Shown in pieces: positions 1 to 64,000 of a DNA stretch of 64,000 bases. Origin of the DNA: Stieleria magnilauensis (GTDB lineage: Bacteria > Planctomycetota > Planctomycetia > Pirellulales > Pirellulaceae). Under the pieces are notes generated by a model, which had not been told where the DNA came from, searched no databases, and saw nothing but the letters and a program-made list of their open reading frames with translations. Each line of letters begins with the position of its first letter. Positions within the stretch are counted from its first letter, which is position 1. Both the position numbers and the translations under genes were made by a program. The stretch spans positions 7,628,233-7,692,232 of the forward strand of contig CP036432.1 in assembly GCA_007753675.1 (NCBI GenBank), written 5' to 3'.

Positions 1-1673
1 CAGGTGTCGAGATCGGATGACGCGACCTTCAATGGATCGGTCAAACGCGTGTGTGCGGTGGGGCGATAGCCGTCTTGTTGCCAGATCACCGATGCCGCCT
101 GCGCCTGTCGCGTTTCGCTTTGCCCGTCACGGGTGACTTCGCCGACCACTTGCAAGGGACTGTGTTGGGTCGGTGCCTGGTCCGTCGCGGTGATCACCAA
201 GTCGGTGTGGTTTTGGTTGGCCGCGATCCAGGCGGGACGACAAACCAGTCCGGGAGGCAACTGGGGAATCGAAACCTGAATCGGCGCCGACATCTGGTTC
301 CGGATCACGAAGACACGAATCGTCGTCGCCCCGCCGCGCATCAGATGCGTTCCCGAAGGTTGAGACGTCTTGGGGTCTTTGTGGAGATAGACGTGATAGG
401 CCAGCAGTTGCCAATCCTGGTGGGGTGGGCCGATGGCAAGTTGATACCGCTGGCGTTCGCCGAGTGATTGGCCCGTGTCCAAGTCGGCGACCGTGATTCG
501 ATAGTCGCCGTCTTCGGGTGGTTGGAAACGCAGCACGGGATCACCCGTGGCAAATCGGATGACGGAGTCCGACAGATTGGGGCCGTCTTCGGCGGTTGCG
601 ACCCGTTGCCAGGTCTGCGTTCCCGCTGCGTCGACCAGCGATCGATCGATGATCAACCGCGCATCGGTCGGCTGGCCGATCCGATCGGACACCACTTCGA
701 TGAAGACCGGTTGGCCCTTGGACAACTTGCAAAGGTATTGATCGGTGTCGCTGGCCGAATCAAAGTCGGCTTCCACACACGCCGGGACCGTCAGTTCGAT
801 GGGGACATCGGTTTCGTCGACTTCGACCGTATCCCGCGTCACCACGCTGACTGATTTGGGGAACTCGGGTTGCAAGTCGGGCTGTGTCTGGATGCCTTCG
901 GTCACCAGCAAACCGTAGGGATAGGCTGCACCGCCCCGGAACAATGCGTCGTGCACTGCGACGGTCAACGGGCCGTTGTCGGTTGCCGTCAGCGTGAGTT
1001 GCATGTCCGAATGGTCGCTGCCGATCGCACTTTCCAGCGTTTGCCCCTTGGCATCGGCGACCGAGACGGCGCCGATCAGCTGGGAATCGATGGCTTGTGC
1101 GATCACCCGAATGCTGTATTGCTTGCCGGCGACTGCGTCGAACGCATAGAAATCTCGTCGCTGTGGCGAAACGCGCCGGCAATGCGTTTGTCCAAGTTCC
1201 AGGGCAGTTGCCGTCGACGGATCGGTGCCCACCGAGGGGACGATGCGAATCTCTTTTTGAACGACAATCGAGCGCGGATTGGAGATCCCGAAGCGGCCAA
1301 CCGCGCGGACTTCATAGCGTCCTACGGGAACGTCGGGGGCGACCGTCACACTGAAGCTTCCGTAACGCGGTGCTTCGATCTTGGTCAACGGTCTGGCCGG
1401 GCCGCTCAACAAGGTCGCCGTGATGCCCGGATGCGAGAAAACAAGCTCGCGAACCTCTTCCGTGTTTGCACCTTCGGCGATAGTGACCTCGTACGATGCT
1501 CCGGGGGCAAAGAACGATTGGGAAAGCGCCCGGAGTCCGATCACGGGCAACTGTGCATCAACGTTGCCGCCTGCCATGCAGATCATGGCGAGCAGGGCGA
1601 CCAACACACGGCAAACGTAAGGCCGGTCGCCGCGCGACCGATCGGCGAAAAAAGGATTGGATGGGTGGGGCAT
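1..1673 (-). CDS. Secreted PPC-domain-like protein (3' end beyond window)
   Basis: The frame is open from an ATG at 1673 to the left window edge (about 557 codons, no stop), so the C-terminus is missing. The start overlaps the stop of the upstream DUF1549 gene as TGATG, which implies coupled translation. A hydrophobic N-terminal stretch (about residues 21-40, ending near GGNVDAQ) looks like a signal peptide. Two segments resemble bacterial pre-peptidase C-terminal (PPC) beta-sandwiches: one near residues 155-255 containing DFYAFDAVAGKQYSIRV and one near 300-410 containing DTDQYLCKLSKGQPVFIEV. No catalytic domain is visible. In planctomycetes such proteins commonly sit beside DUF1549/DUF1501 genes; their function is unknown. 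Confidence 0.75.
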   Translation of the reverse strand, partial: MPHPSNPFFADRSRGDRPYVCRVLVALLAMICMAGGNVDAQLPVIGLRALSQSFFAPGASYEVTIAEGANTEEVRELVFSHPGITATLLSGPARPLTKIEAPRYGSFSVTVAPDVPVGRYEVRAVGRFGISNPRSIVVQKEIRIVPSVGTDPSTATALELGQTHCRRVSPQRRDFYAFDAVAGKQYSIRVIAQAIDSQLIGAVSVADAKGQTLESAIGSDHSDMQLTLTATDNGPLTVAVHDALFRGGAAYPYGLLVTEGIQTQPDLQPEFPKSVSVVTRDTVEVDETDVPIELTVPACVEADFDSASDTDQYLCKLSKGQPVFIEVVSDRIGQPTDARLIIDRSLVDAAGTQTWQRVATAEDGPNLSDSVIRFATGDPVLRFQPPEDGDYRITVADLDTGQSLGERQRYQLAIGPPHQDWQLLAYHVYLHKDPKTSQPSGTHLMRGGATTIRVFVIRNQMSAPIQVSIPQLPPGLVCRPAWIAANQNHTDLVITATDQAPTQHSPLQVVGEVTRDGQSETRQAQAASVIWQQDGYRPTAHTRLTDPLKVASSDLDT

Positions 1674-4162
1674 CAGTGGTTGAACAAAAACTCTTTGGAG
1701 TTCACTAAGGCCCAGATCAAATCTTCCCAGGGCTCTTTTTGATTCTCGCGTTCCCCCAGATAGCTCAGCGTCGACTTGAGTTCTCCGTCGTTCGGTTCGC
1801 GGCTCAACGCCAGCTTGTACAGTTCTCGAATCTTGGCTTCGATCGGCCGTGAAGTGTCGGCGGCAAACGCGGCGGCTCGTCCCTGGTCATGCGTCAGCTT
1901 TTTCTGCATCTCTTCTGAATTGAGCAGGTGCAGACTTTGCGCAAGATTCGCCTCCGAGGATCGCTCGCACTCGCAGGCCGTCTTCGAATCGGGCTGACCA
2001 AACACGGACAAGAAATACGAATTGAATCCGGTGTCGGGCAGTTCGACGGCGCGTGTTCCGGCCGGCATCCCGGCGAACGCCGTGGACGCTCCGGTGACCA
2101 CATCGATCGAATCGAGCAGCGTTTCGGCTTGCAAGCGTTTGGGGTAGTAGCGCGAGTGGCTGCGACGATCGATGACGTTGTCGGCGAGCGCGTCGGAGGA
2201 GGCGTTGTAAACGTCGGAGTGACAGATCAACCGGATCAACGCTTTCAAGTCGTAATTCGATTCGACAAACGATGCCGCCAAGGCATCCATCAGTTCAGGA
2301 TTTGACGGCGGATTGGTGACGCGCATGTCGTCTTCCGGTTCGACCAATCCGCGTCCCAGAAAGTGTTTCCAGTACCGATTGACGAGTGCTTTGGCAAAGA
2401 ACGGATTTTCTGGCGACGTCACCCAGTCACTCAAGTCACCACGCGGGTCGGTCGCCGCATCGGTCTGAATTGCTTCGGCATCGAGTCCGGCCGGCGACAC
2501 GTTCTGGCCCGTTTTCGGGTGTTTGGCCGACGGTGCGGCGATGCGGGTCACGAATGTGACGTCGGTGCCCTGTGTTTTCTTTGAGATCGTCGAGAAGAAC
2601 GCCGACATTCTCGCGTAGTCCTCTTGGCTCCACTTCTCGTACGGGTGGTGATGGCAACGTGCACACTGAATCCGCTGACCCAGGAACAATTGGCTGATGT
2701 CTTCGACCCGTTCGTTCTGGTCGGTGACTTGCGATAGCCAAGCGGTCGCGGGGTTGCTGAACAGCGAGCCGCTGGCGGTGAGCAATTCGTCGACGAGTTG
2801 GTCGTACGGTTTGTTGTCGCGGAACGACTCCTTCAACCAATGATGAAACAGCATGTTCGAGACTTGCAGCGAACCGCCGGTGCGTCGGTTGCGCAGGATC
2901 ACGCCCCACTTGCGCGCAAAGAACGAGGCGTAATCGTCGCTCGCCAACAAGCGTTCGACCGTCTGGGCGCGTTTGTCGGCCGCGTCGTCGGCAAGGAACG
3001 TGTTGGTTTCATCCAGGGTGGGAAGCCGACCGGTCAGGTCCAGCGTCACGCGTCGAAGATACGTCGCGTCATCGCATGGCGGCGACGCGGGAATTCCGAG
3101 CGAGTGGAGTTTCTTGCGGACAAACCGGTCCACCACGTTGACCGATTCGGGTGCGGCCGGATCACCATCGGCGGCGATCGACTCGGAAGGCATCTCAATT
3201 CGCAAGGGAATTTCGGCGCGGAACACCGTCACGTGACCTTGGTAGCGGGCCATCACGGCGACATCGCCGACCAACTGGCCGGTTTGCACCAATCCCGTGG
3301 CACTGACTTCCGCCATTTGCGTGTCGTTGGATTCGTAGACCGCCGCTCGGGTGACGTCTTCGACCGAACCATCGCTGTACGTCGCGATCACTGAGAGTTG
3401 TTGCTCGCTGCCGCCTGCCATTCGGCGAACTTGGGGATAGCAGCGGATCGAACTGACCGTCCGGATTTCGCCTTGGTCGTAGGGCATTCCCTGTGAGATC
3501 CATCGCCGCAGGACGCGGTACTCGTGCGAGTCGCGATCGGTCCGGGCTCCGCCACCGTGTGGCATCGCGTTGATCGTTTTCATCAACAACAGACTGCGAT
3601 CGGGCGAGGCCAACGAAACACGACGCCCGCGAGATTCCGCCACCAATCGTTTGTGATCTTCGCCGGGTTCAAAACCGAGCAAGGAAAGCCGAAACCCGTT
3701 TTGACCGGCGATCTTTCCGTGGCATCCGCCGCCGTTGCATCCCAACTTGGTAAAGATCGGAACGACTTGTCCGCAAAAGCTGACCGGTTGAGCCTGGCCG
3801 GTGCCGGAAACGACCAGCGTCACGGTGGCGTTTGCGCCATCGTCGCTGGTCGCTGACAAATTGACGGTCCCGTCGGCCAGCGGAGTGACCAATCCGCTCG
3901 GATCGATCGAAACCAAACCGTCGGGCGAAGCTGTAAATGTCACCTGCCGCGTCCAGTCGGTCGTCAGGCCGTTGGATTCAGATCGAGAAACGATCAGTTG
4001 CAGCCGAGCGTCGGTGCCGACCAACTCGGTGGCAGCGGCGCCTTCGGTATTGTCGATCTGTAGGGTGTCGGCAACGCAATGGAGGGCGGGCAAGCAGAGC
4101 ATTGCGAGGAGAGCGAGGGCTCGGATCGCAAGCTGGAAGCTTTGGGGATTGGTGGGGGTCAT
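1673..4162 (-). CDS. DUF1549/DUF1553 protein with Ig-like and cytochrome-like N-terminal modules
   Basis: An 829-residue exported planctomycete protein. Residues 1-31 form a signal peptide. Residues about 55-118 resemble a BIG2/Ig-like fold. The motif CNGGGCHGK near residue 142 is the cytochrome-like (PSCyt1-type) module, with CX4CH rather than canonical CXXCH. DUF1549 follows (VDRFVRKKLHSLGIP onward) and DUF1553 closes the protein (NRYWKHFLGRGLVEPEDDMR). A CARCHHHPYEKW motif between them has true CXXCH spacing, so heme or metal binding is plausible but unproven. It overlaps DUF1501 upstream by 4 bp (ATGA) and the PPC-type gene downstream (TGATG). The biochemical role of the family is not established. 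Confidence 0.9.
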   Translation of the reverse strand: MTPTNPQSFQLAIRALALLAMLCLPALHCVADTLQIDNTEGAAATELVGTDARLQLIVSRSESNGLTTDWTRQVTFTASPDGLVSIDPSGLVTPLADGTVNLSATSDDGANATVTLVVSGTGQAQPVSFCGQVVPIFTKLGCNGGGCHGKIAGQNGFRLSLLGFEPGEDHKRLVAESRGRRVSLASPDRSLLLMKTINAMPHGGGARTDRDSHEYRVLRRWISQGMPYDQGEIRTVSSIRCYPQVRRMAGGSEQQLSVIATYSDGSVEDVTRAAVYESNDTQMAEVSATGLVQTGQLVGDVAVMARYQGHVTVFRAEIPLRIEMPSESIAADGDPAAPESVNVVDRFVRKKLHSLGIPASPPCDDATYLRRVTLDLTGRLPTLDETNTFLADDAADKRAQTVERLLASDDYASFFARKWGVILRNRRTGGSLQVSNMLFHHWLKESFRDNKPYDQLVDELLTASGSLFSNPATAWLSQVTDQNERVEDISQLFLGQRIQCARCHHHPYEKWSQEDYARMSAFFSTISKKTQGTDVTFVTRIAAPSAKHPKTGQNVSPAGLDAEAIQTDAATDPRGDLSDWVTSPENPFFAKALVNRYWKHFLGRGLVEPEDDMRVTNPPSNPELMDALAASFVESNYDLKALIRLICHSDVYNASSDALADNVIDRRSHSRYYPKRLQAETLLDSIDVVTGASTAFAGMPAGTRAVELPDTGFNSYFLSVFGQPDSKTACECERSSEANLAQSLHLLNSEEMQKKLTHDQGRAAAFAADTSRPIEAKIRELYKLALSREPNDGELKSTLSYLGERENQKEPWEDLIWALVNSKEFLFNH

Positions 4163-5505
4163 GCGATCAACTCGGCGATCGGATCACTGTCGACCAGAAA
4201 TTGCGGGCGTCCGGTCGGATCGGCAATGGTGGTCGAGTGGGTGTCGATGCCCAGGGTGTGGTACAGCGTCGCGACGACCTCTTGCATGTCGACCGGGCGT
4301 TCGACCGCCTCTTCGCCCATTCGATTGGTCGCACCGATGGCTTGACCGGTTTTTAACCCGCCGCCGGCCAGCCATGCGCAACTGACTTTGGTCCAGTGAT
4401 CGCGTCCGGCGTTGGCATTGATCTTGGGAGTGCGTCCGAATTCACCCCAGACCGCGATCGCGACATCGTCCAACATGCCCCGCTCGTCCAAGTCATGGAC
4501 CAGCGCACTGAGGCACTGGTCGAGTTTGCCACCGTGGTCGCGGACCAGGTCAAAGTTTTGGCCGTGGCTGTCCCAACGCCCGTAGCTAAGGCTGACGACA
4601 CGGACGCCGGCTTCGACCAACCGGCGCGCGACCAGCAATTGATCGTTGCACGTCGGGGCTCCGTCGTACTGATAGTTGTACGGTTTGCCGTCGCCGTAGC
4701 GGGCAACGATTTTGGGGTCTTCTTTGGACAGGTCCAACGCATCGACCAACTTGCTGCTGGTGAGCACATCGAGTGCGCGTTGGCCGAACGCATCCATACC
4801 TTCCATCGCCCCGCTGATGTCGATGTCCCGGCGCATCGTGTCCAGTTCGTTCAACAACTGGCGGCGATCTTGCAACCGATCAAATGAAATCCCTTTCAGC
4901 GTCATGTTCTGCATGCCCGGCCCGTCGGGCTTGAAGGGCGAATAGGCCGACCCCAAGAAACCGGCTTGACCGGAGTCGGACCAGGGGACGTGACGCGTCG
5001 GCGCGGCGAGGCCGACAAAGGGCGGCACTGAGGGATCGACCGGGCCGAACAACCGCGCCGCAGCCGCACCGATCGAAGGACGGCCGCCGAGGTTCTTCAA
5101 CGAGTTGCCTTCCCAACCGGTAAAGCATTGCATCCCGTCGTGTCCGCCGCGGCAACCGACGACGCTGCGAATGACCGCCGACTTGTCCATCAACGCGGCA
5201 AGTTTGGGGAACACCTCGCAGATCTGAATGCCGGGCACGTTGGTGTTGATCGGCTGGAATTCGCCCCGGACTTCACTAGGTGCCTCGGTCTTGATGTCCC
5301 ACATGTCTTGGTGCGGTGGACCGCCGGCCAAGAAAATGTTGATCACTGATTTGTGTGATCGAGGAGACGGAGAGGAAGCTTCGGCGCGGTACAGGTCGGC
5401 CAACGAGAAGCCGCCCATGCCGAAGGACAGGCCGCCGATCTTTAGAAAGCTTCGCCGGTTTCGTCCGTCGCAATAGCGACTGGAAGGACCCTTGATCGTC
5501 AACAT
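4159..5505 (-). CDS. DUF1501 protein, Tat-exported
   Basis: A 448-residue DUF1501 (alkaline-phosphatase-fold-like) protein. I chose the ATG at 5505 because the residues after it give MLTIKGPSSRYC and then the twin-arginine motif NRRSFLKIGG with a short hydrophobic core; the frame stays open 62 codons further upstream but that extension looks non-coding. Family-typical segments are visible, such as GGPPHQDMWDIKTEAP and WDSHGQNFDLVRDHGGKLD. The stop overlaps the DUF1549 gene by 4 bp, so this is the first gene of a three-gene operon of exported proteins. DUF1501/DUF1549 pairs are expanded in Pirellulaceae. The Tat signal implies folding in the cytoplasm before export. Confidence 0.9.
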   Translation of the reverse strand: MLTIKGPSSRYCDGRNRRSFLKIGGLSFGMGGFSLADLYRAEASSPSPRSHKSVINIFLAGGPPHQDMWDIKTEAPSEVRGEFQPINTNVPGIQICEVFPKLAALMDKSAVIRSVVGCRGGHDGMQCFTGWEGNSLKNLGGRPSIGAAAARLFGPVDPSVPPFVGLAAPTRHVPWSDSGQAGFLGSAYSPFKPDGPGMQNMTLKGISFDRLQDRRQLLNELDTMRRDIDISGAMEGMDAFGQRALDVLTSSKLVDALDLSKEDPKIVARYGDGKPYNYQYDGAPTCNDQLLVARRLVEAGVRVVSLSYGRWDSHGQNFDLVRDHGGKLDQCLSALVHDLDERGMLDDVAIAVWGEFGRTPKINANAGRDHWTKVSCAWLAGGGLKTGQAIGATNRMGEEAVERPVDMQEVVATLYHTLGIDTHSTTIADPTGRPQFLVDSDPIAELIA

Positions 5506-5712
5506 GATCAGGCCGGGGTAAGTGGTGGGATGATTCAGGTGGGACCCGGGCGGGATCAATCCGTTGGCCCGAGCGATGCATCGATCCGCAGTATAGCCGT
5601 CTAAAGGGAGTTTACGCAACCTTTTTGAGGTGCCGGCCCAATCGGGGCCTTGTCCGTCATTAGAGGGGGTTGGCGGCATCGCACCCGCCACGCGAAGAGA
5701 TCCGCTTTCGGT

Positions 5713-7662
5713 TCAACGGGTGGGCAGGTGAAGAAACGGTGCGCCGCGTTGATAGGTATCGTTTTTGTTCTCCGCCGGGCTTTCGATCGGCATCGTTTCG
5801 GTCATCCAACTCATGTCTTGGACTTCTTGGATCGACGTGATTTTGTCACGGACCTTCATCAACGCGTCTCGTACCAGGCCGGCCCCGCCGGCGCGGATGA
5901 TCGATCGGATCTCTGATTCCGGTTTGCGAGTCTGGATCGCGTCGATCAGTTCGTCATCGATCACGACGGCTTCGAAGACTCCGACTCGGCCTTTGTAACC
6001 GGTGCCGCGACAGTGCTCGCATGATCGGGGTCGGGCGATCGTCGTCGGCACGACCAGGTTGTGGGCTTCGAAAAGCGCTTGCTCTTGCTTCGTCACCGGA
6101 CTGATCTGACAACAATGCGTGCACAGTCGACGGACCAGTCGTTGGGTGATCACGCCGGCCAGGTTGCTCGCCAATGTGGTCGGATCGATTTCGAAATCTT
6201 GCATCGCCGAGAGCGTCGACGAGACGTCGCGTCGGTGAATCGTGCTGAACGCGCGCTTTCCACAGGACGCGGCATGCATCGCGACCTTGGCGCCTTCACG
6301 ATCGCGGATCTCGCCGACGAAGACGACGTCGGGATCCATCCGCAAGATGGTCGACAGCCCCGCCTGCATCGTGAATCCGTGCCGCTGATCGACGTCGATC
6401 TGTCTCATGAACGGAACGATCAATTCGACCGGGTCTTCGATCGAAATGATGTTTTGTTTTTCCGAAAACAGGACATTCAGCATCGAGTAAGCCGTTGTCG
6501 TTTTGCCGGCCCCCGTCGGGCCGCTAATCAAAACGACTCCGGACCGCCGATGCAGCATGCGGTAAACCGAGGCGAAGGAATTTTGGGAAAGCCCCAGCTC
6601 GCTGAGCGGTTTGCGGGATTGTTCATAATCGATCAATCGCAACGCGATGGCTTCGCCCTGGGCGACCGGTGCCGTCGTGATGCGGACCTCGTGGGTCGAG
6701 ATCGAATCGGGCAGCTCCAGGCGGCTTTCGGAGGGCCGGAAGGGATCCGACAAGCTGACGTTGGCCATCAGTTTGAGTTGCTTCATCGCTTGAGACGCGA
6801 TGTTCTGATGCATGGTGCAGAACTGCTGCATCTTTCCGTCGACACGAAAATGGACGACGTATTCATTTTTGGAGAGCGGGTCGAGATGAATGTCGGTGGC
6901 TTCGGCTTCGATCGCTCGACGCAGCAAGCTGATCGCCGTCGTCGTTTCGGCGAAGTCTTCGGCAGCCTTGACCGACGCGGGGGCGTCCTCGGTTTTCTCC
7001 ACGTGAACCTGCCAGTGTCCGAGATGCTTCTCCGGGTCGTCGCCATCGGCCGATTCCGTCCAGGTCAAGATGCCTCGCGTTTCCATTTGTGCGATCAGGC
7101 GTTCGGCTTGTTCGCGAGGCAATTGCAATTCCGCTTCAACGGCCTCGCGCAGCTGGACGAGCGTTTGATGGTGCTGGCCGGTCCGGGGCTCGTCGCCGAG
7201 GGCTTCGACCACCTCGGCGGCGCGATGGATCTGACCCGATTGGGCCTGGTTTTCGAAGGGTTTGATCAACACCGGGATGGTCACCACGTCGAGCACGCGA
7301 TTGACGATCGAACGAAACTCCTTTTTGTCCGTCGCGCCGACGCCTTCCGGGGCAAGGTACAGCATGTTGATGCCGTGATCGCGGACATAGCCGGAGATGC
7401 AATCGGTCAGCGTTCCGCGTCGAATGTCGCGTTTGACCGTAACCTGATCGTTGGGGATTTGCAGAGCGACCAGTTTTTCGCGGGCCTGGTGCAAACGTTT
7501 CTCGCTGCCGAAGCGTGGAATCGCGTGCTTGGCCACAACGTGTAGCAGATGCAATTCCGCTTGGTTGCGTGCCGCCATGGCCAATGCATCGGTCAGCGGT
7601 GAATCCGCAGACGTCTCAACGTCAATCACGGTGAGTATTCGGCGTAGCTTGATCATCGGCAT
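5713..7662 (-). CDS. GspE/PilB-type secretion ATPase fused to a universal-stress-protein domain
   Basis: About 649 residues. A USP-like alpha/beta domain comes first (IKLRRILTVIDVETS through VTIPVLIKPF, about residues 4-136), then a linker and a type II/IV secretion ATPase. Walker A is GPTGAGKTTT, the Walker B/Asp-box region reads DPDVVFVGEIRD, and a tetracysteine zinc site is formed by CTHC and CEHC near the C-terminus. The USP nucleotide loop is degenerate. The ATG at 7662 or 7656 fits the domain start better than an in-frame GTG at 7692. It lies 62 bp after the receiver-HATPase gene on the same strand (32 bp if the GTG is used). No other pilus or secretion genes are in the window, so its machine is unknown. 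Confidence 0.85.
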   Translation of the reverse strand: MPMIKLRRILTVIDVETSADSPLTDALAMAARNQAELHLLHVVAKHAIPRFGSEKRLHQAREKLVALQIPNDQVTVKRDIRRGTLTDCISGYVRDHGINMLYLAPEGVGATDKKEFRSIVNRVLDVVTIPVLIKPFENQAQSGQIHRAAEVVEALGDEPRTGQHHQTLVQLREAVEAELQLPREQAERLIAQMETRGILTWTESADGDDPEKHLGHWQVHVEKTEDAPASVKAAEDFAETTTAISLLRRAIEAEATDIHLDPLSKNEYVVHFRVDGKMQQFCTMHQNIASQAMKQLKLMANVSLSDPFRPSESRLELPDSISTHEVRITTAPVAQGEAIALRLIDYEQSRKPLSELGLSQNSFASVYRMLHRRSGVVLISGPTGAGKTTTAYSMLNVLFSEKQNIISIEDPVELIVPFMRQIDVDQRHGFTMQAGLSTILRMDPDVVFVGEIRDREGAKVAMHAASCGKRAFSTIHRRDVSSTLSAMQDFEIDPTTLASNLAGVITQRLVRRLCTHCCQISPVTKQEQALFEAHNLVVPTTIARPRSCEHCRGTGYKGRVGVFEAVVIDDELIDAIQTRKPESEIRSIIRAGGAGLVRDALMKVRDKITSIQEVQDMSWMTETMPIESPAENKNDTYQRGAPFLHLPTR

Positions 7663-7724
7663 CACTTCGGTCGGATGATGGGGTGGCAGCACATCGGGTG
7701 ATTAGTCGAGTTCCATCGGGTTGG

Positions 7725-8624
7725 CTAACCGTCGGCGGTGGATCGAAAGTCTCTCACGAGCGTGACTTCATTGCCCTTGGCATTGAATGACACGTCGTCC
7801 ATGAATGAACGCATCAGTCGAATGCCGCGGCCGATGCCGCCTTCAAAGGGCGACAAATCGTTTTCATCGGGTAGTTGAGCGACATCAAAGCCGGGGCCTT
7901 CATCTCGGATGACAAATTTCATCGCGGCGCCGGAGACACTGAGTCGGACGAAAATGGTGCGATCGCAGTACGGCGGTTCGTCGGACCGATTGCAAAACAC
8001 GTCGCTGGACGGGTTGATGCCGTTGCTGGCCACTTCCGCGGTTAATTCGAAATTGCCATGCACCAATGCGTTGAGTAACGCCTCTTCGAGTGCCAGGCTG
8101 ATGCGGATCGCTTCGGTCGCATCGCAAATGGCCAACCCCGAAGTGGTCCTTTGGACCAAGTCGACGAATTGGGGGATCAGATTGATGTCGCTGCGCAAAT
8201 GAAACGTCAACTCGGCATCGGAGAGACAACGGACGACGCCGCCATAGGGATGGACGGCTTGCTTGAGCATCAGCACTTGCCGGACGGTATCGGACAGTCG
8301 TTCGGTCAACTGTAATTTGGGGACAAAACTCGCCGCGCCGACTTCTAACGCTTCGATGGCATTGCTGGCCGACCCCATCGCCGTCATCACGATCACCGGA
8401 ATTTCCGGCCGGTCCTGTCGAATCCGACGGACCAATTGCAAGCCATCCATTTCAGGCATCATCAGATCGGTGACCACCAAGTCGGGGGCTTGCTGTTGGA
8501 TCGATTGCATCGCCTCGACGCCGTGTCCGGCAAAGCGAAGTTCCAGATCGTGATGATTCGACAAGATCCCCTGGACCAGCGTCTGATCGACACGTGAATC
8601 GTCCACGACCAAAATAGTTGTCAT
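7725..8624 (-). CDS. Receiver domain fused to RsbW-like HATPase
   Basis: The N-terminal CheY-like receiver has the acidic pair DD, the phospho-acceptor Asp in VTDLMMPEMDG (about residue 53), T in VMTAMG and K in FVPKLQL. The C-terminal half is a GHKL ATPase of the anti-sigma (RsbW/SpoIIAB) type, with an N-box in EEALLNALVHGNF, a G1 box DEGPGFD and a G2 stretch GIGRGIRLMRSF. There is no HisKA dimerisation domain, so it is not an ordinary sensor kinase. The ATG at 8624 is preferred over an in-frame TTG two codons upstream. The inferred role is to phosphorylate and bind a STAS antagonist, most plausibly the one encoded divergently at 8991. Confidence 0.85.
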   Translation of the reverse strand: MTTILVVDDSRVDQTLVQGILSNHHDLELRFAGHGVEAMQSIQQQAPDLVVTDLMMPEMDGLQLVRRIRQDRPEIPVIVMTAMGSASNAIEALEVGAASFVPKLQLTERLSDTVRQVLMLKQAVHPYGGVVRCLSDAELTFHLRSDINLIPQFVDLVQRTTSGLAICDATEAIRISLALEEALLNALVHGNFELTAEVASNGINPSSDVFCNRSDEPPYCDRTIFVRLSVSGAAMKFVIRDEGPGFDVAQLPDENDLSPFEGGIGRGIRLMRSFMDDVSFNAKGNEVTLVRDFRSTADG

Positions 8625-8990
8625 CGTCAATCTGCGCGTTTCAGGATCTCGATTGTGAACGTCAGGATGGCCCCGCTCTCCAAGTGGGCGGTCCCCACTG
8701 CCCTACCGGGCGGTCGACGGCATCGTTTAGTCTATCGATCTGCACGGTCGGGTGCGGGCATGGTGGCCCGATCAGCGGGCGGAAATCAAGAATCGCCAAC
8801 CGCTTTTCCGCGGGGATTGCCGCTTTCCGGATGACGCCGCGGACTGCCAATGCGGCGGGGCATGAGGGCCCTCATCTGGACCCCTGCTGATGGATCGCCG
8901 GTTAGTTGACAGCAGCGTTGAAGTAATCAATATTAGAAGTCCTCGATTCCACCCGTCCGCTTTGGTCTGGTTACTGGAGACGACCAAAGG
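8625..8990. promoter_or_regulatory. Divergent intergenic region of the partner-switching cluster
   Basis: This 366-bp non-coding stretch separates the outward-facing receiver-HATPase and pseudokinase-STAS genes and must hold both promoters. A GC-rich segment near 8690-8730 contains CTGCCCTACCGGGCGG, with modest potential for pairing. The only convincing promoter-like signal is towards the plus-strand gene (separate entry). I see no operator or riboswitch. Confidence 0.5.
8906..8936 (+). promoter_or_regulatory. Candidate sigma70-type promoter for the pseudokinase-STAS gene
   Basis: A perfect TTGACA lies at 8906-8911. The possible -10 hexamers are CAATAT at 8928 (16-nt spacer) or TATTAG at 8931 (19-nt spacer). 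Transcription would begin about 50 nt before the ATG at 8991. A GGAGA ribosome-binding site lies at 8976-8980, ten bases before that start. Neither spacing is ideal, so this is a candidate only. Confidence 0.4.
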
Positions 8991-10229
8991 ATGGAAGAAA
9001 TAAACATTAAATCCGTGGGCCGATTTGAGCTGAAACAATTGCTCAAACGTGAAGGGCGTCAGTCCGTCTATTTGGCGTATGACCCACATCTGGATCGCAA
9101 GTTGACGGTCCGAATCGCCGATTTCTCCGGCTTGGATGCACAGGTCCGCAGCGACTTTGATGCCCGTGCACACGCACTGGCGGGGCTGCGGAACGCGCAT
9201 CTGTCGGCCGTTTTAGATTTCGGCCAAACCGACGGCGTGGATTACCTGGCGACGACCCTCGTCGAAGGTCCGAATCTACGCGAAATCACCGCCCAAAACG
9301 CGACGGTCGAGCCGAAGCAAGCCGCCCTGATCGAACCCCGGCAGGTCGCCCTGCTGGTCGGAAAGCTTGCGTTGGGTGTCAGTCAAATGCACGCGGCCGG
9401 CTTGGTCCACGGATACCTTTCTCCCGAATGCGTGGTACTGGAAAAGAACGGCGAACCGGTCATCGCGGATCTCGGGATGCCCGGGATGCTGTTGTCCGAA
9501 GAGGACGAGGAATCGGCGGACTTTCGCAACGAGTTCGCCGCCCCCGAGGTGTCGGTCGGATCCGGTGACGCGATCCGGCCCCAGTCGGATGTCTATTCCC
9601 TGGCTGCCATCGGATTCTTCGTGCTGACCGGTCACGCGCCCCAGTCCGCCGAGGAAGTGTTCCAGACTGCGCTGTACGAGGGATTGGACAGCGGTGCGGC
9701 CGATCAGTTCAAAACGACCTTCGCCAAGGCATTGTCGTTCGGTGCCAGCGAGCGTTATGCGTCGGCACGTGAATTAGCCGAGGCGATGGAAAGCCTGTTT
9801 CGGGTGACACCGCTGACGCAGCCGCGCGAGACGAAGTCGGCCGAAGAGGTCGCGTTCGACGAAGTGACGGAATCGGAATACGAACAATTCGATCTGCAGG
9901 AAATCGAAGGCGCCCACGTCGTGCATCTTCACGATGCCAGCGTGCTGTCGACCGAATCACTGGTGCAGACCAAGCATGAGTTGTTCGCGATGGTGGAGAA
10001 ATGCGATCCGAAACGATTGATCGTCAATTTCGCTTCCGTTCGGTTTTGTTCGTCCGAAACCGTCGGAATCCTGATTCAGCTGCACACCGAACTCAAGCCC
10101 CGCGACACCCGTCTGTATCTTTGTGGGATGCGTGAATCGATTCGAGAGGTGTTCCGGGTGCTAAACTTGGATGGAACGGTCTTCGAAATCCGCGGCACCG
10201 TCACCAACGCACTCAAGAGCGCCGAATGA
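8991..10229 (+). CDS. Pseudokinase-STAS fusion (anti-sigma-antagonist-like)
   Basis: A 412-residue protein. Residues about 10-270 follow the Ser/Thr kinase fold: VGRFELKQLLKREGRQSVYLA, an APE motif at about 184-186, and SDVYSLAAIGFFVLTG. The catalytic elements are lost: no glycine-rich loop, VAIK Lys replaced by Arg (LTVRIAD, R41), HRD replaced by HGY (140-142), and DFG read as DLG (160-162). Residues about 300-412 form a STAS domain; FCSSETVGIL aligns with the SpoIIAA phosphosite, with Ser near 354. The fold may act as a binding scaffold and the STAS domain as the switchable antagonist. A GGAGA site supports the start. The receiver-SpoIIE gene follows 81 bp downstream. Confidence 0.8.
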   Translation: MEEINIKSVGRFELKQLLKREGRQSVYLAYDPHLDRKLTVRIADFSGLDAQVRSDFDARAHALAGLRNAHLSAVLDFGQTDGVDYLATTLVEGPNLREITAQNATVEPKQAALIEPRQVALLVGKLALGVSQMHAAGLVHGYLSPECVVLEKNGEPVIADLGMPGMLLSEEDEESADFRNEFAAPEVSVGSGDAIRPQSDVYSLAAIGFFVLTGHAPQSAEEVFQTALYEGLDSGAADQFKTTFAKALSFGASERYASARELAEAMESLFRVTPLTQPRETKSAEEVAFDEVTESEYEQFDLQEIEGAHVVHLHDASVLSTESLVQTKHELFAMVEKCDPKRLIVNFASVRFCSSETVGILIQLHTELKPRDTRLYLCGMRESIREVFRVLNLDGTVFEIRGTVTNALKSAE

Positions 10230-10310
10230 TTCGGCCTTCGCGATGACGGAGCGTGGTTTCACCACGCCGCTCGGATTTGCATTTCTGTCGATCGATCAAC
10301 GTGTCTCTGG

Positions 10311-11480
10311 ATGATGGGAACTCAACCAAGCGAATCGGCTGCAGCGGGCGGGGACCGATTTCTGATTCTGGTCGTCGAAGATTCTCTCGTTGATGCGATG
10401 GTCGTGCGAGAACGATTGGAACGCGACGGGCGTTTTAACGTCACGCACGTTGCGACCTTGGCAGAGACGCTTGAGCGGTTGTCGCAAGGTGTCTTGCCCG
10501 ATGCGGTGATCCTGGATTTGAACCTGACCGATTCGGCGGGGCTGGAGACGTTTTGTCGGATCCACGATCCGTTTCCCAATCTACCGATCATCATTTTGAC
10601 CGGCGATCACGATGAGTCGCTGGGGATCAAGGCGATGCGGTTGGGCGCTCAGGACTATGTCGGTAAATCCAATTTGGACGGACAGGTCCTGGTTCGATCG
10701 CTGCTCTACGCGATCGAGCGAAACAAGCGGCGAATGGTCGAGCACCGCCAACGGGCGGTGGACCGTGAGCTGCAGTTTGCCAAACAGATCCAAGAGTATT
10801 TGCTGCCCAATGATTCACCGGAGATCCCCGGGTTCGACGTCGCGGGCCGTTGTGTCGCGATCGATTCGACGTCGGGAGATTTCTTTGATTTCATCGACCA
10901 CGGGGACGGCAAATGGGACATCGTTCTAGCCGACGTCTGCGGACACGGGATCGGCCCGGCCATGATCACCGTCGGCACGCGTCGTTTGTTGAGATCGACC
11001 GCCGAACTGTATGAAGACGTAGGCCAACTGGTCACGATTGCCAATCGTGGAATTTGCGAAGACACGTTCCAATCACTCTTCGTCACGCTATTCTTTGCCA
11101 GACTCGACTCCAATGCGATGCGATTGACTTACGTCGGTGCAGGTCATCTGGGGTTCTTGATCGACTCCGATGGCAAAGTCGCTGAGTTGAGAACGCGTGG
11201 GATTCCGACCGGGGTCGATCCGGACTACACCTACCAGGTGGACGGATCGGTCGAGCTTTCGGCCGGATGCATCGTGTTGCTGATGACCGATGGGATCTGG
11301 GAAGCCCGCGGAGACGATCACGTTGCGTTCGGGAAAGAGCGCGCCGCCGAAGTCGTTCATCGCAACCGCAGCAAACCGGCTTCGGAAATCGTCGCCGAAT
11401 TGATCTCCTCGGTGACGTCCTTTTGCCATCCCCATCCGATCAAGGACGACATGACGGCCGTGGTGATCAAATCGTTTTGA
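10311..11480 (+). CDS. Receiver-SpoIIE-type PP2C phosphatase
   Basis: 389 residues. The receiver has its Asp at 69 (VILDLNLTDSAG) and Lys in DYVGKSNLDG. A helical linker (RAVDRELQFAKQIQEYLLPN), typical of RsbU-like proteins, leads into the SpoIIE/PP2C domain. Metal and catalytic motifs are intact: STSGDFFDF, ADVCGHGIGPAM, GAGHLGFL, LMTDGIWEA and the terminal KDDMTAVVIK. Family knowledge says such enzymes dephosphorylate STAS antagonists; the obvious substrate here is the pseudokinase-STAS protein just upstream. The last 14 bp overlap the convergent histidine kinase gene. Tandem ATGs at 10311 and 10314 leave a one-codon ambiguity. Confidence 0.88.
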   Translation: MMGTQPSESAAAGGDRFLILVVEDSLVDAMVVRERLERDGRFNVTHVATLAETLERLSQGVLPDAVILDLNLTDSAGLETFCRIHDPFPNLPIIILTGDHDESLGIKAMRLGAQDYVGKSNLDGQVLVRSLLYAIERNKRRMVEHRQRAVDRELQFAKQIQEYLLPNDSPEIPGFDVAGRCVAIDSTSGDFFDFIDHGDGKWDIVLADVCGHGIGPAMITVGTRRLLRSTAELYEDVGQLVTIANRGICEDTFQSLFVTLFFARLDSNAMRLTYVGAGHLGFLIDSDGKVAELRTRGIPTGVDPDYTYQVDGSVELSAGCIVLLMTDGIWEARGDDHVAFGKERAAEVVHRNRSKPASEIVAELISSVTSFCHPHPIKDDMTAVVIKSF

Positions 11481-12843
11481 CGCCCGCGGTGCTGGGCAGC
11501 GTCAGCGAGAATCGGGCGCCTCCGAGTTCACTTTCGGTCACGCTGACCCCGCCTCCGTGCCGCTCGGCGATGCGTTTGACCAACGCCAAGCCGAGTCCCG
11601 TGCCGGTCTGGTCCCCTTTCGAATCGGTTCCGCCGGTGAGCCGCTGAAACGGTTCAAACACCGTTTCACGATCCTCGGGTGCGATGCCGCCTCCGTCATC
11701 GTCGATGCGGATGCAAAGTTCGTGGTCGGATTCGTCCGCCGACACGATGACTTTCGATGCGGCGTATCTTCCGGCGTTGCTGATCAGGTTGCCGATCGCA
11801 CGCGAGATGGCGGCGCGATTGCCGGTCAATTCGGCGCTGCCCCCGTCGTCGCTGCTCCCGTCGATGCCGACCCCTTCGCTGTCAGCCCCTTCACTGCCGG
11901 CGAGCGAGACCGCATTGTGGAATTCCACGTTCCGGTACAGCGGACCGTGCACCTCGATCAGTTCCGTCACCAGTTCGCGGACGTCAAAGGTCTCGATGTG
12001 CTTGGCGCCGCAATCCGCTTCAGACGACTGCGCGTCCAGACGCACGTAGGTCAGTAGTTCGCCGACGAGCGCATCCAACTGATCGGTAGCCGCTTCGATC
12101 GAGGTCAGGCGTTGCTTTCGTTGCTCCTCGTCGTCGGCCGTCTCGATCAGCTCGGTGGCGAATTTAATGCGAGCCAAGGGGGTGCGTAATTCGTGCGAAA
12201 CCGTCTGCAGTAATTCCCGTTGTGACCGCAACAGATTTTCGACGCGATCGGCCATGGTGTTGAAGGCTTCGGCAAGAGGCCCGCTGTGTCGAAATCTTCC
12301 ATAGTCGATCCGGGCACCGAGGTCACCGCCGGCGATGGCGAGTGCCGCTTTTTCGACGCCCCGCAGTTGCTTGCTGACCGGGTGCAACAGGATCGCGATG
12401 CCGATCGCGGTCAACAAGAACACGCCTCCCAACGCGAACGACAATTCGGTCTGGCTCGGCTCGTCAAAGCGGGGCAGCGGTCCCAGTTCAACCAGATAGG
12501 GCGTGTCTGCAATGGCCGTCTCCAGTCGATCGTAATACAAGATGCTTTCACCGCGGTCCAACCGCGCGGTCGACGCCTCATCCATCGGGCGCTTGTCTCG
12601 ACGCACCACGCGGATCGGATAATCGAATTGATCTTCCAGGTACTCCATCGTTTCGGAAAACCCTTCTTCGCCACCGTCAACGATCCGATCACGAGCCAGT
12701 CGCCCGCTGCTGGCATAGATGTCTTCGATGACGTGGATGTTCTCCTGAATCGAACTTTTGCGAAAAACGGAGGTCTGGATCAACCAAGCCGCGATCAGAA
12801 TGCCGATGACGCCTAAGTAGAATCGCAGGAACAGTCGCGTCAT
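11467..12843 (-). CDS. RstB-like sensor histidine kinase
   Basis: 458 residues. Transmembrane segments at about 5-24 and 134-154 bracket a roughly 110-residue periplasmic sensor with FDYPIRVVRRDKRP. A HAMP domain follows, then HisKA with the phospho-His in TVSHELRTPLARIKFA (H217). The HATPase boxes include NLISNAGRYA, DDGGGIAPEDRE and GTGLGLALVKRI. Length, order and sensor size resemble RstB. It is encoded 9 bp after its cognate regulator gene. The signal is unknown. Confidence 0.88.
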   Translation of the reverse strand: MTRLFLRFYLGVIGILIAAWLIQTSVFRKSSIQENIHVIEDIYASSGRLARDRIVDGGEEGFSETMEYLEDQFDYPIRVVRRDKRPMDEASTARLDRGESILYYDRLETAIADTPYLVELGPLPRFDEPSQTELSFALGGVFLLTAIGIAILLHPVSKQLRGVEKAALAIAGGDLGARIDYGRFRHSGPLAEAFNTMADRVENLLRSQRELLQTVSHELRTPLARIKFATELIETADDEEQRKQRLTSIEAATDQLDALVGELLTYVRLDAQSSEADCGAKHIETFDVRELVTELIEVHGPLYRNVEFHNAVSLAGSEGADSEGVGIDGSSDDGGSAELTGNRAAISRAIGNLISNAGRYAASKVIVSADESDHELCIRIDDDGGGIAPEDRETVFEPFQRLTGGTDSKGDQTGTGLGLALVKRIAERHGGGVSVTESELGGARFSLTLPSTAGVKTI

Positions 12844-12852
12844 GTCATCACA

Positions 12853-13554
12853 TCATTTGGCAAAAAGATACCCGACACCGCGAACCGATTTGATGCGGGT
12901 CGGCTTGTGGGGATCGTCGCCCAATTTGCGTCGCAGTCGTGAGACGCGTAGGTCGAGCGACCGGTCCATGCCATCATACGGGATTTCCAGCAATTCGACG
13001 TACAGTTCCTTGCGGGAGACCACGCTGCCGGCGCGGCGGGCCAGGTACTCGATCAAGTCGAATTCTGCGGTCGTCAACTCGATCAGTTGATCGCCGACCA
13101 CGACGCTGCGACTGCCCAGGCTGATGCTCAGGTCACCGACAACGATGTCCGCCGGTATGGTGCTCGAATCGGCAGGGTGCAAGTCGAATCGACGAAGGTG
13201 GATTTTCAGGCGTGCGAGCAGGGCATTGGGACGCACGGGTTTGCTCATGAAGTCATCCGCCCCGGCTTCCAATGCGACGACTTCATCCAGTTCCTCTCCC
13301 CGCGCGGTGAGCACGATGATCGGGCCTTTGAAATGCGGTCGGACACTCTTGCAAACACTGAATCCGTCCGTCCCCGGAAGCCCGATGTCCAAGATGACCG
13401 CATCGTAGGCTTCGGATGCGATTCGCCGGATCGCCGACAAACCGTTGGCCTCGACCGCGACGTGGTATCCCTTGCCGGTCAAGAAATCCTTCATCATGCC
13501 GGACAATTCGGCATCGTCTTCGACGAGCAGCAAATGATGGAGGGTGTCACTCAT
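12853..13554 (-). CDS. RstA-like OmpR-family response regulator
   Basis: 233 residues. Receiver domain with acidic VEDD, phospho-Asp D56 in VILDIGLPGTDGF, and Lys in FMSKPVRPNA. A winged-helix DNA-binding domain follows, ending RVSRLRRKLGDDPHKPTRI and the typical VRGVGYLFAK. It pairs with the kinase 9 bp downstream. Its ATG overlaps the stop of the acyltransferase remnant by 4 bp (ATGA), suggesting the intact acyltransferase was once co-translated with this system. Confidence 0.9.
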   Translation of the reverse strand: MSDTLHHLLLVEDDAELSGMMKDFLTGKGYHVAVEANGLSAIRRIASEAYDAVILDIGLPGTDGFSVCKSVRPHFKGPIIVLTARGEELDEVVALEAGADDFMSKPVRPNALLARLKIHLRRFDLHPADSSTIPADIVVGDLSISLGSRSVVVGDQLIELTTAEFDLIEYLARRAGSVVSRKELYVELLEIPYDGMDRSLDLRVSRLRRKLGDDPHKPTRIKSVRGVGYLFAK

Positions 13555-13817
13555 GCGACATTTCCTTCGGCAGGTTGAGGGCGTTCGGCGGTTGTGATGG
13601 GTTTAGCGTCCATTGCGTCTGATGCGGCTTTGGGACGAATCCGTTTGCCATTCAATAACGTTCCGATGGGCGTGTAGCGGATGCACAGCTGATAGCTGAG
13701 CAGTAGCAGGGCGCTCGTGACCACGCAAACGATCCAAAATTTCAAAATCGGCGACAGCGAATAATCACGAACCCAGTACTGTGCGTAAATGATAAGCGGG
13801 ATGTGAGCCAAATACAG
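13551..13817 (-). pseudogene. C-terminal stump of an acyltransferase-3 (OpgC-like) gene
   Basis: About 88 codons resemble only the end of an acyltransferase-3 membrane protein: LYLAHIPLIIYAQYWVRDYS (last catalytic-region helix start), a hydrophobic helix KFWIVCVVTSALLLLSYQLC, and the family-typical closing RYTPIGTLLNGKR. The expected N-terminal 250-300 residues and about nine membrane segments are absent. Immediately upstream, in the same frame, lies the TAG that ends the PQQ-propeller gene, so a deletion or insertion has joined the two. A TTG at 13811 could start it, but I read it as a remnant. Its stop overlaps the RstA-like gene by 4 bp. Confidence 0.7.
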
Positions 13818-15176
13818 CTAGTCGTCGTTGGTGATGCAAACCAGTTTCGTCAACGTGCGAATCAGCAACCGTCCGTCGGCAATGCTCGGCGTCGCGATGC
13901 AAAGTTCGTCGAGCGGATTGGTGTGCAGGATTTCAAAGTCGCGGCCCGCTTGGACCACGTACGTCAATCCGTCTTCGCTGAGGCAAAAGACTTTGCCGTC
14001 ATACGCCCACGGCGATGCGGTGAACGAACCCGACGGCGAGAACCGACGTTTGCCATAGACCTCCTCGCCGGTCTTGGCGTCGTGACAGGTCATGAATCCT
14101 TGGTCGTAAACGGTATACAAGTAATCGCCGTAGACGATTTGGGAGGTGTTGTAAGGCGACGCGGTGGGCTGGTACCACTGAATGAACTCGCTGTCGGCAA
14201 AGTCGCCTTCGGGGGTGATGTCACCACTGGCGCCTGGACGAACAGCAAACGTCGGTCGGTGCGAATCGCCAACGTATCCCGAGGCGAGGTAGCAATAGCC
14301 GTGTGAGGCAAACGGCGACGGGATCACCAACACCGACATGTCGCCATCGAATTCCCACAACAGGTCGCCGCCGAGCGAGTAGCTGCGATTTTTCTTTCGA
14401 CCCGTCACGACGATTTCGGTGCGTTGATCATGTTCCCAGACCAACGGCGTGGCCCAGGAATGCGTTTCGTCGCGCGGCGTTCGCCATTTCTCCTCCCCCG
14501 TTTTCGCATCAAAGGCGGCGATCCATGATGATTCCAAGTTGTCATAAACGACGATCACTTGACCGTCATGAACCACCGGTGACGCGGCGGCACCATAATC
14601 CAGATTGGTTTTGCGCGGTTCGATTTCACGTGACCAAAGCGGTTCGCCATCCAGGCTGTAGCAATACAGTCCGACGTCACCAAATAACACGTACAGGCGT
14701 TCGCCGTCGGTCGTTGGTGTTTCCGCGGCATACGAGCTTTTGGGGTGACGCGGTACGACCGGGCGTCCCGTCTTAGCTTCGTGCCGCCAGAGTTCTTTGC
14801 CGCTGTTCAAATCGAAACAGTAAACCATCCAGTGATGAATCCCCTTGGCCGGATCGCGAACACCCTTGCCGAGATACAGTCCCTTTTGAGGCTGGATGTT
14901 TTCTTCATCAGCGACGACCGATGACACAAACACGCGATTGCCGACAACGATCGGACTGCCCCAGCCCTGACCCGGCACTTCGATCGACCAGGCAACGTTT
15001 TCGGTTTGATCCCACTTCGTCGGCAAACGCGGGTCGTCGGCCACCACGCCGGTCGCATCGGGGCCGCGAAACCGACTCCAATTCTCGTCGGCGTTACTGG
15101 TGGAGTTGAAAATGCACCACACCCCGATCAGTAAAACGCACGACACTGATGGTCGATCGAACAGAGGTTTTGTCAT
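13818..15176 (-). CDS. Secreted PQQ-like beta-propeller protein
   Basis: About 452 residues from the ATG at 15176. That start gives a signal peptide (MTKPLFDRPS then VSCVLLIGVWCIF) followed directly by the planctomycete propeller opening NADENWSRFRGPDATGV. Longer in-frame starts run back into intergenic repeats. Repeated blade motifs of the type LNSGKELWRHEAKTGRP, FDAKTGEEKWRTP and CHDAKTGEEVYGKRR mark PQQ/BamB-like blades; no dehydrogenase active site is apparent. The gene ends directly against the acyltransferase stump in the same frame. It resembles the protein encoded at 17331. Confidence 0.85.
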   Translation of the reverse strand: MTKPLFDRPSVSCVLLIGVWCIFNSTSNADENWSRFRGPDATGVVADDPRLPTKWDQTENVAWSIEVPGQGWGSPIVVGNRVFVSSVVADEENIQPQKGLYLGKGVRDPAKGIHHWMVYCFDLNSGKELWRHEAKTGRPVVPRHPKSSYAAETPTTDGERLYVLFGDVGLYCYSLDGEPLWSREIEPRKTNLDYGAAASPVVHDGQVIVVYDNLESSWIAAFDAKTGEEKWRTPRDETHSWATPLVWEHDQRTEIVVTGRKKNRSYSLGGDLLWEFDGDMSVLVIPSPFASHGYCYLASGYVGDSHRPTFAVRPGASGDITPEGDFADSEFIQWYQPTASPYNTSQIVYGDYLYTVYDQGFMTCHDAKTGEEVYGKRRFSPSGSFTASPWAYDGKVFCLSEDGLTYVVQAGRDFEILHTNPLDELCIATPSIADGRLLIRTLTKLVCITNDD

Positions 15177-15305
15177 AGAAGACCACGCGACGGTGAATAA
15201 AGGTGAGAAATGCGGGGACGAGGCGACCGCATTGTGAGTGACACCCACGTCCATCGCCACGCCGGAAACAAAAGCGTTTAGTATCATTGTGTAACGCAGC
15301 CCAAA

Positions 15306-15398
15306 GTGGGGTAAGCTTCCAGCTTGCCAATCCAAAACCGCAGGTAAGCTTCCAGCTTGCCAATCCGACGCCAATGGCAAGCTGGAAGCTTACCCCAC
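15306..15398. repeat. AAGCTTCCAGCTTGCC repeat cluster with perfect inverted pair
   Basis: A 23-nt unit beginning GTGGGGTAAGCTTCC at 15306-15328 recurs as a perfect inverted copy at 15376-15398. A second direct copy of its core (GGTAAGCTTCCAGCTTGCC) lies at 15343-15361. The cluster sits between the divergent PQQ-propeller and WD40 genes and can form a long hairpin. It carries no coding signal; I read it as a small interspersed palindromic repeat. Confidence 0.8.
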
Positions 15399-15410
15399 GT
15401 GATCAAAGTC

Positions 15411-16340
15411 ATGTTGAAACTTGTTTGCTCTGTTGTTGTTCTGATGACGATCTCGGTCGCTCTTGATTGCGGCGCCGAACCCCCGATCACTTCGATCGAG
15501 TTTGCTCCCGATGGATCGTCGGTGGCCACGTGTTCTCAATCTGGAGTCGCGGTGTACGGTTGGCCGGATCTCAAGCCGCTGACAACGATTCAAACGTCGT
15601 CCCCGAATCTTCACGACCTCGCGTTTTCACCCAGTGGCGATCGCCTGGCCGTCGCCGGTGGGACGCCCGCGGAAAACGGCACGGTCGAAATTCTGTCGTG
15701 GCCGGATGGGAAATCGCTGCGCGTCCTCGATGGGCATTTCGATTCGGTGATGGACATCGACTGGCTGGACGAAACCAGACTTGCCTCGGCCGGGCTAGAT
15801 CACAACGTTTTGATTTGGAACACCTCGACCGGCGCTCGAACAGAGACGCTGAAGGGACATTCACGCGGGGTTTTGGCGGTCGATCATCTGGCCGCATCGG
15901 GGTTGTTGGTCAGTGCGGGAATTGACCAAAGTCTTCGTGTCTGGGAAACCGAAACGGGCAGCCTGGTTCGCAGTCTGGCAATCCATGTCCAGCCGGTCGG
16001 AAGTGTTGCCGTTCGTCCATCAGACGCGGGTTTGCCGATGATCGCATCGGCCAGCGACGACGCGACAGTGCGGTTTTGGCAACCGACGATCGGGCGGATG
16101 GTGCGATTCACGCGACTGCCGTCCAAACCGCGCCAACTCCGCTGGCTCCGCGATGGATCGCTCGTCGCGACGTGTTGCGACGACGGACGCGTCTATTTGG
16201 TGAATCCCGAGACCGTGGAGGTCACCGCTATCGACGCGGCCATCAACGGACCGGCGTACGCGATCGCGATTGCCAAGTCCGGCGGCAGTGTCCTCGTCGG
16301 CGGTGTCGACGGCCAACTCATGCGAATCGATCTGCCCTGA
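15411..16340 (+). CDS. Secreted WD40-repeat protein
   Basis: 309 residues from the ATG at 15411, chosen because it opens a signal peptide (MLKLVCSVVVLMTISVAL); the longer in-frame start at 15357 lies inside the repeat cluster. At least five WD40 blades are visible by their ends: NVLIWNTSTGARTETLKGH, SLRVWETETGSLVRSL, TVRFWQPTIGRMVRF and partial forms around them. There is no enzymatic domain. Such propellers usually act as protein-interaction scaffolds; the partner is unknown. Confidence 0.8.
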   Translation: MLKLVCSVVVLMTISVALDCGAEPPITSIEFAPDGSSVATCSQSGVAVYGWPDLKPLTTIQTSSPNLHDLAFSPSGDRLAVAGGTPAENGTVEILSWPDGKSLRVLDGHFDSVMDIDWLDETRLASAGLDHNVLIWNTSTGARTETLKGHSRGVLAVDHLAASGLLVSAGIDQSLRVWETETGSLVRSLAIHVQPVGSVAVRPSDAGLPMIASASDDATVRFWQPTIGRMVRFTRLPSKPRQLRWLRDGSLVATCCDDGRVYLVNPETVEVTAIDAAINGPAYAIAIAKSGGSVLVGGVDGQLMRIDLP

Positions 16341-16349
16341 CGACTTGGC

Positions 16350-16388
16350 ATTCCGCAACACATCATTCTGCCCCGTATCATTCTGCCA
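16350..16388 (-). repeat. GGGGCAGAATGATG-type dispersed repeat, copy 1
   Basis: Read on the minus strand this is GGCAGAATGATAC, GGGGCAGAATGATG, then TGTTGCGGAATGCC. The same order of elements recurs on the plus strand at 63465-63511, which carries one extra GCAGAA unit. It lies just after the WD40 gene. The two copies identify a dispersed intergenic repeat with an approximately 14-nt internal period. Confidence 0.75.
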
Positions 16389-16555
16389 CATCTCCTCCCC
16401 ACACCAATTGGCCGAACCGACGCACCGCGATGTCGCGAGGGAGGCACGCTGTGCGGGACAGCGCGCTAATTTGCATTGCAGCGCTGGCACGGGTATGTTC
16501 GCGTGGTGCGACAGCTTCGATTCAGGAGCCCCTCCTTCTCTCCAGGAATCCAACC

Positions 16556-17272
16556 ATGACCCTCTTTCTCAGCGCGTCAGTCGGGCACCGTGGATCCAAT
16601 CAGCACAAAGATGTCATGGAGGTGCAAGACGCCATCAACAAGGTTCCACTGGACGAAGGCGGCTCCCCTGTTCCATTGAAACTGGATGGCAAGTGCGGGC
16701 CGAAGACGATCAAAGCGATTCAGCGTTTTCAGCTCCATCATTTCGGTTGGGGTGGATGCGACGGATTGATCGAAGTGGGGAAGCAAACCTACTTGAAGCT
16801 GGTGCTCTACACGCTGCCGGAACTCAAACTCCCGCCACCACCGGCCAAACGGATCGAACCCAAGTCGCTGAAATTTATCATCATGCGTGAGAATGCAAAT
16901 GATTCCTTCGGGGCTAAGAATCGAGATCACTATTTCGAGATTCGATCGGTCCCGCATAACTTCGCCAGCGTCTATTTCTTGGGGCGCCAGCAAGGCATGC
17001 ACCCTCATCCGATTCCGACCCGCTTCGACGGTCATTTCAGTATCTTCAGAGCGAAACGCGCGATCACAACGAAGGAATTTGAATGCCAGGCGGTCTATTT
17101 CACGCGGGAGAAAGCGGGGAACACTTCAGACAGCCACCTGACGCTGTTTCTCGAATCGGGCACGATCCAAATTCCGATGGACGCCCATTTGATCGGTCCC
17201 CAAGGAATCATCTCCGGCGGTCACCCTGGGACCAGTACGTTCCGCTCCGGGATTTTTGATTTTGTATCCTGA
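16556..17272 (+). CDS. Peptidoglycan-binding-like domain protein
   Basis: 238 residues from the ATG at 16556, preceded by an AGGA site; longer in-frame starts run through intergenic repeats. Residues about 8-80 resemble the PG_binding_1 fold: DVMEVQDAINKV, then LDGKCGPKTIKAIQRFQ. The rest (about 90-238) is not recognised. It contains KSLKFIIMRENANDS and FHI-type beta-rich stretches without a catalytic motif. No signal peptide is evident, as in the similar protein at 31122, which has the same domain at the same position. Confidence 0.65.
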   Translation: MTLFLSASVGHRGSNQHKDVMEVQDAINKVPLDEGGSPVPLKLDGKCGPKTIKAIQRFQLHHFGWGGCDGLIEVGKQTYLKLVLYTLPELKLPPPPAKRIEPKSLKFIIMRENANDSFGAKNRDHYFEIRSVPHNFASVYFLGRQQGMHPHPIPTRFDGHFSIFRAKRAITTKEFECQAVYFTREKAGNTSDSHLTLFLESGTIQIPMDAHLIGPQGIISGGHPGTSTFRSGIFDFVS

Positions 17273-17330
17273 GTCGTTCCACGGCCACGTCGATAAACTG
17301 CTTTGCGGCTTCCGTTGTTCCCTTTCCAAC

Positions 17331-18587
17331 ATGAGAAATCCTATGCGAGTTGCTTCCGTTTCGCTGATGTTGCTCTCGGCAGCCGTGATGGTGCCGAATT
17401 TGACTGCCGCCGATTGGCCACAATTTCGTGGCCCCGGTGGTCAGGGTGTGACGAGTGACACCAACCTGCCGCTGGTCTGGAGCGAATCAGAGAACGTCGC
17501 CTGGAAGACAGAATTGCCGGGGTATGGCGCGTCGAGTCCGATTGCGCTCGGGGATCGCTTGTACGTGACTTGTTACAGCGGTTATGGGATCGACCGCGAG
17601 AATCCCGGGCGGATGGAAGACCTGACGCTGCACGTTGTTTGCCTCGGTAACGACGGAGAGATCGTTTGGGACCAACATGTCCAGCCTAAACTCCCTGAAT
17701 CCGAACGCGTGCGTGACCACGGCTACGCGGCTGCAACACCCGCAACCGACGGAGAGTTTCTGTACGTCTTCTTCGGCAAGACCGGTGTGTTGAAATTCGA
17801 CCTGGACGGCAATCAACTTTGGCAAGCCGACGTGGGTGATAGGACGCACGGTTGGGGCTGTGGGACTTCACCGGTCTTATACAGAAATCTGGTGATCGTC
17901 AACGCGAGTGTCGAGAGTGGTTCGCTGGTGGCGATCGACAAGGAGACGGGCGAGGAAGTCTGGCGTGCCGGCGGGATGGACGCTTCCTGGAACACGCCGC
18001 ACCTGGTGGACGTCGGCGGCGGTAAACAGGAACTGGTGGTCAGCGTCAAAGACAAGATCCTGGCGTTTGACCCGGCAACCGGGGCCCCGTTGTGGAACTG
18101 CGACGGGATCCCCGACTACGTTTGCCCCAGCATTGTCTCGCAAGACGGCGTCGTTTATGTCATCGGTGGGCGAACTTCGCGTGCCATCGCGGTGCGCGCT
18201 GGTGGCCGGGGCGACGTCACGGACACCCATCGATTGTGGGAAGCCAAGGCGGGGGCGAATGTCGTTTCGCCTGTGATCCACCAGGGGCACCTGTATTGGG
18301 TCAGCGATCGCAACACGATCGCCTACTGCGTGCGACTGGCGGACGGCGAAGTGGTCTACGCCGAACGGTTTCGCGGCCAGCCTTACGCGTCCGCTTTGGC
18401 CGGTGATGGCAAGCTGTACGTCGTCACCCGAAACGGCGGCACCTATGTCTTGGCTGCCAAGCCCGAGTTTGAGCAACTCGCCCACAACCGACTCGACGAT
18501 CGCAGTACCTTCAACGCCAGCCCGATCGTCGCCGACGGCAAACTGTATTTGCGCAGCGACAAATACTTGTATTGCATCGGCGAGTAA
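17331..18587 (+). CDS. Secreted PQQ-like beta-propeller protein
   Basis: About 418 residues from the ATG at 17331 (alternative 17343). Both give a signal peptide (RVASVSLMLLSAAVM) ahead of AADWPQFRGPGGQGVTSD. Longer starts would overlap the previous gene. Blade motifs include FDLDGNQLWQADVGD, IDKETGEEVWRAGG and FDPATGAPLWNCDG. It is similar in architecture to the product at 13818-15176 and, like it, lacks dehydrogenase residues. Its stop is one base from the convergent sulfatase stop, leaving no room for an independent terminator. Confidence 0.85.
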   Translation: MRNPMRVASVSLMLLSAAVMVPNLTAADWPQFRGPGGQGVTSDTNLPLVWSESENVAWKTELPGYGASSPIALGDRLYVTCYSGYGIDRENPGRMEDLTLHVVCLGNDGEIVWDQHVQPKLPESERVRDHGYAAATPATDGEFLYVFFGKTGVLKFDLDGNQLWQADVGDRTHGWGCGTSPVLYRNLVIVNASVESGSLVAIDKETGEEVWRAGGMDASWNTPHLVDVGGGKQELVVSVKDKILAFDPATGAPLWNCDGIPDYVCPSIVSQDGVVYVIGGRTSRAIAVRAGGRGDVTDTHRLWEAKAGANVVSPVIHQGHLYWVSDRNTIAYCVRLADGEVVYAERFRGQPYASALAGDGKLYVVTRNGGTYVLAAKPEFEQLAHNRLDDRSTFNASPIVADGKLYLRSDKYLYCIGE

Positions 18588-18588
18588 G

Positions 18589-20067
18589 TCAAGGGTTGAC
18601 CGCGCCGTTCAAGTCACGGCTTCGCGACGCCCGCTTGATGGCGGCGAGTTCCTCGCGCAGTGAATCGACCAGTTTCGGATGCTGGTCGACCAAGTTGTTC
18701 GTTTCGCCGAGGTCTTCGGCCAGGTTGTACAGTTGGCCTTTGGGGTTCTTGGGCTTGCCCTTGGCTCCGCGGTCGCTGAACCCTCCCGATCCGTCTCCGT
18801 CGATGAACTTCCAATCCCCACGGCGAATCGTCATCAGGCCTTTGCCGCTTTGAAGTGCGAGCGAGGGGCGTTGGGGCGCCGTGGAGGGTTTTCCGGTCAG
18901 TTCGCCGAGAAAGCTGAAACTGTCCGGTCCGACATCTGTCTTGTCTTTGTTTTGAAAGACCCCCGCACCGGTCAGTTCATCGGCGGTGGCGAGGAAATCG
19001 ACGAAGCTGATCGTTTTGTCGCTGACCGAATTGGCCGCAACGGTTCCCGGCCAACGCGCGATCATCGGCATCCGGTGGCCGCATTCCCAGGCGTCCGCTT
19101 TCATCCCGCGCAGTCCACCCGAACTGTCGTGTCCGAATCGCTGCACGTCGGTTTCGTACCAGACCGGCCCGTTGTCGCTGGTGAAGATCACCAGCGTGTC
19201 GTCGGTCATCTTTGCCGCATCGAGTTGCTTGAGGATCTTGCCGATCATCGCATCGACCATCATCGCAAAATCACCGTACATCCCCGCGCCCGACTTGCCG
19301 GCAAACTCATCGGCGGGCAGCCACGGTGTGTGGGGCGCCGGATAGGCCACGTAGAGCATCAGCGGTTGATCGCGTCCGGCGTGCGACTGGATCACCCCGC
19401 AGGCCTCGTCGGTGAATTTGGGCAAGACGTCTTTCAGTTCCATCCCCGGGGCGATCCCACCGGCCCGCCAAAACGCCCCTTGGATCGGCGACCAGCCTTC
19501 ACTCTGATTCGCCTCGATCGAATCCGACGGCGGCGCGACGGCCATCCGGTCTCGGATGTAGAAGTACGGTGGAATATCCGTCGACGCCCGGATGCCGAAG
19601 AACGAATCGAATCCACGGTCGACGGGACCACCGGGCAAGGGTTTGTCATAGCCGTCCTCATCGAACCCCACGTGCCACTTGCCGACCATCGCGGTTCGAT
19701 AACCGACGTCCCGCAGCAGCGACGGCAAGGTGACTTCGTCGGGCTCGATCAACGCCTGCTTGGGCCAGCGCCCCACATTGATTCGAAACGGATAGCGTCC
19801 CGTCATCAACCCGTAACGCGACATGTGACACAGCGGTCCCGACGCGTGCGCGTCGGTAAATCGCATGCCTTCGGCCGCCAAGGAATCGATGTTCGGCGTC
19901 GGGATCTTACTGTCGGGATTGAAGCACCCGGGATCCCCGTACCCCATGTCATCGACCAGGATCAGGACGATATTGGGCAACTCGGCCGATTGGGCCTGGC
20001 CTGAGAAACCAACGATGAACAAGGCGATCATCGCGAACGATGCGATCGATTTTTGAGCGGCAATCAT
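18589..20067 (-). CDS. Sulfatase with variant CHMSR active-site motif
   Basis: 492 residues from the ATG at 20067, which opens a signal peptide (IASFAMIALFIVGFSGQAQS). The alkaline-phosphatase-like sulfatase fold is clear: PNIVLILVDDMGYGD holds the metal Asp pair, MVGKWHVG a catalytic Lys/His pair, and FTSDNGP the Asp-Asn. The formylglycine site, normally C-x-P-x-R, reads CHMSRYGLMTGR (Cys at about residue 80): the Cys and Arg are kept but Pro is replaced by Met. Substrate is unknown. No anaerobic or FGE maturase gene is nearby. Confidence 0.88.
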   Translation of the reverse strand: MIAAQKSIASFAMIALFIVGFSGQAQSAELPNIVLILVDDMGYGDPGCFNPDSKIPTPNIDSLAAEGMRFTDAHASGPLCHMSRYGLMTGRYPFRINVGRWPKQALIEPDEVTLPSLLRDVGYRTAMVGKWHVGFDEDGYDKPLPGGPVDRGFDSFFGIRASTDIPPYFYIRDRMAVAPPSDSIEANQSEGWSPIQGAFWRAGGIAPGMELKDVLPKFTDEACGVIQSHAGRDQPLMLYVAYPAPHTPWLPADEFAGKSGAGMYGDFAMMVDAMIGKILKQLDAAKMTDDTLVIFTSDNGPVWYETDVQRFGHDSSGGLRGMKADAWECGHRMPMIARWPGTVAANSVSDKTISFVDFLATADELTGAGVFQNKDKTDVGPDSFSFLGELTGKPSTAPQRPSLALQSGKGLMTIRRGDWKFIDGDGSGGFSDRGAKGKPKNPKGQLYNLAEDLGETNNLVDQHPKLVDSLREELAAIKRASRSRDLNGAVNP

Positions 20068-20161
20068 TGTGAGATCTACGCGGGGAGAACGTGGCGGGAG
20101 CCTCTCGTCGGGGAAGGACAATCGCAGCATTCTAATCGACAGCAGTTGGACGCGTGCCGAT

Positions 20162-20222
20162 AGCCAACAAAGGGGTCAGGCAGCCAACAAAGGGGTCAGG
20201 CCTCTTTTGACGTTAAAAGGGG
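20162..20222. repeat. Tandem 20-nt repeat and inverted REP-like left end
   Basis: AGCCAACAAAGGGGTCAGGC occurs twice in tandem at 20162-20181 and 20182-20201. CCTCTTTTGACGTTAAAAGG follows and can fold on itself (CTTTT/AAAAG). It lies just upstream of the RAYT transposase gene and probably belongs to the ends recognised by it. Confidence 0.7.
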
Positions 20223-20298
20223 CCACCCATAAGTTTTGACAGATGACCGTTGTTTTGGTCTACTTTCCTCTGGCTTCATTCACCTTGGGGAGATTGCT

Positions 20299-21450
20299 AT
20301 GGCTCGGAAACCTCGCTCCGAAGTTGTTGATCCTGCCGATGTTCAGGTGTTGCACTGCGTGCAACGCTGTGTCCGCAGGGCGTTCTTGTGCGGCAAGGAC
20401 CACTTCACCGGCCAGTCCTTCGAACATCGACGGGAGTGGATTCGCAGCCGGCTGGAGTTTCTCGCGTCGGTCTTTGCGATCGATTGCCTGACCTTTGCTG
20501 TAATGAGCAACCATCTGCACGTGGTGCTCCGCAGCCGGGCCGATGTCGCAGCGACCTGGAGTGATGAAGAGGTCGCTCGACGTTGGCTGCGTTTGTTTCC
20601 CAAACGTCGTAACAAAGACGGTTCGCCGGCGACGCCGACTAAGCCAGAGATTGACATGATTGTCAATTGTCCCGAGGTGTTGGCGGAGCGACGGTCTCGG
20701 TTGAGCGATGTCAGCTGGTGGATGCGATGCACCGCCGAGAACATCGCCCGCCGCGCCAACGCGGAGGATGAGTGCACCGGCAGATTCTGGGAAGGACGCT
20801 ACAAGGCTCAGGTGTTGCTCGATGAAGCATCACTGTTGGCGTGCGCGGCCTACGTCGATTTGAATCCGATTCGGGCTGCGCTCGCCGAAACGCCTGAAGA
20901 GAGCCAGTTTACCGGTGCCAAGGCACGGATTGATGACCTTGTTGAGCAAGAGACGGTCGAGCCGGAGCCGAAAGCAGGCCGCTTGCGGGACCGGAAGTCC
21001 AAGGCAGCGGCTTGCGCAGGCGATCAGCCTAAGTATGGTCGGCGTCGGACGCATGACTGGGAGCGAAGTCGGCGTCGCAAGCGAAGCGGATGGATGAGTC
21101 CGGTCGAGGTAGACGAGCAGAATGACTCAGCGGGTCCGGATGTGGAATCGAGTGGCCGCAGGGCGAGCAAGAAGGGGTTCTTGAGTGTATCGCTTGCCAG
21201 ATACCTTGAGCTGCTTGATTGGACTGGTCGGCAAGTCCACAAGCAGAAGGCGGGGCAGATCCCAGAGCACCTCGCTCCGATCCTAAGCCGGATCGGTCTG
21301 GACAGTCACGGTTGGTGCGAACTGGTGAAGAAGTTCGGCAAGATCTTCAAGCGTGCCGCGGGGGCGACTGACAATCTAGCGGCTGAAGCCACACGTTGCG
21401 GCCAAGGTTGGCTCTGTGCGCCGGGGAACCCGCTGCAGCCGTCAGGCTGA
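20299..21450 (+). CDS. REP-associated tyrosine transposase (IS200/Y1 family)
   Basis: 383 residues from the ATG at 20299, preceded by GGGGAGA. The HUH motif is NHLHVVLRS (HLH at 72-74) and the likely catalytic Tyr is in CAAYVDLNPIRAALAET (Y185). These are hallmarks of RAYTs, single-strand nucleases that act on REP hairpins. It is longer than typical RAYTs (about 165-220 residues), with an insertion between HUH and Tyr and a basic C-terminal extension of about 180 residues (RDRKSKAAACAG, RRRKRSGWMSPVEV) of unknown role. The frame is intact, so it may be active. Confidence 0.85.
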   Translation: MARKPRSEVVDPADVQVLHCVQRCVRRAFLCGKDHFTGQSFEHRREWIRSRLEFLASVFAIDCLTFAVMSNHLHVVLRSRADVAATWSDEEVARRWLRLFPKRRNKDGSPATPTKPEIDMIVNCPEVLAERRSRLSDVSWWMRCTAENIARRANAEDECTGRFWEGRYKAQVLLDEASLLACAAYVDLNPIRAALAETPEESQFTGAKARIDDLVEQETVEPEPKAGRLRDRKSKAAACAGDQPKYGRRRTHDWERSRRRKRSGWMSPVEVDEQNDSAGPDVESSGRRASKKGFLSVSLARYLELLDWTGRQVHKQKAGQIPEHLAPILSRIGLDSHGWCELVKKFGKIFKRAAGATDNLAAEATRCGQGWLCAPGNPLQPSG

Positions 21451-21541
21451 TTCAAGCCGTCGCATCTTCAGGGCCGATAAGTCAAGCAGTTGGTGTTGGC
21501 TGCTGCGCTGACGATGGCAACTCGTTCGGTTTTCGACCGCA

Positions 21542-21710
21542 GTTCGATCCATTGGCAGAGAAAACGGAATGTGAGCGACCTGCCTGCCACTCCGCGCTGC
21601 TGTGGAGTTTGGGTGGCCCCTTTTGAGACCGTCGGTTCGATCCATTGGCAGAGAAAACGGAATGTGAGCGACCTGCCGTGCCGCTCCGGTGGAGTTTGGG
21701 TGGCCCCTTA
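21542..21710 (+). repeat. Direct duplication at the right end of the RAYT unit
   Basis: A segment starting GTTCGATCCATTGGCAGAGA and ending GTGGAGTTTGGGTGGCCCC occurs at 21542-21624 and again at 21635-21709, period 93 bp. The copies differ by a short indel in the middle. Both carry the right-end sequence complementary to the left end of the transposase unit. Confidence 0.8.
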
Positions 21711-21724
21711 TGAGGGCCGGCGCG

Positions 21725-22486
21725 TTAGCGCCGGTACTCGTTCAAGAATCCGCCGCGGGATGCGGTCTCGGTGCGGGGGTTGAAGATCTTTCGGGTGCGT
21801 TGTGGGGCGTAGGGTTGTTCGCGGACAGGATACGCGGCCTGACCGGGTGACTCGATGATGATCTCGCCCGCCGGTGGCCCGTAGCTTTCGGTCATCCCTC
21901 CGCCGCAGTTGCAGCCGCCTTCGCATCCGCACGCCGGTTCGCAACTGCAAGGGCCTTCACACCCACAGGCCGGTTCAAAGCCACAGCCGGGTTCGAAACC
22001 ACATGCCGGTTCGAAACCACAGCCCGGCTCCATGACGGCGCAGTCGCAGGGGCCTTCGCAGCCGCATGCCGGCTCGATGCCGCAGCTATCACAACCATCG
22101 CATCCGCTTGCACAGGCCGGGGCGAATCCGCGTCGGGTCGTGGAGATCGGACCCGGGTCGCAGCCGCAGCGGTATCCCCAAAGTGTTCGGACGCCTGCAA
22201 ACACACTGCGGCACTTGCCGCAGCTTTGTCCGTTGTAATTGCCACAGGCATCGCAAGGATCGGTGCAGTCGGCCGGATGATTGATCCATGGATCGACATA
22301 CAACTCGCCGCATCCGGTGCACGAGTTACAGCTGCCGCAAGAGGAGTCGCTGCAACCGGCGTCGCAACTGCCGCCCCATCCCGGTCCGATCGACGTGCCG
22401 CAACAGCCGGCTCCCATCGGTCCGACGCATCCGGTCAGCGAGACTGTGATCCATCCAACGAGTAACAAGCCCAACACGCGTGACAT
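21725..22486 (-). CDS. Cys/Gly-rich lipoprotein with repeats
   Basis: 253 residues. The N-terminus is a lipoprotein signal with lipobox LTGC (Cys 20). The mature part is very rich in Cys and Gly, with CxxC clusters (SCGSCNSCTGCG, CDPCDACG-like) and near-perfect repeats of the type EPACGFEPGCGFEP followed by CGCEGPCSCEPACGCEGGC (about residues 135-195). The C-terminus is charged and lacks Cys (RKIFNPRTETASRGG). Cys-rich secreted proteins are common in planctomycetes and may be cross-linked at the cell surface, but no enzymatic or metal-binding role can be assigned. Confidence 0.75.
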   Translation of the reverse strand: MSRVLGLLLVGWITVSLTGCVGPMGAGCCGTSIGPGWGGSCDAGCSDSSCGSCNSCTGCGELYVDPWINHPADCTDPCDACGNYNGQSCGKCRSVFAGVRTLWGYRCGCDPGPISTTRRGFAPACASGCDGCDSCGIEPACGCEGPCDCAVMEPGCGFEPACGFEPGCGFEPACGCEGPCSCEPACGCEGGCNCGGGMTESYGPPAGEIIIESPGQAAYPVREQPYAPQRTRKIFNPRTETASRGGFLNEYRR

Positions 22487-22855
22487 CGTGATTCATCCCT
22501 GAAACGAAATCGCTTGCGAATTCCTTTGCAAAAAGTTCTCGCATGCCTTGTGATCTAATCCAACAACAGGCGACCGGCACGCCCTGCCTGCTGGCACGCC
22601 TGTCTAGAGTCGTCATCGTCAACGCAACCGTCAAAGTTGACTAAAACTGCGTAAACGGATTCTTTCGTTTCCCGGCGGGGTTCACGTCTCGGTTCCAGGC
22701 GGGTTGAAAATGCGTCTTTCATTCTCGGAGGAGATTTCGCTAGTGTCCGACGTTGAACGTGGATGGCCGGTCGAAATTAGATTGGCACCCGGCGATCCTG
22801 TTTCACGAACCGATGTTTCACGGACACCGCTCAACGCCCGAGAGTTGCCTTCCTC
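22487..22855. other. Divergent intergenic region
   Basis: 369 bp between the Cys-rich lipoprotein and the PAP2 gene. An imperfect inverted repeat CAGGCG...CGCCTG lies near 22565-22601. Promoters for both genes must be here, but I see no convincing -35/-10 pair. Confidence 0.4.
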
Positions 22856-23701
22856 ATGCGATCTGCAGCACCACTCCACGAGACCCCCAGCGGCGATGAA
22901 CCCGGCCGGCCGACACCGCGGCCCGAACCCGCGGTGGGCGATGCAAGCTTGCGTTTGGTCTATCCGCAGACCGAGGGGGCTGTGGCCGCGTTTCGGGTCA
23001 GCGCCCTGCTCTGGTTCGCCGGAATGCTGTTGCTGTCGGTGCCGATGATCACGTTGATCGACATTTCCGTGGCGCGGTGGTTTTCAAATGATCCGTTGCC
23101 GCGCGAGCTTCGCAACGGACTGGAGTTGATGCAGATCTTCTCGCACGGCAGCGGTGTCTTTTTGGTGCTGTTCGGGATCTTTTTGATGGCTCCCCAGTGT
23201 CGCTGGCATTTGCCTCGTCTGGCGACGCTGGCGATCGGTGCCGGAGCGATTGCGACGTTGGCAAAGATGTTTGTCTTACGTCCGCGTCCGTCGGGATTGA
23301 ACTTGGACGTCGCGTCGATCGATTCGGCGTGGCTGTGGGCGTTCGACTGGACGCTCTCCCAGGTCGCCACGTTTGATGCCAGCACGCGCGCCTTTCCCAG
23401 TGGGAACATGGCGACGGCCACCGCGTTGACGGTTGGGTTGTGGATGGTGTTGCCCCGAGGTCGCTGGTTGTTTGCGGCGATCTGTTTTGGGACCGGGGTG
23501 CAACGACTGGCGAGCATGGCTCACTTTCCCAGCGACATCCTGGGTGGTGCGGCGTTCGGGTTGATTTGGGCGTTCGTGTGTTTGCACCCGCGGCTGCTGG
23601 GCAACTTGTTTGACAAGATGCAACCCGAATCGGAACCACGTCGACGCCGGCGGACAGTTGGTGAGGCGACAGAGCAGGACACGTCCAACGCAGCGGCCTA
23701 A
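22856..23701 (+). CDS. PAP2-family membrane phosphatase with PSGN variant
   Basis: 281 residues with about six membrane segments after a proline-rich 40-residue cytoplasmic start. The three PAP2 motifs are at the right places: KMFVLRPRP (137-145), FPSGN (180-184) and RLASMAHFPSD (R217, H223, D227). The second motif normally reads PSGH; here Asn replaces the His that acts in acid-base catalysis. Substrates in the family include undecaprenyl pyrophosphate and phosphatidic acid. With that change activity may be weak or lost. The C-terminal tail is Arg-rich. Confidence 0.82.
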   Translation: MRSAAPLHETPSGDEPGRPTPRPEPAVGDASLRLVYPQTEGAVAAFRVSALLWFAGMLLLSVPMITLIDISVARWFSNDPLPRELRNGLELMQIFSHGSGVFLVLFGIFLMAPQCRWHLPRLATLAIGAGAIATLAKMFVLRPRPSGLNLDVASIDSAWLWAFDWTLSQVATFDASTRAFPSGNMATATALTVGLWMVLPRGRWLFAAICFGTGVQRLASMAHFPSDILGGAAFGLIWAFVCLHPRLLGNLFDKMQPESEPRRRRRTVGEATEQDTSNAAA

Positions 23702-23746
23702 ACGCCCGATGCCGCGAACAACAGGCACCCCATTTGTCGCGATGCG

Positions 23747-24436
23747 TTACTCTTTGAAACGGTAGCCGACACCGCGAACGGTTTCGATCAAGTCGGCGGC
23801 GCTACCCATCTTTTTGCGGAGCGCGCGGACATGGACATCGATGGTGCGGTCCAGGACAACCGTGTCTTCGCCCAACGCGGCATCGACCAATTCGCTACGG
23901 CCGAAGGCGCGTCCGGGTTGTCGGATCAGGGCGTCGAGCAGCCGGAATTCACTCTTGGTCAACTTGAGCGGAGACTCTTCGACCGTGACCACGAAGCGTC
24001 GGCGATCGACGGTCACGTTTTGGTGGCTGACCGATTCATGGTCGTCCAACATCGGTTCTCGTCGGCGCAGCAACGCTTTGATTCGTTGCAGCAGCACCTT
24101 GTAGCTTTCGACGGGTTTGACGACGTAGTCATCGGCACCGACGGCGAACCCGACCACCTGATCTGACTCTTCGCCCATGGCGGTCAGCATCAGAATCAGC
24201 GTTTCCCGGGTCTTGGGATCGGCACGCAACTGTTTGCAGACTTCGATGCCACCGAGGATCGGCAGATCGATGTCCAGGATGACGAGATCGGGAAGATAGA
24301 GTTTCGCCTGATCGACTCCCTCACGTCCGTCGCTGGCGCGATAGACTTCGTAGCCGGCTCGTTTGAGTTGATACTCAAGCGACTCCGCCAACGGGCCGTA
24401 ATCTTCGACGACCAAAACCTTGGTATTGGTGGACAT
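23747..24436 (-). CDS. PhoB-like OmpR-family response regulator
   Basis: 229 residues. Receiver with VEDYG, phospho-Asp D55 in VILDIDLPILGG, and Lys in DYVVKPVESYK. The winged helix ends in TIDVHVRALRKKMG and ETVRGVGYRFKE. The matching sensor kinase gene lies upstream on the same strand with a 182-bp gap. The pair resembles PhoB/PhoR by architecture, but no pst or phoU genes are in the window, so phosphate control is only a guess. Confidence 0.87.
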   Translation of the reverse strand: MSTNTKVLVVEDYGPLAESLEYQLKRAGYEVYRASDGREGVDQAKLYLPDLVILDIDLPILGGIEVCKQLRADPKTRETLILMLTAMGEESDQVVGFAVGADDYVVKPVESYKVLLQRIKALLRRREPMLDDHESVSHQNVTVDRRRFVVTVEESPLKLTKSEFRLLDALIRQPGRAFGRSELVDAALGEDTVVLDRTIDVHVRALRKKMGSAADLIETVRGVGYRFKE

Positions 24437-24618
24437 GCCTCAGCGTTTGACTGGATCCATGCGGACAAATCTCGAAAGGAGGCTGGCCGCCGTTTCCGCG
24501 TCTGGGGCGGTCGGCGGGCGGACAGCTCGCAAAACGACATCCTGGTGGAAATGCCTGAAAAGTACACCCTACTGAAGCACTTTTTCACCATGAAGCTTTC
24601 GTGAAGGCGTGGCGGGAA

Positions 24619-26049
24619 TCAGGGTTTGGGCAGCCAGACTTCGAACGTCGCCCCCTCCCCGGGGCTGCTCGTTACCGAAACCGTACCACCCAAGGCCCGG
24701 GTCAGGTTCTTGACGATCGCCAAGCCGATTCCGGTCCCCCCGTCGGCCGCCTTGCGGGCCCGCTTGACGCGATAGAAGCGTTCAAAGATCCGCTCCTGGA
24801 ACTCCGGGGCGATGCCGACGCCGTCGTCTTCCACGGCCATCATCCAGCCCTCATTCTCTTGCCGGCAGGACACGCTGACGTGCCCGCCGGCATCGGTGTG
24901 CCGAATCGCATTGCTGATCAGGTTTTGGGTGATCGCCAAGGCGGCTTCTTCGTCGGCCAGGACGTGAACCGGGGCACCGCTGGGACGCAGGGTCAATTCG
25001 ATTTGCTTGGCTGCGGCGACCGGCAGAAACGAACTGAAGGCCTGCCGGATCACTTTTTCCAGATCGATTGTCTGGACCATCAGCGTGCCCTTGCCGGATT
25101 GGGCGCGGGCCAATCGCATCATGTCCGCGATCAGGTCTTCCAGTCTCAAGCATTGTGTGTCGATTTGGGCGATGAAATGCTTGGCCGCTTCGGGGTCGTC
25201 CTCGATCGCCAATTCCACGGTTTCGGCATACCCTTTGATGGCCGCCAGCGGGGTTTTCAGTTCATGCGAAACGTTGGCGATGAATTCACGCCGGATCGCT
25301 TCGACACGATGGGCGTCGGTTTCGTCGCGCAAGACCAGCAACAGGTGCGGCGGATCGGCGTCATGGATCCGGCTGATGCGGACGGCCACAGGTCGAACGA
25401 TGGAGCCGTCGACGATTTCGACGGAGACGTTTTGATCGACGTTGTCACGTTGAGTCTTTCGAGTGGCCTGAATGATTTCGGGCACGCGAACGAGTTCTGC
25501 CAGGCGACGCCCCAAGTAGACGCTATCGATCGGGATCGCCAGCAACCGTGCTGCCGCTTCGTTGATCAGCAGGATCTCGGTCTTGGGGGACAGCATCACG
25601 ATCCCATCGGACATGTGAGACAAGACCGCGCCGGTGCGTGTCGATTCAGAATGCAGCTTTCGAAATCGCGCGTTCCAAGTCTCCGCACTCATGCGTTGTT
25701 TCTCGTAGGCGTTCTCTGCGTTCTCCCAACGAAGCAGGTTGTTGATCACTAGCGCGGTGCCGACCAGAAAGCAACTCGCAGCGGTCGCGACGAGGGTTTC
25801 GGTCGTGCCCGCATCCAACAGCGTGGTCAACCAGACGGTGAGGAACACGAACGCGATGCCGGTCACGATCATGCCCGAACGCGGTTGATAGCCGACGCGG
25901 GGAAACGAATCGACGGTCGCTTTTGTCGCTCGCGACGGGCCGGGTGGATCGTGCGTGGGCAAGGGCGCGGGCGCGACGGCGATGCCGCCGGAGCGTGTCG
26001 GCATCGCAGTGGAACCCTCTGCTGCGCCGTCTGGTGGCGTGTTGCTCAT
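24619..26049 (-). CDS. PhoR-like sensor histidine kinase
   Basis: 476 residues. Two membrane segments (about 60-80 and 85-106) are separated by a very short loop, followed by a PAS domain (HMSDGIVMLSPKTEILLINEAA) and HisKA with the phospho-His in IANVSHELKTPLAAIKGYA (about H262). HATPase boxes follow (NLISNAIRHTDAGG, VEDDGVGIAPEFQERIFERF, GTGIGLAIVKNL). The lack of a periplasmic domain is PhoR-like. The ATG at 26049 overlaps the TGA of the upstream phosphatase gene as TGATG; an in-frame GTG lies one codon earlier. Confidence 0.87.
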   Translation of the reverse strand: MSNTPPDGAAEGSTAMPTRSGGIAVAPAPLPTHDPPGPSRATKATVDSFPRVGYQPRSGMIVTGIAFVFLTVWLTTLLDAGTTETLVATAASCFLVGTALVINNLLRWENAENAYEKQRMSAETWNARFRKLHSESTRTGAVLSHMSDGIVMLSPKTEILLINEAAARLLAIPIDSVYLGRRLAELVRVPEIIQATRKTQRDNVDQNVSVEIVDGSIVRPVAVRISRIHDADPPHLLLVLRDETDAHRVEAIRREFIANVSHELKTPLAAIKGYAETVELAIEDDPEAAKHFIAQIDTQCLRLEDLIADMMRLARAQSGKGTLMVQTIDLEKVIRQAFSSFLPVAAAKQIELTLRPSGAPVHVLADEEAALAITQNLISNAIRHTDAGGHVSVSCRQENEGWMMAVEDDGVGIAPEFQERIFERFYRVKRARKAADGGTGIGLAIVKNLTRALGGTVSVTSSPGEGATFEVWLPKP

Positions 26050-26831
26050 CACTCCGGTTGATCGCCGGGTTTCGGCGCGTTGAGAGGTTCGGCGGGGATT
26101 GGCAGTTCCATCGGGCGACGTTTGGTGATCAATCGGTGGACGAATTTGAACGAATCTGCAACGAAGAGCAAAAACGCCGCCGCCGGGACTCGCCGACGGA
26201 ATCCCTTCTTGTCCACTTGGATGATTTCATTGGTGGCCACGTTCATGCCGGTCAAGAAGCCGTTGCCGAAGCAATAGGTGTCGACACAGACCAGGTAGCC
26301 TAGATCGAGCACGATGCCGCTGGGTTGGGGCGTATGCCCGACGAAGACTTTCTTGCCTGAAAAGTGCGGGCCCGGTGTCGTGTTCAGGTGGGTCCAGTAA
26401 CGCAACTCTTCGGGCTGCTCGTCCATCGGCGCTCGCGCATCGTAACAGGCGTGCACGAAGATCGACTCTGGCGTTTCGTAGTGCGGCAGCAACGACAGCA
26501 GAAACTTCTTGTGGGCGGCGGGAATCTTGTCGAGCGATCCGCCGTAGCTGGTCACGGTCGCCTTGCCACCGGCGGACAACCACATCTCACCGTCGAGCCC
26601 GCCGAAGGCGACGCCGCACAGCATGATCTCATGGTTGCCACGCAGCGCGACGACACGGCAACGCGATTGCAGTTCGATCAGCTGGTCGATCACGCCGCGG
26701 CTGTCCGGTCCGCGATCGACGTAATCGCCCAAGAAAATCAGCTCGTCGTCCGGCTCCGGCGCGATGCATTCGATCAGCGTTCGCAGAGCCTTGTCGCAGC
26801 CGTGAATGTCTCCGATTACAAAACGCCGCAT
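26049..26831 (-). CDS. PPP-family Ser/Thr (or diadenosine) phosphatase
   Basis: 260 residues. The metallophosphoesterase signature is complete: GDIHGC, GDYVDRGPDS, LRGNHE, then a His in FVHACYDA and VGHTPQ. This matches bacterial PPP-type protein phosphatases and ApaH-like hydrolases; the two cannot be separated from sequence alone. A short hydrophobic, basic tail (GFRRRVPAAAFLLFVADSFK) is unusual and may anchor it to the membrane. It is translationally coupled to the PhoR-like kinase gene, so it could act on that pathway. Confidence 0.82.
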   Translation of the reverse strand: MRRFVIGDIHGCDKALRTLIECIAPEPDDELIFLGDYVDRGPDSRGVIDQLIELQSRCRVVALRGNHEIMLCGVAFGGLDGEMWLSAGGKATVTSYGGSLDKIPAAHKKFLLSLLPHYETPESIFVHACYDARAPMDEQPEELRYWTHLNTTPGPHFSGKKVFVGHTPQPSGIVLDLGYLVCVDTYCFGNGFLTGMNVATNEIIQVDKKGFRRRVPAAAFLLFVADSFKFVHRLITKRRPMELPIPAEPLNAPKPGDQPE

Positions 26832-26844
26832 TCGCCCGACCGCT

Positions 26845-27405
26845 TTAATTCACCGACGGATCGTTGAAACGCAATCCGGGCGAGAGTGAAGAAAGGATTT
26901 CGTGGCCGCAGCGTTTGACCGCCGACTCCCAAACCTGTTCCGGGTCCTCGAACACCACGTCGGCATTGGCCACGCCGACCAACCAACCCCCGCACTGCAT
27001 TTCGTGATCCAATTGACCCGGGCCCCAACCCGAATACTGCGACACGAACCGGACGCGGGCATCGACACGCGATAACAGTAACCGCAGGTGATCTTCGTCA
27101 CCGGTCAGCCACAATCCGGACGAATCTTGGCCGACCGGTGATCCGATGCCGACCAAATCGTGCAGCGCCAACAGCGGGCCGTCGACCGGACCGCCTTCGA
27201 AAATCAAGTCATCGTCGCGGACCGAACCCTGCGGCATCGACAGTTCCACGATCTCGCTGAGCCGCTGGTCGGTGGGCCGATTGAGTGACAGGCCGAACGC
27301 CCCCTCGTCGTCATGGCTGACAATCAAGACGACGCTGCGCAGAAAGTTCGGGTCGTTTAAATACGGCGACGCGATGAGCAGTTTTCCGCTTAAAAATTCG
27401 ACCAT
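26845..27405 (-). CDS. YqgE/AlgH (UPF0301) family protein
   Basis: 186 residues, the usual length. Recognisable family segments are GKLLIASPYLNDPNFLRSVVLI, abbreviated here by its parts LLIASP and FLRSVV, then GAFGLSLNRPT, FEGGPV, and GWGPGQLDHEM. The biochemical function of the family is unknown; AlgH was linked to alginate regulation in Pseudomonas. It lies 13 bp upstream of the PPP-phosphatase gene on the same strand and is likely co-transcribed with it and the two-component genes. Confidence 0.88.
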   Translation of the reverse strand: MVEFLSGKLLIASPYLNDPNFLRSVVLIVSHDDEGAFGLSLNRPTDQRLSEIVELSMPQGSVRDDDLIFEGGPVDGPLLALHDLVGIGSPVGQDSSGLWLTGDEDHLRLLLSRVDARVRFVSQYSGWGPGQLDHEMQCGGWLVGVANADVVFEDPEQVWESAVKRCGHEILSSLSPGLRFNDPSVN

Positions 27406-27507
27406 GGTTGGATGCTACCTGTTCAGTCCGACCCGATGCTTTGTGGACCAGACATGGTCGTTTCTCGGGTGACGGTCACAACGCCATTGTTCAGCCTGCA
27501 GATCGAA

Positions 27508-27539
27508 TCCGCAGTTCAAATCCGCAGTTCAAATCCGCC
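27508..27539 (+). repeat. Short tandem repeat TCCGCAGTTCAAA
   Basis: Two perfect 13-bp copies (27508-27520 and 27521-27533) and a partial third lie in the 178-bp gap between the YqgE and KAS-III genes. No other feature is visible in that gap. Confidence 0.7.
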
Positions 27540-27583
27540 AATCTCTCCCCGCCTGATTCAGTCCGCCCGTTCCGCCTACCCGT

Positions 27584-28594
27584 TCAGCCCGCCAGATCTT
27601 GCCAGACGCAGCCTGCCCAGGACAGGCCGACGCCGAAGCCGATCAGCATGTTAACGGATTCGCGGTCCAGTCGACCAGACTTGCGGAGCTGGTCGATTAG
27701 GATCGGCAGCGTGCACGAGACGGTGTTGCCGATGTCCGCCAATTCGATCGGAAGCCGCTCGGGCGCCAGATCCAGTCGGATCCGCAATTCGTCGAGCATT
27801 TTCCAGGTCGCCTGATGCATTAAGTATTGCGAAATATCGGCGTCGGTCAGCTGCTCCTGTTGCAAAATCTGGTCGATCAACTGGGGCACGGCGTCGACGG
27901 TGAAACTGATCAGGCTCGGCCCGTCCATGTACAGCCGGCTTTTCCAGCGTTTGCGGTGTCGCGGTGGGATCGCGTCTTCGGGGGGGCGGGCGCCGCCGTC
28001 GCCGACGATCAACATGTCCGCACCGCTGCCGTCACTGCCGAATTTGAACCCTCGCAAGGAGGGCGTGTCGCCGGCGGTGACCAACGTCGCCGCGGCTCCG
28101 TCGGCGAAAATCGTTCGCAAACTGCGGTCCGCCGGGTCGATGTATTTGGTGTACGTTTCTGCAGTCAGAAACAGAATTCGCTTGGCCACCCCGCTTTGGA
28201 TCAGACCGTCGGCGACGGCCAGTCCGTAAACGTAACCGCTGCAGCCGAGGTTGAAATCCAAGGCCCCACAGTGTGTCGGAAGCGACAGCCGATCCTGGAT
28301 CAGGCAGCTGGTCGTCGGCAGCGGGTAGTCGGGCGTTTGTGTGCAAAAGAGCAGGAAATCGATGGAGTTCGGGTCGATTTGCTGTTCCGCGAACAGTTTC
28401 TCGGCCGCGGCCACTGCCAAGTCGCTCGATGTCTCGCCCTCGGCGGCGATGTAGCGTTGGCGAATCCCCGTTTTTTCTTCAATCAGGGCCAAATCCCATC
28501 TCGGGAATTCTCGCTGAAGCTCCTCGTTGGTTTCTACCTTTTCCGGGAAGTGAACGGCGATAGGGCCAATTTGGGCGTACGGCACAGACGGCAT
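27584..28594 (-). CDS. 3-oxoacyl-ACP synthase III (KAS-III) family enzyme
   Basis: 336 residues from the ATG at 28594 (MPSVPYAQIGPIAVHFPE); the frame stays open further upstream but that stretch is Arg-rich and overlaps the previous gene. The catalytic triad is visible: Cys in FNLGCSGYVYGL, His in YLMHQATWKM and Asn in ADIGNTVSCT. The family condenses acetyl-CoA or other acyl-CoA with malonyl-ACP; HQATWKM instead of the usual HQANxRI hints at a specialised member rather than housekeeping FabH. It is the last gene of a likely rhaB-ligase-KAS-III operon. Confidence 0.85.
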   Translation of the reverse strand: MPSVPYAQIGPIAVHFPEKVETNEELQREFPRWDLALIEEKTGIRQRYIAAEGETSSDLAVAAAEKLFAEQQIDPNSIDFLLFCTQTPDYPLPTTSCLIQDRLSLPTHCGALDFNLGCSGYVYGLAVADGLIQSGVAKRILFLTAETYTKYIDPADRSLRTIFADGAAATLVTAGDTPSLRGFKFGSDGSGADMLIVGDGGARPPEDAIPPRHRKRWKSRLYMDGPSLISFTVDAVPQLIDQILQQEQLTDADISQYLMHQATWKMLDELRIRLDLAPERLPIELADIGNTVSCTLPILIDQLRKSGRLDRESVNMLIGFGVGLSWAGCVWQDLAG

Positions 28595-28635
28595 CCTAAA
28601 ATTGCCAAGTGAATAAAGACGTTCAAAAGGAAAGC

Positions 28636-29262
28636 CTACCAATGTTCGCCGCCAGCGCGGACCCGGGGATCGCCCTGACAGCCTATCAAACGCTTCTCGG
28701 TGACCACCCAATCCATCGAGACGTCATGATCGTCCAGCGGGACGTGTGGCACGATCTGGCACTCAAAGGCCACACCGACGAGCGCCGTTTCAGCCCGCAC
28801 GCCGGCCAACAGACGGTCGTAAAATCCGCGGCCGTGCCCCAGCCGCCCCCCGTCGGGGTCAAAGGCAACGCCCGGAACCACGATCAAATCCAATTCCGTC
28901 GCGGCAACCGAACGGTCCGCTCGGCCACGGATCTCGGGACGCGGTTCCAAGATGCCGAATGCCCCGGGTGACAGATCGTCCCACCCTCGCAAATCGAACA
29001 GATGTAGGTCCTCGCCGACACAATACGGCACCGCGATCCTCTTGCCGGCCTGCCGGGTTCCCCGCAGCGTCTGCTGCAACGCCTGTTCGGTGCGGACTTC
29101 GTCCCGGACGTGGACGTACCACAGGACGCAGCCGGCTGCGGCATACTGCGGCATCGACTGCAGCCGATCGGTGATCTGGCGGCTGAGCCGTTCTTTGTCC
29201 CCTTGTTCGCGTCGTGCAGCGGCGGCTGCGCGTCGGATCGAATCTTTCGTTGGGGCGCCCAT
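28636..29262 (-). CDS. 5-formyltetrahydrofolate cyclo-ligase
   Basis: 208 residues from the ATG at 29262, which has GGGAG nine bases upstream; an ATG at 29292 overlapping the rhaB stop (TGATG) is the alternative. The enzyme converts 5-formyl-THF to 5,10-methenyl-THF with ATP. Family motifs are LDLIVVPGVAFDPDGGRLG and HGRGFYDRLL, followed by VGVAFECQIV and a C-terminal VSMDWVVTEKRLI. It lies 41 bp upstream of the KAS-III gene. Confidence 0.87.
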   Translation of the reverse strand: MGAPTKDSIRRAAAAARREQGDKERLSRQITDRLQSMPQYAAAGCVLWYVHVRDEVRTEQALQQTLRGTRQAGKRIAVPYCVGEDLHLFDLRGWDDLSPGAFGILEPRPEIRGRADRSVAATELDLIVVPGVAFDPDGGRLGHGRGFYDRLLAGVRAETALVGVAFECQIVPHVPLDDHDVSMDWVVTEKRLIGCQGDPRVRAGGEHW

Positions 29263-29291
29263 CGGCTGGTTCTCCCGCGGGGCCGGAGGCA

Positions 29292-30824
29292 TCAATCGGC
29301 CAGGCCGACGAATCGCTGGGCGGGCTCGTCCCACTGGGCCGCATTGTGTGGCGTGTAGGTCTTCACCGCAAAACTCTCTCGCACCAGTTTGCGGGACTGC
29401 AGCACGGCGGTGGTCAGCTCTTGTGGATTACCGCTGCCGATCACGCCGGTGCCCACCATTTGCATCAACAGGTTCCCGATCGCCGTCGCTTCGACCGGCC
29501 CGGTGATCACGGTTCGATTACAGGCATCGGCGGTCATCTGGCACAGCAGCTCGTTCATCGTTCCGCCGCCGACGATATGAATCGTCTCGATGCGGTTGTC
29601 GACCAGTTGCTCCAACATGCCCAAACAAACTCGGTACCGCAGCGCCAAGCCTTCCAGTGAGGCGCGATAGTAGCCGCCTTCGGCATCCGGTTTCGGCTGT
29701 CCCGTTTTCGACGCAAACCCGTCGATCGCATCGAGCATGTCGGTCGGAGCGGCGAAGTCGGGATGGTCCGGGTCGATCAGCAACTGAAACGGTGCCGCCG
29801 ACTCGGCTTGGGTGACCATGGATTCCCACGTCACCTCGTTTCCGCGGCGTTGCATGGACTTGCGAAGCTGTTGGAAAATCCACAAGCCGCCGAGGTTCTT
29901 CAGCAAACGCGTGCTGCCGCCCACTCCGCCTTCGTTGGTGAAGTTGAATTCCGAACATTGTTCGGTGACCCGTGGTGACGCCAATTCACAGCCCATCAGG
30001 GACCAAGTCCCAGAGCTGATGTAGCACCAGTCCGGCTTCTCCGGCGCGAAACCGTCGACCGGCACCGCGAGCACCGCCGAGGCGGTGTCGTGCGTGGCCG
30101 GCAAGACGACGGCCACATCTTTCAAACCCGTCACCTCGGCAACCGAGGGTTGAACGTTGCCCAAGGTAGTCGCGGGCAATGAAACCGGACCGAGCAGCTT
30201 GGTCGGAATGCCGAGTGCCTCGATCATCTCCGTCTGCCACCGGCCCGTTCGGGGATCGAGCATCTGGCTGGTGGAGGCGTTGGTGGCTTCGATGCTGCGT
30301 TTGCCCGAGAGCAACCAGTGAAAGAAGTCGCCCATCATCATGAAGCCATCGGCAATTTGCATCGATCGCTCGTTGTGTTCGACGGCCGAAAGCAGTTGAA
30401 AGACCGAATTGATTTGCATGAACTGCAATCCCGTCGCTTCGAACATCCGTCGACGCCCTTCTTCGGCACCGCCGAGGATCTCAAAGGCGCGTTCGACCAT
30501 GCCGTTGTTGCGGGCATCGCGGTAGTGCCGAATCGGCGACGCGATCTGGTCGTTTTCGTCGACCAAGACATAGTCGACGCCCCAGGTATCGACGCCGACC
30601 GATCGAATCGACTCGAAACGGGTCGCCGCGATCCGCAGACCCTCCAGAATTTCGGCCCACAAACCGTGAACGTTCCACTGCAGCGAGTTTTGAATCATCA
30701 CCGGATCGTTGGCGAAACGATGCACCTCTTCCAGCTGTAGCTTTCCGCCGTCGATGCGTCCGGCAATCACGCGGCCACTGGAGGCTCCTAAGTCGACGGC
30801 CAAGTGAACGGATGTGTTGGGCAT
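29292..30824 (-). CDS. rhaB: Rhamnulokinase
   Basis: 510 residues, FGGY carbohydrate kinase family. The opening VHLAVDLGASSGRVIAGRI, then VGVDTWGVDYVLVDE and the ATP-site region CYISSGTWSLMG and VGGGTMNELLCQM match rhamnulokinase, which phosphorylates L-rhamnulose to L-rhamnulose 1-phosphate. No rhaA, rhaD or rha transporter is in the window. It is the first gene of the likely operon with the folate cyclo-ligase and KAS-III genes, which have no evident metabolic link. Confidence 0.9.
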   Translation of the reverse strand: MPNTSVHLAVDLGASSGRVIAGRIDGGKLQLEEVHRFANDPVMIQNSLQWNVHGLWAEILEGLRIAATRFESIRSVGVDTWGVDYVLVDENDQIASPIRHYRDARNNGMVERAFEILGGAEEGRRRMFEATGLQFMQINSVFQLLSAVEHNERSMQIADGFMMMGDFFHWLLSGKRSIEATNASTSQMLDPRTGRWQTEMIEALGIPTKLLGPVSLPATTLGNVQPSVAEVTGLKDVAVVLPATHDTASAVLAVPVDGFAPEKPDWCYISSGTWSLMGCELASPRVTEQCSEFNFTNEGGVGGSTRLLKNLGGLWIFQQLRKSMQRRGNEVTWESMVTQAESAAPFQLLIDPDHPDFAAPTDMLDAIDGFASKTGQPKPDAEGGYYRASLEGLALRYRVCLGMLEQLVDNRIETIHIVGGGTMNELLCQMTADACNRTVITGPVEATAIGNLLMQMVGTGVIGSGNPQELTTAVLQSRKLVRESFAVKTYTPHNAAQWDEPAQRFVGLAD

Positions 30825-31121
30825 GGAAGTGGCTCAGGGGGGAAAAGAGGGAGTAGGTGTGCAGAATTCCAGGTCCGGCGTGGGAATTGCGTCAATATAA
30901 AACGTTGGGCGCGCCCCGAGTAGCAGTCTCCGGCCGCATGCGGGCTCAGGGCCTGCCGACAGGCGTCGATTCACTTCGGATCCTCTCGCCAAGACCGGCA
31001 AGAAAATGTTCGCGTTTTTCCGCCCCGTGCGAGACAATGAGGTGCCGGGTAATCAGTGCATCGACCGCGGCCACTTCGCGGGCGTGTTGACTTCTGGCCA
31101 CGAGCAGTCATGAGCTGAGCG

Positions 31122-32114
31122 ATGAAAATTCTTGCCAATACCGGTCGCGAGTGTGTCGAGCACATTTTTGAAGGGGGTGTCTCGGCTTGGGACATCGGCG
31201 CGTCGGTCGGACAGGGCGGTCGAAATGACCGCGACGACGTCCGCACGATTCAACGGCTTCTCAACTTGATTGGTCCGCAGGACGGCGGTCCTGTGATCGC
31301 GTTGGACGAGGACGGCTGGATCGGTCCGAAAACGAATAAAGCGATTCTTGATTTCCAACGCTTTCAACGGACCGGCAGTGATGGCCGTGTCGACCCGCAC
31401 GGGCCGACACTCAAACGGATGAATGAGATTCCGAAGCATCGCATGAAAGCTCAAAATGCCGCGCTGCTTGCCAAGGTCGTCACTGCGATGCCGGATTTGA
31501 ATCAAATGTCGCTTAAGGCGCGGCGTACGATCGAGGGCGCGATCGACTATGTGCGTCTGGGAGAGGGATTGTTTACCTCCAAACGCAACTACGAATTGGC
31601 CGATCTCTATTTCGATTTCAGCAAGCTGTCAGACTCCGAAACGCTCAGCGAACTGGGCCTCATTCGAACCACGCTCCGGCGGGCCTACGCTGCGCTCCAG
31701 GTTCCCCCGATCTCACTGACAGGCTCGAATCCTGCTGGAATCTCGATCTTCACCATCGATCCGCTTGGCAAAAATTACTATGCGTACGTTCCCCGCACAG
31801 AAACCAAGAAAAACAAACGCAGTCCAGGATCCGATCCGGCGTATATCTACGTGTGTCAAAAAATGAGCAAACCGGTGATGGACAAGTTCACCCACATTCT
31901 GATGCATGAGTTGTTTCATTTCATCGACGATGAAACGTTTCTGTACATCAGAGACCACTGCTATCGAGAAAAGATCTTCAACCTGACGCACAAGCAGCGG
32001 ATGCGCAATGCGGACAACTATGCGGTGTTTACTTCACATGTCCATTTCGGACGTGAACGACTGTTGAAGAGCCAACCAAAACTCAGGCCACACATCCCGG
32101 TGCATCTGCACTAA
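31122..32114 (+). CDS. Peptidoglycan-binding-like protein with M35-like metallopeptidase region
   Basis: 330 residues. Residues about 35-100 resemble PG_binding_1 (DDVRTIQRLLNLIG, LDEDGWIGPKTNKAILDFQ), matching the N-terminus of the protein at 16556. Near the C-terminus, HELFH (262-266) gives a zinc-binding HExxH, and about 30 residues on RNADNYAVF resembles the closing motif of aspzincin (M35) peptidases. The expected GTxxDxxYG third-ligand motif is not clear; FIDDETFLY could take its place. No signal peptide is seen, so the route to the envelope, if any, is unknown. The shared architecture suggests cell-wall or effector activity. Confidence 0.65.
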   Translation: MKILANTGRECVEHIFEGGVSAWDIGASVGQGGRNDRDDVRTIQRLLNLIGPQDGGPVIALDEDGWIGPKTNKAILDFQRFQRTGSDGRVDPHGPTLKRMNEIPKHRMKAQNAALLAKVVTAMPDLNQMSLKARRTIEGAIDYVRLGEGLFTSKRNYELADLYFDFSKLSDSETLSELGLIRTTLRRAYAALQVPPISLTGSNPAGISIFTIDPLGKNYYAYVPRTETKKNKRSPGSDPAYIYVCQKMSKPVMDKFTHILMHELFHFIDDETFLYIRDHCYREKIFNLTHKQRMRNADNYAVFTSHVHFGRERLLKSQPKLRPHIPVHLH

Positions 32115-32162
32115 GGTCGTTTTGGGACATGGCCGTCAAGCTTGGTTCACATCAGGAATGAG

Positions 32163-32192
32163 GATCCAGAAGATGACGATCCAGAAGATAAC
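32163..32192 (+). repeat. Tandem GATCCAGAAGATGAC repeat
   Basis: Two 15-bp copies (GATCCAGAAGATGAC, GATCCAGAAGATAAC) lie in the 106-bp gap between the convergent peptidase-like and membrane-protein genes. Confidence 0.65.
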
Positions 32193-32220
32193 GGAGGTCG
32201 CCAAGACTTTCGGCAATTCA

Positions 32221-32967
32221 TCAAACGGCCAAACCGATTTCCGCGTTCACTTCACGGCCGCGTCGCAATAGCAGGCTGATGGTCAGAATGACGCCGGCGT
32301 ATTCAAAAAGTTCTTCGCCAACGGCAATCAATTCAAAGGTCAACGAGTAGTGCTTGTCTCCATCGTAATCGTGACCCGCCGTTTCGTATTCGACGTAGGT
32401 GCTAGCCATTTCCAGCACGATGGCACCAAAGACGAAAAGTCCTGCGGCGGTGATCAATCCGACGGCCAGCCACTTCGGCTGTCGGCTCAAGAATCGGACA
32501 AAGAAAACGGCGACAAGCAGACAGAGAATGGCGGCCGGAATGACCCAAGCATTCATCATGATGCCACTGCGGTTGCCGAATAGCTCACCGACAATGCGAC
32601 TGGGCGCATTGTGGATCGACGCGACTTCATCGATTCCCATCAGCAACAACAAGACCGCGATCGCCTGCCAGCTGAGTCGATTTTCGGGTGCGTCTTTGAT
32701 CGAAATCGACCCGGCCAAGAGCGCAGCGAGGTGCAACAGCGCGGCAGCGAACCAGGTTGGCAAATTGCCCTCGGCATCCACGTCAACCAGCTGTCTAAAT
32801 CCCATCAGGGACGCTGTCCCCGGCCCGAGCATCAGATGGGCCGTTGCGGTCAACACCAGAAAAACTGCCGCGATCAGGGCAAGGAACCAAGGCGTTCGCT
32901 GACTGATCGTGACCGTTGTCGGGCGTGGAGGTGTGTCTTCTGGCACTGGAATGTTACTGCTGAACAA
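32221..32967 (-). CDS. Multi-pass membrane protein of unknown function
   Basis: 248 residues with six or seven predicted membrane helices (for example WFLALIAAVFLVLTATAHL, WQAIAVLLLLMGIDEVA, WVIPAAILCLLVAVFFVRFL, LITAAGLFVFGAIVLEMAS). The start is a TTG at 32967, supported by GGAAGG eight bases upstream; no in-frame ATG or GTG lies before the first helix. Charged residues sit in the helices (GIDEVASIHN, GEELFEYAGV), which could bind an ion or cofactor. I do not recognise the family. Confidence 0.65.
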   Translation of the reverse strand: MFSSNIPVPEDTPPRPTTVTISQRTPWFLALIAAVFLVLTATAHLMLGPGTASLMGFRQLVDVDAEGNLPTWFAAALLHLAALLAGSISIKDAPENRLSWQAIAVLLLLMGIDEVASIHNAPSRIVGELFGNRSGIMMNAWVIPAAILCLLVAVFFVRFLSRQPKWLAVGLITAAGLFVFGAIVLEMASTYVEYETAGHDYDGDKHYSLTFELIAVGEELFEYAGVILTISLLLRRGREVNAEIGLAV

Positions 32968-33350
32968 AAATGAAGCCTTCCGCAGGCAATCCCGGCGGAT
33001 TTCCGGCGACGTTTTGGGCTGCGTGGCGACTTAGCTTTGCCTGATTGTAGTTTCTTAAAACGGTGTGTCAGCGGATTTTCGAAATCTCTGACAGGAGTTG
33101 ATCGGCGCCCTTTTCCTGCTCCAGGATTGAGAGGGCATTGGGTCAAAAAATGAATGGGGCAAAAAATGAGAGTGCTGGACCGGATGGTTGCCGACGAGCT
33201 GGGCCACTTCATTTTTTGACCACCCCATTTTTTGACCAACACTCCGTCGTTGGCACGAAGATCGAGTCGATAGCGAAAGTCGTCTCCCGTCGCTCCGGCA
33301 CACCATCAGCTGCCGGCTTTCTAGCACAACCGATGTTGGGGTCTAGGCTG
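32968..33350. other. Intergenic region with facing repeat arrays
   Basis: 383 bp between the membrane protein gene and the large orphan gene. It holds the GGTCAAAAAATG repeat pair described separately. The rest shows no coding potential that I trust. Confidence 0.5.
33141..33237. repeat. Inverted pair of dimeric GGTCAAAAAATG repeats
   Basis: The left arm (33141-33170) is GGTCAAAAAATGAAT followed by GGGGCAAAAAATGAG. The right arm (33208-33237) carries the inverse, TTCATTTTTTGACC then ACCCCATTTTTTGACC. The 37-nt spacer is unique. The two-unit layout, 15-nt period and GGGGCA core match the GGGGCAGAATGATG repeats at 16350 and 63465, so this is probably a diverged member of that family. Confidence 0.7.
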
Positions 33351-36300
33351 CTACTCTTTGGACCGCATGTGTGGCAGTCGTCGGCCTTGGGATTGGGCGA
33401 TGTCGAGTTGGTCGTTGAGGTCATCGACGGCCAGCGGAATGATTGGGATGGTCATCAATGATTCGGGATCGATCTCGCTGCTGGCGCTGCGTTTGGCGAG
33501 TTGCTCGACTTCCTCTTCCAGTGCCGCCAGCCAAGCGGGCACGTCCAACCCGGCGCCGGTCGGCGTGCGGGCGAGTAACTCGGCTTCTTCTTCCAGCAAT
33601 TCAAATCGCGAACTTTCGCGGCCGGCTTCGGCATCCCGCATGGCGGGTTTGACCAAGGCGCGCATCCGCGCGATCGTCATCGGTTGGACGAAGCGTTCCA
33701 GGATGCGATCGGCGACGGTGGGCATTCGCATCGAGTAGTTCTTTTGCATCTTGCGAAGCCGCATGACGAACTTTTCGGCTTCGGCGCCGATCCGTTCGCT
33801 CAGACTGCGGCGCCACATCATCGCCGCGTTTTCCAGTCCGTTTCCGACCAGGACTTCGTGGGCCCACATGACGGGTTTCAGGTTCCATGCGATGCGTTCA
33901 TAGCTGGCCCGCAGACGCAGGAAGTCCATGAACATGTAAACCAGATCGCCGCGGTCGCTTTGCGTCGTCGTGCTGTTGTAATCTTGGTACTCGGCGTGAT
34001 GATCGATCAGCGTTTCGTAGACCAGTGTGATCCAACGATTGGCTTGGTTCATCGACAGCTTTCCGCTCCGCAGATCCTCGAACAATTGCATGTCGGCGAT
34101 CTGGGCGTCGTCTTCATCGATCACCCGTTGCAGCCAGTCGGCGACGCCTTGGTGCAGGATGGCGCGGACGTTGCCGAGCTGCAAGAACACTTGGGTGAAG
34201 ATCGGGTCACCGTAGCGGCGGATGAACTCGACCAATCGTTCCCAGCTTTGCCGATCGTTGACTGTTTCGAGCGGCGACAAACGCAGCGTTTGGCTGTGGG
34301 CGAGCCACGAACCGAGCATTGTTTCGGTCAATCGTTCGACCAGCGGAATCAGGACTTCGCCGATCGCGGTTTCGTCTCGGTTGAGTTCTTCGTAGTCACG
34401 GTCTTGGCGCACCGCGGCGGTCAACGCGTCGACCAAAGCCGTGAATCCGTCGCGGAACAAGCTGTCAAATTCCGTGACCGCGCCGATGCCGACGCTGTTT
34501 TGCTGTTCCATCAAACGCGACACTTCGATCAAGCGGCACGCTTCGCTGACCAGCCCGCGACGTGGCAGCCAGTGCATCAGGTGACGCAGAACACGTTGAC
34601 GCAATCGGGCCAAATAGATTTTGACCGGGTCGCCGCCCCGCGAGATCGGAATGTACAGCAGGTTTTCGCGGCTGATCGCGTCGACGTATTCGGGGAACAG
34701 TTTGCGAGTTGATTCGACATCGCCGGCGATCAAGGACGCATACAGTTTGACCGCTTGGACGTCGTCGGCGGACATCTCGTCCAGGCCGGCCTCTTCGCCG
34801 GCCACCTGATCGGTCGACGATTCGCTGTGCTCGGCATCGCGACGCAGTGATTCGTGGCGGCCGACGTGAGCAATGATCGCGCCGCAGATCAATCGCCGCG
34901 CGTCGGACATTTCGACCGCCGTGCCGATGATCCGTTCCATCAGCGAATCGCGCAGCACCCGCGAGCGATCGTAGTCTCGCATCGACTCCTTGTCGCTACC
35001 GCCGGGCGTGATCTTGTATTCGCGGACGGCATCGAGCAGTTCCAGCAATCCGATCCGGTTGACCTTGGCCCGTTGGGACCAATCGCGAAGCGCGACCAGT
35101 TGGTCTTGGGCACGTTCGGCGTCGTCTTGGTCGTCGGTGATGACGATATCGGCAGCGACCGACCACATGCGGGCGAGCGACTGCAGGAAGGTCAGCCGAT
35201 CGACCAGTCGTTTCCATTCGGCTTCCAGTTCGTCGCGGCTTCCGTCGCCGGAATACTCGAAAACGGCGCCGTCGACTCCGTCGTCGGTGGTGTCGCGATA
35301 GGAAACACCGTCGTAAGCGGCATCATACAATCCACCGGATTCGGAGTCGTCTTCTTCGTCCGGGGTTTCGCCGGCGAGTTCGCGTTCCCAGTCGCGCGGC
35401 GGTTTTGCGTTGTCGGCGAGTTCGAATTGGGGGGCCGACCAAAAGTCTTCGGCGTTGGCTTCCAAGTAGTCGAAGCACTTCCGCGCCAACGGCCAAATCT
35501 CCGACGGCTCGCAACCGGCCCGCTGGGCATCGTCTTGGGATTCGTCGTCGAACTGGCCACGCAGTCTCATCAGCCAGCGTTCGGCCAACCGCGGCAACGA
35601 GTTGCCGCCTTGGCGAAGTCCGATTTCGTTGGCGTTGCCGAGCCAGTGAATCAGCAGTGCCATCGAGGGCAGGAAGTCGTAGCGTTCCAACAGCGCCGAG
35701 ATCACCAGCGAGTAGGCTCGGGGAGAATCAAAGAACTCGGCGTGAGGCGCCCAAAATTTCACGTCGCCGGCCGCCGCACCGCCTTCGTGCCAGACGCGTA
35801 GGGCTTGGGCGACCAGGCGTGCCGAATCGTAGGATTCCAGCGGATCGGCCGCTTCGAGTGATTCGACCGTGTGGGCGCCGAATTGACGCCACCACTCGGC
35901 GACTTCGCGGTAGAGCTTGCTGATCGATTCGTAAGCCGCGGTATCGTTGCGTGCCGCCGCTTCGCTCCAGACCTTGGCCATGTAGCTGAACAGCTGGTCG
36001 ATCAAGTACAGCAGATCGTCGGCTCGCGAATCGTGAACGCTGCATTCGGGACTGGGGTGCAAGCTGAATTGGCCGGCAAAACCGATCAAGTCCCAGGGAT
36101 CGGCCAGGGCGCCGCACTTGATGGCCCGTTTGATTAAGTCATAGACGCGCTGCGGCACTTCCATCGCCTGATCGAGCTTGCCGAACCGTAGGGCGCGCAG
36201 ACCCAGTGTGGTTTCGCAGTCGATGCGGCAAATCATCCGCGCCGAGGCGGCCGGAACGACGTCGATTTGTCGTCCTGCGGCGTCGGGGTATCCCATGCGG

Positions 36301-37490
36301 GCGTACAGCCGCGCCAATTGGACATGTTGAACTTGCGCTGCACGGCGTTCGGCCAATGCCGCGTTCAAGTTTTGGCGGGCGGCACCAAAGGGCTGTCGGC
36401 GAACCTGTTGCTCGGCGTCCAATCGTTCGCGATGGTCACCGGTCAGTTTGCTCAGCCGGTCCAAGTAAAACGCGTCGCGATACTCTGCGATCGGTTTCAT
36501 CAATGTGCTCAGCGTAACATCGCTGGAATAAGCCGTCGGTCCCCAGCCGCTGATCCCGCTGGCCATCAGGATGGTGCCGGCCAGAACCGTCGCCGCTTCG
36601 GTCATCAATTCGTCGGGGGCCAGCCCTTGGATTTCGACCTGTTCTTGATCGTTGACCCGTTTGAGCAGCGAATCGAGCGTGACCTGTCGCAGCACGAACC
36701 GATCGTAATACCCTTCGGGATTGACGCTGTGCTCGTCCCAGCCACCGAAGTGATAGTTGGGGCGTCGATTGACCGGGTGGTCGAAATCATAGGCCCGCGG
36801 GTCGAGCGACAATTCGGCCAGTTGTTCGAAGTCGAACGAGGCGCTGCGGAGGACGTCGGGGTCGCTGTCTCGCAGGATCTGGATCGTTTGTGTGATCAGC
36901 TCGTAATAGGGTCCTGCCGAGACGCCGGCCCCGCGGACATAGAGCGGGATCGGACGGACAAACTCGTTCGGGTAGGGCTGGCATCGCCGGTTTTCCAAGA
37001 CCGCGACGGGGCGATAGCCGACGAAGTCATTGAGTTCGCGAATCGCTTGATAGACCAAGTCGGACGTTGCGTCCTCGTCGGCCGAGGCGTCCTGTTCGCT
37101 GTATAGTCGCAACAGGGATTCTGCGGCCCGGGCCAAGAAGAACCCATTGAACAGGACTTCGGGTTCCTGGTGGAACAGCAAGTCCCGGTGGTAGTCCATG
37201 TAGGCCGGCAGCAATTCGCTGAGCAACAGTCGCGAGACGTCGCGTGCCTGGGTGATGTCGGCAAACGCGGACGTCGACTCGGTCAGCGTGACCAAGGTTT
37301 GCTCGATCCAGTTATTGAGCACGAGCCAAGCCGGCGTTCCCGTCAGGGGATTGCCTTGGCTGGCGTGGTAATACGCTTCGTTCCAAAGCGCAGCGATCTT
37401 GGGATCGCTGCTGCCGCTGGAGAAATTCAGGTACCCCGCCAACCGCTTGAGCGAATCGCAGATCGATTCCGGTGGTGGAAGATTGGACAT
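33351..37490 (-). CDS. Very large conserved-type protein of unknown function
   Basis: 1379 residues from the ATG at 37490 (MSNLPPPESICDSLKRLAGY). There is no signal peptide or membrane segment, so it should be cytoplasmic. The sequence looks mostly alpha-helical, with long acidic stretches (ETPDEEDDSESGGLYDAAYD) and many Arg/Leu/Glu-rich helices (AEWKRLVDRLTFLQSLARMW). No catalytic motif or known repeat was recognised. It occupies 4.1 kb alone, with the histone-like gene 93 bp upstream on the same strand. The unbroken frame and normal-looking composition argue that it is a real gene. Confidence 0.8.
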   Translation of the reverse strand: MSNLPPPESICDSLKRLAGYLNFSSGSSDPKIAALWNEAYYHASQGNPLTGTPAWLVLNNWIEQTLVTLTESTSAFADITQARDVSRLLLSELLPAYMDYHRDLLFHQEPEVLFNGFFLARAAESLLRLYSEQDASADEDATSDLVYQAIRELNDFVGYRPVAVLENRRCQPYPNEFVRPIPLYVRGAGVSAGPYYELITQTIQILRDSDPDVLRSASFDFEQLAELSLDPRAYDFDHPVNRRPNYHFGGWDEHSVNPEGYYDRFVLRQVTLDSLLKRVNDQEQVEIQGLAPDELMTEAATVLAGTILMASGISGWGPTAYSSDVTLSTLMKPIAEYRDAFYLDRLSKLTGDHRERLDAEQQVRRQPFGAARQNLNAALAERRAAQVQHVQLARLYARMGYPDAAGRQIDVVPAASARMICRIDCETTLGLRALRFGKLDQAMEVPQRVYDLIKRAIKCGALADPWDLIGFAGQFSLHPSPECSVHDSRADDLLYLIDQLFSYMAKVWSEAAARNDTAAYESISKLYREVAEWWRQFGAHTVESLEAADPLESYDSARLVAQALRVWHEGGAAAGDVKFWAPHAEFFDSPRAYSLVISALLERYDFLPSMALLIHWLGNANEIGLRQGGNSLPRLAERWLMRLRGQFDDESQDDAQRAGCEPSEIWPLARKCFDYLEANAEDFWSAPQFELADNAKPPRDWERELAGETPDEEDDSESGGLYDAAYDGVSYRDTTDDGVDGAVFEYSGDGSRDELEAEWKRLVDRLTFLQSLARMWSVAADIVITDDQDDAERAQDQLVALRDWSQRAKVNRIGLLELLDAVREYKITPGGSDKESMRDYDRSRVLRDSLMERIIGTAVEMSDARRLICGAIIAHVGRHESLRRDAEHSESSTDQVAGEEAGLDEMSADDVQAVKLYASLIAGDVESTRKLFPEYVDAISRENLLYIPISRGGDPVKIYLARLRQRVLRHLMHWLPRRGLVSEACRLIEVSRLMEQQNSVGIGAVTEFDSLFRDGFTALVDALTAAVRQDRDYEELNRDETAIGEVLIPLVERLTETMLGSWLAHSQTLRLSPLETVNDRQSWERLVEFIRRYGDPIFTQVFLQLGNVRAILHQGVADWLQRVIDEDDAQIADMQLFEDLRSGKLSMNQANRWITLVYETLIDHHAEYQDYNSTTTQSDRGDLVYMFMDFLRLRASYERIAWNLKPVMWAHEVLVGNGLENAAMMWRRSLSERIGAEAEKFVMRLRKMQKNYSMRMPTVADRILERFVQPMTIARMRALVKPAMRDAEAGRESSRFELLEEEAELLARTPTGAGLDVPAWLAALEEEVEQLAKRSASSEIDPESLMTIPIIPLAVDDLNDQLDIAQSQGRRLPHMRSKE

Positions 37491-37583
37491 GGGGTGGGGG
37501 CAGCAAAAAGTAGGGCGACTCACCGAATCAGAGGACAAACAACCGTGGGCGGAATTCGACTGGAACTCGCCCCACGGCGGGGA

Positions 37584-37853
37584 TCACTTTTTGGTCGTCT
37601 TTTTCTTTTTGACGCTCTTTTTCTTGGTGCTCTTCTTCGGAGCGGTCACGCTCTTGGCGACGACTTTCTTTGCCGTCTTCTTGGCGGCTTTCTTTTTCGC
37701 CGGCTTCTTTGCGGTCACGTCGGCGGCGGCAGCCTTTTTCTTGCTGGCCTTTTTGGCGGCTTTCTTTTTGCCCGCCTTTTTCTGCTTGCCGCCAAAAATG
37801 TCTTCCCAATTGTTGGAGTACTTTTCGTTCGTTCCGATACGAAGAATGGTCAT
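37584..37853 (-). CDS. Lysine/alanine-rich histone H1-like basic protein
   Basis: 89 residues. A short non-repetitive head (MTILRIGTNEKYSNNWEDIF) is followed by a tail made almost wholly of Lys, Ala, Thr and Val in KKAAKK/PAKKKAAKKTAKK repeats, like the C-terminal tail of histone H1 or Hc1/BphP-type nucleoid proteins. It should bind nucleic acid non-specifically and may compact DNA, in keeping with the condensed nucleoids of planctomycetes. The conserved-looking head may give specificity. It lies 101 bp after ettA. Confidence 0.8.
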   Translation of the reverse strand: MTILRIGTNEKYSNNWEDIFGGKQKKAGKKKAAKKASKKKAAAADVTAKKPAKKKAAKKTAKKVVAKSVTAPKKSTKKKSVKKKKTTKK

Positions 37854-37954
37854 AGCTAAGTTTGGTTAGGGAAAAAAGGGAACTGCCGCATCAACGGCAT
37901 GACGGATTGGGGAATCAAGGTGTACGGCGTGTCGGCGGATGGACCGACCGGCGG

Positions 37955-39631
37955 TTAACCGGCATGGATGCTTTTGTAGCGGGCCTGTTTGATTTCGTTG
38001 GGGTCCTCGCCCATCCGCTCTCGCAGTCCTCGGTCGTAGACTTCGAAGTTGCCTTCGCACCACGTGACTTTGCCGTCGCCTTCGAATGCAAGGATATGCG
38101 TTGCGAGGCGATCAAGGAACCAGCGGTCGTGCGAAGTGACCACGACGCAGCCGGCGAAATGCATGATCGCTTCTTCCAGAGCACGCAGCGTGTCGACATC
38201 GAGGTCGTTGGTCGGTTCGTCCAGCAGCAGCACGTTGCAGCCACGCCGCAACAGTTTTGCCAAGTGAACTCGGTTGCGTTCACCACCGGACAGGTTGCCG
38301 ACTTTCTTTTCCTGGTCGGGGCCTTTGAAATTAAAACGCGAGACATAGGCCCGCGCGTTGACGTTGCGGCCTCCCAGTACGATCGTCTCGGTTCCGCCGC
38401 TGATTTCTTCAAACACGGTGTTGTCGTCGGCCAGCGAATCGCGGCTTTGATCGACGTAGCCCAAGTCAACCGTCTCGCCGACGCGGAACTGACCTTCGTC
38501 GGCCGGTTCTTCGCCGGTCAGCATTTTGAACAGCGTCGTCTTGCCGGCACCGTTGGGACCGATCACGCCGACGATGCCACCGGCGGGCAAGCGGAACGAC
38601 AGGTCGTCGATCAAGACCTTGTCGCCGAATGCCTTGTGGATGTTCTTGCCTTCGATGACCAGTTCACCCAGATGACGATTGGAGGGAATCTGGATTTCCA
38701 ACTCGTCGGGCCGATCCTCGAATTTCTCGGCCGCCAAATCCTCGTAGGCCTTGATCCGCGCCTTGCTTTTCGCCTGGCGGGCTTTGGGGCTCATGCGGAT
38801 CCATTCCAATTCGTTGGCCAACGTGCGTTCGCGCGCCTTGGCCTGGCGTTGTTCCAGCTGCATCCGTTTCTGGCGCGCTTCCAGCCACGCGGTGTAGTTG
38901 CCTTCGAACGGAATGCCGCGGCCGCGGTCGATTTCCAGGATCCACTGGGCGACGTTGTCCAGGAAGTAGCGGTCGTGGGTCACCGCGACGACGGTACCCG
39001 GGTACTTGGCCAGGTGTTGTTCGAGCCAAGAGACCGATTCGGCATCGAGGTGGTTGGTCGGTTCGTCCAACAGCAGCAAGTCGGGCTGGCGGATCAGCAG
39101 TTGGCAAAGTGCGACACGTCGGCGTTCACCGCCCGAGAGCGTGGTCACGGTGGAATCGCCGGGGGGCAGATTCATGACGGCCATCGCCATTTCGACTTGT
39201 CGATCGAGTTCCCACAGGTTGTAGGCATCGATCGTGTCTTGCAGCGTCGCCATTTCGTCGCACAGCTTTTGCATCTCGTCGTCGTCGGTGACGTCGCCGA
39301 GCAGCATGCTGATTTCATTGAATCGATCGACGATCGCGCGACGCTCGGCGACGGCGGTTTGAACGTTTTCAAACACCGTCTTGGTTTCGTCCAGCGGCGG
39401 TTCTTGTTCCAGGTAGCCGACGGTGAAGCCTTTGGTCAGTTTCGCGCTGCCGTCAAAGTCGGTGTCCTGGCCGGCCATGATCCGCAACAGCGTCGACTTT
39501 CCGGCACCGTTGGGACCGAGGACGCCGATTTTCGCGCCCGGATAAAACGCCAAATTGACTTCGTTGAGCACCGCCTTTTGACCGTGCTTTTTCGTCAAGT
39601 CTTCGACTTGGTAAATGTATTGCCTGCCCAT
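37955..39631 (-). CDS. ettA: ABC-F protein, energy-dependent translational throttle EttA
   Basis: 558 residues, two ABC ATPase cassettes and no membrane domain. Walker A motifs are [11 protein letters not shown] and [11 protein letters not shown]; signature motifs are [12 protein letters not shown] and [12 protein letters not shown]. The linker carries the EttA-type arm and P-site tether region ([13 protein letters not shown]). EttA binds the ribosomal E site and gates translation by ADP/ATP ratio. Opening [20 protein letters not shown] is typical. It follows guaA by 18 bp. Confidence 0.92.
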
Positions 39632-39649
39632 GCCTTGCTTGTTCCTGTC

Positions 39650-41263
39650 CTATTCCCACTCGATCGTTGCGGGCGGCTTGCTGCTGATGTCATAGCAGAC
39701 TCGGTTGACGCCCTTGACTTCGTTGATGATTCGTGTGCTGATCCGCGCCAGCAGCTCGTACGGCAATCGGCTCCAATCGGCCGTCATGAAATCGTCGGTG
39801 TTGACGCTGCGGACGGCGATCGCATTGTCATACGTTCGCGCGTCGCCCATCACCCCCACACTTTGGACCGGCAACAGGACCGCAAAGGTCTGGCTGGTCT
39901 CGCGGTACAGTCCCGCCGCTTCGATCTCTTCGATCACGATCGCATCGGCGGCTCGCAGCACGACCAGTTTGTCGCGTGTGACTTCGCCCAGGCATCGGAC
40001 GGCCAAACCGGGGCCGGGGAACGGATGTCGCCAGACCAGTTTTTCCGGCAAGCCCAATTCCAAACCCAGTCGTCGCACTTCGTCCTTGAACAGGTCGCGA
40101 AGCGGTTCGATCAGTTCAAACCCCAGTTCTTCCGGCAGCCCGCCGACGTTGTGGTGCAACTTGATCGTCGCGGCCGGTCCGTCAGGATCGGCTCCGCTTT
40201 CGATCACGTCGGGGTACAGGGTGCCTTGGGCGAGGAAGTGGGCGTTCTCGATCGATTCGGCTTCCTTTTTGAAGCACTCGATAAAGTCATGGCCGATGCG
40301 TCGGCGTTTTTCTTGCGGTTCGACGACTCCGGCCAGCGACGCGAGGAACCGGTCTTCGGCGTCGACGACGTGCAAGTCGGCTTTGAAGTGATTGGTGAAT
40401 TCGTCGATCACCAAGGCCTGTTCGTTTTTGCGGAGCAGCCCGTTGTCGATCAAGATGCACGTCAACTGGGGGCCGATGGCTTTGTACAGCAGTGCCGCGA
40501 CGACGGAGGAATCGACGCCGCCGCTGAGCCCGCAGATCACGCGTCGGTCGCCGACGGCGTCACGGATCTGGCGGACGGTGGCGTCGGCGAAATCACTCAG
40601 TTGCCAATTGGGTTCACAGCCGCAGATGCCTCGGACAAAGTTTGCCAGCACCTTTCCGCCCAGCGGGGTGTGCGTGACTTCCGGGTGGAACTGCATGCCG
40701 TAAACCGGCAATTCCTTGTGCCGGATCGCCGCAAACGGGCAGGTGCTGGTGCGGGCGAGCGGTTCGAATTGCTCGCTGATCGCCGAGATCTGGTCTCCGT
40801 GGCTCATCCAGACGTCGATCTCGCCCGGCAGTTCCTCAAACAGCGTTCCGGGCTCGACGATTTCGCACATCGCGTGGCCGTATTCGCGGCGCGAGGTGTT
40901 GGTGACCTTGCCGCCGAACGCTTCGCAGGCGACTTGCAAGCCGTAGCAGATGCCCAGAACGGGAATACCCAGGCGGAACAATTCGGGATCGCAGCGGGGC
41001 GCCCCGTCCTCGTAAACACTGGACGGTCCGCCCGACAAAATGATGCCTTTGGGGGCGAGTTCGGCGATCCGATCGGCGGACAGATCGTGTCGGATGATCT
41101 GACAGTAAACGTTCTGCTCGCGAACGCGTCGGGCGATCAGCTGGGCGTACTGCGAACCGAAATCCAGGACAACGATCCGTTGATCCGTCAGCACCGAAGC
41201 GCCGGCCTCGGAAAGGCTTGATTCGGTGGAGTTGCCCGTCGAGTGGGCGCTGGAAACACTCAT
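39650..41263 (-). CDS. guaA: GMP synthase (glutamine-hydrolysing)
   Basis: 537 residues. The class I glutamine amidotransferase domain has the catalytic Cys in [12 protein letters not shown] and the His/Glu pair in QFHPEVTHT. The ATP pyrophosphatase domain has the PP-loop [15 protein letters not shown], followed by the dimerisation domain ending KPPATIEWE. It converts XMP to GMP with glutamine and ATP. Likely co-transcribed with ettA 18 bp downstream. Confidence 0.95.
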
Positions 41264-41634
41264 GCAGGTGTGAATGGATTAAAGGGGAGCCGAGGTGGCA
41301 GGGACGTCGGGCCAAACACGCGACGAATCGGAAACGCCGGCGGCGTCGATCAGCCGCCTGCGTTTTGCTGGATCGACTTTGTTGCGCGTGCCGTAGTCGC
41401 CAATGCCAAACCGGGAGTGTAGAAAATGCACCGGTAATCCCCAAGGGGCTAAACCGCTGACGCCGGGTAGATCGTTCGGCTCTGCCGGCCCTGGGGGGCG
41501 TTTTGACGGGCTGTCGATGCGACCGGACCGACCCGGATTTCGGCCGCCAGCCCCCGGGATTGACCGACGATTGACTCCGCCGATGGTTCGGCCGATCGCC
41601 AAATTTTCTTCCACGATGCCACCTTGATGAACCC
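41264..41634. other. Divergent guaA/surE intergenic region
   Basis: 371 bp that should hold promoters for both genes. I found no purine riboswitch core, no inverted repeat long enough for a PurR-type operator and no convincing promoter hexamers. Confidence 0.4.
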
Positions 41635-42396
41635 ATGCGAATTCTTTTGACCAACGACGATGGTGTGTTCGCACCCGGACTGGCCGCACTGGAACAACAA
41701 CTCCGCCACCTCGGGGAGGTGATCGTGATCGCACCGGCGACCGAACAGTCGGGCGTCAGTCACTCGATCACCTTTCTCACCCCGTTGGTGGGGAAATCGA
41801 TTCATCGCGATGGCCGGCACTGGGCATGGGCGGTCGAGGGTAGCCCCGCCGATTGCGTCAAACTGGCGATCGCCGAACTGCTGCGAGATAATCCGGTCGA
41901 TCTGGTCGTCAGCGGCATCAACAACGGACTCAACGCCGGCATCAATGTGCTGTACAGCGGCACCGTCGCCGCGGCCATCGAAGGGGCCTTTTTCGGAACC
42001 ACCAGCGTCGCCGTCTCACTCGAATACGACCCCGATGCCGATTTTCAGTCCGCAGCCGTGATCGCCAAAAAAATCATCGGTGGGATCGCAAAGCACCCCT
42101 CGTCCAAAGGGAAGTTGTTCAACCTGAACATCCCGACCGCAGCCACCCAGTCGCCCGCGGAATTGCAAATCGTACCGATGGGACTGGCCCAGTACGGCAA
42201 CCGCTACGAAAAACGCCAAGACCCCGGCGGACGAGATTATTACTGGGCACTGTGGGAAGAACCCAGCGAGCCGCCGCAAGAAAAAACCGACATCACCGAA
42301 CTGCGAAAAGGCAACGTGACCCTGACCAGTTTGCAGTTCGACATGACCAACCACCCGTTGACCGATGACATGGAAGGCTGGGGATTAAAATTGTAG
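41635..42396 (+). CDS. surE: 5'-nucleotidase SurE
   Basis: 253 residues. The metal site is in MRILLTNDDGVFAPGL (NDD), with the family motifs APATEQSGVSHSIT and SGINNGLNAGINVLYSGTV. SurE removes phosphate from nucleoside 5'- or 3'-monophosphates and helps stationary-phase survival. The ATG at 41635 gives the canonical N-terminus. The gene converges on an ASPIC/UnbV gene with a hairpin in between. Confidence 0.93.
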   Translation: MRILLTNDDGVFAPGLAALEQQLRHLGEVIVIAPATEQSGVSHSITFLTPLVGKSIHRDGRHWAWAVEGSPADCVKLAIAELLRDNPVDLVVSGINNGLNAGINVLYSGTVAAAIEGAFFGTTSVAVSLEYDPDADFQSAAVIAKKIIGGIAKHPSSKGKLFNLNIPTAATQSPAELQIVPMGLAQYGNRYEKRQDPGGRDYYWALWEEPSEPPQEKTDITELRKGNVTLTSLQFDMTNHPLTDDMEGWGLKL

Positions 42397-42417
42397 GGCG
42401 TGTTGTGCATGCATGCT

Positions 42418-42434
42418 GTCACGCACAGCGTGAC
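42418..42434. repeat. GTCACGC-ACA-GCGTGAC hairpin
   Basis: A perfect 7-bp stem with loop ACA, followed by CTACGT, sits between the convergent surE and ASPIC genes and may end transcription from either side, although no T-tract follows. A relative with compensatory base changes lies at 58360-58376. Confidence 0.65.
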
Positions 42435-42457
42435 CTACGTCTCGTTGCAGTCGTCGC

Positions 42458-44299
42458 TTACTGCTGCACCAACTCGATCAACCGATCGACGCCGCTGACT
42501 TCCACCGGAACGGGGGCTTCGCCGGGCCAGGTTACGGTGACGCGATCGACGGTTTCCGCTTCGCCGAGCCCGAAGGTCAGCTCCAGTTCCGATTGGCTGA
42601 GGTAGCTGCGGGTCGGCATGACGACGCGTGTTTGCGATTGGTCTCCGATCGTCACGGTGACCGCGGCCCCGATGGCGTCGCGATTGCAACGTGTCCCCTG
42701 CAATCGAAATCGCAGGTAGTGATGTCCGCTGGCCTGGTCGTTGCGAAATAGCTTGGCCGGCCCGTCGCTGACCGAGATCACGACGTCTTGGTCGCCATCA
42801 TTGTCAAAATCACCAAACGCCGCACCGCGGCCGACGATCGGTTCGCAAAACGACTCTCCGGTGCAGTTTTCGTCCAACAGCGCCAATTCGGATTGCGCGT
42901 CACGTCCCGCGTTCCAGAACAACTGGGGCGGTTGGGCGTAACGCAACGTCCGCTGCGTCTTTTCAATCTCCTCTTCCAGGTGGCCGTTGGCGCCCAGGAT
43001 GTCCAGACGACCATCCAGGTCGGCGTCAAAGAAGAACAGGCCGAAGGTCAGGCCCAGTCGTGTCGGCGGTCCGAACCCGGTGAACATGGCCGCGTCGACA
43101 AACGTCTGCCGCTTCGGTGACGCCATGTACAGCGCGCTGGCTTCGTTGGCGAAGTTTCCGATGCCGATCGCCAGCGTGCCGTCGGTGCGAAAGACGGCGG
43201 CATCGATCCCCATCGCGCCGCGGGCATTGCCGCTGGCGAGGTCGTAGGCGATTCCGGCCAGCCGTCCCGTTTCGGTGAACGTGCCGTCACGATTGTTTTC
43301 GAACAGAAAATTGCGCACCGTGTCGTTGGCGACGACGATGTCCAGATAACCATCGCGGTTGACATCGACCGGAACGACTCCCATCGCTTTGCCCAGCACG
43401 ACATCCGTTTCTGGGCTTCGCATTTGAATCCCCGCCGACTGGGAAACGTCTTTGAAAACGCCATCGCCTTCGTTGTGGTACAGGTACGAATGGGCGCCCG
43501 AGAACGCGTCGGGCGGGCCGTAGGATCGGTTTTCTCCGTCGATCGAAAACGTTTGCGAGAGGTCCAGGTCGCGGCTCCAGGTGACATAGTTGCAGACGAA
43601 CAGGTCCAAGCGTCCGTCGTTGTCGTAATCGAAAAAGCCCGCGCTGGTGCTCCAAGCGCCTTCGGCTCCCGACACGCCGGCCTGGTCGGTCACATCGACA
43701 AACTTTCCGTCGTCATTTCGCAACAAGCGATTGGATCCGACTGCGGTGATGAAGACGTCGCGATCGCCATCGTTGTCGTAGTCGCCGACGGCGGCCCCCA
43801 TTCCGTAAAGCGACAGATCGAGCCCGGTTTGCTCGGAGACATCCACAAACTTGAACGTGCCGTCCCCTTGATACAGACGACAGGGACTTGCCGACGCGTT
43901 TTCGGTCCAGGGCCAATCTGTCGAATTGATGAACAACAGGTCTTGGTTGCCGTCTTGGTTGTAATCGAAGACCGCGACACCGCTGCCCATCGTTTCGGGC
44001 AGCAATTTCTCGCCCTGCTTGCCGGCGTAATGTTTGAAGTCGACGCCGGACGCCTGCGTGACCTCAACCAGCGGAATTTGCGGAAGCGTGGCCTGGTCAA
44101 CCTGCCGGCCTTCGGGAGCCTCGGGCTGAATCTCGATCGCCTTGCGGTCCTTCTGGCGGAGATTCAGAAAGGCCAGCATCCCGATGATCGGGAGCATCAT
44201 CACGATGATGAAAATCAGCGACTTTCGAAACGCGGATTCGATCACCGCGTCGTTCTGCACGTCTTCGTCTTCGGCGGGTTCGGTCGGCAAATTGGTCAT
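42458..44299 (-). CDS. ASPIC/UnbV protein with FG-GAP repeats
   Basis: 613 residues. A membrane anchor (SLIFIIVMMLPIIGMLAFLNL) is followed by FG-GAP/VCBS beta-propeller repeats with calcium-loop motifs (VFDYNQDGNQDLLFIN, VGDYDNDGDRDVFIT, FDYDNDGRLDLFVCN, VDVNRDGYLDIVVAND). The C-terminal UnbV domain (RDAIGAAVTVTIG, SQSELELTFGLGEAETVD) closes it. It resembles CRTAC1-type proteins. It is the last gene of a three-gene set with the pentaheme cytochrome (93 bp upstream) and the giant FG-GAP lipoprotein. Confidence 0.88.
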   Translation of the reverse strand: MTNLPTEPAEDEDVQNDAVIESAFRKSLIFIIVMMLPIIGMLAFLNLRQKDRKAIEIQPEAPEGRQVDQATLPQIPLVEVTQASGVDFKHYAGKQGEKLLPETMGSGVAVFDYNQDGNQDLLFINSTDWPWTENASASPCRLYQGDGTFKFVDVSEQTGLDLSLYGMGAAVGDYDNDGDRDVFITAVGSNRLLRNDDGKFVDVTDQAGVSGAEGAWSTSAGFFDYDNDGRLDLFVCNYVTWSRDLDLSQTFSIDGENRSYGPPDAFSGAHSYLYHNEGDGVFKDVSQSAGIQMRSPETDVVLGKAMGVVPVDVNRDGYLDIVVANDTVRNFLFENNRDGTFTETGRLAGIAYDLASGNARGAMGIDAAVFRTDGTLAIGIGNFANEASALYMASPKRQTFVDAAMFTGFGPPTRLGLTFGLFFFDADLDGRLDILGANGHLEEEIEKTQRTLRYAQPPQLFWNAGRDAQSELALLDENCTGESFCEPIVGRGAAFGDFDNDGDQDVVISVSDGPAKLFRNDQASGHHYLRFRLQGTRCNRDAIGAAVTVTIGDQSQTRVVMPTRSYLSQSELELTFGLGEAETVDRVTVTWPGEAPVPVEVSGVDRLIELVQQ

Positions 44300-44392
44300 G
44301 GAGAAGTGGTCAGGGGGAGTGACTTGGCGGTCGAGGGGAGAGTCAGTGTCGGTTGCGAAAAGTGGGAATGGCTTCCAGCCTATCGCACTGTT

Positions 44393-47191
44393 TCATTCGC
44401 GATGCAAGTCATAGATCACGAGGGCCTCGGCCGCATGGCTGGCGGCTGGGTACTTGCGCCGCGCCGCTGGCAACGCGACAGCCGACGCATTGTCATCGAG
44501 TTTGTATCGATCGTGCAATCGGCGATGATGTTCTTGCGCCGCCTGGTCGCCTGCCAAACCCGCGATCTTGGCCAAGTTGGCATGTGCGGTCGCGTTTTCC
44601 GAGTCGAGTTCCAACACACGCAAGAACTCGGTACGTGAACGTTCCAGATCGCCTTGGAAACCCGCTTCGTCTCCCATCACGTCTTTCTGTTGCGCGATAT
44701 CCAACAGCGTCAGTGCCAATTCATTGCGAACGACGTAGTCCAGCGAGAAATCAAACCCCCGCTCGGGGACGCGGGTGTCCAGCGTGCCCTGCAGCAGTTT
44801 CGCGGCGGTCTCCAGGTTCCCCTGCTGTCGGTTCACCACGCCGCTCAACCAAGCATGCGTCCACGACGGCGGCGGGGGATCCATTTCGAGCGCTTCGGTC
44901 AAGCTGTCGGTCGCACCGTTCAAGTCACCTTCGGCAAACTGAACCCGCGCCAGATTCATCGGGCCGTCGGAACGTCCAAGCTCACGCACCCTGGTGAACG
45001 CTTCGGCGGCTTGTTTCTGTTCGGCTCTGCCCCTGAGCAACATGCCGATCCCGTAATCGTTCCAGCGTTGCCAGGTCGGAATCGGTTTCAGATCATCGGA
45101 CTGTTCGGCTTGAGCCCATTTGGGATCCAATGCCACGTGTTGATCGGTCACCGTCAGTGTCACTGCGTCACGCGCGATTTCGATGATCGGCAAATCGTTG
45201 GGATCGCCGACGTTGCCCAAGTCGAGTGGATCGCGCGCGGGATCGCGGTCGGCGCGGATGTAATCCAGGTACTCGGTGTCAAACTTTCGGTACAACAATC
45301 GCGCCGTGATCTCGATCGGCGCGTCGGAGCCTTGGGGGACGTTCAACAGGTAGTGGACCGTTTGACCGGCCCCCGGTGGGATTTGGTGTGCGTACAGCAC
45401 GGTGAAGATATCTTGGGCGTTGCGTCGATTGATGCGATTGCCTTCGCGGTCGACGACGAAGTTGTTGACGAAGTGGGACCACTCGTCGACCCGCTCCCGC
45501 TCGTCACGACTGCCGCTCTTGCCGATCACCTCCCCGTCTTGAATCGCGGTGAACTCGATCCAAATCTGATTCGAATCGGTGGTGCCTTGGGTGAAATGGT
45601 GACCCAGAGTTAACGTTCGCAGCACGGTTTCGACCAGGTAGGACTCGCCCTTGACGACGCTGACGCCCTGGTTGGGCAGCGGCGCGATCAACTCGCCTTC
45701 GATCGACCCGCCGCGTCGCAGACCGAACAGGTCCAGACGCAGCGAACCCTCGAGTAACTTGCGGTGCGCCTCGATGCCGTCCAGGTCACCGGTCCAGTAA
45801 GACAAGGCGGAATTGGCACTGGGGAACCGGTGGTCGTGGACGGCCAAGCCACCCAGTTCAGCGTTGTACTTTGCACCGAACTGGTCGCTGGCCCGCGCCG
45901 GCATGTGGCATTCGTTACAGTTTTCCTGGGCTTTGGGCGGATAATAAAAACTCCGCGCCCCGTGACCGGACACGCCGCTGAGCAGGTAGCTGTCGTAGTG
46001 ATTTTGACCACGCAGCCAGTCTTTGTAATGGGTCAATTCGCCGGGCAGAGACACCTTATGACAGGTGCCACAGAACTCGGCGGTCTTGTGAAACGGTTTC
46101 AACATTTCGGACTTGTGGAAGGCCGGTTTCGCCTTGACCATCAAATCGCTCAACGTTTGAAGCATGCCGTGATCGCTGTAGGCAAACGGGTAGTGCCGAG
46201 GTTCGTCGATCGTGTAATCCGCGTTGCCGACGTGTGAATCGATCGACTGAATCGCGTGGCACGAGGTGCAGGTGATTCCGGCATGGGCGGTCACGTCATC
46301 GACATCGTCGTAATTCGGGTCGTCGAACTTGCCTGAAAAGAAGGGAACCGGATCGTGACATCCGGCGCACCAACGCGAGGCTTGGACGGATCCGTCGCGT
46401 TGGGCGGCGACTCGCCGTGTCTCGCGGACCGACGCGCGATAGGCCGGGTTATTGAAACTGCTTAATTTGTGAACGCTGTGAACCCAGTCCTCGTGGATGT
46501 CGCTGTGGCAGCGCAAACAATAATCGTCGTTTTGTAAGACGTCTTGCGAAATGAATTTGCCCGTCGCCGTCGAGGCGAGCGAAGGCTGGAAGTACTTGTC
46601 GCCTTCGGCCGGCGCGATGCCTTCGCTGATCCGTGGATCGCTCGCTTGGAACGCCACCATCACCGCCACGAAACAGCCGATCGCCGCTGCGACGCGACGT
46701 CCGATGTGCCACTTGATCCGAGGACCGACCAAGCGATGCAGCCAGTACAGCCAAATGGCGATCAGCGGCGTCAGCAAATGCGCCCAGTAGATGACGCTTC
46801 GGACCGAAGGGTTGACGATGTTGAGCGAGCCGATCCGCGTCAGCAAGACGCCGCTGATCAGAATGATCAACGCGACGGCCAGCAATGCGTAACCGATCTT
46901 GACCGCGCGGCGATTGCGTCGATCCTTGGCACGCCACATGTGCGCGAATCCAAAAATCACCACCGGCAAAATGAGCAACAGACCGAGCCCGAGATGGCCC
47001 AGGAACATCAGCTGATAAAAATGCGACTCGTAGACCTGGCCGGTGAAAACCTGCAGCCACGTGACGCCGGTCAAGTACAGTCCGTTGGCAGCCAACACAC
47101 CGAACAGCGTCAACACGACGTACAGCATGACCCGCAAGCGAGGCGTGATGACGCGCCGAGGTTTCTTGGTGGGAGCGGGAGATGCGGTCAT
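44393..47191 (-). CDS. Membrane pentaheme cytochrome c with TPR-like C-terminus
   Basis: 932 residues. Residues 1-180 carry five membrane helices. Five CXXCH heme sites follow: CLRCH (225), CAGCH (275), CTSCH (308), CGTCH (374) and CNECH (425), in a cytochrome c-554/NapC-like arrangement with several extra His that could be distal ligands. Residues about 740-915 form TPR-like helices (RAEQKQAAEAFTRVRELG, EGDLNGATDSLTEALEMD). The layout suggests electron transfer from the quinone pool to a periplasmic or surface acceptor. No substrate-binding site for a known reductase is evident. Confidence 0.85.
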   Translation of the reverse strand: MTASPAPTKKPRRVITPRLRVMLYVVLTLFGVLAANGLYLTGVTWLQVFTGQVYESHFYQLMFLGHLGLGLLLILPVVIFGFAHMWRAKDRRNRRAVKIGYALLAVALIILISGVLLTRIGSLNIVNPSVRSVIYWAHLLTPLIAIWLYWLHRLVGPRIKWHIGRRVAAAIGCFVAVMVAFQASDPRISEGIAPAEGDKYFQPSLASTATGKFISQDVLQNDDYCLRCHSDIHEDWVHSVHKLSSFNNPAYRASVRETRRVAAQRDGSVQASRWCAGCHDPVPFFSGKFDDPNYDDVDDVTAHAGITCTSCHAIQSIDSHVGNADYTIDEPRHYPFAYSDHGMLQTLSDLMVKAKPAFHKSEMLKPFHKTAEFCGTCHKVSLPGELTHYKDWLRGQNHYDSYLLSGVSGHGARSFYYPPKAQENCNECHMPARASDQFGAKYNAELGGLAVHDHRFPSANSALSYWTGDLDGIEAHRKLLEGSLRLDLFGLRRGGSIEGELIAPLPNQGVSVVKGESYLVETVLRTLTLGHHFTQGTTDSNQIWIEFTAIQDGEVIGKSGSRDERERVDEWSHFVNNFVVDREGNRINRRNAQDIFTVLYAHQIPPGAGQTVHYLLNVPQGSDAPIEITARLLYRKFDTEYLDYIRADRDPARDPLDLGNVGDPNDLPIIEIARDAVTLTVTDQHVALDPKWAQAEQSDDLKPIPTWQRWNDYGIGMLLRGRAEQKQAAEAFTRVRELGRSDGPMNLARVQFAEGDLNGATDSLTEALEMDPPPPSWTHAWLSGVVNRQQGNLETAAKLLQGTLDTRVPERGFDFSLDYVVRNELALTLLDIAQQKDVMGDEAGFQGDLERSRTEFLRVLELDSENATAHANLAKIAGLAGDQAAQEHHRRLHDRYKLDDNASAVALPAARRKYPAASHAAEALVIYDLHRE

Positions 47192-47323
47192 GGGAAAAGC
47201 GGAGGGAGGTTGCTGCAGAGGGGGGCGGTCAAAGGGCTGATCTTTCGCTGACGCCTCGCAGGCGTTGTCCGCCAGAGTCCATGGTTGCGAAGAATCTGGT
47301 TCGCTCCACCTACTACGACGCAG

Positions 47324-47343
47324 CCAAACCGCTTTCGGTTTGG
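47324..47343. terminator. CCAAACCG-CTTT-CGGTTTGG hairpin
   Basis: A perfect 8-bp stem with a 4-nt loop lies in the 195-bp gap between the FG-GAP lipoprotein gene and the cytochrome gene. A weaker hairpin ACGCCT-CGC-AGGCGT is at 47251-47265. Neither has a T-tract, so they may attenuate or process the message rather than end it. Confidence 0.4.
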
Positions 47344-47386
47344 TCCGTCCGCTCCCGATGCGACGTTTTTCCGCGGCTGCTTCCTG

Positions 47387-50300
47387 CTAACCGGCATCGA
47401 CGGTCGTTAAAAACGGTTTGTCGCTGGGCTGACCACGATTCCAAAACGCTCGGAACGATTGGCGGCGACGCAGCGAATCCGCGTTCTTGCGTTCGACCGA
47501 GTCAAATTGATCGGCCGACTCCGCCGTCGGGGGGTAGCCTCGCATGTCCCGAATCGGCAACGGTCCGATGGACTGCCCGGTCAGGGTGTTCAGGTCGGCG
47601 TCCTTGTCCCAGCCCACACAGTGCAAGATGAAATCGCGTTTCCAACCGTCTGGCAGCGTCTGCTCGGGGGCGCGAAACCGCATCCGGATTTCATCGCCGC
47701 CGCTGATCACGACCATCGAGTCATCCCACTCGCGTAGTCGTTCGGTGCAGTCGCCGAATTGGGTCACCGTGCCACGTAGCGGCGGCCATTTCGGTTGCGA
47801 ATCGGCTTGCCCGTAGTCGTAGGTTTCCGGACGTGTCGAGTCCGCATGGATGCGTTTGGAGAATCCATGGAACGCGACTTCGGCGTCGATCATCGGCATC
47901 GGCTGAGTCACGCTGGACGCCGGATCGTTCTGGATCGCCAGCGAGGCTGTGTCCCAATAGATTTGCGCGCTGGTGCGGACGCGAAGGCGTGGATCGTCCG
48001 GCTGCAGGTGCTCGGAAACGTCGACGACGATCGTCTTGGTCTTGCCGCCTGGAAAACCCATGAACTCGATCGCGTTTCGCCAGCCCGATTCGGTCGATGC
48101 ATCGGGCACCCACACCGACGGGAACTCGATCGCCGGCAGTTCGGGGTTTTGGTCGATTTGAATGTTCAACGACGTGTCGGTCGGCAAGATCCAACCGCGG
48201 AGCACGAGATAGACCGCCTTCTTGTCGCCGCCGCTGAGCTGTTGTTTGACCGCGTCACCGAAATCCAAATCGATCCAGTGCGGCGGGCAAAGTCCCTGTC
48301 GAATCCGTCGGTCAAAGCCTTGGACGTAGCGTTCATCGGCCGAGGTCAACAATTCAGTCACGTCGTTTGCGCGGGTGTCCGAGGCGACGGCGACCGGATG
48401 CAACTCGTTTTCATCAAAGGAAAAAATGGTCGGAGTCGCGACGCTGGGGGGGCCGACTTTTTCGTTGGAATAGATCGCGACGTCGGCGGGGTGGTCGACG
48501 GCGGTCAATTCAATCTTGTCGACGTAGGCGACTTCCCACAGTTCTTCAGTCAATCGAAACTCGTATTCGCCGTTTTCGTGTTGACGCACCAAGTCGCCGT
48601 CAATTTTCAGATACTCCCACGGTCGATCCGGCTGGACGACGCCGGCGGCGACTTGCAGTCCTAACGGAGCCGCCCACAAACAGTCGGTGACGAATGCAAA
48701 CCGGTCTCCGTCCCAGCTGTACAGGTACGGGCACGATCCCTTCAGCGTTTGCTCTTCCTCGATGATCGAGTCGACTTCGGGGCTGCGGATCGTTTGCGTC
48801 AATCCATTGGGCATGATGACACGGATGGTGTCGGCCGAGTCGAATCCGTCCATGCCGAAATGTGTCCCCGGTCCACGGACGATCCGGCTTCGATAGTGTG
48901 GCCCGAAACGCAGTTCCAGGACCGAACCGATTGCGTAGTGGTTCACACGTCCACTCGCCGCGGCGTTGTCGGCGATGCCTTTGAAACGAACCGAAATCTG
49001 GTGGGCGTCTCCGGCAGACTGGTTGATGCCGACTTGGATGTCACTGCCGCTGAGCGCTACAAGGTCGATGCGGCCATCGCTGTTGAAGTCAGCGGCGGCG
49101 CCGGCCGTCAGGTTCTCGGGCAGGTCGGTGTCCGTGTTGACGACATTGATTCCCCACGGGCCGAGTTTCAGCGTTTGCGCCGACTTGGGGGATGACGCGG
49201 CGCCGATCCACTCGAGATAGGAATCGTTGTCAAAGTCAGCCAAGACCGGCCGCGATGGAAAGCCTGGACCCGTTTCGACACGGTCGACAGTCCAGACCCC
49301 GATGTCGGCTGAGTTTCCGAAGGCGACCATCGATTGTTGGCTGGACGTTGCGATGACATCCCAGCCGACGTTGGCGTCCACGTCTTCGACCACGATGCTC
49401 AGTGAGCGATCGTCTTCGGCGACCGGCAGCGGCGGCACGTCGTCTAGGGTTCGGAAGCGGAATTGCAGGTGCAACAGGTTTTCCAAAATGCTGACCCGTC
49501 CGGACTGGTGGATGGCCAAGACGTCCAGGTCGATGTCGCGGTCCAGGTCGGCAATCGTCATGTCGGCGATCGGATCGTCGGCGTCTACGGTGCTGGTTCC
49601 GATGGGAGCTTCGAAAAAGGTACGGTTGCCGCGATTGATCCAGACACGGATCTGGCCGTCCGCCGGCGCGACGATCAAATCCAAGTCGCCGTCGCCTTCC
49701 AAGTCGCCGGTCGTCACGGCCGAAATCGCCGGCAGATCTTCCAGCCCGGTCGTCTTATCGACCAACGTCAATCGCTTGTCGGCGGGAGTTTCGCTGCGGG
49801 TATCGATTTGAACCAGACGCAAACCGAACGGGCCGTACGCGACCAAGGCGGGTAACGTGTCGTGGCGTGCCTTGGTTGAATAGTCACGTTCGGTTTGATC
49901 GTCGGCAACCGGTTCGCTGCGTTTGATGCGATCGGAATCACTGCTGTCGACCATGAATAAATCCGCGGCCACCAAACCGCTCGGTGTAACGCCGAGATCG
50001 AGTTCGGCGACCGCTTCCCAGGCATCATCTTGTTGCGTCAGCAATCTCAGTTTTCCGTCGCTGGTGACGGCGGCCAGATCCATTTTGAAATCCAGATCCG
50101 CGTCCAACGGTAACACTGCTGCGGCGTCACCTGCGGACGAAAACTCAAACGAGATCGCGGTCTCGTCACCGGCGATCGGTTTGGCGGTGGCGATTTCGGT
50201 GCTCAACTGACGGACGGTGTCGAAGTTCAGTCGGTCCAACGGGTGGGGCGATGTTCGGCGCCGATCGGTGCGGACAATCTCCAGCGGATTCAAGACGTTC

Positions 50301-51259
50301 GACCACAAGACGGAGGACTGGTCGGCTTTGGCCCAGTCCCCCTTCTCGATCGCCTCTTTGATTTGATTGACCAGGTCTTCCGGTGAGAGTCCGATCGGTT
50401 TGGTGTACGCGGCCAAGGTCGGCTCGACGGCTTGGGCCAGCCGCCAGGTGCGATCGACCAGTTCGGCAGCGGACGGATCTTGGTTGTCGATCGACAAACG
50501 CAGTGCCCGCAGCGCCAGGAACAGATTGTCATCGTTTTCGTCAGAAAGTCGTCGCAGCGACTTGGCGGCCGGTTTCAAGACGGAATCTGGTAGCCCATCG
50601 ACGGGGTCGGACATCTTTTCCAACAGGTCGATCAGCGGTCCGCCCAAGATGACGGCCCTGGGGTCTTCGCCCATCGGTCCATCGATGGCTTGGGTTAGAC
50701 GCGTGAACAGATCGCGGCGCAGCGATTTGCCGATTGTTGTCCCAAGTAGTGCCGCCTCGTGTGCGTCGATGCGGCTGTTCAGCCACCGTTTGGTGATCTC
50801 ATCGCCGGAATTTTTCTGATAATCTTCGATCGCCTTTCGCGCCGCTTCGATCGCGTCGGGAAGCCGCGCGCGTGCCGCCTGTTTTTCTTCGCTGGATTTG
50901 ACCGAGTCGGTCGCCGCGGCGGTCAGCATGTCGACCGCCAGCACGGCGTTGAGGGCCCGGTTGAGTGCCACCGAGGGGTCGTCGGAAAACTGATTTCGCA
51001 GCCCCGACCAGAGCTGTTCGGCCTGCTCGGGTTCCATGTTTTCCGTCGCCGCGAGCGCCTGGTTGATTTTTACCAGGTTCGCCTCCGATTCACTGTTGAG
51101 CGGTGGCGTGGTACCGTTTCCGTTTCCGCCAGGGTCTCGAGTGCAGCTGCAACCGGCAAACGTCAACGTGATGGATGTTGCGACCGCGGCGAAGGCGAAG
51201 GTCAAGTGCCGATGCAGGTTCGGGCGGTTCGTCGGGGGTGCGTTCACGATGTATGCCAT
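47387..51259 (-). CDS. Giant FG-GAP/ASPIC-like lipoprotein
   Basis: 1290 residues from the ATG at 51259. That start puts a lipoprotein signal in order, with lipobox FAGC (Cys about 36); an ATG at 51292 is possible but has no ribosome-binding site. A helical region (about 60-330) precedes FG-GAP repeats (VTTGDLEGDGDLDLIVAPAD, IADLDRDIDLDVLAIH, ADFNSDGRIDLVALSG). An ASPIC-like stretch follows (GSVLELRFGPHYRSR, DTIRVIMPNGLTQTI) and an unassigned C-terminal half of about 450 residues. It is the first gene of the cytochrome/ASPIC set and may form the outer face of that complex. Confidence 0.8.
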   Translation of the reverse strand: MAYIVNAPPTNRPNLHRHLTFAFAAVATSITLTFAGCSCTRDPGGNGNGTTPPLNSESEANLVKINQALAATENMEPEQAEQLWSGLRNQFSDDPSVALNRALNAVLAVDMLTAAATDSVKSSEEKQAARARLPDAIEAARKAIEDYQKNSGDEITKRWLNSRIDAHEAALLGTTIGKSLRRDLFTRLTQAIDGPMGEDPRAVILGGPLIDLLEKMSDPVDGLPDSVLKPAAKSLRRLSDENDDNLFLALRALRLSIDNQDPSAAELVDRTWRLAQAVEPTLAAYTKPIGLSPEDLVNQIKEAIEKGDWAKADQSSVLWSNVLNPLEIVRTDRRRTSPHPLDRLNFDTVRQLSTEIATAKPIAGDETAISFEFSSAGDAAAVLPLDADLDFKMDLAAVTSDGKLRLLTQQDDAWEAVAELDLGVTPSGLVAADLFMVDSSDSDRIKRSEPVADDQTERDYSTKARHDTLPALVAYGPFGLRLVQIDTRSETPADKRLTLVDKTTGLEDLPAISAVTTGDLEGDGDLDLIVAPADGQIRVWINRGNRTFFEAPIGTSTVDADDPIADMTIADLDRDIDLDVLAIHQSGRVSILENLLHLQFRFRTLDDVPPLPVAEDDRSLSIVVEDVDANVGWDVIATSSQQSMVAFGNSADIGVWTVDRVETGPGFPSRPVLADFDNDSYLEWIGAASSPKSAQTLKLGPWGINVVNTDTDLPENLTAGAAADFNSDGRIDLVALSGSDIQVGINQSAGDAHQISVRFKGIADNAAASGRVNHYAIGSVLELRFGPHYRSRIVRGPGTHFGMDGFDSADTIRVIMPNGLTQTIRSPEVDSIIEEEQTLKGSCPYLYSWDGDRFAFVTDCLWAAPLGLQVAAGVVQPDRPWEYLKIDGDLVRQHENGEYEFRLTEELWEVAYVDKIELTAVDHPADVAIYSNEKVGPPSVATPTIFSFDENELHPVAVASDTRANDVTELLTSADERYVQGFDRRIRQGLCPPHWIDLDFGDAVKQQLSGGDKKAVYLVLRGWILPTDTSLNIQIDQNPELPAIEFPSVWVPDASTESGWRNAIEFMGFPGGKTKTIVVDVSEHLQPDDPRLRVRTSAQIYWDTASLAIQNDPASSVTQPMPMIDAEVAFHGFSKRIHADSTRPETYDYGQADSQPKWPPLRGTVTQFGDCTERLREWDDSMVVISGGDEIRMRFRAPEQTLPDGWKRDFILHCVGWDKDADLNTLTGQSIGPLPIRDMRGYPPTAESADQFDSVERKNADSLRRRQSFRAFWNRGQPSDKPFLTTVDAG

Positions 51260-51292
51260 CCGTTGGGACCATTCATTAAAAAGGTTTGACAT

Positions 51293-52147
51293 ATGAAAGT
51301 AGCAAAATTCTTTGATGCTTCCGACACGATTCGCGTCGGACTGGTCCGCGAAAACGAATTATTTCCGTTGGTGATGACCGATGAAATCGCAAGCCTTTCG
51401 GATCTGATCGCCCATTCCACGCCAATTGCTGCTGCCGAATCACTGCAAACCGAAGCCGCGATCGAGATCGATGAGCAACTGCGATGGCTGCCGCCGATCG
51501 ACCATCAGGAAGTCTGGGCGGCGGGCGTCACCTACAAGCGTTCGCAAACGGCACGGATGGAGGAGTCCGAAGCCGCTGCGTCGTGCTACGACCGCGTCTA
51601 CAACGCCGATCGCCCCGAATTGTTTTTCAAGGCGACTCCCCATCGTGTGTCTGGTTACGGGCAACCGTTGCGGATTCGATCCGATGCCAGTTGGAACGTG
51701 CCCGAACCCGAAATCACGCTGGTGATCAGCCCCCAAATGCGGATCGTGGGATTGACCGTGGGCAATGACATGAGTTCGCGAGACATCGAAGGCGAAAACC
51801 CGCTCTATCTGCCGCAAGCGAAGTGTTATGACCAGTGTGCCGGGCTGGGGCCATGGATCACCTTGTTCGACACCTTGCCGCCGGCGGATTCGATTGGCGT
51901 CGACTTGCAGATCGTCCGCGACGGCCAAACGGTGTTCGATCAACAAACCAGCGGCGGCCAGATGGCACGAACGTTTGAAAACTTGGTCGACTGGCTCGCC
52001 AGAGACAATTCGTTTCCCGCCGGTGCATTTCTGATGACCGGGACGGGGATCGTGCCCACCAGCGATTTCACACTGCTGCCCGGCGACATCGTCAATATCA
52101 CCATCGACGGCGTCGGCACGCTCAGTAATCCGATCATTCAGGGGTAG
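51293..52147 (+). CDS. FAH-family hydrolase, 2-keto-3-deoxy-pentonate dehydratase-like
   Basis: 284 residues. The fumarylacetoacetase fold is shown by EPEITLVISPQMRIVGLTVG, NDMSSRDIEGENPLYLPQAK and the C-terminal FLMTGTGIVPTSDFTLLPGD; metal ligands lie in EPE and the following Asp. NDMSSRDIEGENPLYLPQAK is close to 2-dehydro-3-deoxy-D-arabinonate dehydratases, which make alpha-ketoglutarate semialdehyde. The next gene encodes an enzyme that would oxidise it. An AAGG site precedes the ATG, and the start abuts the minus-strand start as CATATG. Confidence 0.8.
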   Translation: MKVAKFFDASDTIRVGLVRENELFPLVMTDEIASLSDLIAHSTPIAAAESLQTEAAIEIDEQLRWLPPIDHQEVWAAGVTYKRSQTARMEESEAAASCYDRVYNADRPELFFKATPHRVSGYGQPLRIRSDASWNVPEPEITLVISPQMRIVGLTVGNDMSSRDIEGENPLYLPQAKCYDQCAGLGPWITLFDTLPPADSIGVDLQIVRDGQTVFDQQTSGGQMARTFENLVDWLARDNSFPAGAFLMTGTGIVPTSDFTLLPGDIVNITIDGVGTLSNPIIQG

Positions 52148-52211
52148 GCAGTTGTTCGCGCCCATCGGCTGATCGCCTGTCCCATTCAACACTAAACCCA
52201 GGAGCCTCAAC

Positions 52212-53789
52212 ATGACCGCAAAAGTACTCCTCGCCGGAACCTGGCGTGACGCCGATTCGGTCGGCACGTTCCAAGCGACCAACCCGAACACCAACGAAAA
52301 GCTGCCCACCGAGTTTCCGATCAGCTCGTGGGCCGATTGCGATGCCGCGCTGGATGCCGCCGCCGGAGCGGCTCGCGAAATGCGAACACTTCCCGCCGCG
52401 AAGATCGCGGAGTTTTTGGATCTGTACGCCGACAAGATCGACGCGGCCAAAGACAGTCTGGTCGAGGCGGCACACGCCGAAACCGGTTTGGCCAAGTCAC
52501 CGCGACTGGCCGATGGAGAGTTGCCACGAACCAGTGGCCAACTTCGTTCCGCCGCAGAATCCTGTCGCAGCGGCGATTGGGCGATGGCAACGATCGACAC
52601 CGCCGCCGGGATTCGCTCCTGCTACGAGCCGCTCGGACCGATCTGTGTGTTCGGTCCCAATAACTTTCCCTTTGCCTTCGGGTCGGTTTCCGGCGGAGAC
52701 TTTGCCGCGGCGATTGCGGCAGGCAATCCCGTCATCGGCAAAGCCAACAGTTCCCACCCCGAAACGACGCGACTGTTTGCAGAACTTGCTTTGGAAGCCG
52801 CAAACGAAACCGGCATGCCCTCTGCCACCGTCCAGTTGATCTATCGCACCGGACACGCCGACGGCGAACGTTTGGTCGCCGATCCACGCGTCGGTGCGAC
52901 CGGGTACACGGGCAGCCGATCAGCCGGATTGAAACTCAAGGCGGCCGCCGACGCGGCCGGCAAGCCGATCTATTTGGAACTTTCCAGCGTCAACCCGGTC
53001 GTCTTGTTGCCGGGCGCCCTGGCCGCCCGCGGCGATGAAATTGTCGACGAGTTTTGCGGCAGCGCGTTGATGGGATCCGGCCAGTTTTGCACCAATCCCG
53101 GCGTGGTGTTGGCGATCGCCGGTGAAGGCACTGACAAATTCATCGCCGCGGTCAAAGAACGCTTTGCCGGCTCGCCCGCGGGAACATTGTTGTCACCCGC
53201 CGTTGCCGGAAGCTTGAAAGACAGCATCGAGAAACTTTGCGGGTTTGGCGCGGAGTTGTTGGTCGGCGGCGGCGAGGTTGAAGCCGGCCGATGCGCGCTG
53301 GCCAACACGTTGATGACCGCGACGGGAAAACAGTTTCTAGACGACCCCGAAGGGTTCCAGACCGAAGCGTTCGGCAATGCATCGCTGGTCGTGGTCACCA
53401 AGGACCTGGACGAACTTTGCAGCGTGCTGGCCAGCTTGGAAGGCAACTTGACCGGCTGCGTTTACAGCGATCCGGCCGGCAGCGACGATGCGTCGTACGA
53501 CCAGGTGGCGTTCGAATTGACGCCGAAGGTCGGGCGGGTGCTCAACGACAAGATGCCGACCGGAGTCGCCGTCTCGGCCGCGATGAATCACGGCGGACCC
53601 TATCCGGCGACCGGGCACCCGGGTTTCACCGCCGTCGGCGTCCCCGGATCGTTGCTGCGGTTCGGGAAACTGACCAGCTATGACAACGTCCGGCCGGAAC
53701 GATTGCCGGCGTTGTTGGCGGACAAGAACCCGACCGGCCAAACCCCACGCCGGATCGACGGCGCGTGGACGACGGCGGATGTGTCGTGA
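52212..53789 (+). CDS. Alpha-ketoglutarate-semialdehyde-type aldehyde dehydrogenase
   Basis: 525 residues, NADP+-type ALDH family. Cofactor and catalytic motifs are FGPNNFPFAFGSVSGGDFAA, Lys in VIGKANSSHPET, Glu in YLELSSVNPVV and the nucleophile Cys in MGSGQFCTNPG. This form matches 2,5-dioxovalerate (alpha-ketoglutarate semialdehyde) dehydrogenases of the KGSADH group. With the FAH gene 64 bp upstream it completes the last two steps of a Weimberg-like oxidative pentose pathway to alpha-ketoglutarate. A GGAG site lies just before the ATG. The sugar dehydrogenase and first dehydratase are not here. Confidence 0.85.
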   Translation: MTAKVLLAGTWRDADSVGTFQATNPNTNEKLPTEFPISSWADCDAALDAAAGAAREMRTLPAAKIAEFLDLYADKIDAAKDSLVEAAHAETGLAKSPRLADGELPRTSGQLRSAAESCRSGDWAMATIDTAAGIRSCYEPLGPICVFGPNNFPFAFGSVSGGDFAAAIAAGNPVIGKANSSHPETTRLFAELALEAANETGMPSATVQLIYRTGHADGERLVADPRVGATGYTGSRSAGLKLKAAADAAGKPIYLELSSVNPVVLLPGALAARGDEIVDEFCGSALMGSGQFCTNPGVVLAIAGEGTDKFIAAVKERFAGSPAGTLLSPAVAGSLKDSIEKLCGFGAELLVGGGEVEAGRCALANTLMTATGKQFLDDPEGFQTEAFGNASLVVVTKDLDELCSVLASLEGNLTGCVYSDPAGSDDASYDQVAFELTPKVGRVLNDKMPTGVAVSAAMNHGGPYPATGHPGFTAVGVPGSLLRFGKLTSYDNVRPERLPALLADKNPTGQTPRRIDGAWTTADVS

Positions 53790-53839
53790 TGGTGTCGCCC
53801 GGGTGGGATAGGTTGTGGATGCCTACGAGCCTGTCCGTC

Positions 53840-53864
53840 CGTTTCGCTGCGAAGCAGCGAAACG
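53840..53864. repeat. Perfect 11-bp-stem hairpin at the left edge of the array
   Basis: CGTTTCGCTGC, loop GAA, GCAGCGAAACG. Only the first unit keeps the full stem; later units keep just the GCTGC-GAA-GCAGC core. It lies 50 bp after the dehydrogenase stop and may be a terminator-like hairpin or the original module from which the array grew. Confidence 0.75.
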
Positions 53865-55674
53865 GGCGGCTGAAGCCTGCACACCAGCGCCGGTTGGTGT
53901 CCAGCCTTCAGGCGCATCCCCACGCGCTGCGAAGCAGCAAGACGGGCGGCTGAAGCCTGCACACCAGCGCGTGTTGGTGTCCAGCCTTTAGGCGCATCCC
54001 CACGCGCTGCGAAGCAGCAAGACGGGCGGCTGAAGCCTGCACGCCAGCGCCGGTTGGTGTCCAGCCTTGAGGCGCATCCTCACGCGCTGCGAAGCAGCAA
54101 GATAGGCGGCTGAAGCCTGCACACCAGCGCTGGTTGGTGTCCAGCCTTTAGGCGCATCCCCACGCGCTGCGAAGCAGCAAGATGGGCGGCTGAAGCCTGC
54201 ACGCCAGCGCGTGTTGGTGTCCAGCCTTCAGGCGCATCCCCGCGCGCTGCGAAGCAGCAAGACGGGCGGCTGAAGCCTGCACACCAGCGCTGGTTGGTGT
54301 CCAGCCTTCAGGCGCATCCTCACGCGCTGCGAAGCAGCAAGACGGGCGGCTGAAGCCTGCACACCAGCGCTGGTTGGTGTCCAGCCTTCAGGCGCATCCT
54401 CACGCGCTGCGAAGCAGCAAGACGGGCGGCTGAAGCCTGCACACCAGCGCTGGTTGGTGTCCAGCCTTTAGGCGCATCCCCACGCGCTGCGAAGCAGCAA
54501 GACGGGCGGCTGAAGCCTGCACACCAGCGCGTGTTGGTGTCCAGCCTTTAGGCGCATCCCCACGCGCTGCGAAGCAGCAAGACGGGCGGCTGAAGCCTGC
54601 ACGCCAGCGCCGGTTGGTGTCCAGCCTTGAGGCGCATCCTCACGCGCTGCGAAGCAGCAAGATAGGCGGCTGAAGCCTGCACACCAGCGCTGGTTGGTGT
54701 CCAGCCTTTAGGCGCATCCCCACGCGCTGCGAAGCAGCAAGATGGGCGGCTGAAGCCTGCACGCCAGCGCGTGTTGGTGTCCAGCCTTCAGGCGCATCCC
54801 CGCGCGCTGCGAAGCAGCAAGACGGGCGGCTGAAGCCTGCACACCAGCGCTGGTTGGTGTCCAGCCTTCAGGCGCATCCTCACGCGCTGCGAAGCAGCAA
54901 GACGGGCGGCTGAAGCCTGCACACCAACGCCGGTTGGTGTCCAGCCTTCAGACGCATCCCCACGCGCTGCGGAGCAGCAAGACGGGCGGCTGAAGCCTGC
55001 ACACCAGCGTCTGTTGGTGTCCAGCCTTCAGGCGCATCCCCACGCGCTGCGAAGCAGCAAGACGGGCGGCTGAAGCCTGCACGCCAGCGCCGGTTGGTGT
55101 CCAGCCTTGAGGCGCATCCTCACGCGCTGCGAAGCAGCAAGATAGGCGGCTGAAGCCTGCACACCAGCGCTGGTTGGTGTCCAGCCTTTAGGCGCATCCC
55201 CACGCGCTGCGAAGCAGCAAGATGGGCGGCTGAAGCCTGCACGCCAGCGCGTGTTGGTGTCCAGCCTTCAGGCGCATCCCCGCGCGCTGCGAAGCAGCAA
55301 GACGGGCGGCTGAAGCCTGCACACCAGCGCTGGTTGGTGTCCAGCCTTTGGGCGCATTCCCGCGCGCTGCGGAGCAGCAAGACGGGCGGCTGAAGCCTGC
55401 ACACCAGCGCCGGTTGGTGTCCAGCCTTCAGGCGCATCCCTACGCGCTGCGAAGCAGCAAGACGAGCGGCTGAAGCCTGCACACCAGCGTTGGTTGGTGT
55501 CCAGCCTTTAGGCGCATCCCCACGCGCTGCGGAGCAGCAAGACGGGCGGCTGAAGCCTGCACACCAGCGCTGGTTGGTGTCCAGCCTTCAGGCGCATCCC
55601 CACGCGCTGCGGAGCAGCAAGACGGGCGGCTGAAGCCTGCACACCAGCGCATGTTGGTGTCCAGCCTTCAGGCG
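53851..55674. repeat. 80-bp tandem repeat array, 22.8 copies
   Basis: Twenty-two full 80-bp units and a partial one fill the gap between the convergent dehydrogenase and clpB genes; the last unit ends five bases from the clpB stop. Each unit holds GAAGCAGCAAGACGGGCGGC, TGAAGCCTGCACACCAGCGC and GGTTGGTGTCCAGCCTTCAG. The segment from GCGGCTGAAGCC to CCTTCAGGCGC folds into a 21-bp stem with three mismatches and an 8-nt loop. Units 2-6 (53931-54330) recur without change as 9-13 (54491-54890), and units 3-5 again as 16-18 (55051-55290). Because 80 is not a multiple of three, no protein frame persists, and there are no unique spacers. Confidence 0.93.
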
Positions 55675-55678
55675 ATTC

Positions 55679-58324
55679 TTACTTGAACACGTAGTGCATC
55701 CCGTCATGGTCGACCGTGACGGTGCTGCCTTCGGCGAAGTCGCTTTTCAGCAGCGCCGTTGCCAGTTCATTCTGGACTTCACGCTGGATCACGCGTTTGA
55801 GCGGGCGTGCACCGTAGGTCGGGTCGTAGCCGGTCTTGGCGATCTCATCGATGGCGGCATCGGTGACCTCAAGCGTCAACCCGTTGTCCTGCAAGCGACG
55901 TCCGAGATGGGCGAGTTGCAGTTTGACGATCTTGCGAATTTGCGCTTGATCCAACGGGCGGAAAATGACGGTGTCGTCGATGCGGTTAAGGAACTCGGGC
56001 AAGAACCGGGTGCGCAAGGCCTGTTCAACGGCCTCCCGCATCTCCTCTTCGTCTCCACCGTCGGCCGCGATCTGCTGAATCTCTTGGCTTCCCGCGTTGC
56101 TGGTCATCACGATCACCGCGTTGGTGAAGTTCACCGTCCGTCCGTGACCATCGGTCAATCGGCCGTCGTCCAACACTTGCAGCAAGATGTTGAACACATC
56201 CGGGTGTGCCTTTTCGATTTCATCGAGCAGGATCACGGTGTAGGGACGTCGACGCACGGCCTCGGTCAACTTGCCGCCTTCTTCGTAGCCGACGTATCCG
56301 GGCGGCGCACCGATCATCCGGGCGACGCTATGTCGTTCCATGAACTCGGACATGTCGATCCGCACCATCGCGTTCTCGTCGTCGAACATGATTTCGGCGA
56401 GCGCCTTGCATAATTCCGTCTTGCCGACGCCGGTCGGTCCGAGGAACAAGAAGGATCCGATCGGTCGGTTCGGGTCGGCCAATCCGCTGCGGCTGCGGCG
56501 GACCGCATCGGAGACGGCTCGAACGGCTTCGTCTTGACCGATCACACGGGTGTGCAAGCGTTCCTCCATGACCAGCAGTTTGGCCCGCTCGGTTTCCATC
56601 ATCCGGCTCACCGGAACACCGGTCCAAGCTGAAACCACTTCAGCGATTTCCTCCGCCGTCACTTCTTTTCGCAGCAGTCGGCGCTCGGGTTCATCGGACG
56701 TTTCTTCGTTGGACGAACCTTGATCGCGTTTTTCGATTTCTTCCAGTTTTGATTCCAGCTCTGCCTGACGCGATTGGACTTCCAACATCTCTCGATACAG
56801 GTCTTCGGGGTTTTCACCGCGAAGCTGAGTCTGTTTGGCTTCGGCGTCGAGCGTCGCGAATCGGTGCGCCAGTGTTTCGGCTTCCTGGCGAATGGATTGC
56901 ACGCCTTCGAGCCCGATCTTTTCGCTTTCCCATTGTTCCCGCAGGTCGGCAAGCTCTTTGCCGAGCGATTCCATTTCGGATTGAATCTCTTCGCGGCGGC
57001 TCACAATCGATGCATCACCGGAATCTTCGTCTTGAAGTTGTCGCTGGGCGAGTTCCAGTTGACGCAACCGGCGTTGGATGCGGTCGATGGGTTCGGGCAC
57101 GCTTTCTTTTTCCATCGCCAATCGGCTGGTCGCTTCGTCAACCAGGTCGATGGCCTTGTCCGGCAGAAAGCGTTCGGTGATGTAGCGATCAGCGAGTGTG
57201 GCGGCGGCGACCAGGGCGCTGTCGGTAATTCGCACGCCGTGATGAGATTCGTAGCGTGATTTCAGGCCACGGAGAATCGCGATCGAGTCTTCGACCGATG
57301 GTTCTTCGACGTAAACCGGTTGGAATCGCCGTTCGAGTGCGGCGTCCTTTTCAATGTGTTGGCGATATTCGTCCAGCGTCGTCGCACCGACACAGCGGAG
57401 CGCGCCGCGGGCGAGTTCCGGTTTCAACAAGTTGGCCGCGTCGGGTGAACCTTCCGCCTTGCCCGCGCCGACGACCAGGTGCAGTTCGTCGATGAACAGG
57501 ATCACGCGTCCATCGGAATCCTTGACTTCTCGCAGCACGGCTTTGAGGCGTTCTTCAAAATCGCCGCGGAACTTTGCCCCGGCGACCAAGGCTCCCATGT
57601 CCAGCGCGATGACGCGTTTGTTCTTCAGACTGGTGGGAACATCGGCTTCGAAAATTCGCAGCGCCAAGCCTTCGGCGATCGCGGTCTTTCCTACACCGGG
57701 TTGTCCGATCAGGACGGGATTGTTTTTTGTGCGTCGCGACAGGACTTGGATCACCCGACGGATCTCGTTGTCCCGGCCGATGACCGGATCGAGTTTTCCG
57801 GCGGCGGCGAGTTGGGTCAGGTCGACGCCGTATTTTTCGAGCGCCTGATAGGTGTCCTCGGCGTTCTGGTCGGTCACGCGTGCGCTGCCACGGATTTCGC
57901 TGGCCGCCTTCAAGACGTCGTTGGCGCTGACGCCACACAATGAGAGCAGGCTCTGTGCTTTCGTCTTGGCTTTGGCGATCCCCAGCAACAGATGCTCGGT
58001 GCTGACGAATTCGTCTTTCAGCGATTGCGCACTGGTGGCGGCTTCGTTGAGGGCCGATTGCAGTTCCGCGGCGATGCTCGGTTGTCGACCGCCGCTGACC
58101 TTGGGCAATTTGTCGAACTCGCTGGTGGTCAGTTCACGCAGTTGGTTCGCATCGGCGTTCATCTTGGACAACAGCGCGGCGGTGATGCCACCGCTTTCGT
58201 CGAGCATGGCCGAGAGCAGGTGCAGGGAGGTGATTTCGGGATTGCCGGCCGATGTCGCACGCCCCTGTGCTTCGGCGATCAGGCCTTGGGCTTTGGTGGT
58301 CAGTTTGTCGAATCGGAAGGTCAT
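55679..58324 (-). CDS. clpB: Chaperone disaggregase ClpB
   Basis: 881 residues, full ClpB architecture: N-domain ([20 protein letters not shown]), first AAA+ with [18 protein letters not shown], a long coiled-coil middle domain (about 400-540, [19 protein letters not shown]), and second AAA+ with [17 protein letters not shown]. Pore-loop and sensor motifs are in place ([25 protein letters not shown]). ClpB works with DnaK to dissolve aggregates; dnaK lies 287 bp upstream on the same strand. The 3' end meets the 80-bp array, with no separate terminator. Confidence 0.95.
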
Positions 58325-58359
58325 CGCGAATGCTCCTGCGTGGGTGACAAAATCCAGTT

Positions 58360-58376
58360 GGCATGCACAGCATGCC
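58360..58376. repeat. GGCATGC-ACA-GCATGCC hairpin
   Basis: A perfect 7-bp stem with loop ACA, followed by CTACGT, 36 bp upstream of the clpB start. It differs from the hairpin at 42418 by paired changes on both arms, so the stem is conserved rather than the sequence. Confidence 0.65.
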
Positions 58377-58392
58377 CTACGTGTCTGAATGA

Positions 58393-58472
58393 GTTAGCGG
58401 AACGGCGTGAGCCGTCCGGTCGCGTTTCAAAAACACCGTGAAATACCGGAGGGCTCGCGCCCTACCGCTAAC
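58393..58472. repeat. Inverted pair of 28-nt hairpin units
   Basis: GTTAGCGGAACGGCGTGAGC-type unit at 58393-58420 and its inverse at 58445-58472 match at 24 of 28 positions. Each arm also holds its own hairpin (ACGGC-GTGA-GCCGT and AGGGC-TCGC-GCCCT). Two of the four differences are a compensatory C-G to G-C exchange in that small stem. It lies between dnaK and clpB, and could halt or modulate read-through. Confidence 0.75.
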
Positions 58473-58611
58473 AAAACACAGCCCGTTTGGTGGTGATGGG
58501 GTTCGGTAGGTGCGTAAAAAAAGACGGGCGACATGACGCCCGTCTGTCGTCGCCACCGACCGGCGGTGTGCCGGCCGATGACGTTTGATCGTTCAGACAA
58601 CCTGTCGTCGT

Positions 58612-60549
58612 CTAGCTCTTGACTTCGAAGTCGGCGTCGATGGCGTCGTCATCGTCGGAGTCACCGGCCGGTGCGGCTGCTCCGGCGGCCGCGGCGTCTG
58701 CGTCGCCACCGGCTGCGGCCGTCTTCTCGTACAAGACTTTGCTGAACGCTTTGGCGGCGGCGTCCAGTTCTTCGGTCGCCTGCTTGATGGCGTTCACATC
58801 GTCGGTGCCCGACGCCGTTTTGACTTTTTCGATCGCTTTGTTGAGCGGTTCTTTGTCACCGTCGGAGAGCTTGTCGGCGTGTTCGGTCATCTCTTTTTCG
58901 AGCTGGTGAACTTGCTGATTCGCCTTGTTGCGGGCTTCGGCCAATTCGAACTGTTTGCGGTCCTCTTCGGCATTCTGCTCGGCATCGCGACGCATCTTTT
59001 CGATGTCGTCATCGCTCAGCGCACCGGCTTCCTTGATTTCAACCTTGGCTTCTTTGCCCGTTTTCAGTTCCTTCGCCGAAACGCTCAGGATGCCGTTTTG
59101 GTCGATGTCGAACTTGACTTCGATCTGTGGCACGCCACGCGGTTGAGCCGGGATGCCTTCGAGGTTGAACTCACCGAGCAGCCGGTTATTGGCCGCCATC
59201 TTGCGTTCACCTTGGAAGACACGAACAGTCACGGCGGTCTGGTTGTCCGCGGCGGTGCTGAAGACGTTCTTCTTTTCGACCGGGACGGTGGTGTTGCGTT
59301 CGACCAATGGGGTCATCACGCCGCCTTCGGTTTCGATCCCCAAGGTCAACGGTGTCACGTCCAGCAACAGCACGTCGGTCCGGTCGCCGGCCAGAACGCT
59401 GCCCTGGATCGCGGCACCGATGGCGACGACTTCGTCCGGGTTGACGCCTTGGTGGGGTTCTTTGCCGAAGATCGCCTTGACGATTTCGCGAACCTTGGGC
59501 ACCCGCGTGCTACCACCGACCAAAACGATTTCGTCGATGTCGCTGGGCGAGAACCCGGCGTCCTTGAGCGCCTGCATGACCGGGGTCTTACATTGTTCGA
59601 CCAGATCATCGATCAGCTCTTCGAACTTGCTGCGGGTGATCTTCATCGTTAGGTGTTTCGGACCGGCTTGGTCCATCGTGATGAAGGGCAGATTGATGTC
59701 GGTCTCGGGCAGGGTCGACAGTTCTTTCTTGGCCTTCTCACATGCTTCTTGCAAGCGTTGCAACGCCATCGGATCATTGCGAAGGTCGATCGCGTTTTCT
59801 TTCTTGAACTCGTCGGCGACGTAGTTGATCAACGCTTCGTCAAAGTCGTCACCGCCCAAGTGCGTGTTACCGGAGGTGCTGATGACCTGGAAGACGCGGC
59901 TTTCGTTTTCTTCGTCACCACTGTCGGCGACTTCCAAGACGGAGACGTCGAAGGTCCCACCGCCAAGGTCAAAGACGATGATCTTTTCGTCCTTGGCTTT
60001 GTCGAGCCCGTAGGCGAGTGCGGCTGCGGTCGGTTCGTTGATGATCCGTGCGACTTCCAGCCCGGCGATCTGGCCGGCGTCCTTGGTCGCTTGACGTTGC
60101 GCGTCGTTAAAGTACGCGGGAACCGTGATCACGGCCTTGTTGACCTTGTGACCGAGATAGGACTCGGCGGATTCTTTGAGCTTGCGAAGCACCTTGGCCG
60201 AGATTTCCTGCGGCGTGAAGGTCTCGTCGCCGACTTCGATCTTGACGTACTCGTTGGCGGCCCCGACGACACCGTAGGGGACCATCTTCTCTTCCGATTC
60301 GACCTCGTGATGACGTCGACCCATGAAACGCTTTGCGGAATAGACGGTGCGTTTGGGGTTGGTGACCGCTTGGCGTCGTGCGGGTTCACCGACAATCGTT
60401 TCCTTCTTGTCGGTAAACGCGACCACACTGGGCGTCAGCCGGTTGCCTTCGGGGTTTGGAATGACTTTCGGCTCACTGCCTTCCATGATGGCGACCACAC
60501 TGTTGGTCGTTCCGAGGTCAATGCCGATGATTTTTTCGCCCTGAGCCAT
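58612..60549 (-). CDS. dnaK: Hsp70 chaperone DnaK
   Basis: 645 residues. The nucleotide-binding domain opens [16 protein letters not shown] and has [15 protein letters not shown] and [16 protein letters not shown]; the substrate-binding domain ([20 protein letters not shown]) and helical lid end in an Ala/Gly-rich tail with DADFEVKS, a variant of the usual EEVDxDFEEV end. GGAG precedes the ATG by nine bases. There is no grpE, dnaJ or hrcA in the window, and I see no CIRCE element upstream. Confidence 0.96.
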
Positions 60550-61191
60550 AACGCTTCATCTCCGTGAAAAGTGGATTGTTCGAGGTGGATTCGGCCGTGG
60601 CGTTTACCGCGCTGGGATGCACGCTTGGGGGCCGTCGTTGGGTTGTGCTGAACGTGTCAATGTTGATGGTGTTCATGGCAGGCGACCGCCGTCCGATCTG
60701 CCTGTCGTTTTCGCCTGCTGAGGCGTCGGTGTGATCGAAAAGCAAAGGACGTGCCAGTCGAACGTTCGTCGCGCAGAAAAACGTCGGCTGCCACTAGGAA
60801 ACATGCGTATCCTCCGCGAATCGTTAGTTTTCCAGCGGACGAAACTCTCTGGAAACCTTTTTTGGCAGCGTCGCTTGAGAGCGGTTTTGGGGGCTCCAAC
60901 GGGCAATGCCAGATTGACAGTTCTGGTGCCGGCAGCGGCACCTCGCCGCACCGACAGTCGCGCGCACGCACCGGGACGGTCGCTTGGCCCAACATGGCCA
61001 TCTGCCAACAGGCTCGCCGCCGACCTCGCCGCCGGCCTCGCCGTCGACCTCGCCGTCGACCTCGCCGTCGACCTCGTCGTCGACGCGATCTTTTTCCTCG
61101 CCGGACAGGATTTCTTGTCAGAATCCGATTCCGATGGGGTCTATCACGTGTTCCCCCACACGCTGTGCGTCGTTCTGCGAGAATCGATTGA
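60550..61191. other. Divergent dnaK/sigma-factor intergenic region
   Basis: 642 bp without a trusted gene. Open frames here are Arg- or Val/Asp-repetitive and reflect a 12-bp minisatellite (61013-61084). A TTGACA facing dnaK at 60655-60660 has no matching -10. No CIRCE (TTAGCACTC) or RpoH-type pair was found. Confidence 0.5.
61013..61084 (+). repeat. 12-bp minisatellite CTCGCCGTCGAC x6
   Basis: Six tandem 12-bp units. The three central ones are identical, while the first two and the last differ by one or two bases. They lie upstream of the ECF sigma gene. The period is a multiple of three, which produces the spurious repetitive frames seen across it. Confidence 0.85.
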
Positions 61192-61833
61192 ATGCATCCC
61201 TGGCCTGATACCGAACCGAAACTCGTCCGGCGCTTGGCCGACTCGCGAGACGATGCGGCGTGGAACCGCTTCGATACGCTTTACCGCCCGGTGATTTATC
61301 GCTACGCCAGGGGCCGTGGGTTGCAACACAGCGACGCCGAAACCCTGGTCGCCGAGGTGATGTCACGGGTGTTTCGCGCCGCCAGCCGGTGGTCCAGCCA
61401 TTTCGAGCAAGACAACCCGGCCCGTCCGCAACGATTTCGAGCCTGGCTGCGACGCATCGCCGAGAACGCCTTGTTGAACTTGGTCACGCGCCAGTTGTCC
61501 AAACGCGGCACCGGAGGCACCAGCGCCCAGATTTCGTTGTCGCAACGCGCTCGCGCCGATGACGCGTCGCGGATCGAGTGGAATCGGCAGCACCAACAGC
61601 ATCTGTTTGTCACCGCTGCCGGAAACGTTCAGTCCAAGGTCGATGCGGAGCATTGGAAAATCTTCTGGCAGACCCACGTTGACGGCCTTTCGATCGAACA
61701 GGCCGCCCAGCAATCGGGGCGCTCGATCGGATCGGTCTATGCCATCCGCAGCCGGATCGTCCGTCGGCTGCGCGATGCCGTCACGCGGATCGAACAACTT
61801 GAAGACGTCGGTCTGAGGGAGGGCTCGCGATGA
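61192..61833 (+). CDS. ECF-family RNA polymerase sigma factor
   Basis: 213 residues. Region 2 spans about 15-70 (RFDTLYRPVIYRYARGRGLQ, then SDAETLVAEVMSRVFRAA) and region 4 about 155-205 (LSIEQAAQQSGRSIGSVYAI, RSRIVRRLRDAV). A long linker sits between. Such planctomycete ECFs are typically encoded beside Ser/Thr kinases, as here: the kinase start overlaps its stop by 4 bp. I infer that the kinase, through its zinc-finger head, restrains or modulates this sigma factor. Confidence 0.87.
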   Translation: MHPWPDTEPKLVRRLADSRDDAAWNRFDTLYRPVIYRYARGRGLQHSDAETLVAEVMSRVFRAASRWSSHFEQDNPARPQRFRAWLRRIAENALLNLVTRQLSKRGTGGTSAQISLSQRARADDASRIEWNRQHQQHLFVTAAGNVQSKVDAEHWKIFWQTHVDGLSIEQAAQQSGRSIGSVYAIRSRIVRRLRDAVTRIEQLEDVGLREGSR

Positions 61834-63368
61834 CCGATCAAGCGAACTGCCCCGATGAAATCACTTGGCGAGATTGGCTGACCGGCAGCGGCAACGTCGC
61901 CGTGGACGAAACGGTATTACAGAGCCATCTGGATGATTGCGAGCGGTGCCAGGGCATGGTGGCGCGTTTGTCGGCCGACGACCCGTTCCTTTGTCAGTCA
62001 CGCGAGGCGCTTCGATCGACAGGGCTGACCAGTCACGATTGGCAAGTGGGCGATGCCGACGGTGCTGATCGGCCGAGTAGCGAAACATCCAGCCCCGCGA
62101 TCGTTTCGCTCGTGCAGACGCTGCTCGGTCCCACCGAAGACGAACGGTCGCTCGGTCGGCTGGGACGATTTGAAATCTTGGGCGTGGTCGGCAGCGGCGG
62201 TATGGGAATCGTGCTCAAGGCACGCAGCGTCGACATGGACCGTGTCGTCGCGATCAAAATTCCGCAGCCCCAGTATTGGCAATCCCCGCAGACCTTGCTG
62301 ACGCTTGAACGCGAAGCCCGCTCGGCCGCCGCGGTCGTTCATCCCAACGTGATTTCGATTTATCACGTCGATCGATACCGCGATGTTCCCTATCTGGTGA
62401 TGCCGTATTTGGCCGGCCAGTCGTTGGAGCAGCGGATTCGCGATTCGGGTCCGATGCCGCTTGATGAAGCGCTGCGGATCACACGTCAAGTTGCGTCCGC
62501 GCTGGCAGCGGCACATGCCTGTGGCGTCGTACACCGAGATGTTAAACCCGCCAACATTCTGTTGAACGCCGGAACCGAACGTGCGGTGTTGTCGGATTTC
62601 GGCTTGGCCAAAGTGCAAACCGATGCGACGTGCACTGCGACAGGAACATTTGCCGGCACGCCGATTTATCTGTCGCCCGAACAAGCCTCCGGCTGTGGCG
62701 CCGGCCCGGCCGGTGACATCTATTCGTTGGGGACGGTGCTGTGGACCATGCTGGTCGGTCAGCCGCCGATGTCCGGCATGCACACGCACGCGATCGTTCG
62801 TCGCATCGCCGATTCCCAGCTTCCGCTGCTATCGGATCATTGCCGCGATCTGCCCGTCTGGGTGAATCGATTGATCGCCAAGCTTCACGCCGACATTCCC
62901 GCTGATCGACCGCCGGCTGAACAACTGACTCAGTGGATCGAAGCCTGCCAGCGACATCTCGCCGAAGGCGGGTCCGCCCCGATTCCCAAGGAGTTGTCCG
63001 TGAACGAAGTCAAGTCGAGACGCACTGCGGCGATCGCTGCAATTTGCCTGGCGACGGTGCTGATCGCCGGAGCGGGCTGGATGATGTTCGACGCATTCGG
63101 CGGTGGTTCCGAGACAACACCGCATCGCGAAAAGACGCGCACTGTCCAGCCCCGCAATTCCGGTCCGGTCAAATCAAACGCGTCCGCCCCGCAACCCTCT
63201 AAACCGACAACGCCGACCGAATCCGTCGCCGACGCACCATCCAATTCGATTGCGGACGAAACCGACACGTATCTCGACCAAGTCGAAGCGGAGCTGGACC
63301 TATTGAACCAAATCGCGCTTCCGCGATTGGAATCCGAACTGCAATCGTTACTTCCCGATTCACCGTGA
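61830..63368 (+). CDS. Membrane Ser/Thr protein kinase with anti-sigma zinc-finger head
   Basis: 512 residues. The N-terminus holds a zf-HC2-type HxxxCxxC (H33, C37, C40 in SHLDDCERC), as in anti-sigma factors. The kinase domain starts near 113 with all catalytic motifs: GSGGMG (121-126), AIK (K143), HRDVKPAN (235-242) and DFG (256-258). A membrane helix follows at about 398-420, then a Pro/Thr-rich extracytoplasmic tail of about 90 residues. A GGGAGG site and the ATGA overlap couple it to the ECF sigma gene. It would act as a membrane-tethered sensor of that sigma factor. Confidence 0.9.
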   Translation: MTDQANCPDEITWRDWLTGSGNVAVDETVLQSHLDDCERCQGMVARLSADDPFLCQSREALRSTGLTSHDWQVGDADGADRPSSETSSPAIVSLVQTLLGPTEDERSLGRLGRFEILGVVGSGGMGIVLKARSVDMDRVVAIKIPQPQYWQSPQTLLTLEREARSAAAVVHPNVISIYHVDRYRDVPYLVMPYLAGQSLEQRIRDSGPMPLDEALRITRQVASALAAAHACGVVHRDVKPANILLNAGTERAVLSDFGLAKVQTDATCTATGTFAGTPIYLSPEQASGCGAGPAGDIYSLGTVLWTMLVGQPPMSGMHTHAIVRRIADSQLPLLSDHCRDLPVWVNRLIAKLHADIPADRPPAEQLTQWIEACQRHLAEGGSAPIPKELSVNEVKSRRTAAIAAICLATVLIAGAGWMMFDAFGGGSETTPHREKTRTVQPRNSGPVKSNASAPQPSKPTTPTESVADAPSNSIADETDTYLDQVEAELDLLNQIALPRLESELQSLLPDSP

Positions 63369-63464
63369 GGTCTCACCGGGGCTAATCTTCCTGCCTCCAA
63401 AATCTTCCTACCTCTCCACGCAACCGCCGTGCCCTGACGCGTCGGTGGGACTCAGGGGAGGGAC

Positions 63465-63511
63465 GGCAGAATGATTCGGGGCAGAATGATGGAAGCAGAA
63501 TGTTGCAATGC
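63465..63511 (+). repeat. GGGGCAGAATGATG-type dispersed repeat, copy 2
   Basis: Three units in tandem: GGCAGAATGATTCG, GGGCAGAATGATGGA and AGCAGAATGTTGCAA, then TGCG. Except for the third unit it matches the copy at 16350-16388 in reverse orientation. It lies between the kinase gene and the Met/Gly-rich gene. Confidence 0.75.
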
Positions 63512-63623
63512 GCGTCGGCTGGCGTCAAACGGCTGATCCCACGAAGCCTCCGTGGACTTGACCCCATCGAAATTCCCCGATCGAAACTTTTTAAATGAAA
63601 ACGCTTATCAACGGAACCGACTC

Positions 63624-64000
63624 ATGAATCGCACGACCCTCTTGATCTTCTTCGGTTGCCTGCTTGGGGCCCCGATCGCCGCGGCAGTCGACATCACGTT
63701 TGTGACACCCGACGGTCAACCGGCCCGCGGCACCAAGTTCTATCGCACCTATCAAGATCCGGGGATGGAGGAAATGGGAATGGACATGATGGGCGGCATG
63801 ATGATGGGCAGCGGTGGCGGCGCCGAAGATGAGATGTATGGCATGGAGATGGGCATGGGAGACGGCATGGGCATGGGCGGGGGCGGGGGCATGGGAATGG
63901 GCATGGGAATGGGCCCTGGGGGGATGCCAACGGCAGGTTTTCCTTCCGCGCCGTACGTTGCATTTCTTGATGGGAAGCCACTGCAACCGATGACCCCGCC
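63624..64000 (+). CDS. Secreted Met/Gly-rich protein (3' end beyond window)
   Basis: 125 codons are visible before the window edge. A signal peptide (MNRTTLLIFFGCLLGAPIAA) leads to a short beta-like segment (DITFVTPDGQPARGTKFY), then a Met/Gly-rich low-complexity stretch (about residues 49-100) with motifs such as EEMGMDMMGGMMMG and GMGMGPGGMP. Met-rich stretches can bind copper or silver, or just act as flexible linkers; no His accompanies them here. The ATG is overlapped by the stop of a 10-codon frame starting at 63595. The rest of the protein is outside the window. Confidence 0.75.
   Translation, partial: MNRTTLLIFFGCLLGAPIAAAVDITFVTPDGQPARGTKFYRTYQDPGMEEMGMDMMGGMMMGSGGGAEDEMYGMEMGMGDGMGMGGGGGMGMGMGMGPGGMPTAGFPSAPYVAFLDGKPLQPMTP

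Follow-up and report, generated by a model that had tools for sequence, protein, structure and literature searches.

BIMEs of E. coli carry two alternating spacers. The BIMEs of enterobacteria and others are intergenic palindromic modules with regular spacing and alternating orientation, as are the repeats described here, and in the accessible sections of the RAYT study its authors question whether changes in BIME length can be due to recombination or slippage alone and suspect a transposase (PMC2817692). REPINs, hairpin-forming REP doublets that go with RAYT transposases, likewise have inverted conserved ends, 16-mers in their case, a variable spacer and many intergenic copies, and are met with alone, as doublets or in ordered tandem clusters (PMC3116915, in the sections available). 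Apart from the 16-mer ends and the RAYT, these features are shared by the 80-bp family presented below. The BOX element of Streptococcus pneumoniae is also a dispersed structured repeat with a tandem inner module of variable number, is over-represented between convergent genes and varies in length among strains, and the convergent-gap bias of BOX, RUP and SPRITE elements is interpreted, in the part of that report available, as tolerance of inserts (PMC3049150). In addition, intergenic tandem repeat families scattered genome-wide, as here, are known among prokaryote satellites, for example in Leptospira (PMC6749651, in part), and prokaryotic palindromic repeats with a GTAG or CGTC tag have been recorded in Planctomycetes too (PMC3733652, in part).

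The window, which is the whole 64,000-nucleotide stretch of Stieleria magnilauensis DNA analysed here, covers positions 7628233-7692232 of a genome assembled as one contig of 10,769,056 bp. At 53845-55674 (+ strand) TRF detected a tandem array of period 80 with 22.9 head-to-tail copies and 93% matches, in agreement with the ~22.8 copies given by a first-pass annotation made from the sequence. As that annotation had also stated, the array lies between convergent genes, with an aldehyde dehydrogenase gene on the left (52212-53789, + strand; ORF with Pfam PF00171, E=4.4e-47), whose 3' end faces the array, and clpB on the right (55679-58324, - strand; ORF and domain search, ClpB domains). Its claim that the array fills this gap exactly holds on the clpB side, where the stop codon is a few bases from the array's right end, but not on the other, where 55 bp are left over between the dehydrogenase stop at 53789 and the array.

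Each unit starts with a small hairpin, continues with a left and a right arm linked by an 8-nt joint, and closes with a spacer. Both arms and the 8-nt joint are found in 23/23 units, and there are 23 small hairpins, with the loop GAA in 19 and GGA in four. By sequence inspection the left border is a perfect palindrome with a 12-bp stem, CCGTTTCGCTGC-GAA-GCAGCGAAACGG, at 53839-53865 (no strand assigned), which is an extended version of the small hairpin. It is followed on the + strand by the first unit's left arm (GCGGCTGAAGCCTGCACACCA, 53866-53886) and the right arm (TGGTGTCCAGCCTTCAGGCGC, 53895-53915), inverted relative to the left, both of which recur every 80 bp. The fold proposed earlier, a 21-bp imperfect stem plus a small hairpin, agrees with the arms and small hairpins of all 23 units, with the correction that three mismatch columns of the stem are kept family-wide, one of them less strictly, and that two more columns are paired at only some half of the loci.

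The 23 units comprise 14 distinct sequences arranged in ordered blocks. An earlier reading that a 400-bp block (units 2-6) recurs unchanged 560 bp on was borne out, with a maximal exact run of 457 bp (53910-54366, + strand, duplicated at 54470-54926, lag 560). The third copy claimed for a 240-bp part of it (units 3-5) likewise corresponds to an exact 319-bp run (53990-54308, + strand, duplicated at 55030-55348, lag 1040), and the same copy shows up at lag 480 as well (54550-54868). Elsewhere in the window TRF reported two short tandem repeats, 12 bp x 6.0 at 61013-61084 and 12 bp x 6.2 at 63840-63914.

Several identities for the array were tried and rejected. A coding array was dismissed as 80 is not divisible by 3; the first-pass statement that there is no ORF was literally incorrect, as two mechanical ORFs (94 and 120 aa) enter or sit within the array on the - strand, and these show no sign of being genes. 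A structured RNA family was rejected after an Rfam search of 53000-56500 returned no match at E<=1, as was an intrinsic terminator, with no terminator-like site in the array region against 1.9 expected from shuffles. CRISPR and integron arrays were considered as readings and set aside.

A genome-wide search for the unit, which the first-pass annotation had proposed, showed that the array is not unique, with at least 283 matches to one unit and at least 298 to a divergent unit in the same genome. The basic module is the arm, of 20-21 bp with consensus TGGTGTNNAGSCTTNAGSCG; its 20-bp pattern (<=1 mismatch) occurs 449 + 453 = 902 times in the genome, compared with 1 + 0 for the pattern read backwards as a control. 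Loci around the matches listed, a partial sample picked via two query units and one arm pattern, gave 64 clusters with 345 unit hits, of which none mixed unit strands (loci L134-L139 fall outside this sample and outside the gap-orientation count below). All sampled loci of this genome together hold 656 arms at <=2 mismatches. The clpB array is the longest of the 64 clusters, the second longest having 20.6 units, and many other arrays of 3-21 units are present in the same assembly. The clpB array is thus the largest sampled copy of a dispersed repeat family. A different tandem repeat of ~245 bp was also seen at ~983.3-984.4 kb of this genome (L115:4327-5352), and a single arm of the 80-bp family has been captured in its unit.

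Beyond this genome, a unit-based search of the taxonomic family was positive in 25/199 genomes, including our own, and in 11/68 genera. The arm pattern was found at least once in 20/60 genomes (own included), in some at control level only, with counts of 365 in G006 (Rhodopirellula sp. SM50), 312 in G002, 253 in G003, 242 in G013 and 164 in G001, and zero in three congeners. A pattern scan of named genomes for the two-arm core gave 38 stretches, 37 of them from Stieleria sedimenti, Rhodopirellula sp. SM50 and JC639, and Planctomycetes bacterium CA13; the remaining one, from a Kofleriaceae MAG without a unit hit at E<=0.001, is probably a chance match.

The arms alternate in orientation and are separated by two regular spacers of ~8 and ~32 nt. 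At loci of this genome, including the window, the joint is 8 nt in 261/283 cases and the centre 31-33 nt in 273/288, with corresponding figures of 48/71 and 51/79 in relatives after 27 repeats of the same stretch were dropped. Isolated arm pairs were seen in this genome as four '<>' and two '><', and in relatives as 14 and 13, respectively, alongside 15 and 49 single arms. As both pair arrangements occur among isolated arms, no single mobile unit stands out, and these pairs, in this genome and in relatives, singled out no founding monomer. Sequence conservation is concentrated in the arms and small hairpin, where mean entropy over 65 loci was 0.19-0.22 bits, as against 0.58 bits in the joint and 0.81-0.91 bits in the linkers (this set, also used for column pairing, takes L068 and L070 twice and represents 63 distinct loci). 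Furthermore, units are more alike within arrays than between them (identity 0.939 versus 0.872, 38 arrays). More distant versions were observed by eye: CA13 keeps the arms and the 80-bp spacing with a different centre sequence, G019 has a spacing of ~66 bp, and G026 shows a more complex pattern with matches ~136 bp apart.

We then compared the clpB region in 14 genomes including our own, a comparison of related strains that the first-pass annotation had also suggested. The dehydrogenase adjoins clpB in three others (G001, G003 and G006), and in this orthologous gap the 22.9 units seen here are matched by ~1.7 units (full or partial) in G003 and G006, and by a unit fragment plus another insert in G001 (by eye). 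In the other ten genomes there was no dehydrogenase match in the stretch around clpB and no convincing unit on its 3' side (best E 0.62). By eye, two of these genomes carry an unrelated GTAG-starting GTAGCGGAANNCGCCAAG hairpin repeat at the clpB 3' end, G013 (L083) as an array of ~168-bp units and G002 (L082) as one copy.

At 14 other array sites examined in five relatives, 38 site-by-relative gaps could be measured with both flanks. Thirteen have no unit hit and 24 have one to four hits, many of them fragments, while G002 has seven unit hits at the L022 site versus 4.0 units in our genome; these sites were picked for arrays in our own genome, which biases the comparison in favour of longer arrays here. 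In G003 and G006, both drafts, contigs break off at several array sites, so unit counts there may be low, and the clpB-gap counts of both lie inside contigs. Many orthologous gaps contain other repeats, for which reason a target duplication could not be read from empty sites, and neither a clean empty site nor a target duplication of the unit was found at the compared gaps. The relatives' counts fit local growth from few units.

A 1737-bp insertion sequence splits several of the arrays, and its 485-aa transposase matches PF13701 and NF033539 (IS1380 family). There are 13 copies in this genome, and 13/13 lie inside an arm, duplicating CTAA (TTAG on the other strand). Within 485 kb of own loci, a sample enriched in arrays, 256/685 CTAA/TTAG tetramers are in arrays; outside arrays they number roughly 900 per megabase and thousands genome-wide, so random use of the tetramer would not yield 13/13. 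The arms are a preferred landing site of this IS1380-family element. When MITE-type ends shared with a longer transposon were looked for, many of the arm pairs that are 0.2-6 kb apart in sampled loci outside the window proved to hold the element. The clpB array has seven TTAG tetramers in its right arms (53988-55511, + strand; starts at 53988, 54148, 54468, 54548, 54708, 55188 and 55508), and these are unoccupied examples of the site type that holds the element in other arrays.

Similar elements were followed in three relatives. In G001, of nine copies eight were fetched; one is outside the arms and seven are inside, the target being CTAA/TTAG for six of these and CTAG for the seventh. In SM50, six matches were read, five of them at contig ends; by eye, four adjoin an arm and two do not, and one of the adjoining arms also carries another insert. 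A diverged IS1380-type element of 69% identity in G004 sits at CTAG in all seven copies fetched of 12 (L206, L210, L214, L218, L222, L226 and L201), none of them in the 80-bp family, and by eye 5/7 are in another dispersed palindromic repeat. Other short inserts break arms or the small-hairpin loop (by eye). Those with inverted ends were noted at L021:2846-3249, L026:13485-13935, L018:1748-3415 and L025:5328-6648, and that at L018 has an apparent 6-bp duplication, CTTTAG.

We consider it likely that the clpB array arose by local amplification of one member of a palindromic repeat family that is dispersed, non-autonomous and REPIN/BIME-like. Two inverted 20-21-bp arms make a unit able to form a hairpin, and the head-to-tail joining of units gives the alternating arms with short (~8 nt) and long (~32 nt) spacers. 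New intergenic sites may be reached by small mobile hairpins with a transposase supplied in trans, and units would persist where they are least harmful, just past stop codons. Arrays could then grow and shrink through unequal recombination or replication slippage, as the exact multi-unit blocks suggest, and those in the clpB array may represent its latest growth steps. Among the three roles that the first-pass annotation had offered (a transcription insulator between convergent genes, a topological or gyrase site, and a selfish structural repeat), the last is the best fit, because the unit is dispersed, amplified, patchy among relatives and repeatedly struck by mobile elements.

A variant that we regard as unlikely would make the family a RAYT-independent element with its own route to long phase-locked arrays, onto whose arms an IS1380 element has evolved to home, such that the arrays would offer the insertion sequence a safe place to land and keep it out of genes. 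The phase-locking it supposes is based on the 8-nt joint of nearly all junctions in this genome.

The insulator reading, by which RNA hairpins from both strands would block or trim read-through between convergent genes and protect 3' ends, was weighed using the placement of arrays relative to genes. Clusters spanning >100 bp numbered 46 in 40 distinct gaps, after three were skipped (two beside masked N stretches and one without a flanking gene), with genes called by a simple in-house codon-score caller and with the 1458-bp IS genes ignored along with any ORF that shared >=60 bp with an array; before this cleaning the array orientations were 17 convergent, 22 co-directional and seven divergent. 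The 40 gaps are 18 convergent, 17 co-directional and five divergent, and 129 array-free gaps of >=50 bp are 27, 69 and 33, respectively. Enrichment of convergent gaps (18/40 versus 27/129, Fisher p=0.004) speaks for the reading, as does closeness to stop codons (<=15 bp in 26/53; array closer to the upstream stop than to the downstream start in 15/17 co-directional gaps), while depletion of divergent gaps was not significant (5/40 versus 33/129, p=0.13). Against it, 22/40 gaps are non-convergent, the 17 co-directional gaps show both unit orientations (nine opposite, eight same), the array region has no terminator-like site, and a location bias of this kind is elsewhere interpreted as insert tolerance (PMC3049150, in the part available).

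The predicted folds of the unit are stable and would also suit an insulator. With one unit folded in two registers, 0/200 shuffles folded as well on the + strand (z -3.7 and -3.3), and one and three of 200 matched it on the - strand (z -2.8 and -2.6). Evidence for selection on pairing is mixed, since there is none at the most variable paired column and some from a wobble column and from distant relatives. The most variable column pairs in 30/65 loci, which is not above shuffles; at another, alternating G-C and G-T, wobble pairing is kept in 61/63 loci (41 and 20). Single loci of G008 and G160 have arms that by eye are perfectly or almost perfectly complementary where Stieleria-type arms mismatch. 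In Stieleria-type units the stem mismatches themselves are kept, G.G in 60/63 loci and C.C in 61/62, with a third column, C.C, looser (47/63 of the loci sampled). RNA-level constraint is not supported by the most variable paired column, which does not covary, and the invariant columns are uninformative. The unrelated GTAG-type hairpin repeats at the clpB 3' end of G013 and G002, where clpB has another neighbour, favour an insulator at this position, but relatives with the same gap manage on ~1.7 units or a fragment, which makes a specific insulator role at clpB less likely. Overall we judge this reading improbable, with convergent enrichment the portion of the earlier proposal that stands.

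A protein-binding or topological array, as has been proposed for BIME-2 and gyrase, appears quite improbable. The 10-bp dyad within each arm (GGCTNAAGCC in left arms, GCCTTNAGGC in right arms) could make the arm a candidate binding site in double-stranded DNA, and in our reading one base pair swapped between the two dyads yields the G.G and the first C.C mismatches. The conservation of arm sequence, mismatches included, and the binding of gyrase by BIME-2 (PMC2817692, in part) are in its favour; unlike an essential site, however, arm number varies more than ten-fold among congeners and is zero in three. Finally, that the true clpB copy number is small and the array an assembly artefact is very improbable. 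In favour of an artefact, relatives with draft genomes have several contigs that stop at orthologous array sites, and the 22.9-copy figure is that of the assembly; against it, the genome is a single contig, the array has 14 distinct unit sequences in ordered blocks, and many other arrays of 3-21 units occur in the same assembly.

The preferred reading, a locally amplified palindromic family, was compared with RAYT-linked systems at six Y1_Tnp loci of this genome. An arm at <=2 mismatches was found within ~7 kb of 0/6 of these loci, and on this result RAYT linkage of the 80-bp family was rejected; looser matching (<=5 mismatches) gave scattered hits and, at L109, a GTAG-type array. At least three of the six loci have palindromes of their own. 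A Y1_Tnp gene at L104:7231-8563 has its own 19-20-bp palindromes nearby (CCGGTGGCGTGAGCCACCGG), and another at L106:6667-7816 has them on both sides (CCTGGGGCAACGCCCCAGG). The array at L109:7300-8000 (~1273.3-1274.0 kb) is a tandem array of ~97-bp GTAG-tagged palindromic units adjoining, at 1.273 Mb, a weak, RAYT-like Y1_Tnp match (25.6 bits against a cut-off of 23), and by eye base pairs are swapped between its arms too. This ~97-bp array is closer to the REPIN/RAYT kind than the 80-bp family is.

In the open-licence literature, as far as its accessible text goes, we found no description of the 80-bp repeat, nor anything on repetitive extragenic palindromes for Stieleria or Rhodopirellula; the available part of the satellite overview does not describe it, and its planctomycete entry is a table row for Rhodopirellula baltica (PMC6749651). 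The survey of GTAG- and CGTC-tagged repeats classes them by end motif (PMC3733652, in part), and none of its motifs was recognised on the arms. BOX has separate A and C ends flanking its tandem module, whereas here the whole unit repeats. Relative to BIMEs, the sequence differs, the arm dyad is only 10 bp and the host is a planctomycete. The family shares with REPINs its conserved inverted arms, at ~0.2 bits against 0.58-0.91 bits in joint and linkers, but no RAYT is tied to it at the six Y1_Tnp loci and the arm consensus has no GTAG (or CGTC) foot motif; GACG precedes the left arm, within the variable linker. REPIN/BIME-like is thus the best name for a family that has neither a linked Y1 transposase (0/6 loci) nor a GTAG end, and our best reading is that of an orphan palindromic element of this type. 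In the available text on P. fluorescens SBW25 the largest ordered cluster has four REPINs and one REP (PMC3116915), compared with 23 units here, so that long tandem arrays in planctomycetes now come within REPIN/BIME-like biology. The single-contig genome makes array growth traceable in one orthologous gap, over a range from one or two units up to 23. Since relatives' draft contigs end at such arrays, short-read genomes may under-count them. Likewise, insertion sequences that target REPs (ISPsy8, ISPa11, ISPpu9, ISPpu10, ISRm22 and ISRm19) have, as in this genome and less strictly in relatives, all copies at one position of the repeat; the survey of these lists the families IS3, IS110, IS4, IS256 and IS5, with the word IS1380 absent from its available text (PMC1525189). 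The element targeting the arms here is of the IS1380 family, which thereby joins the insertion sequences that target palindromic repeats.
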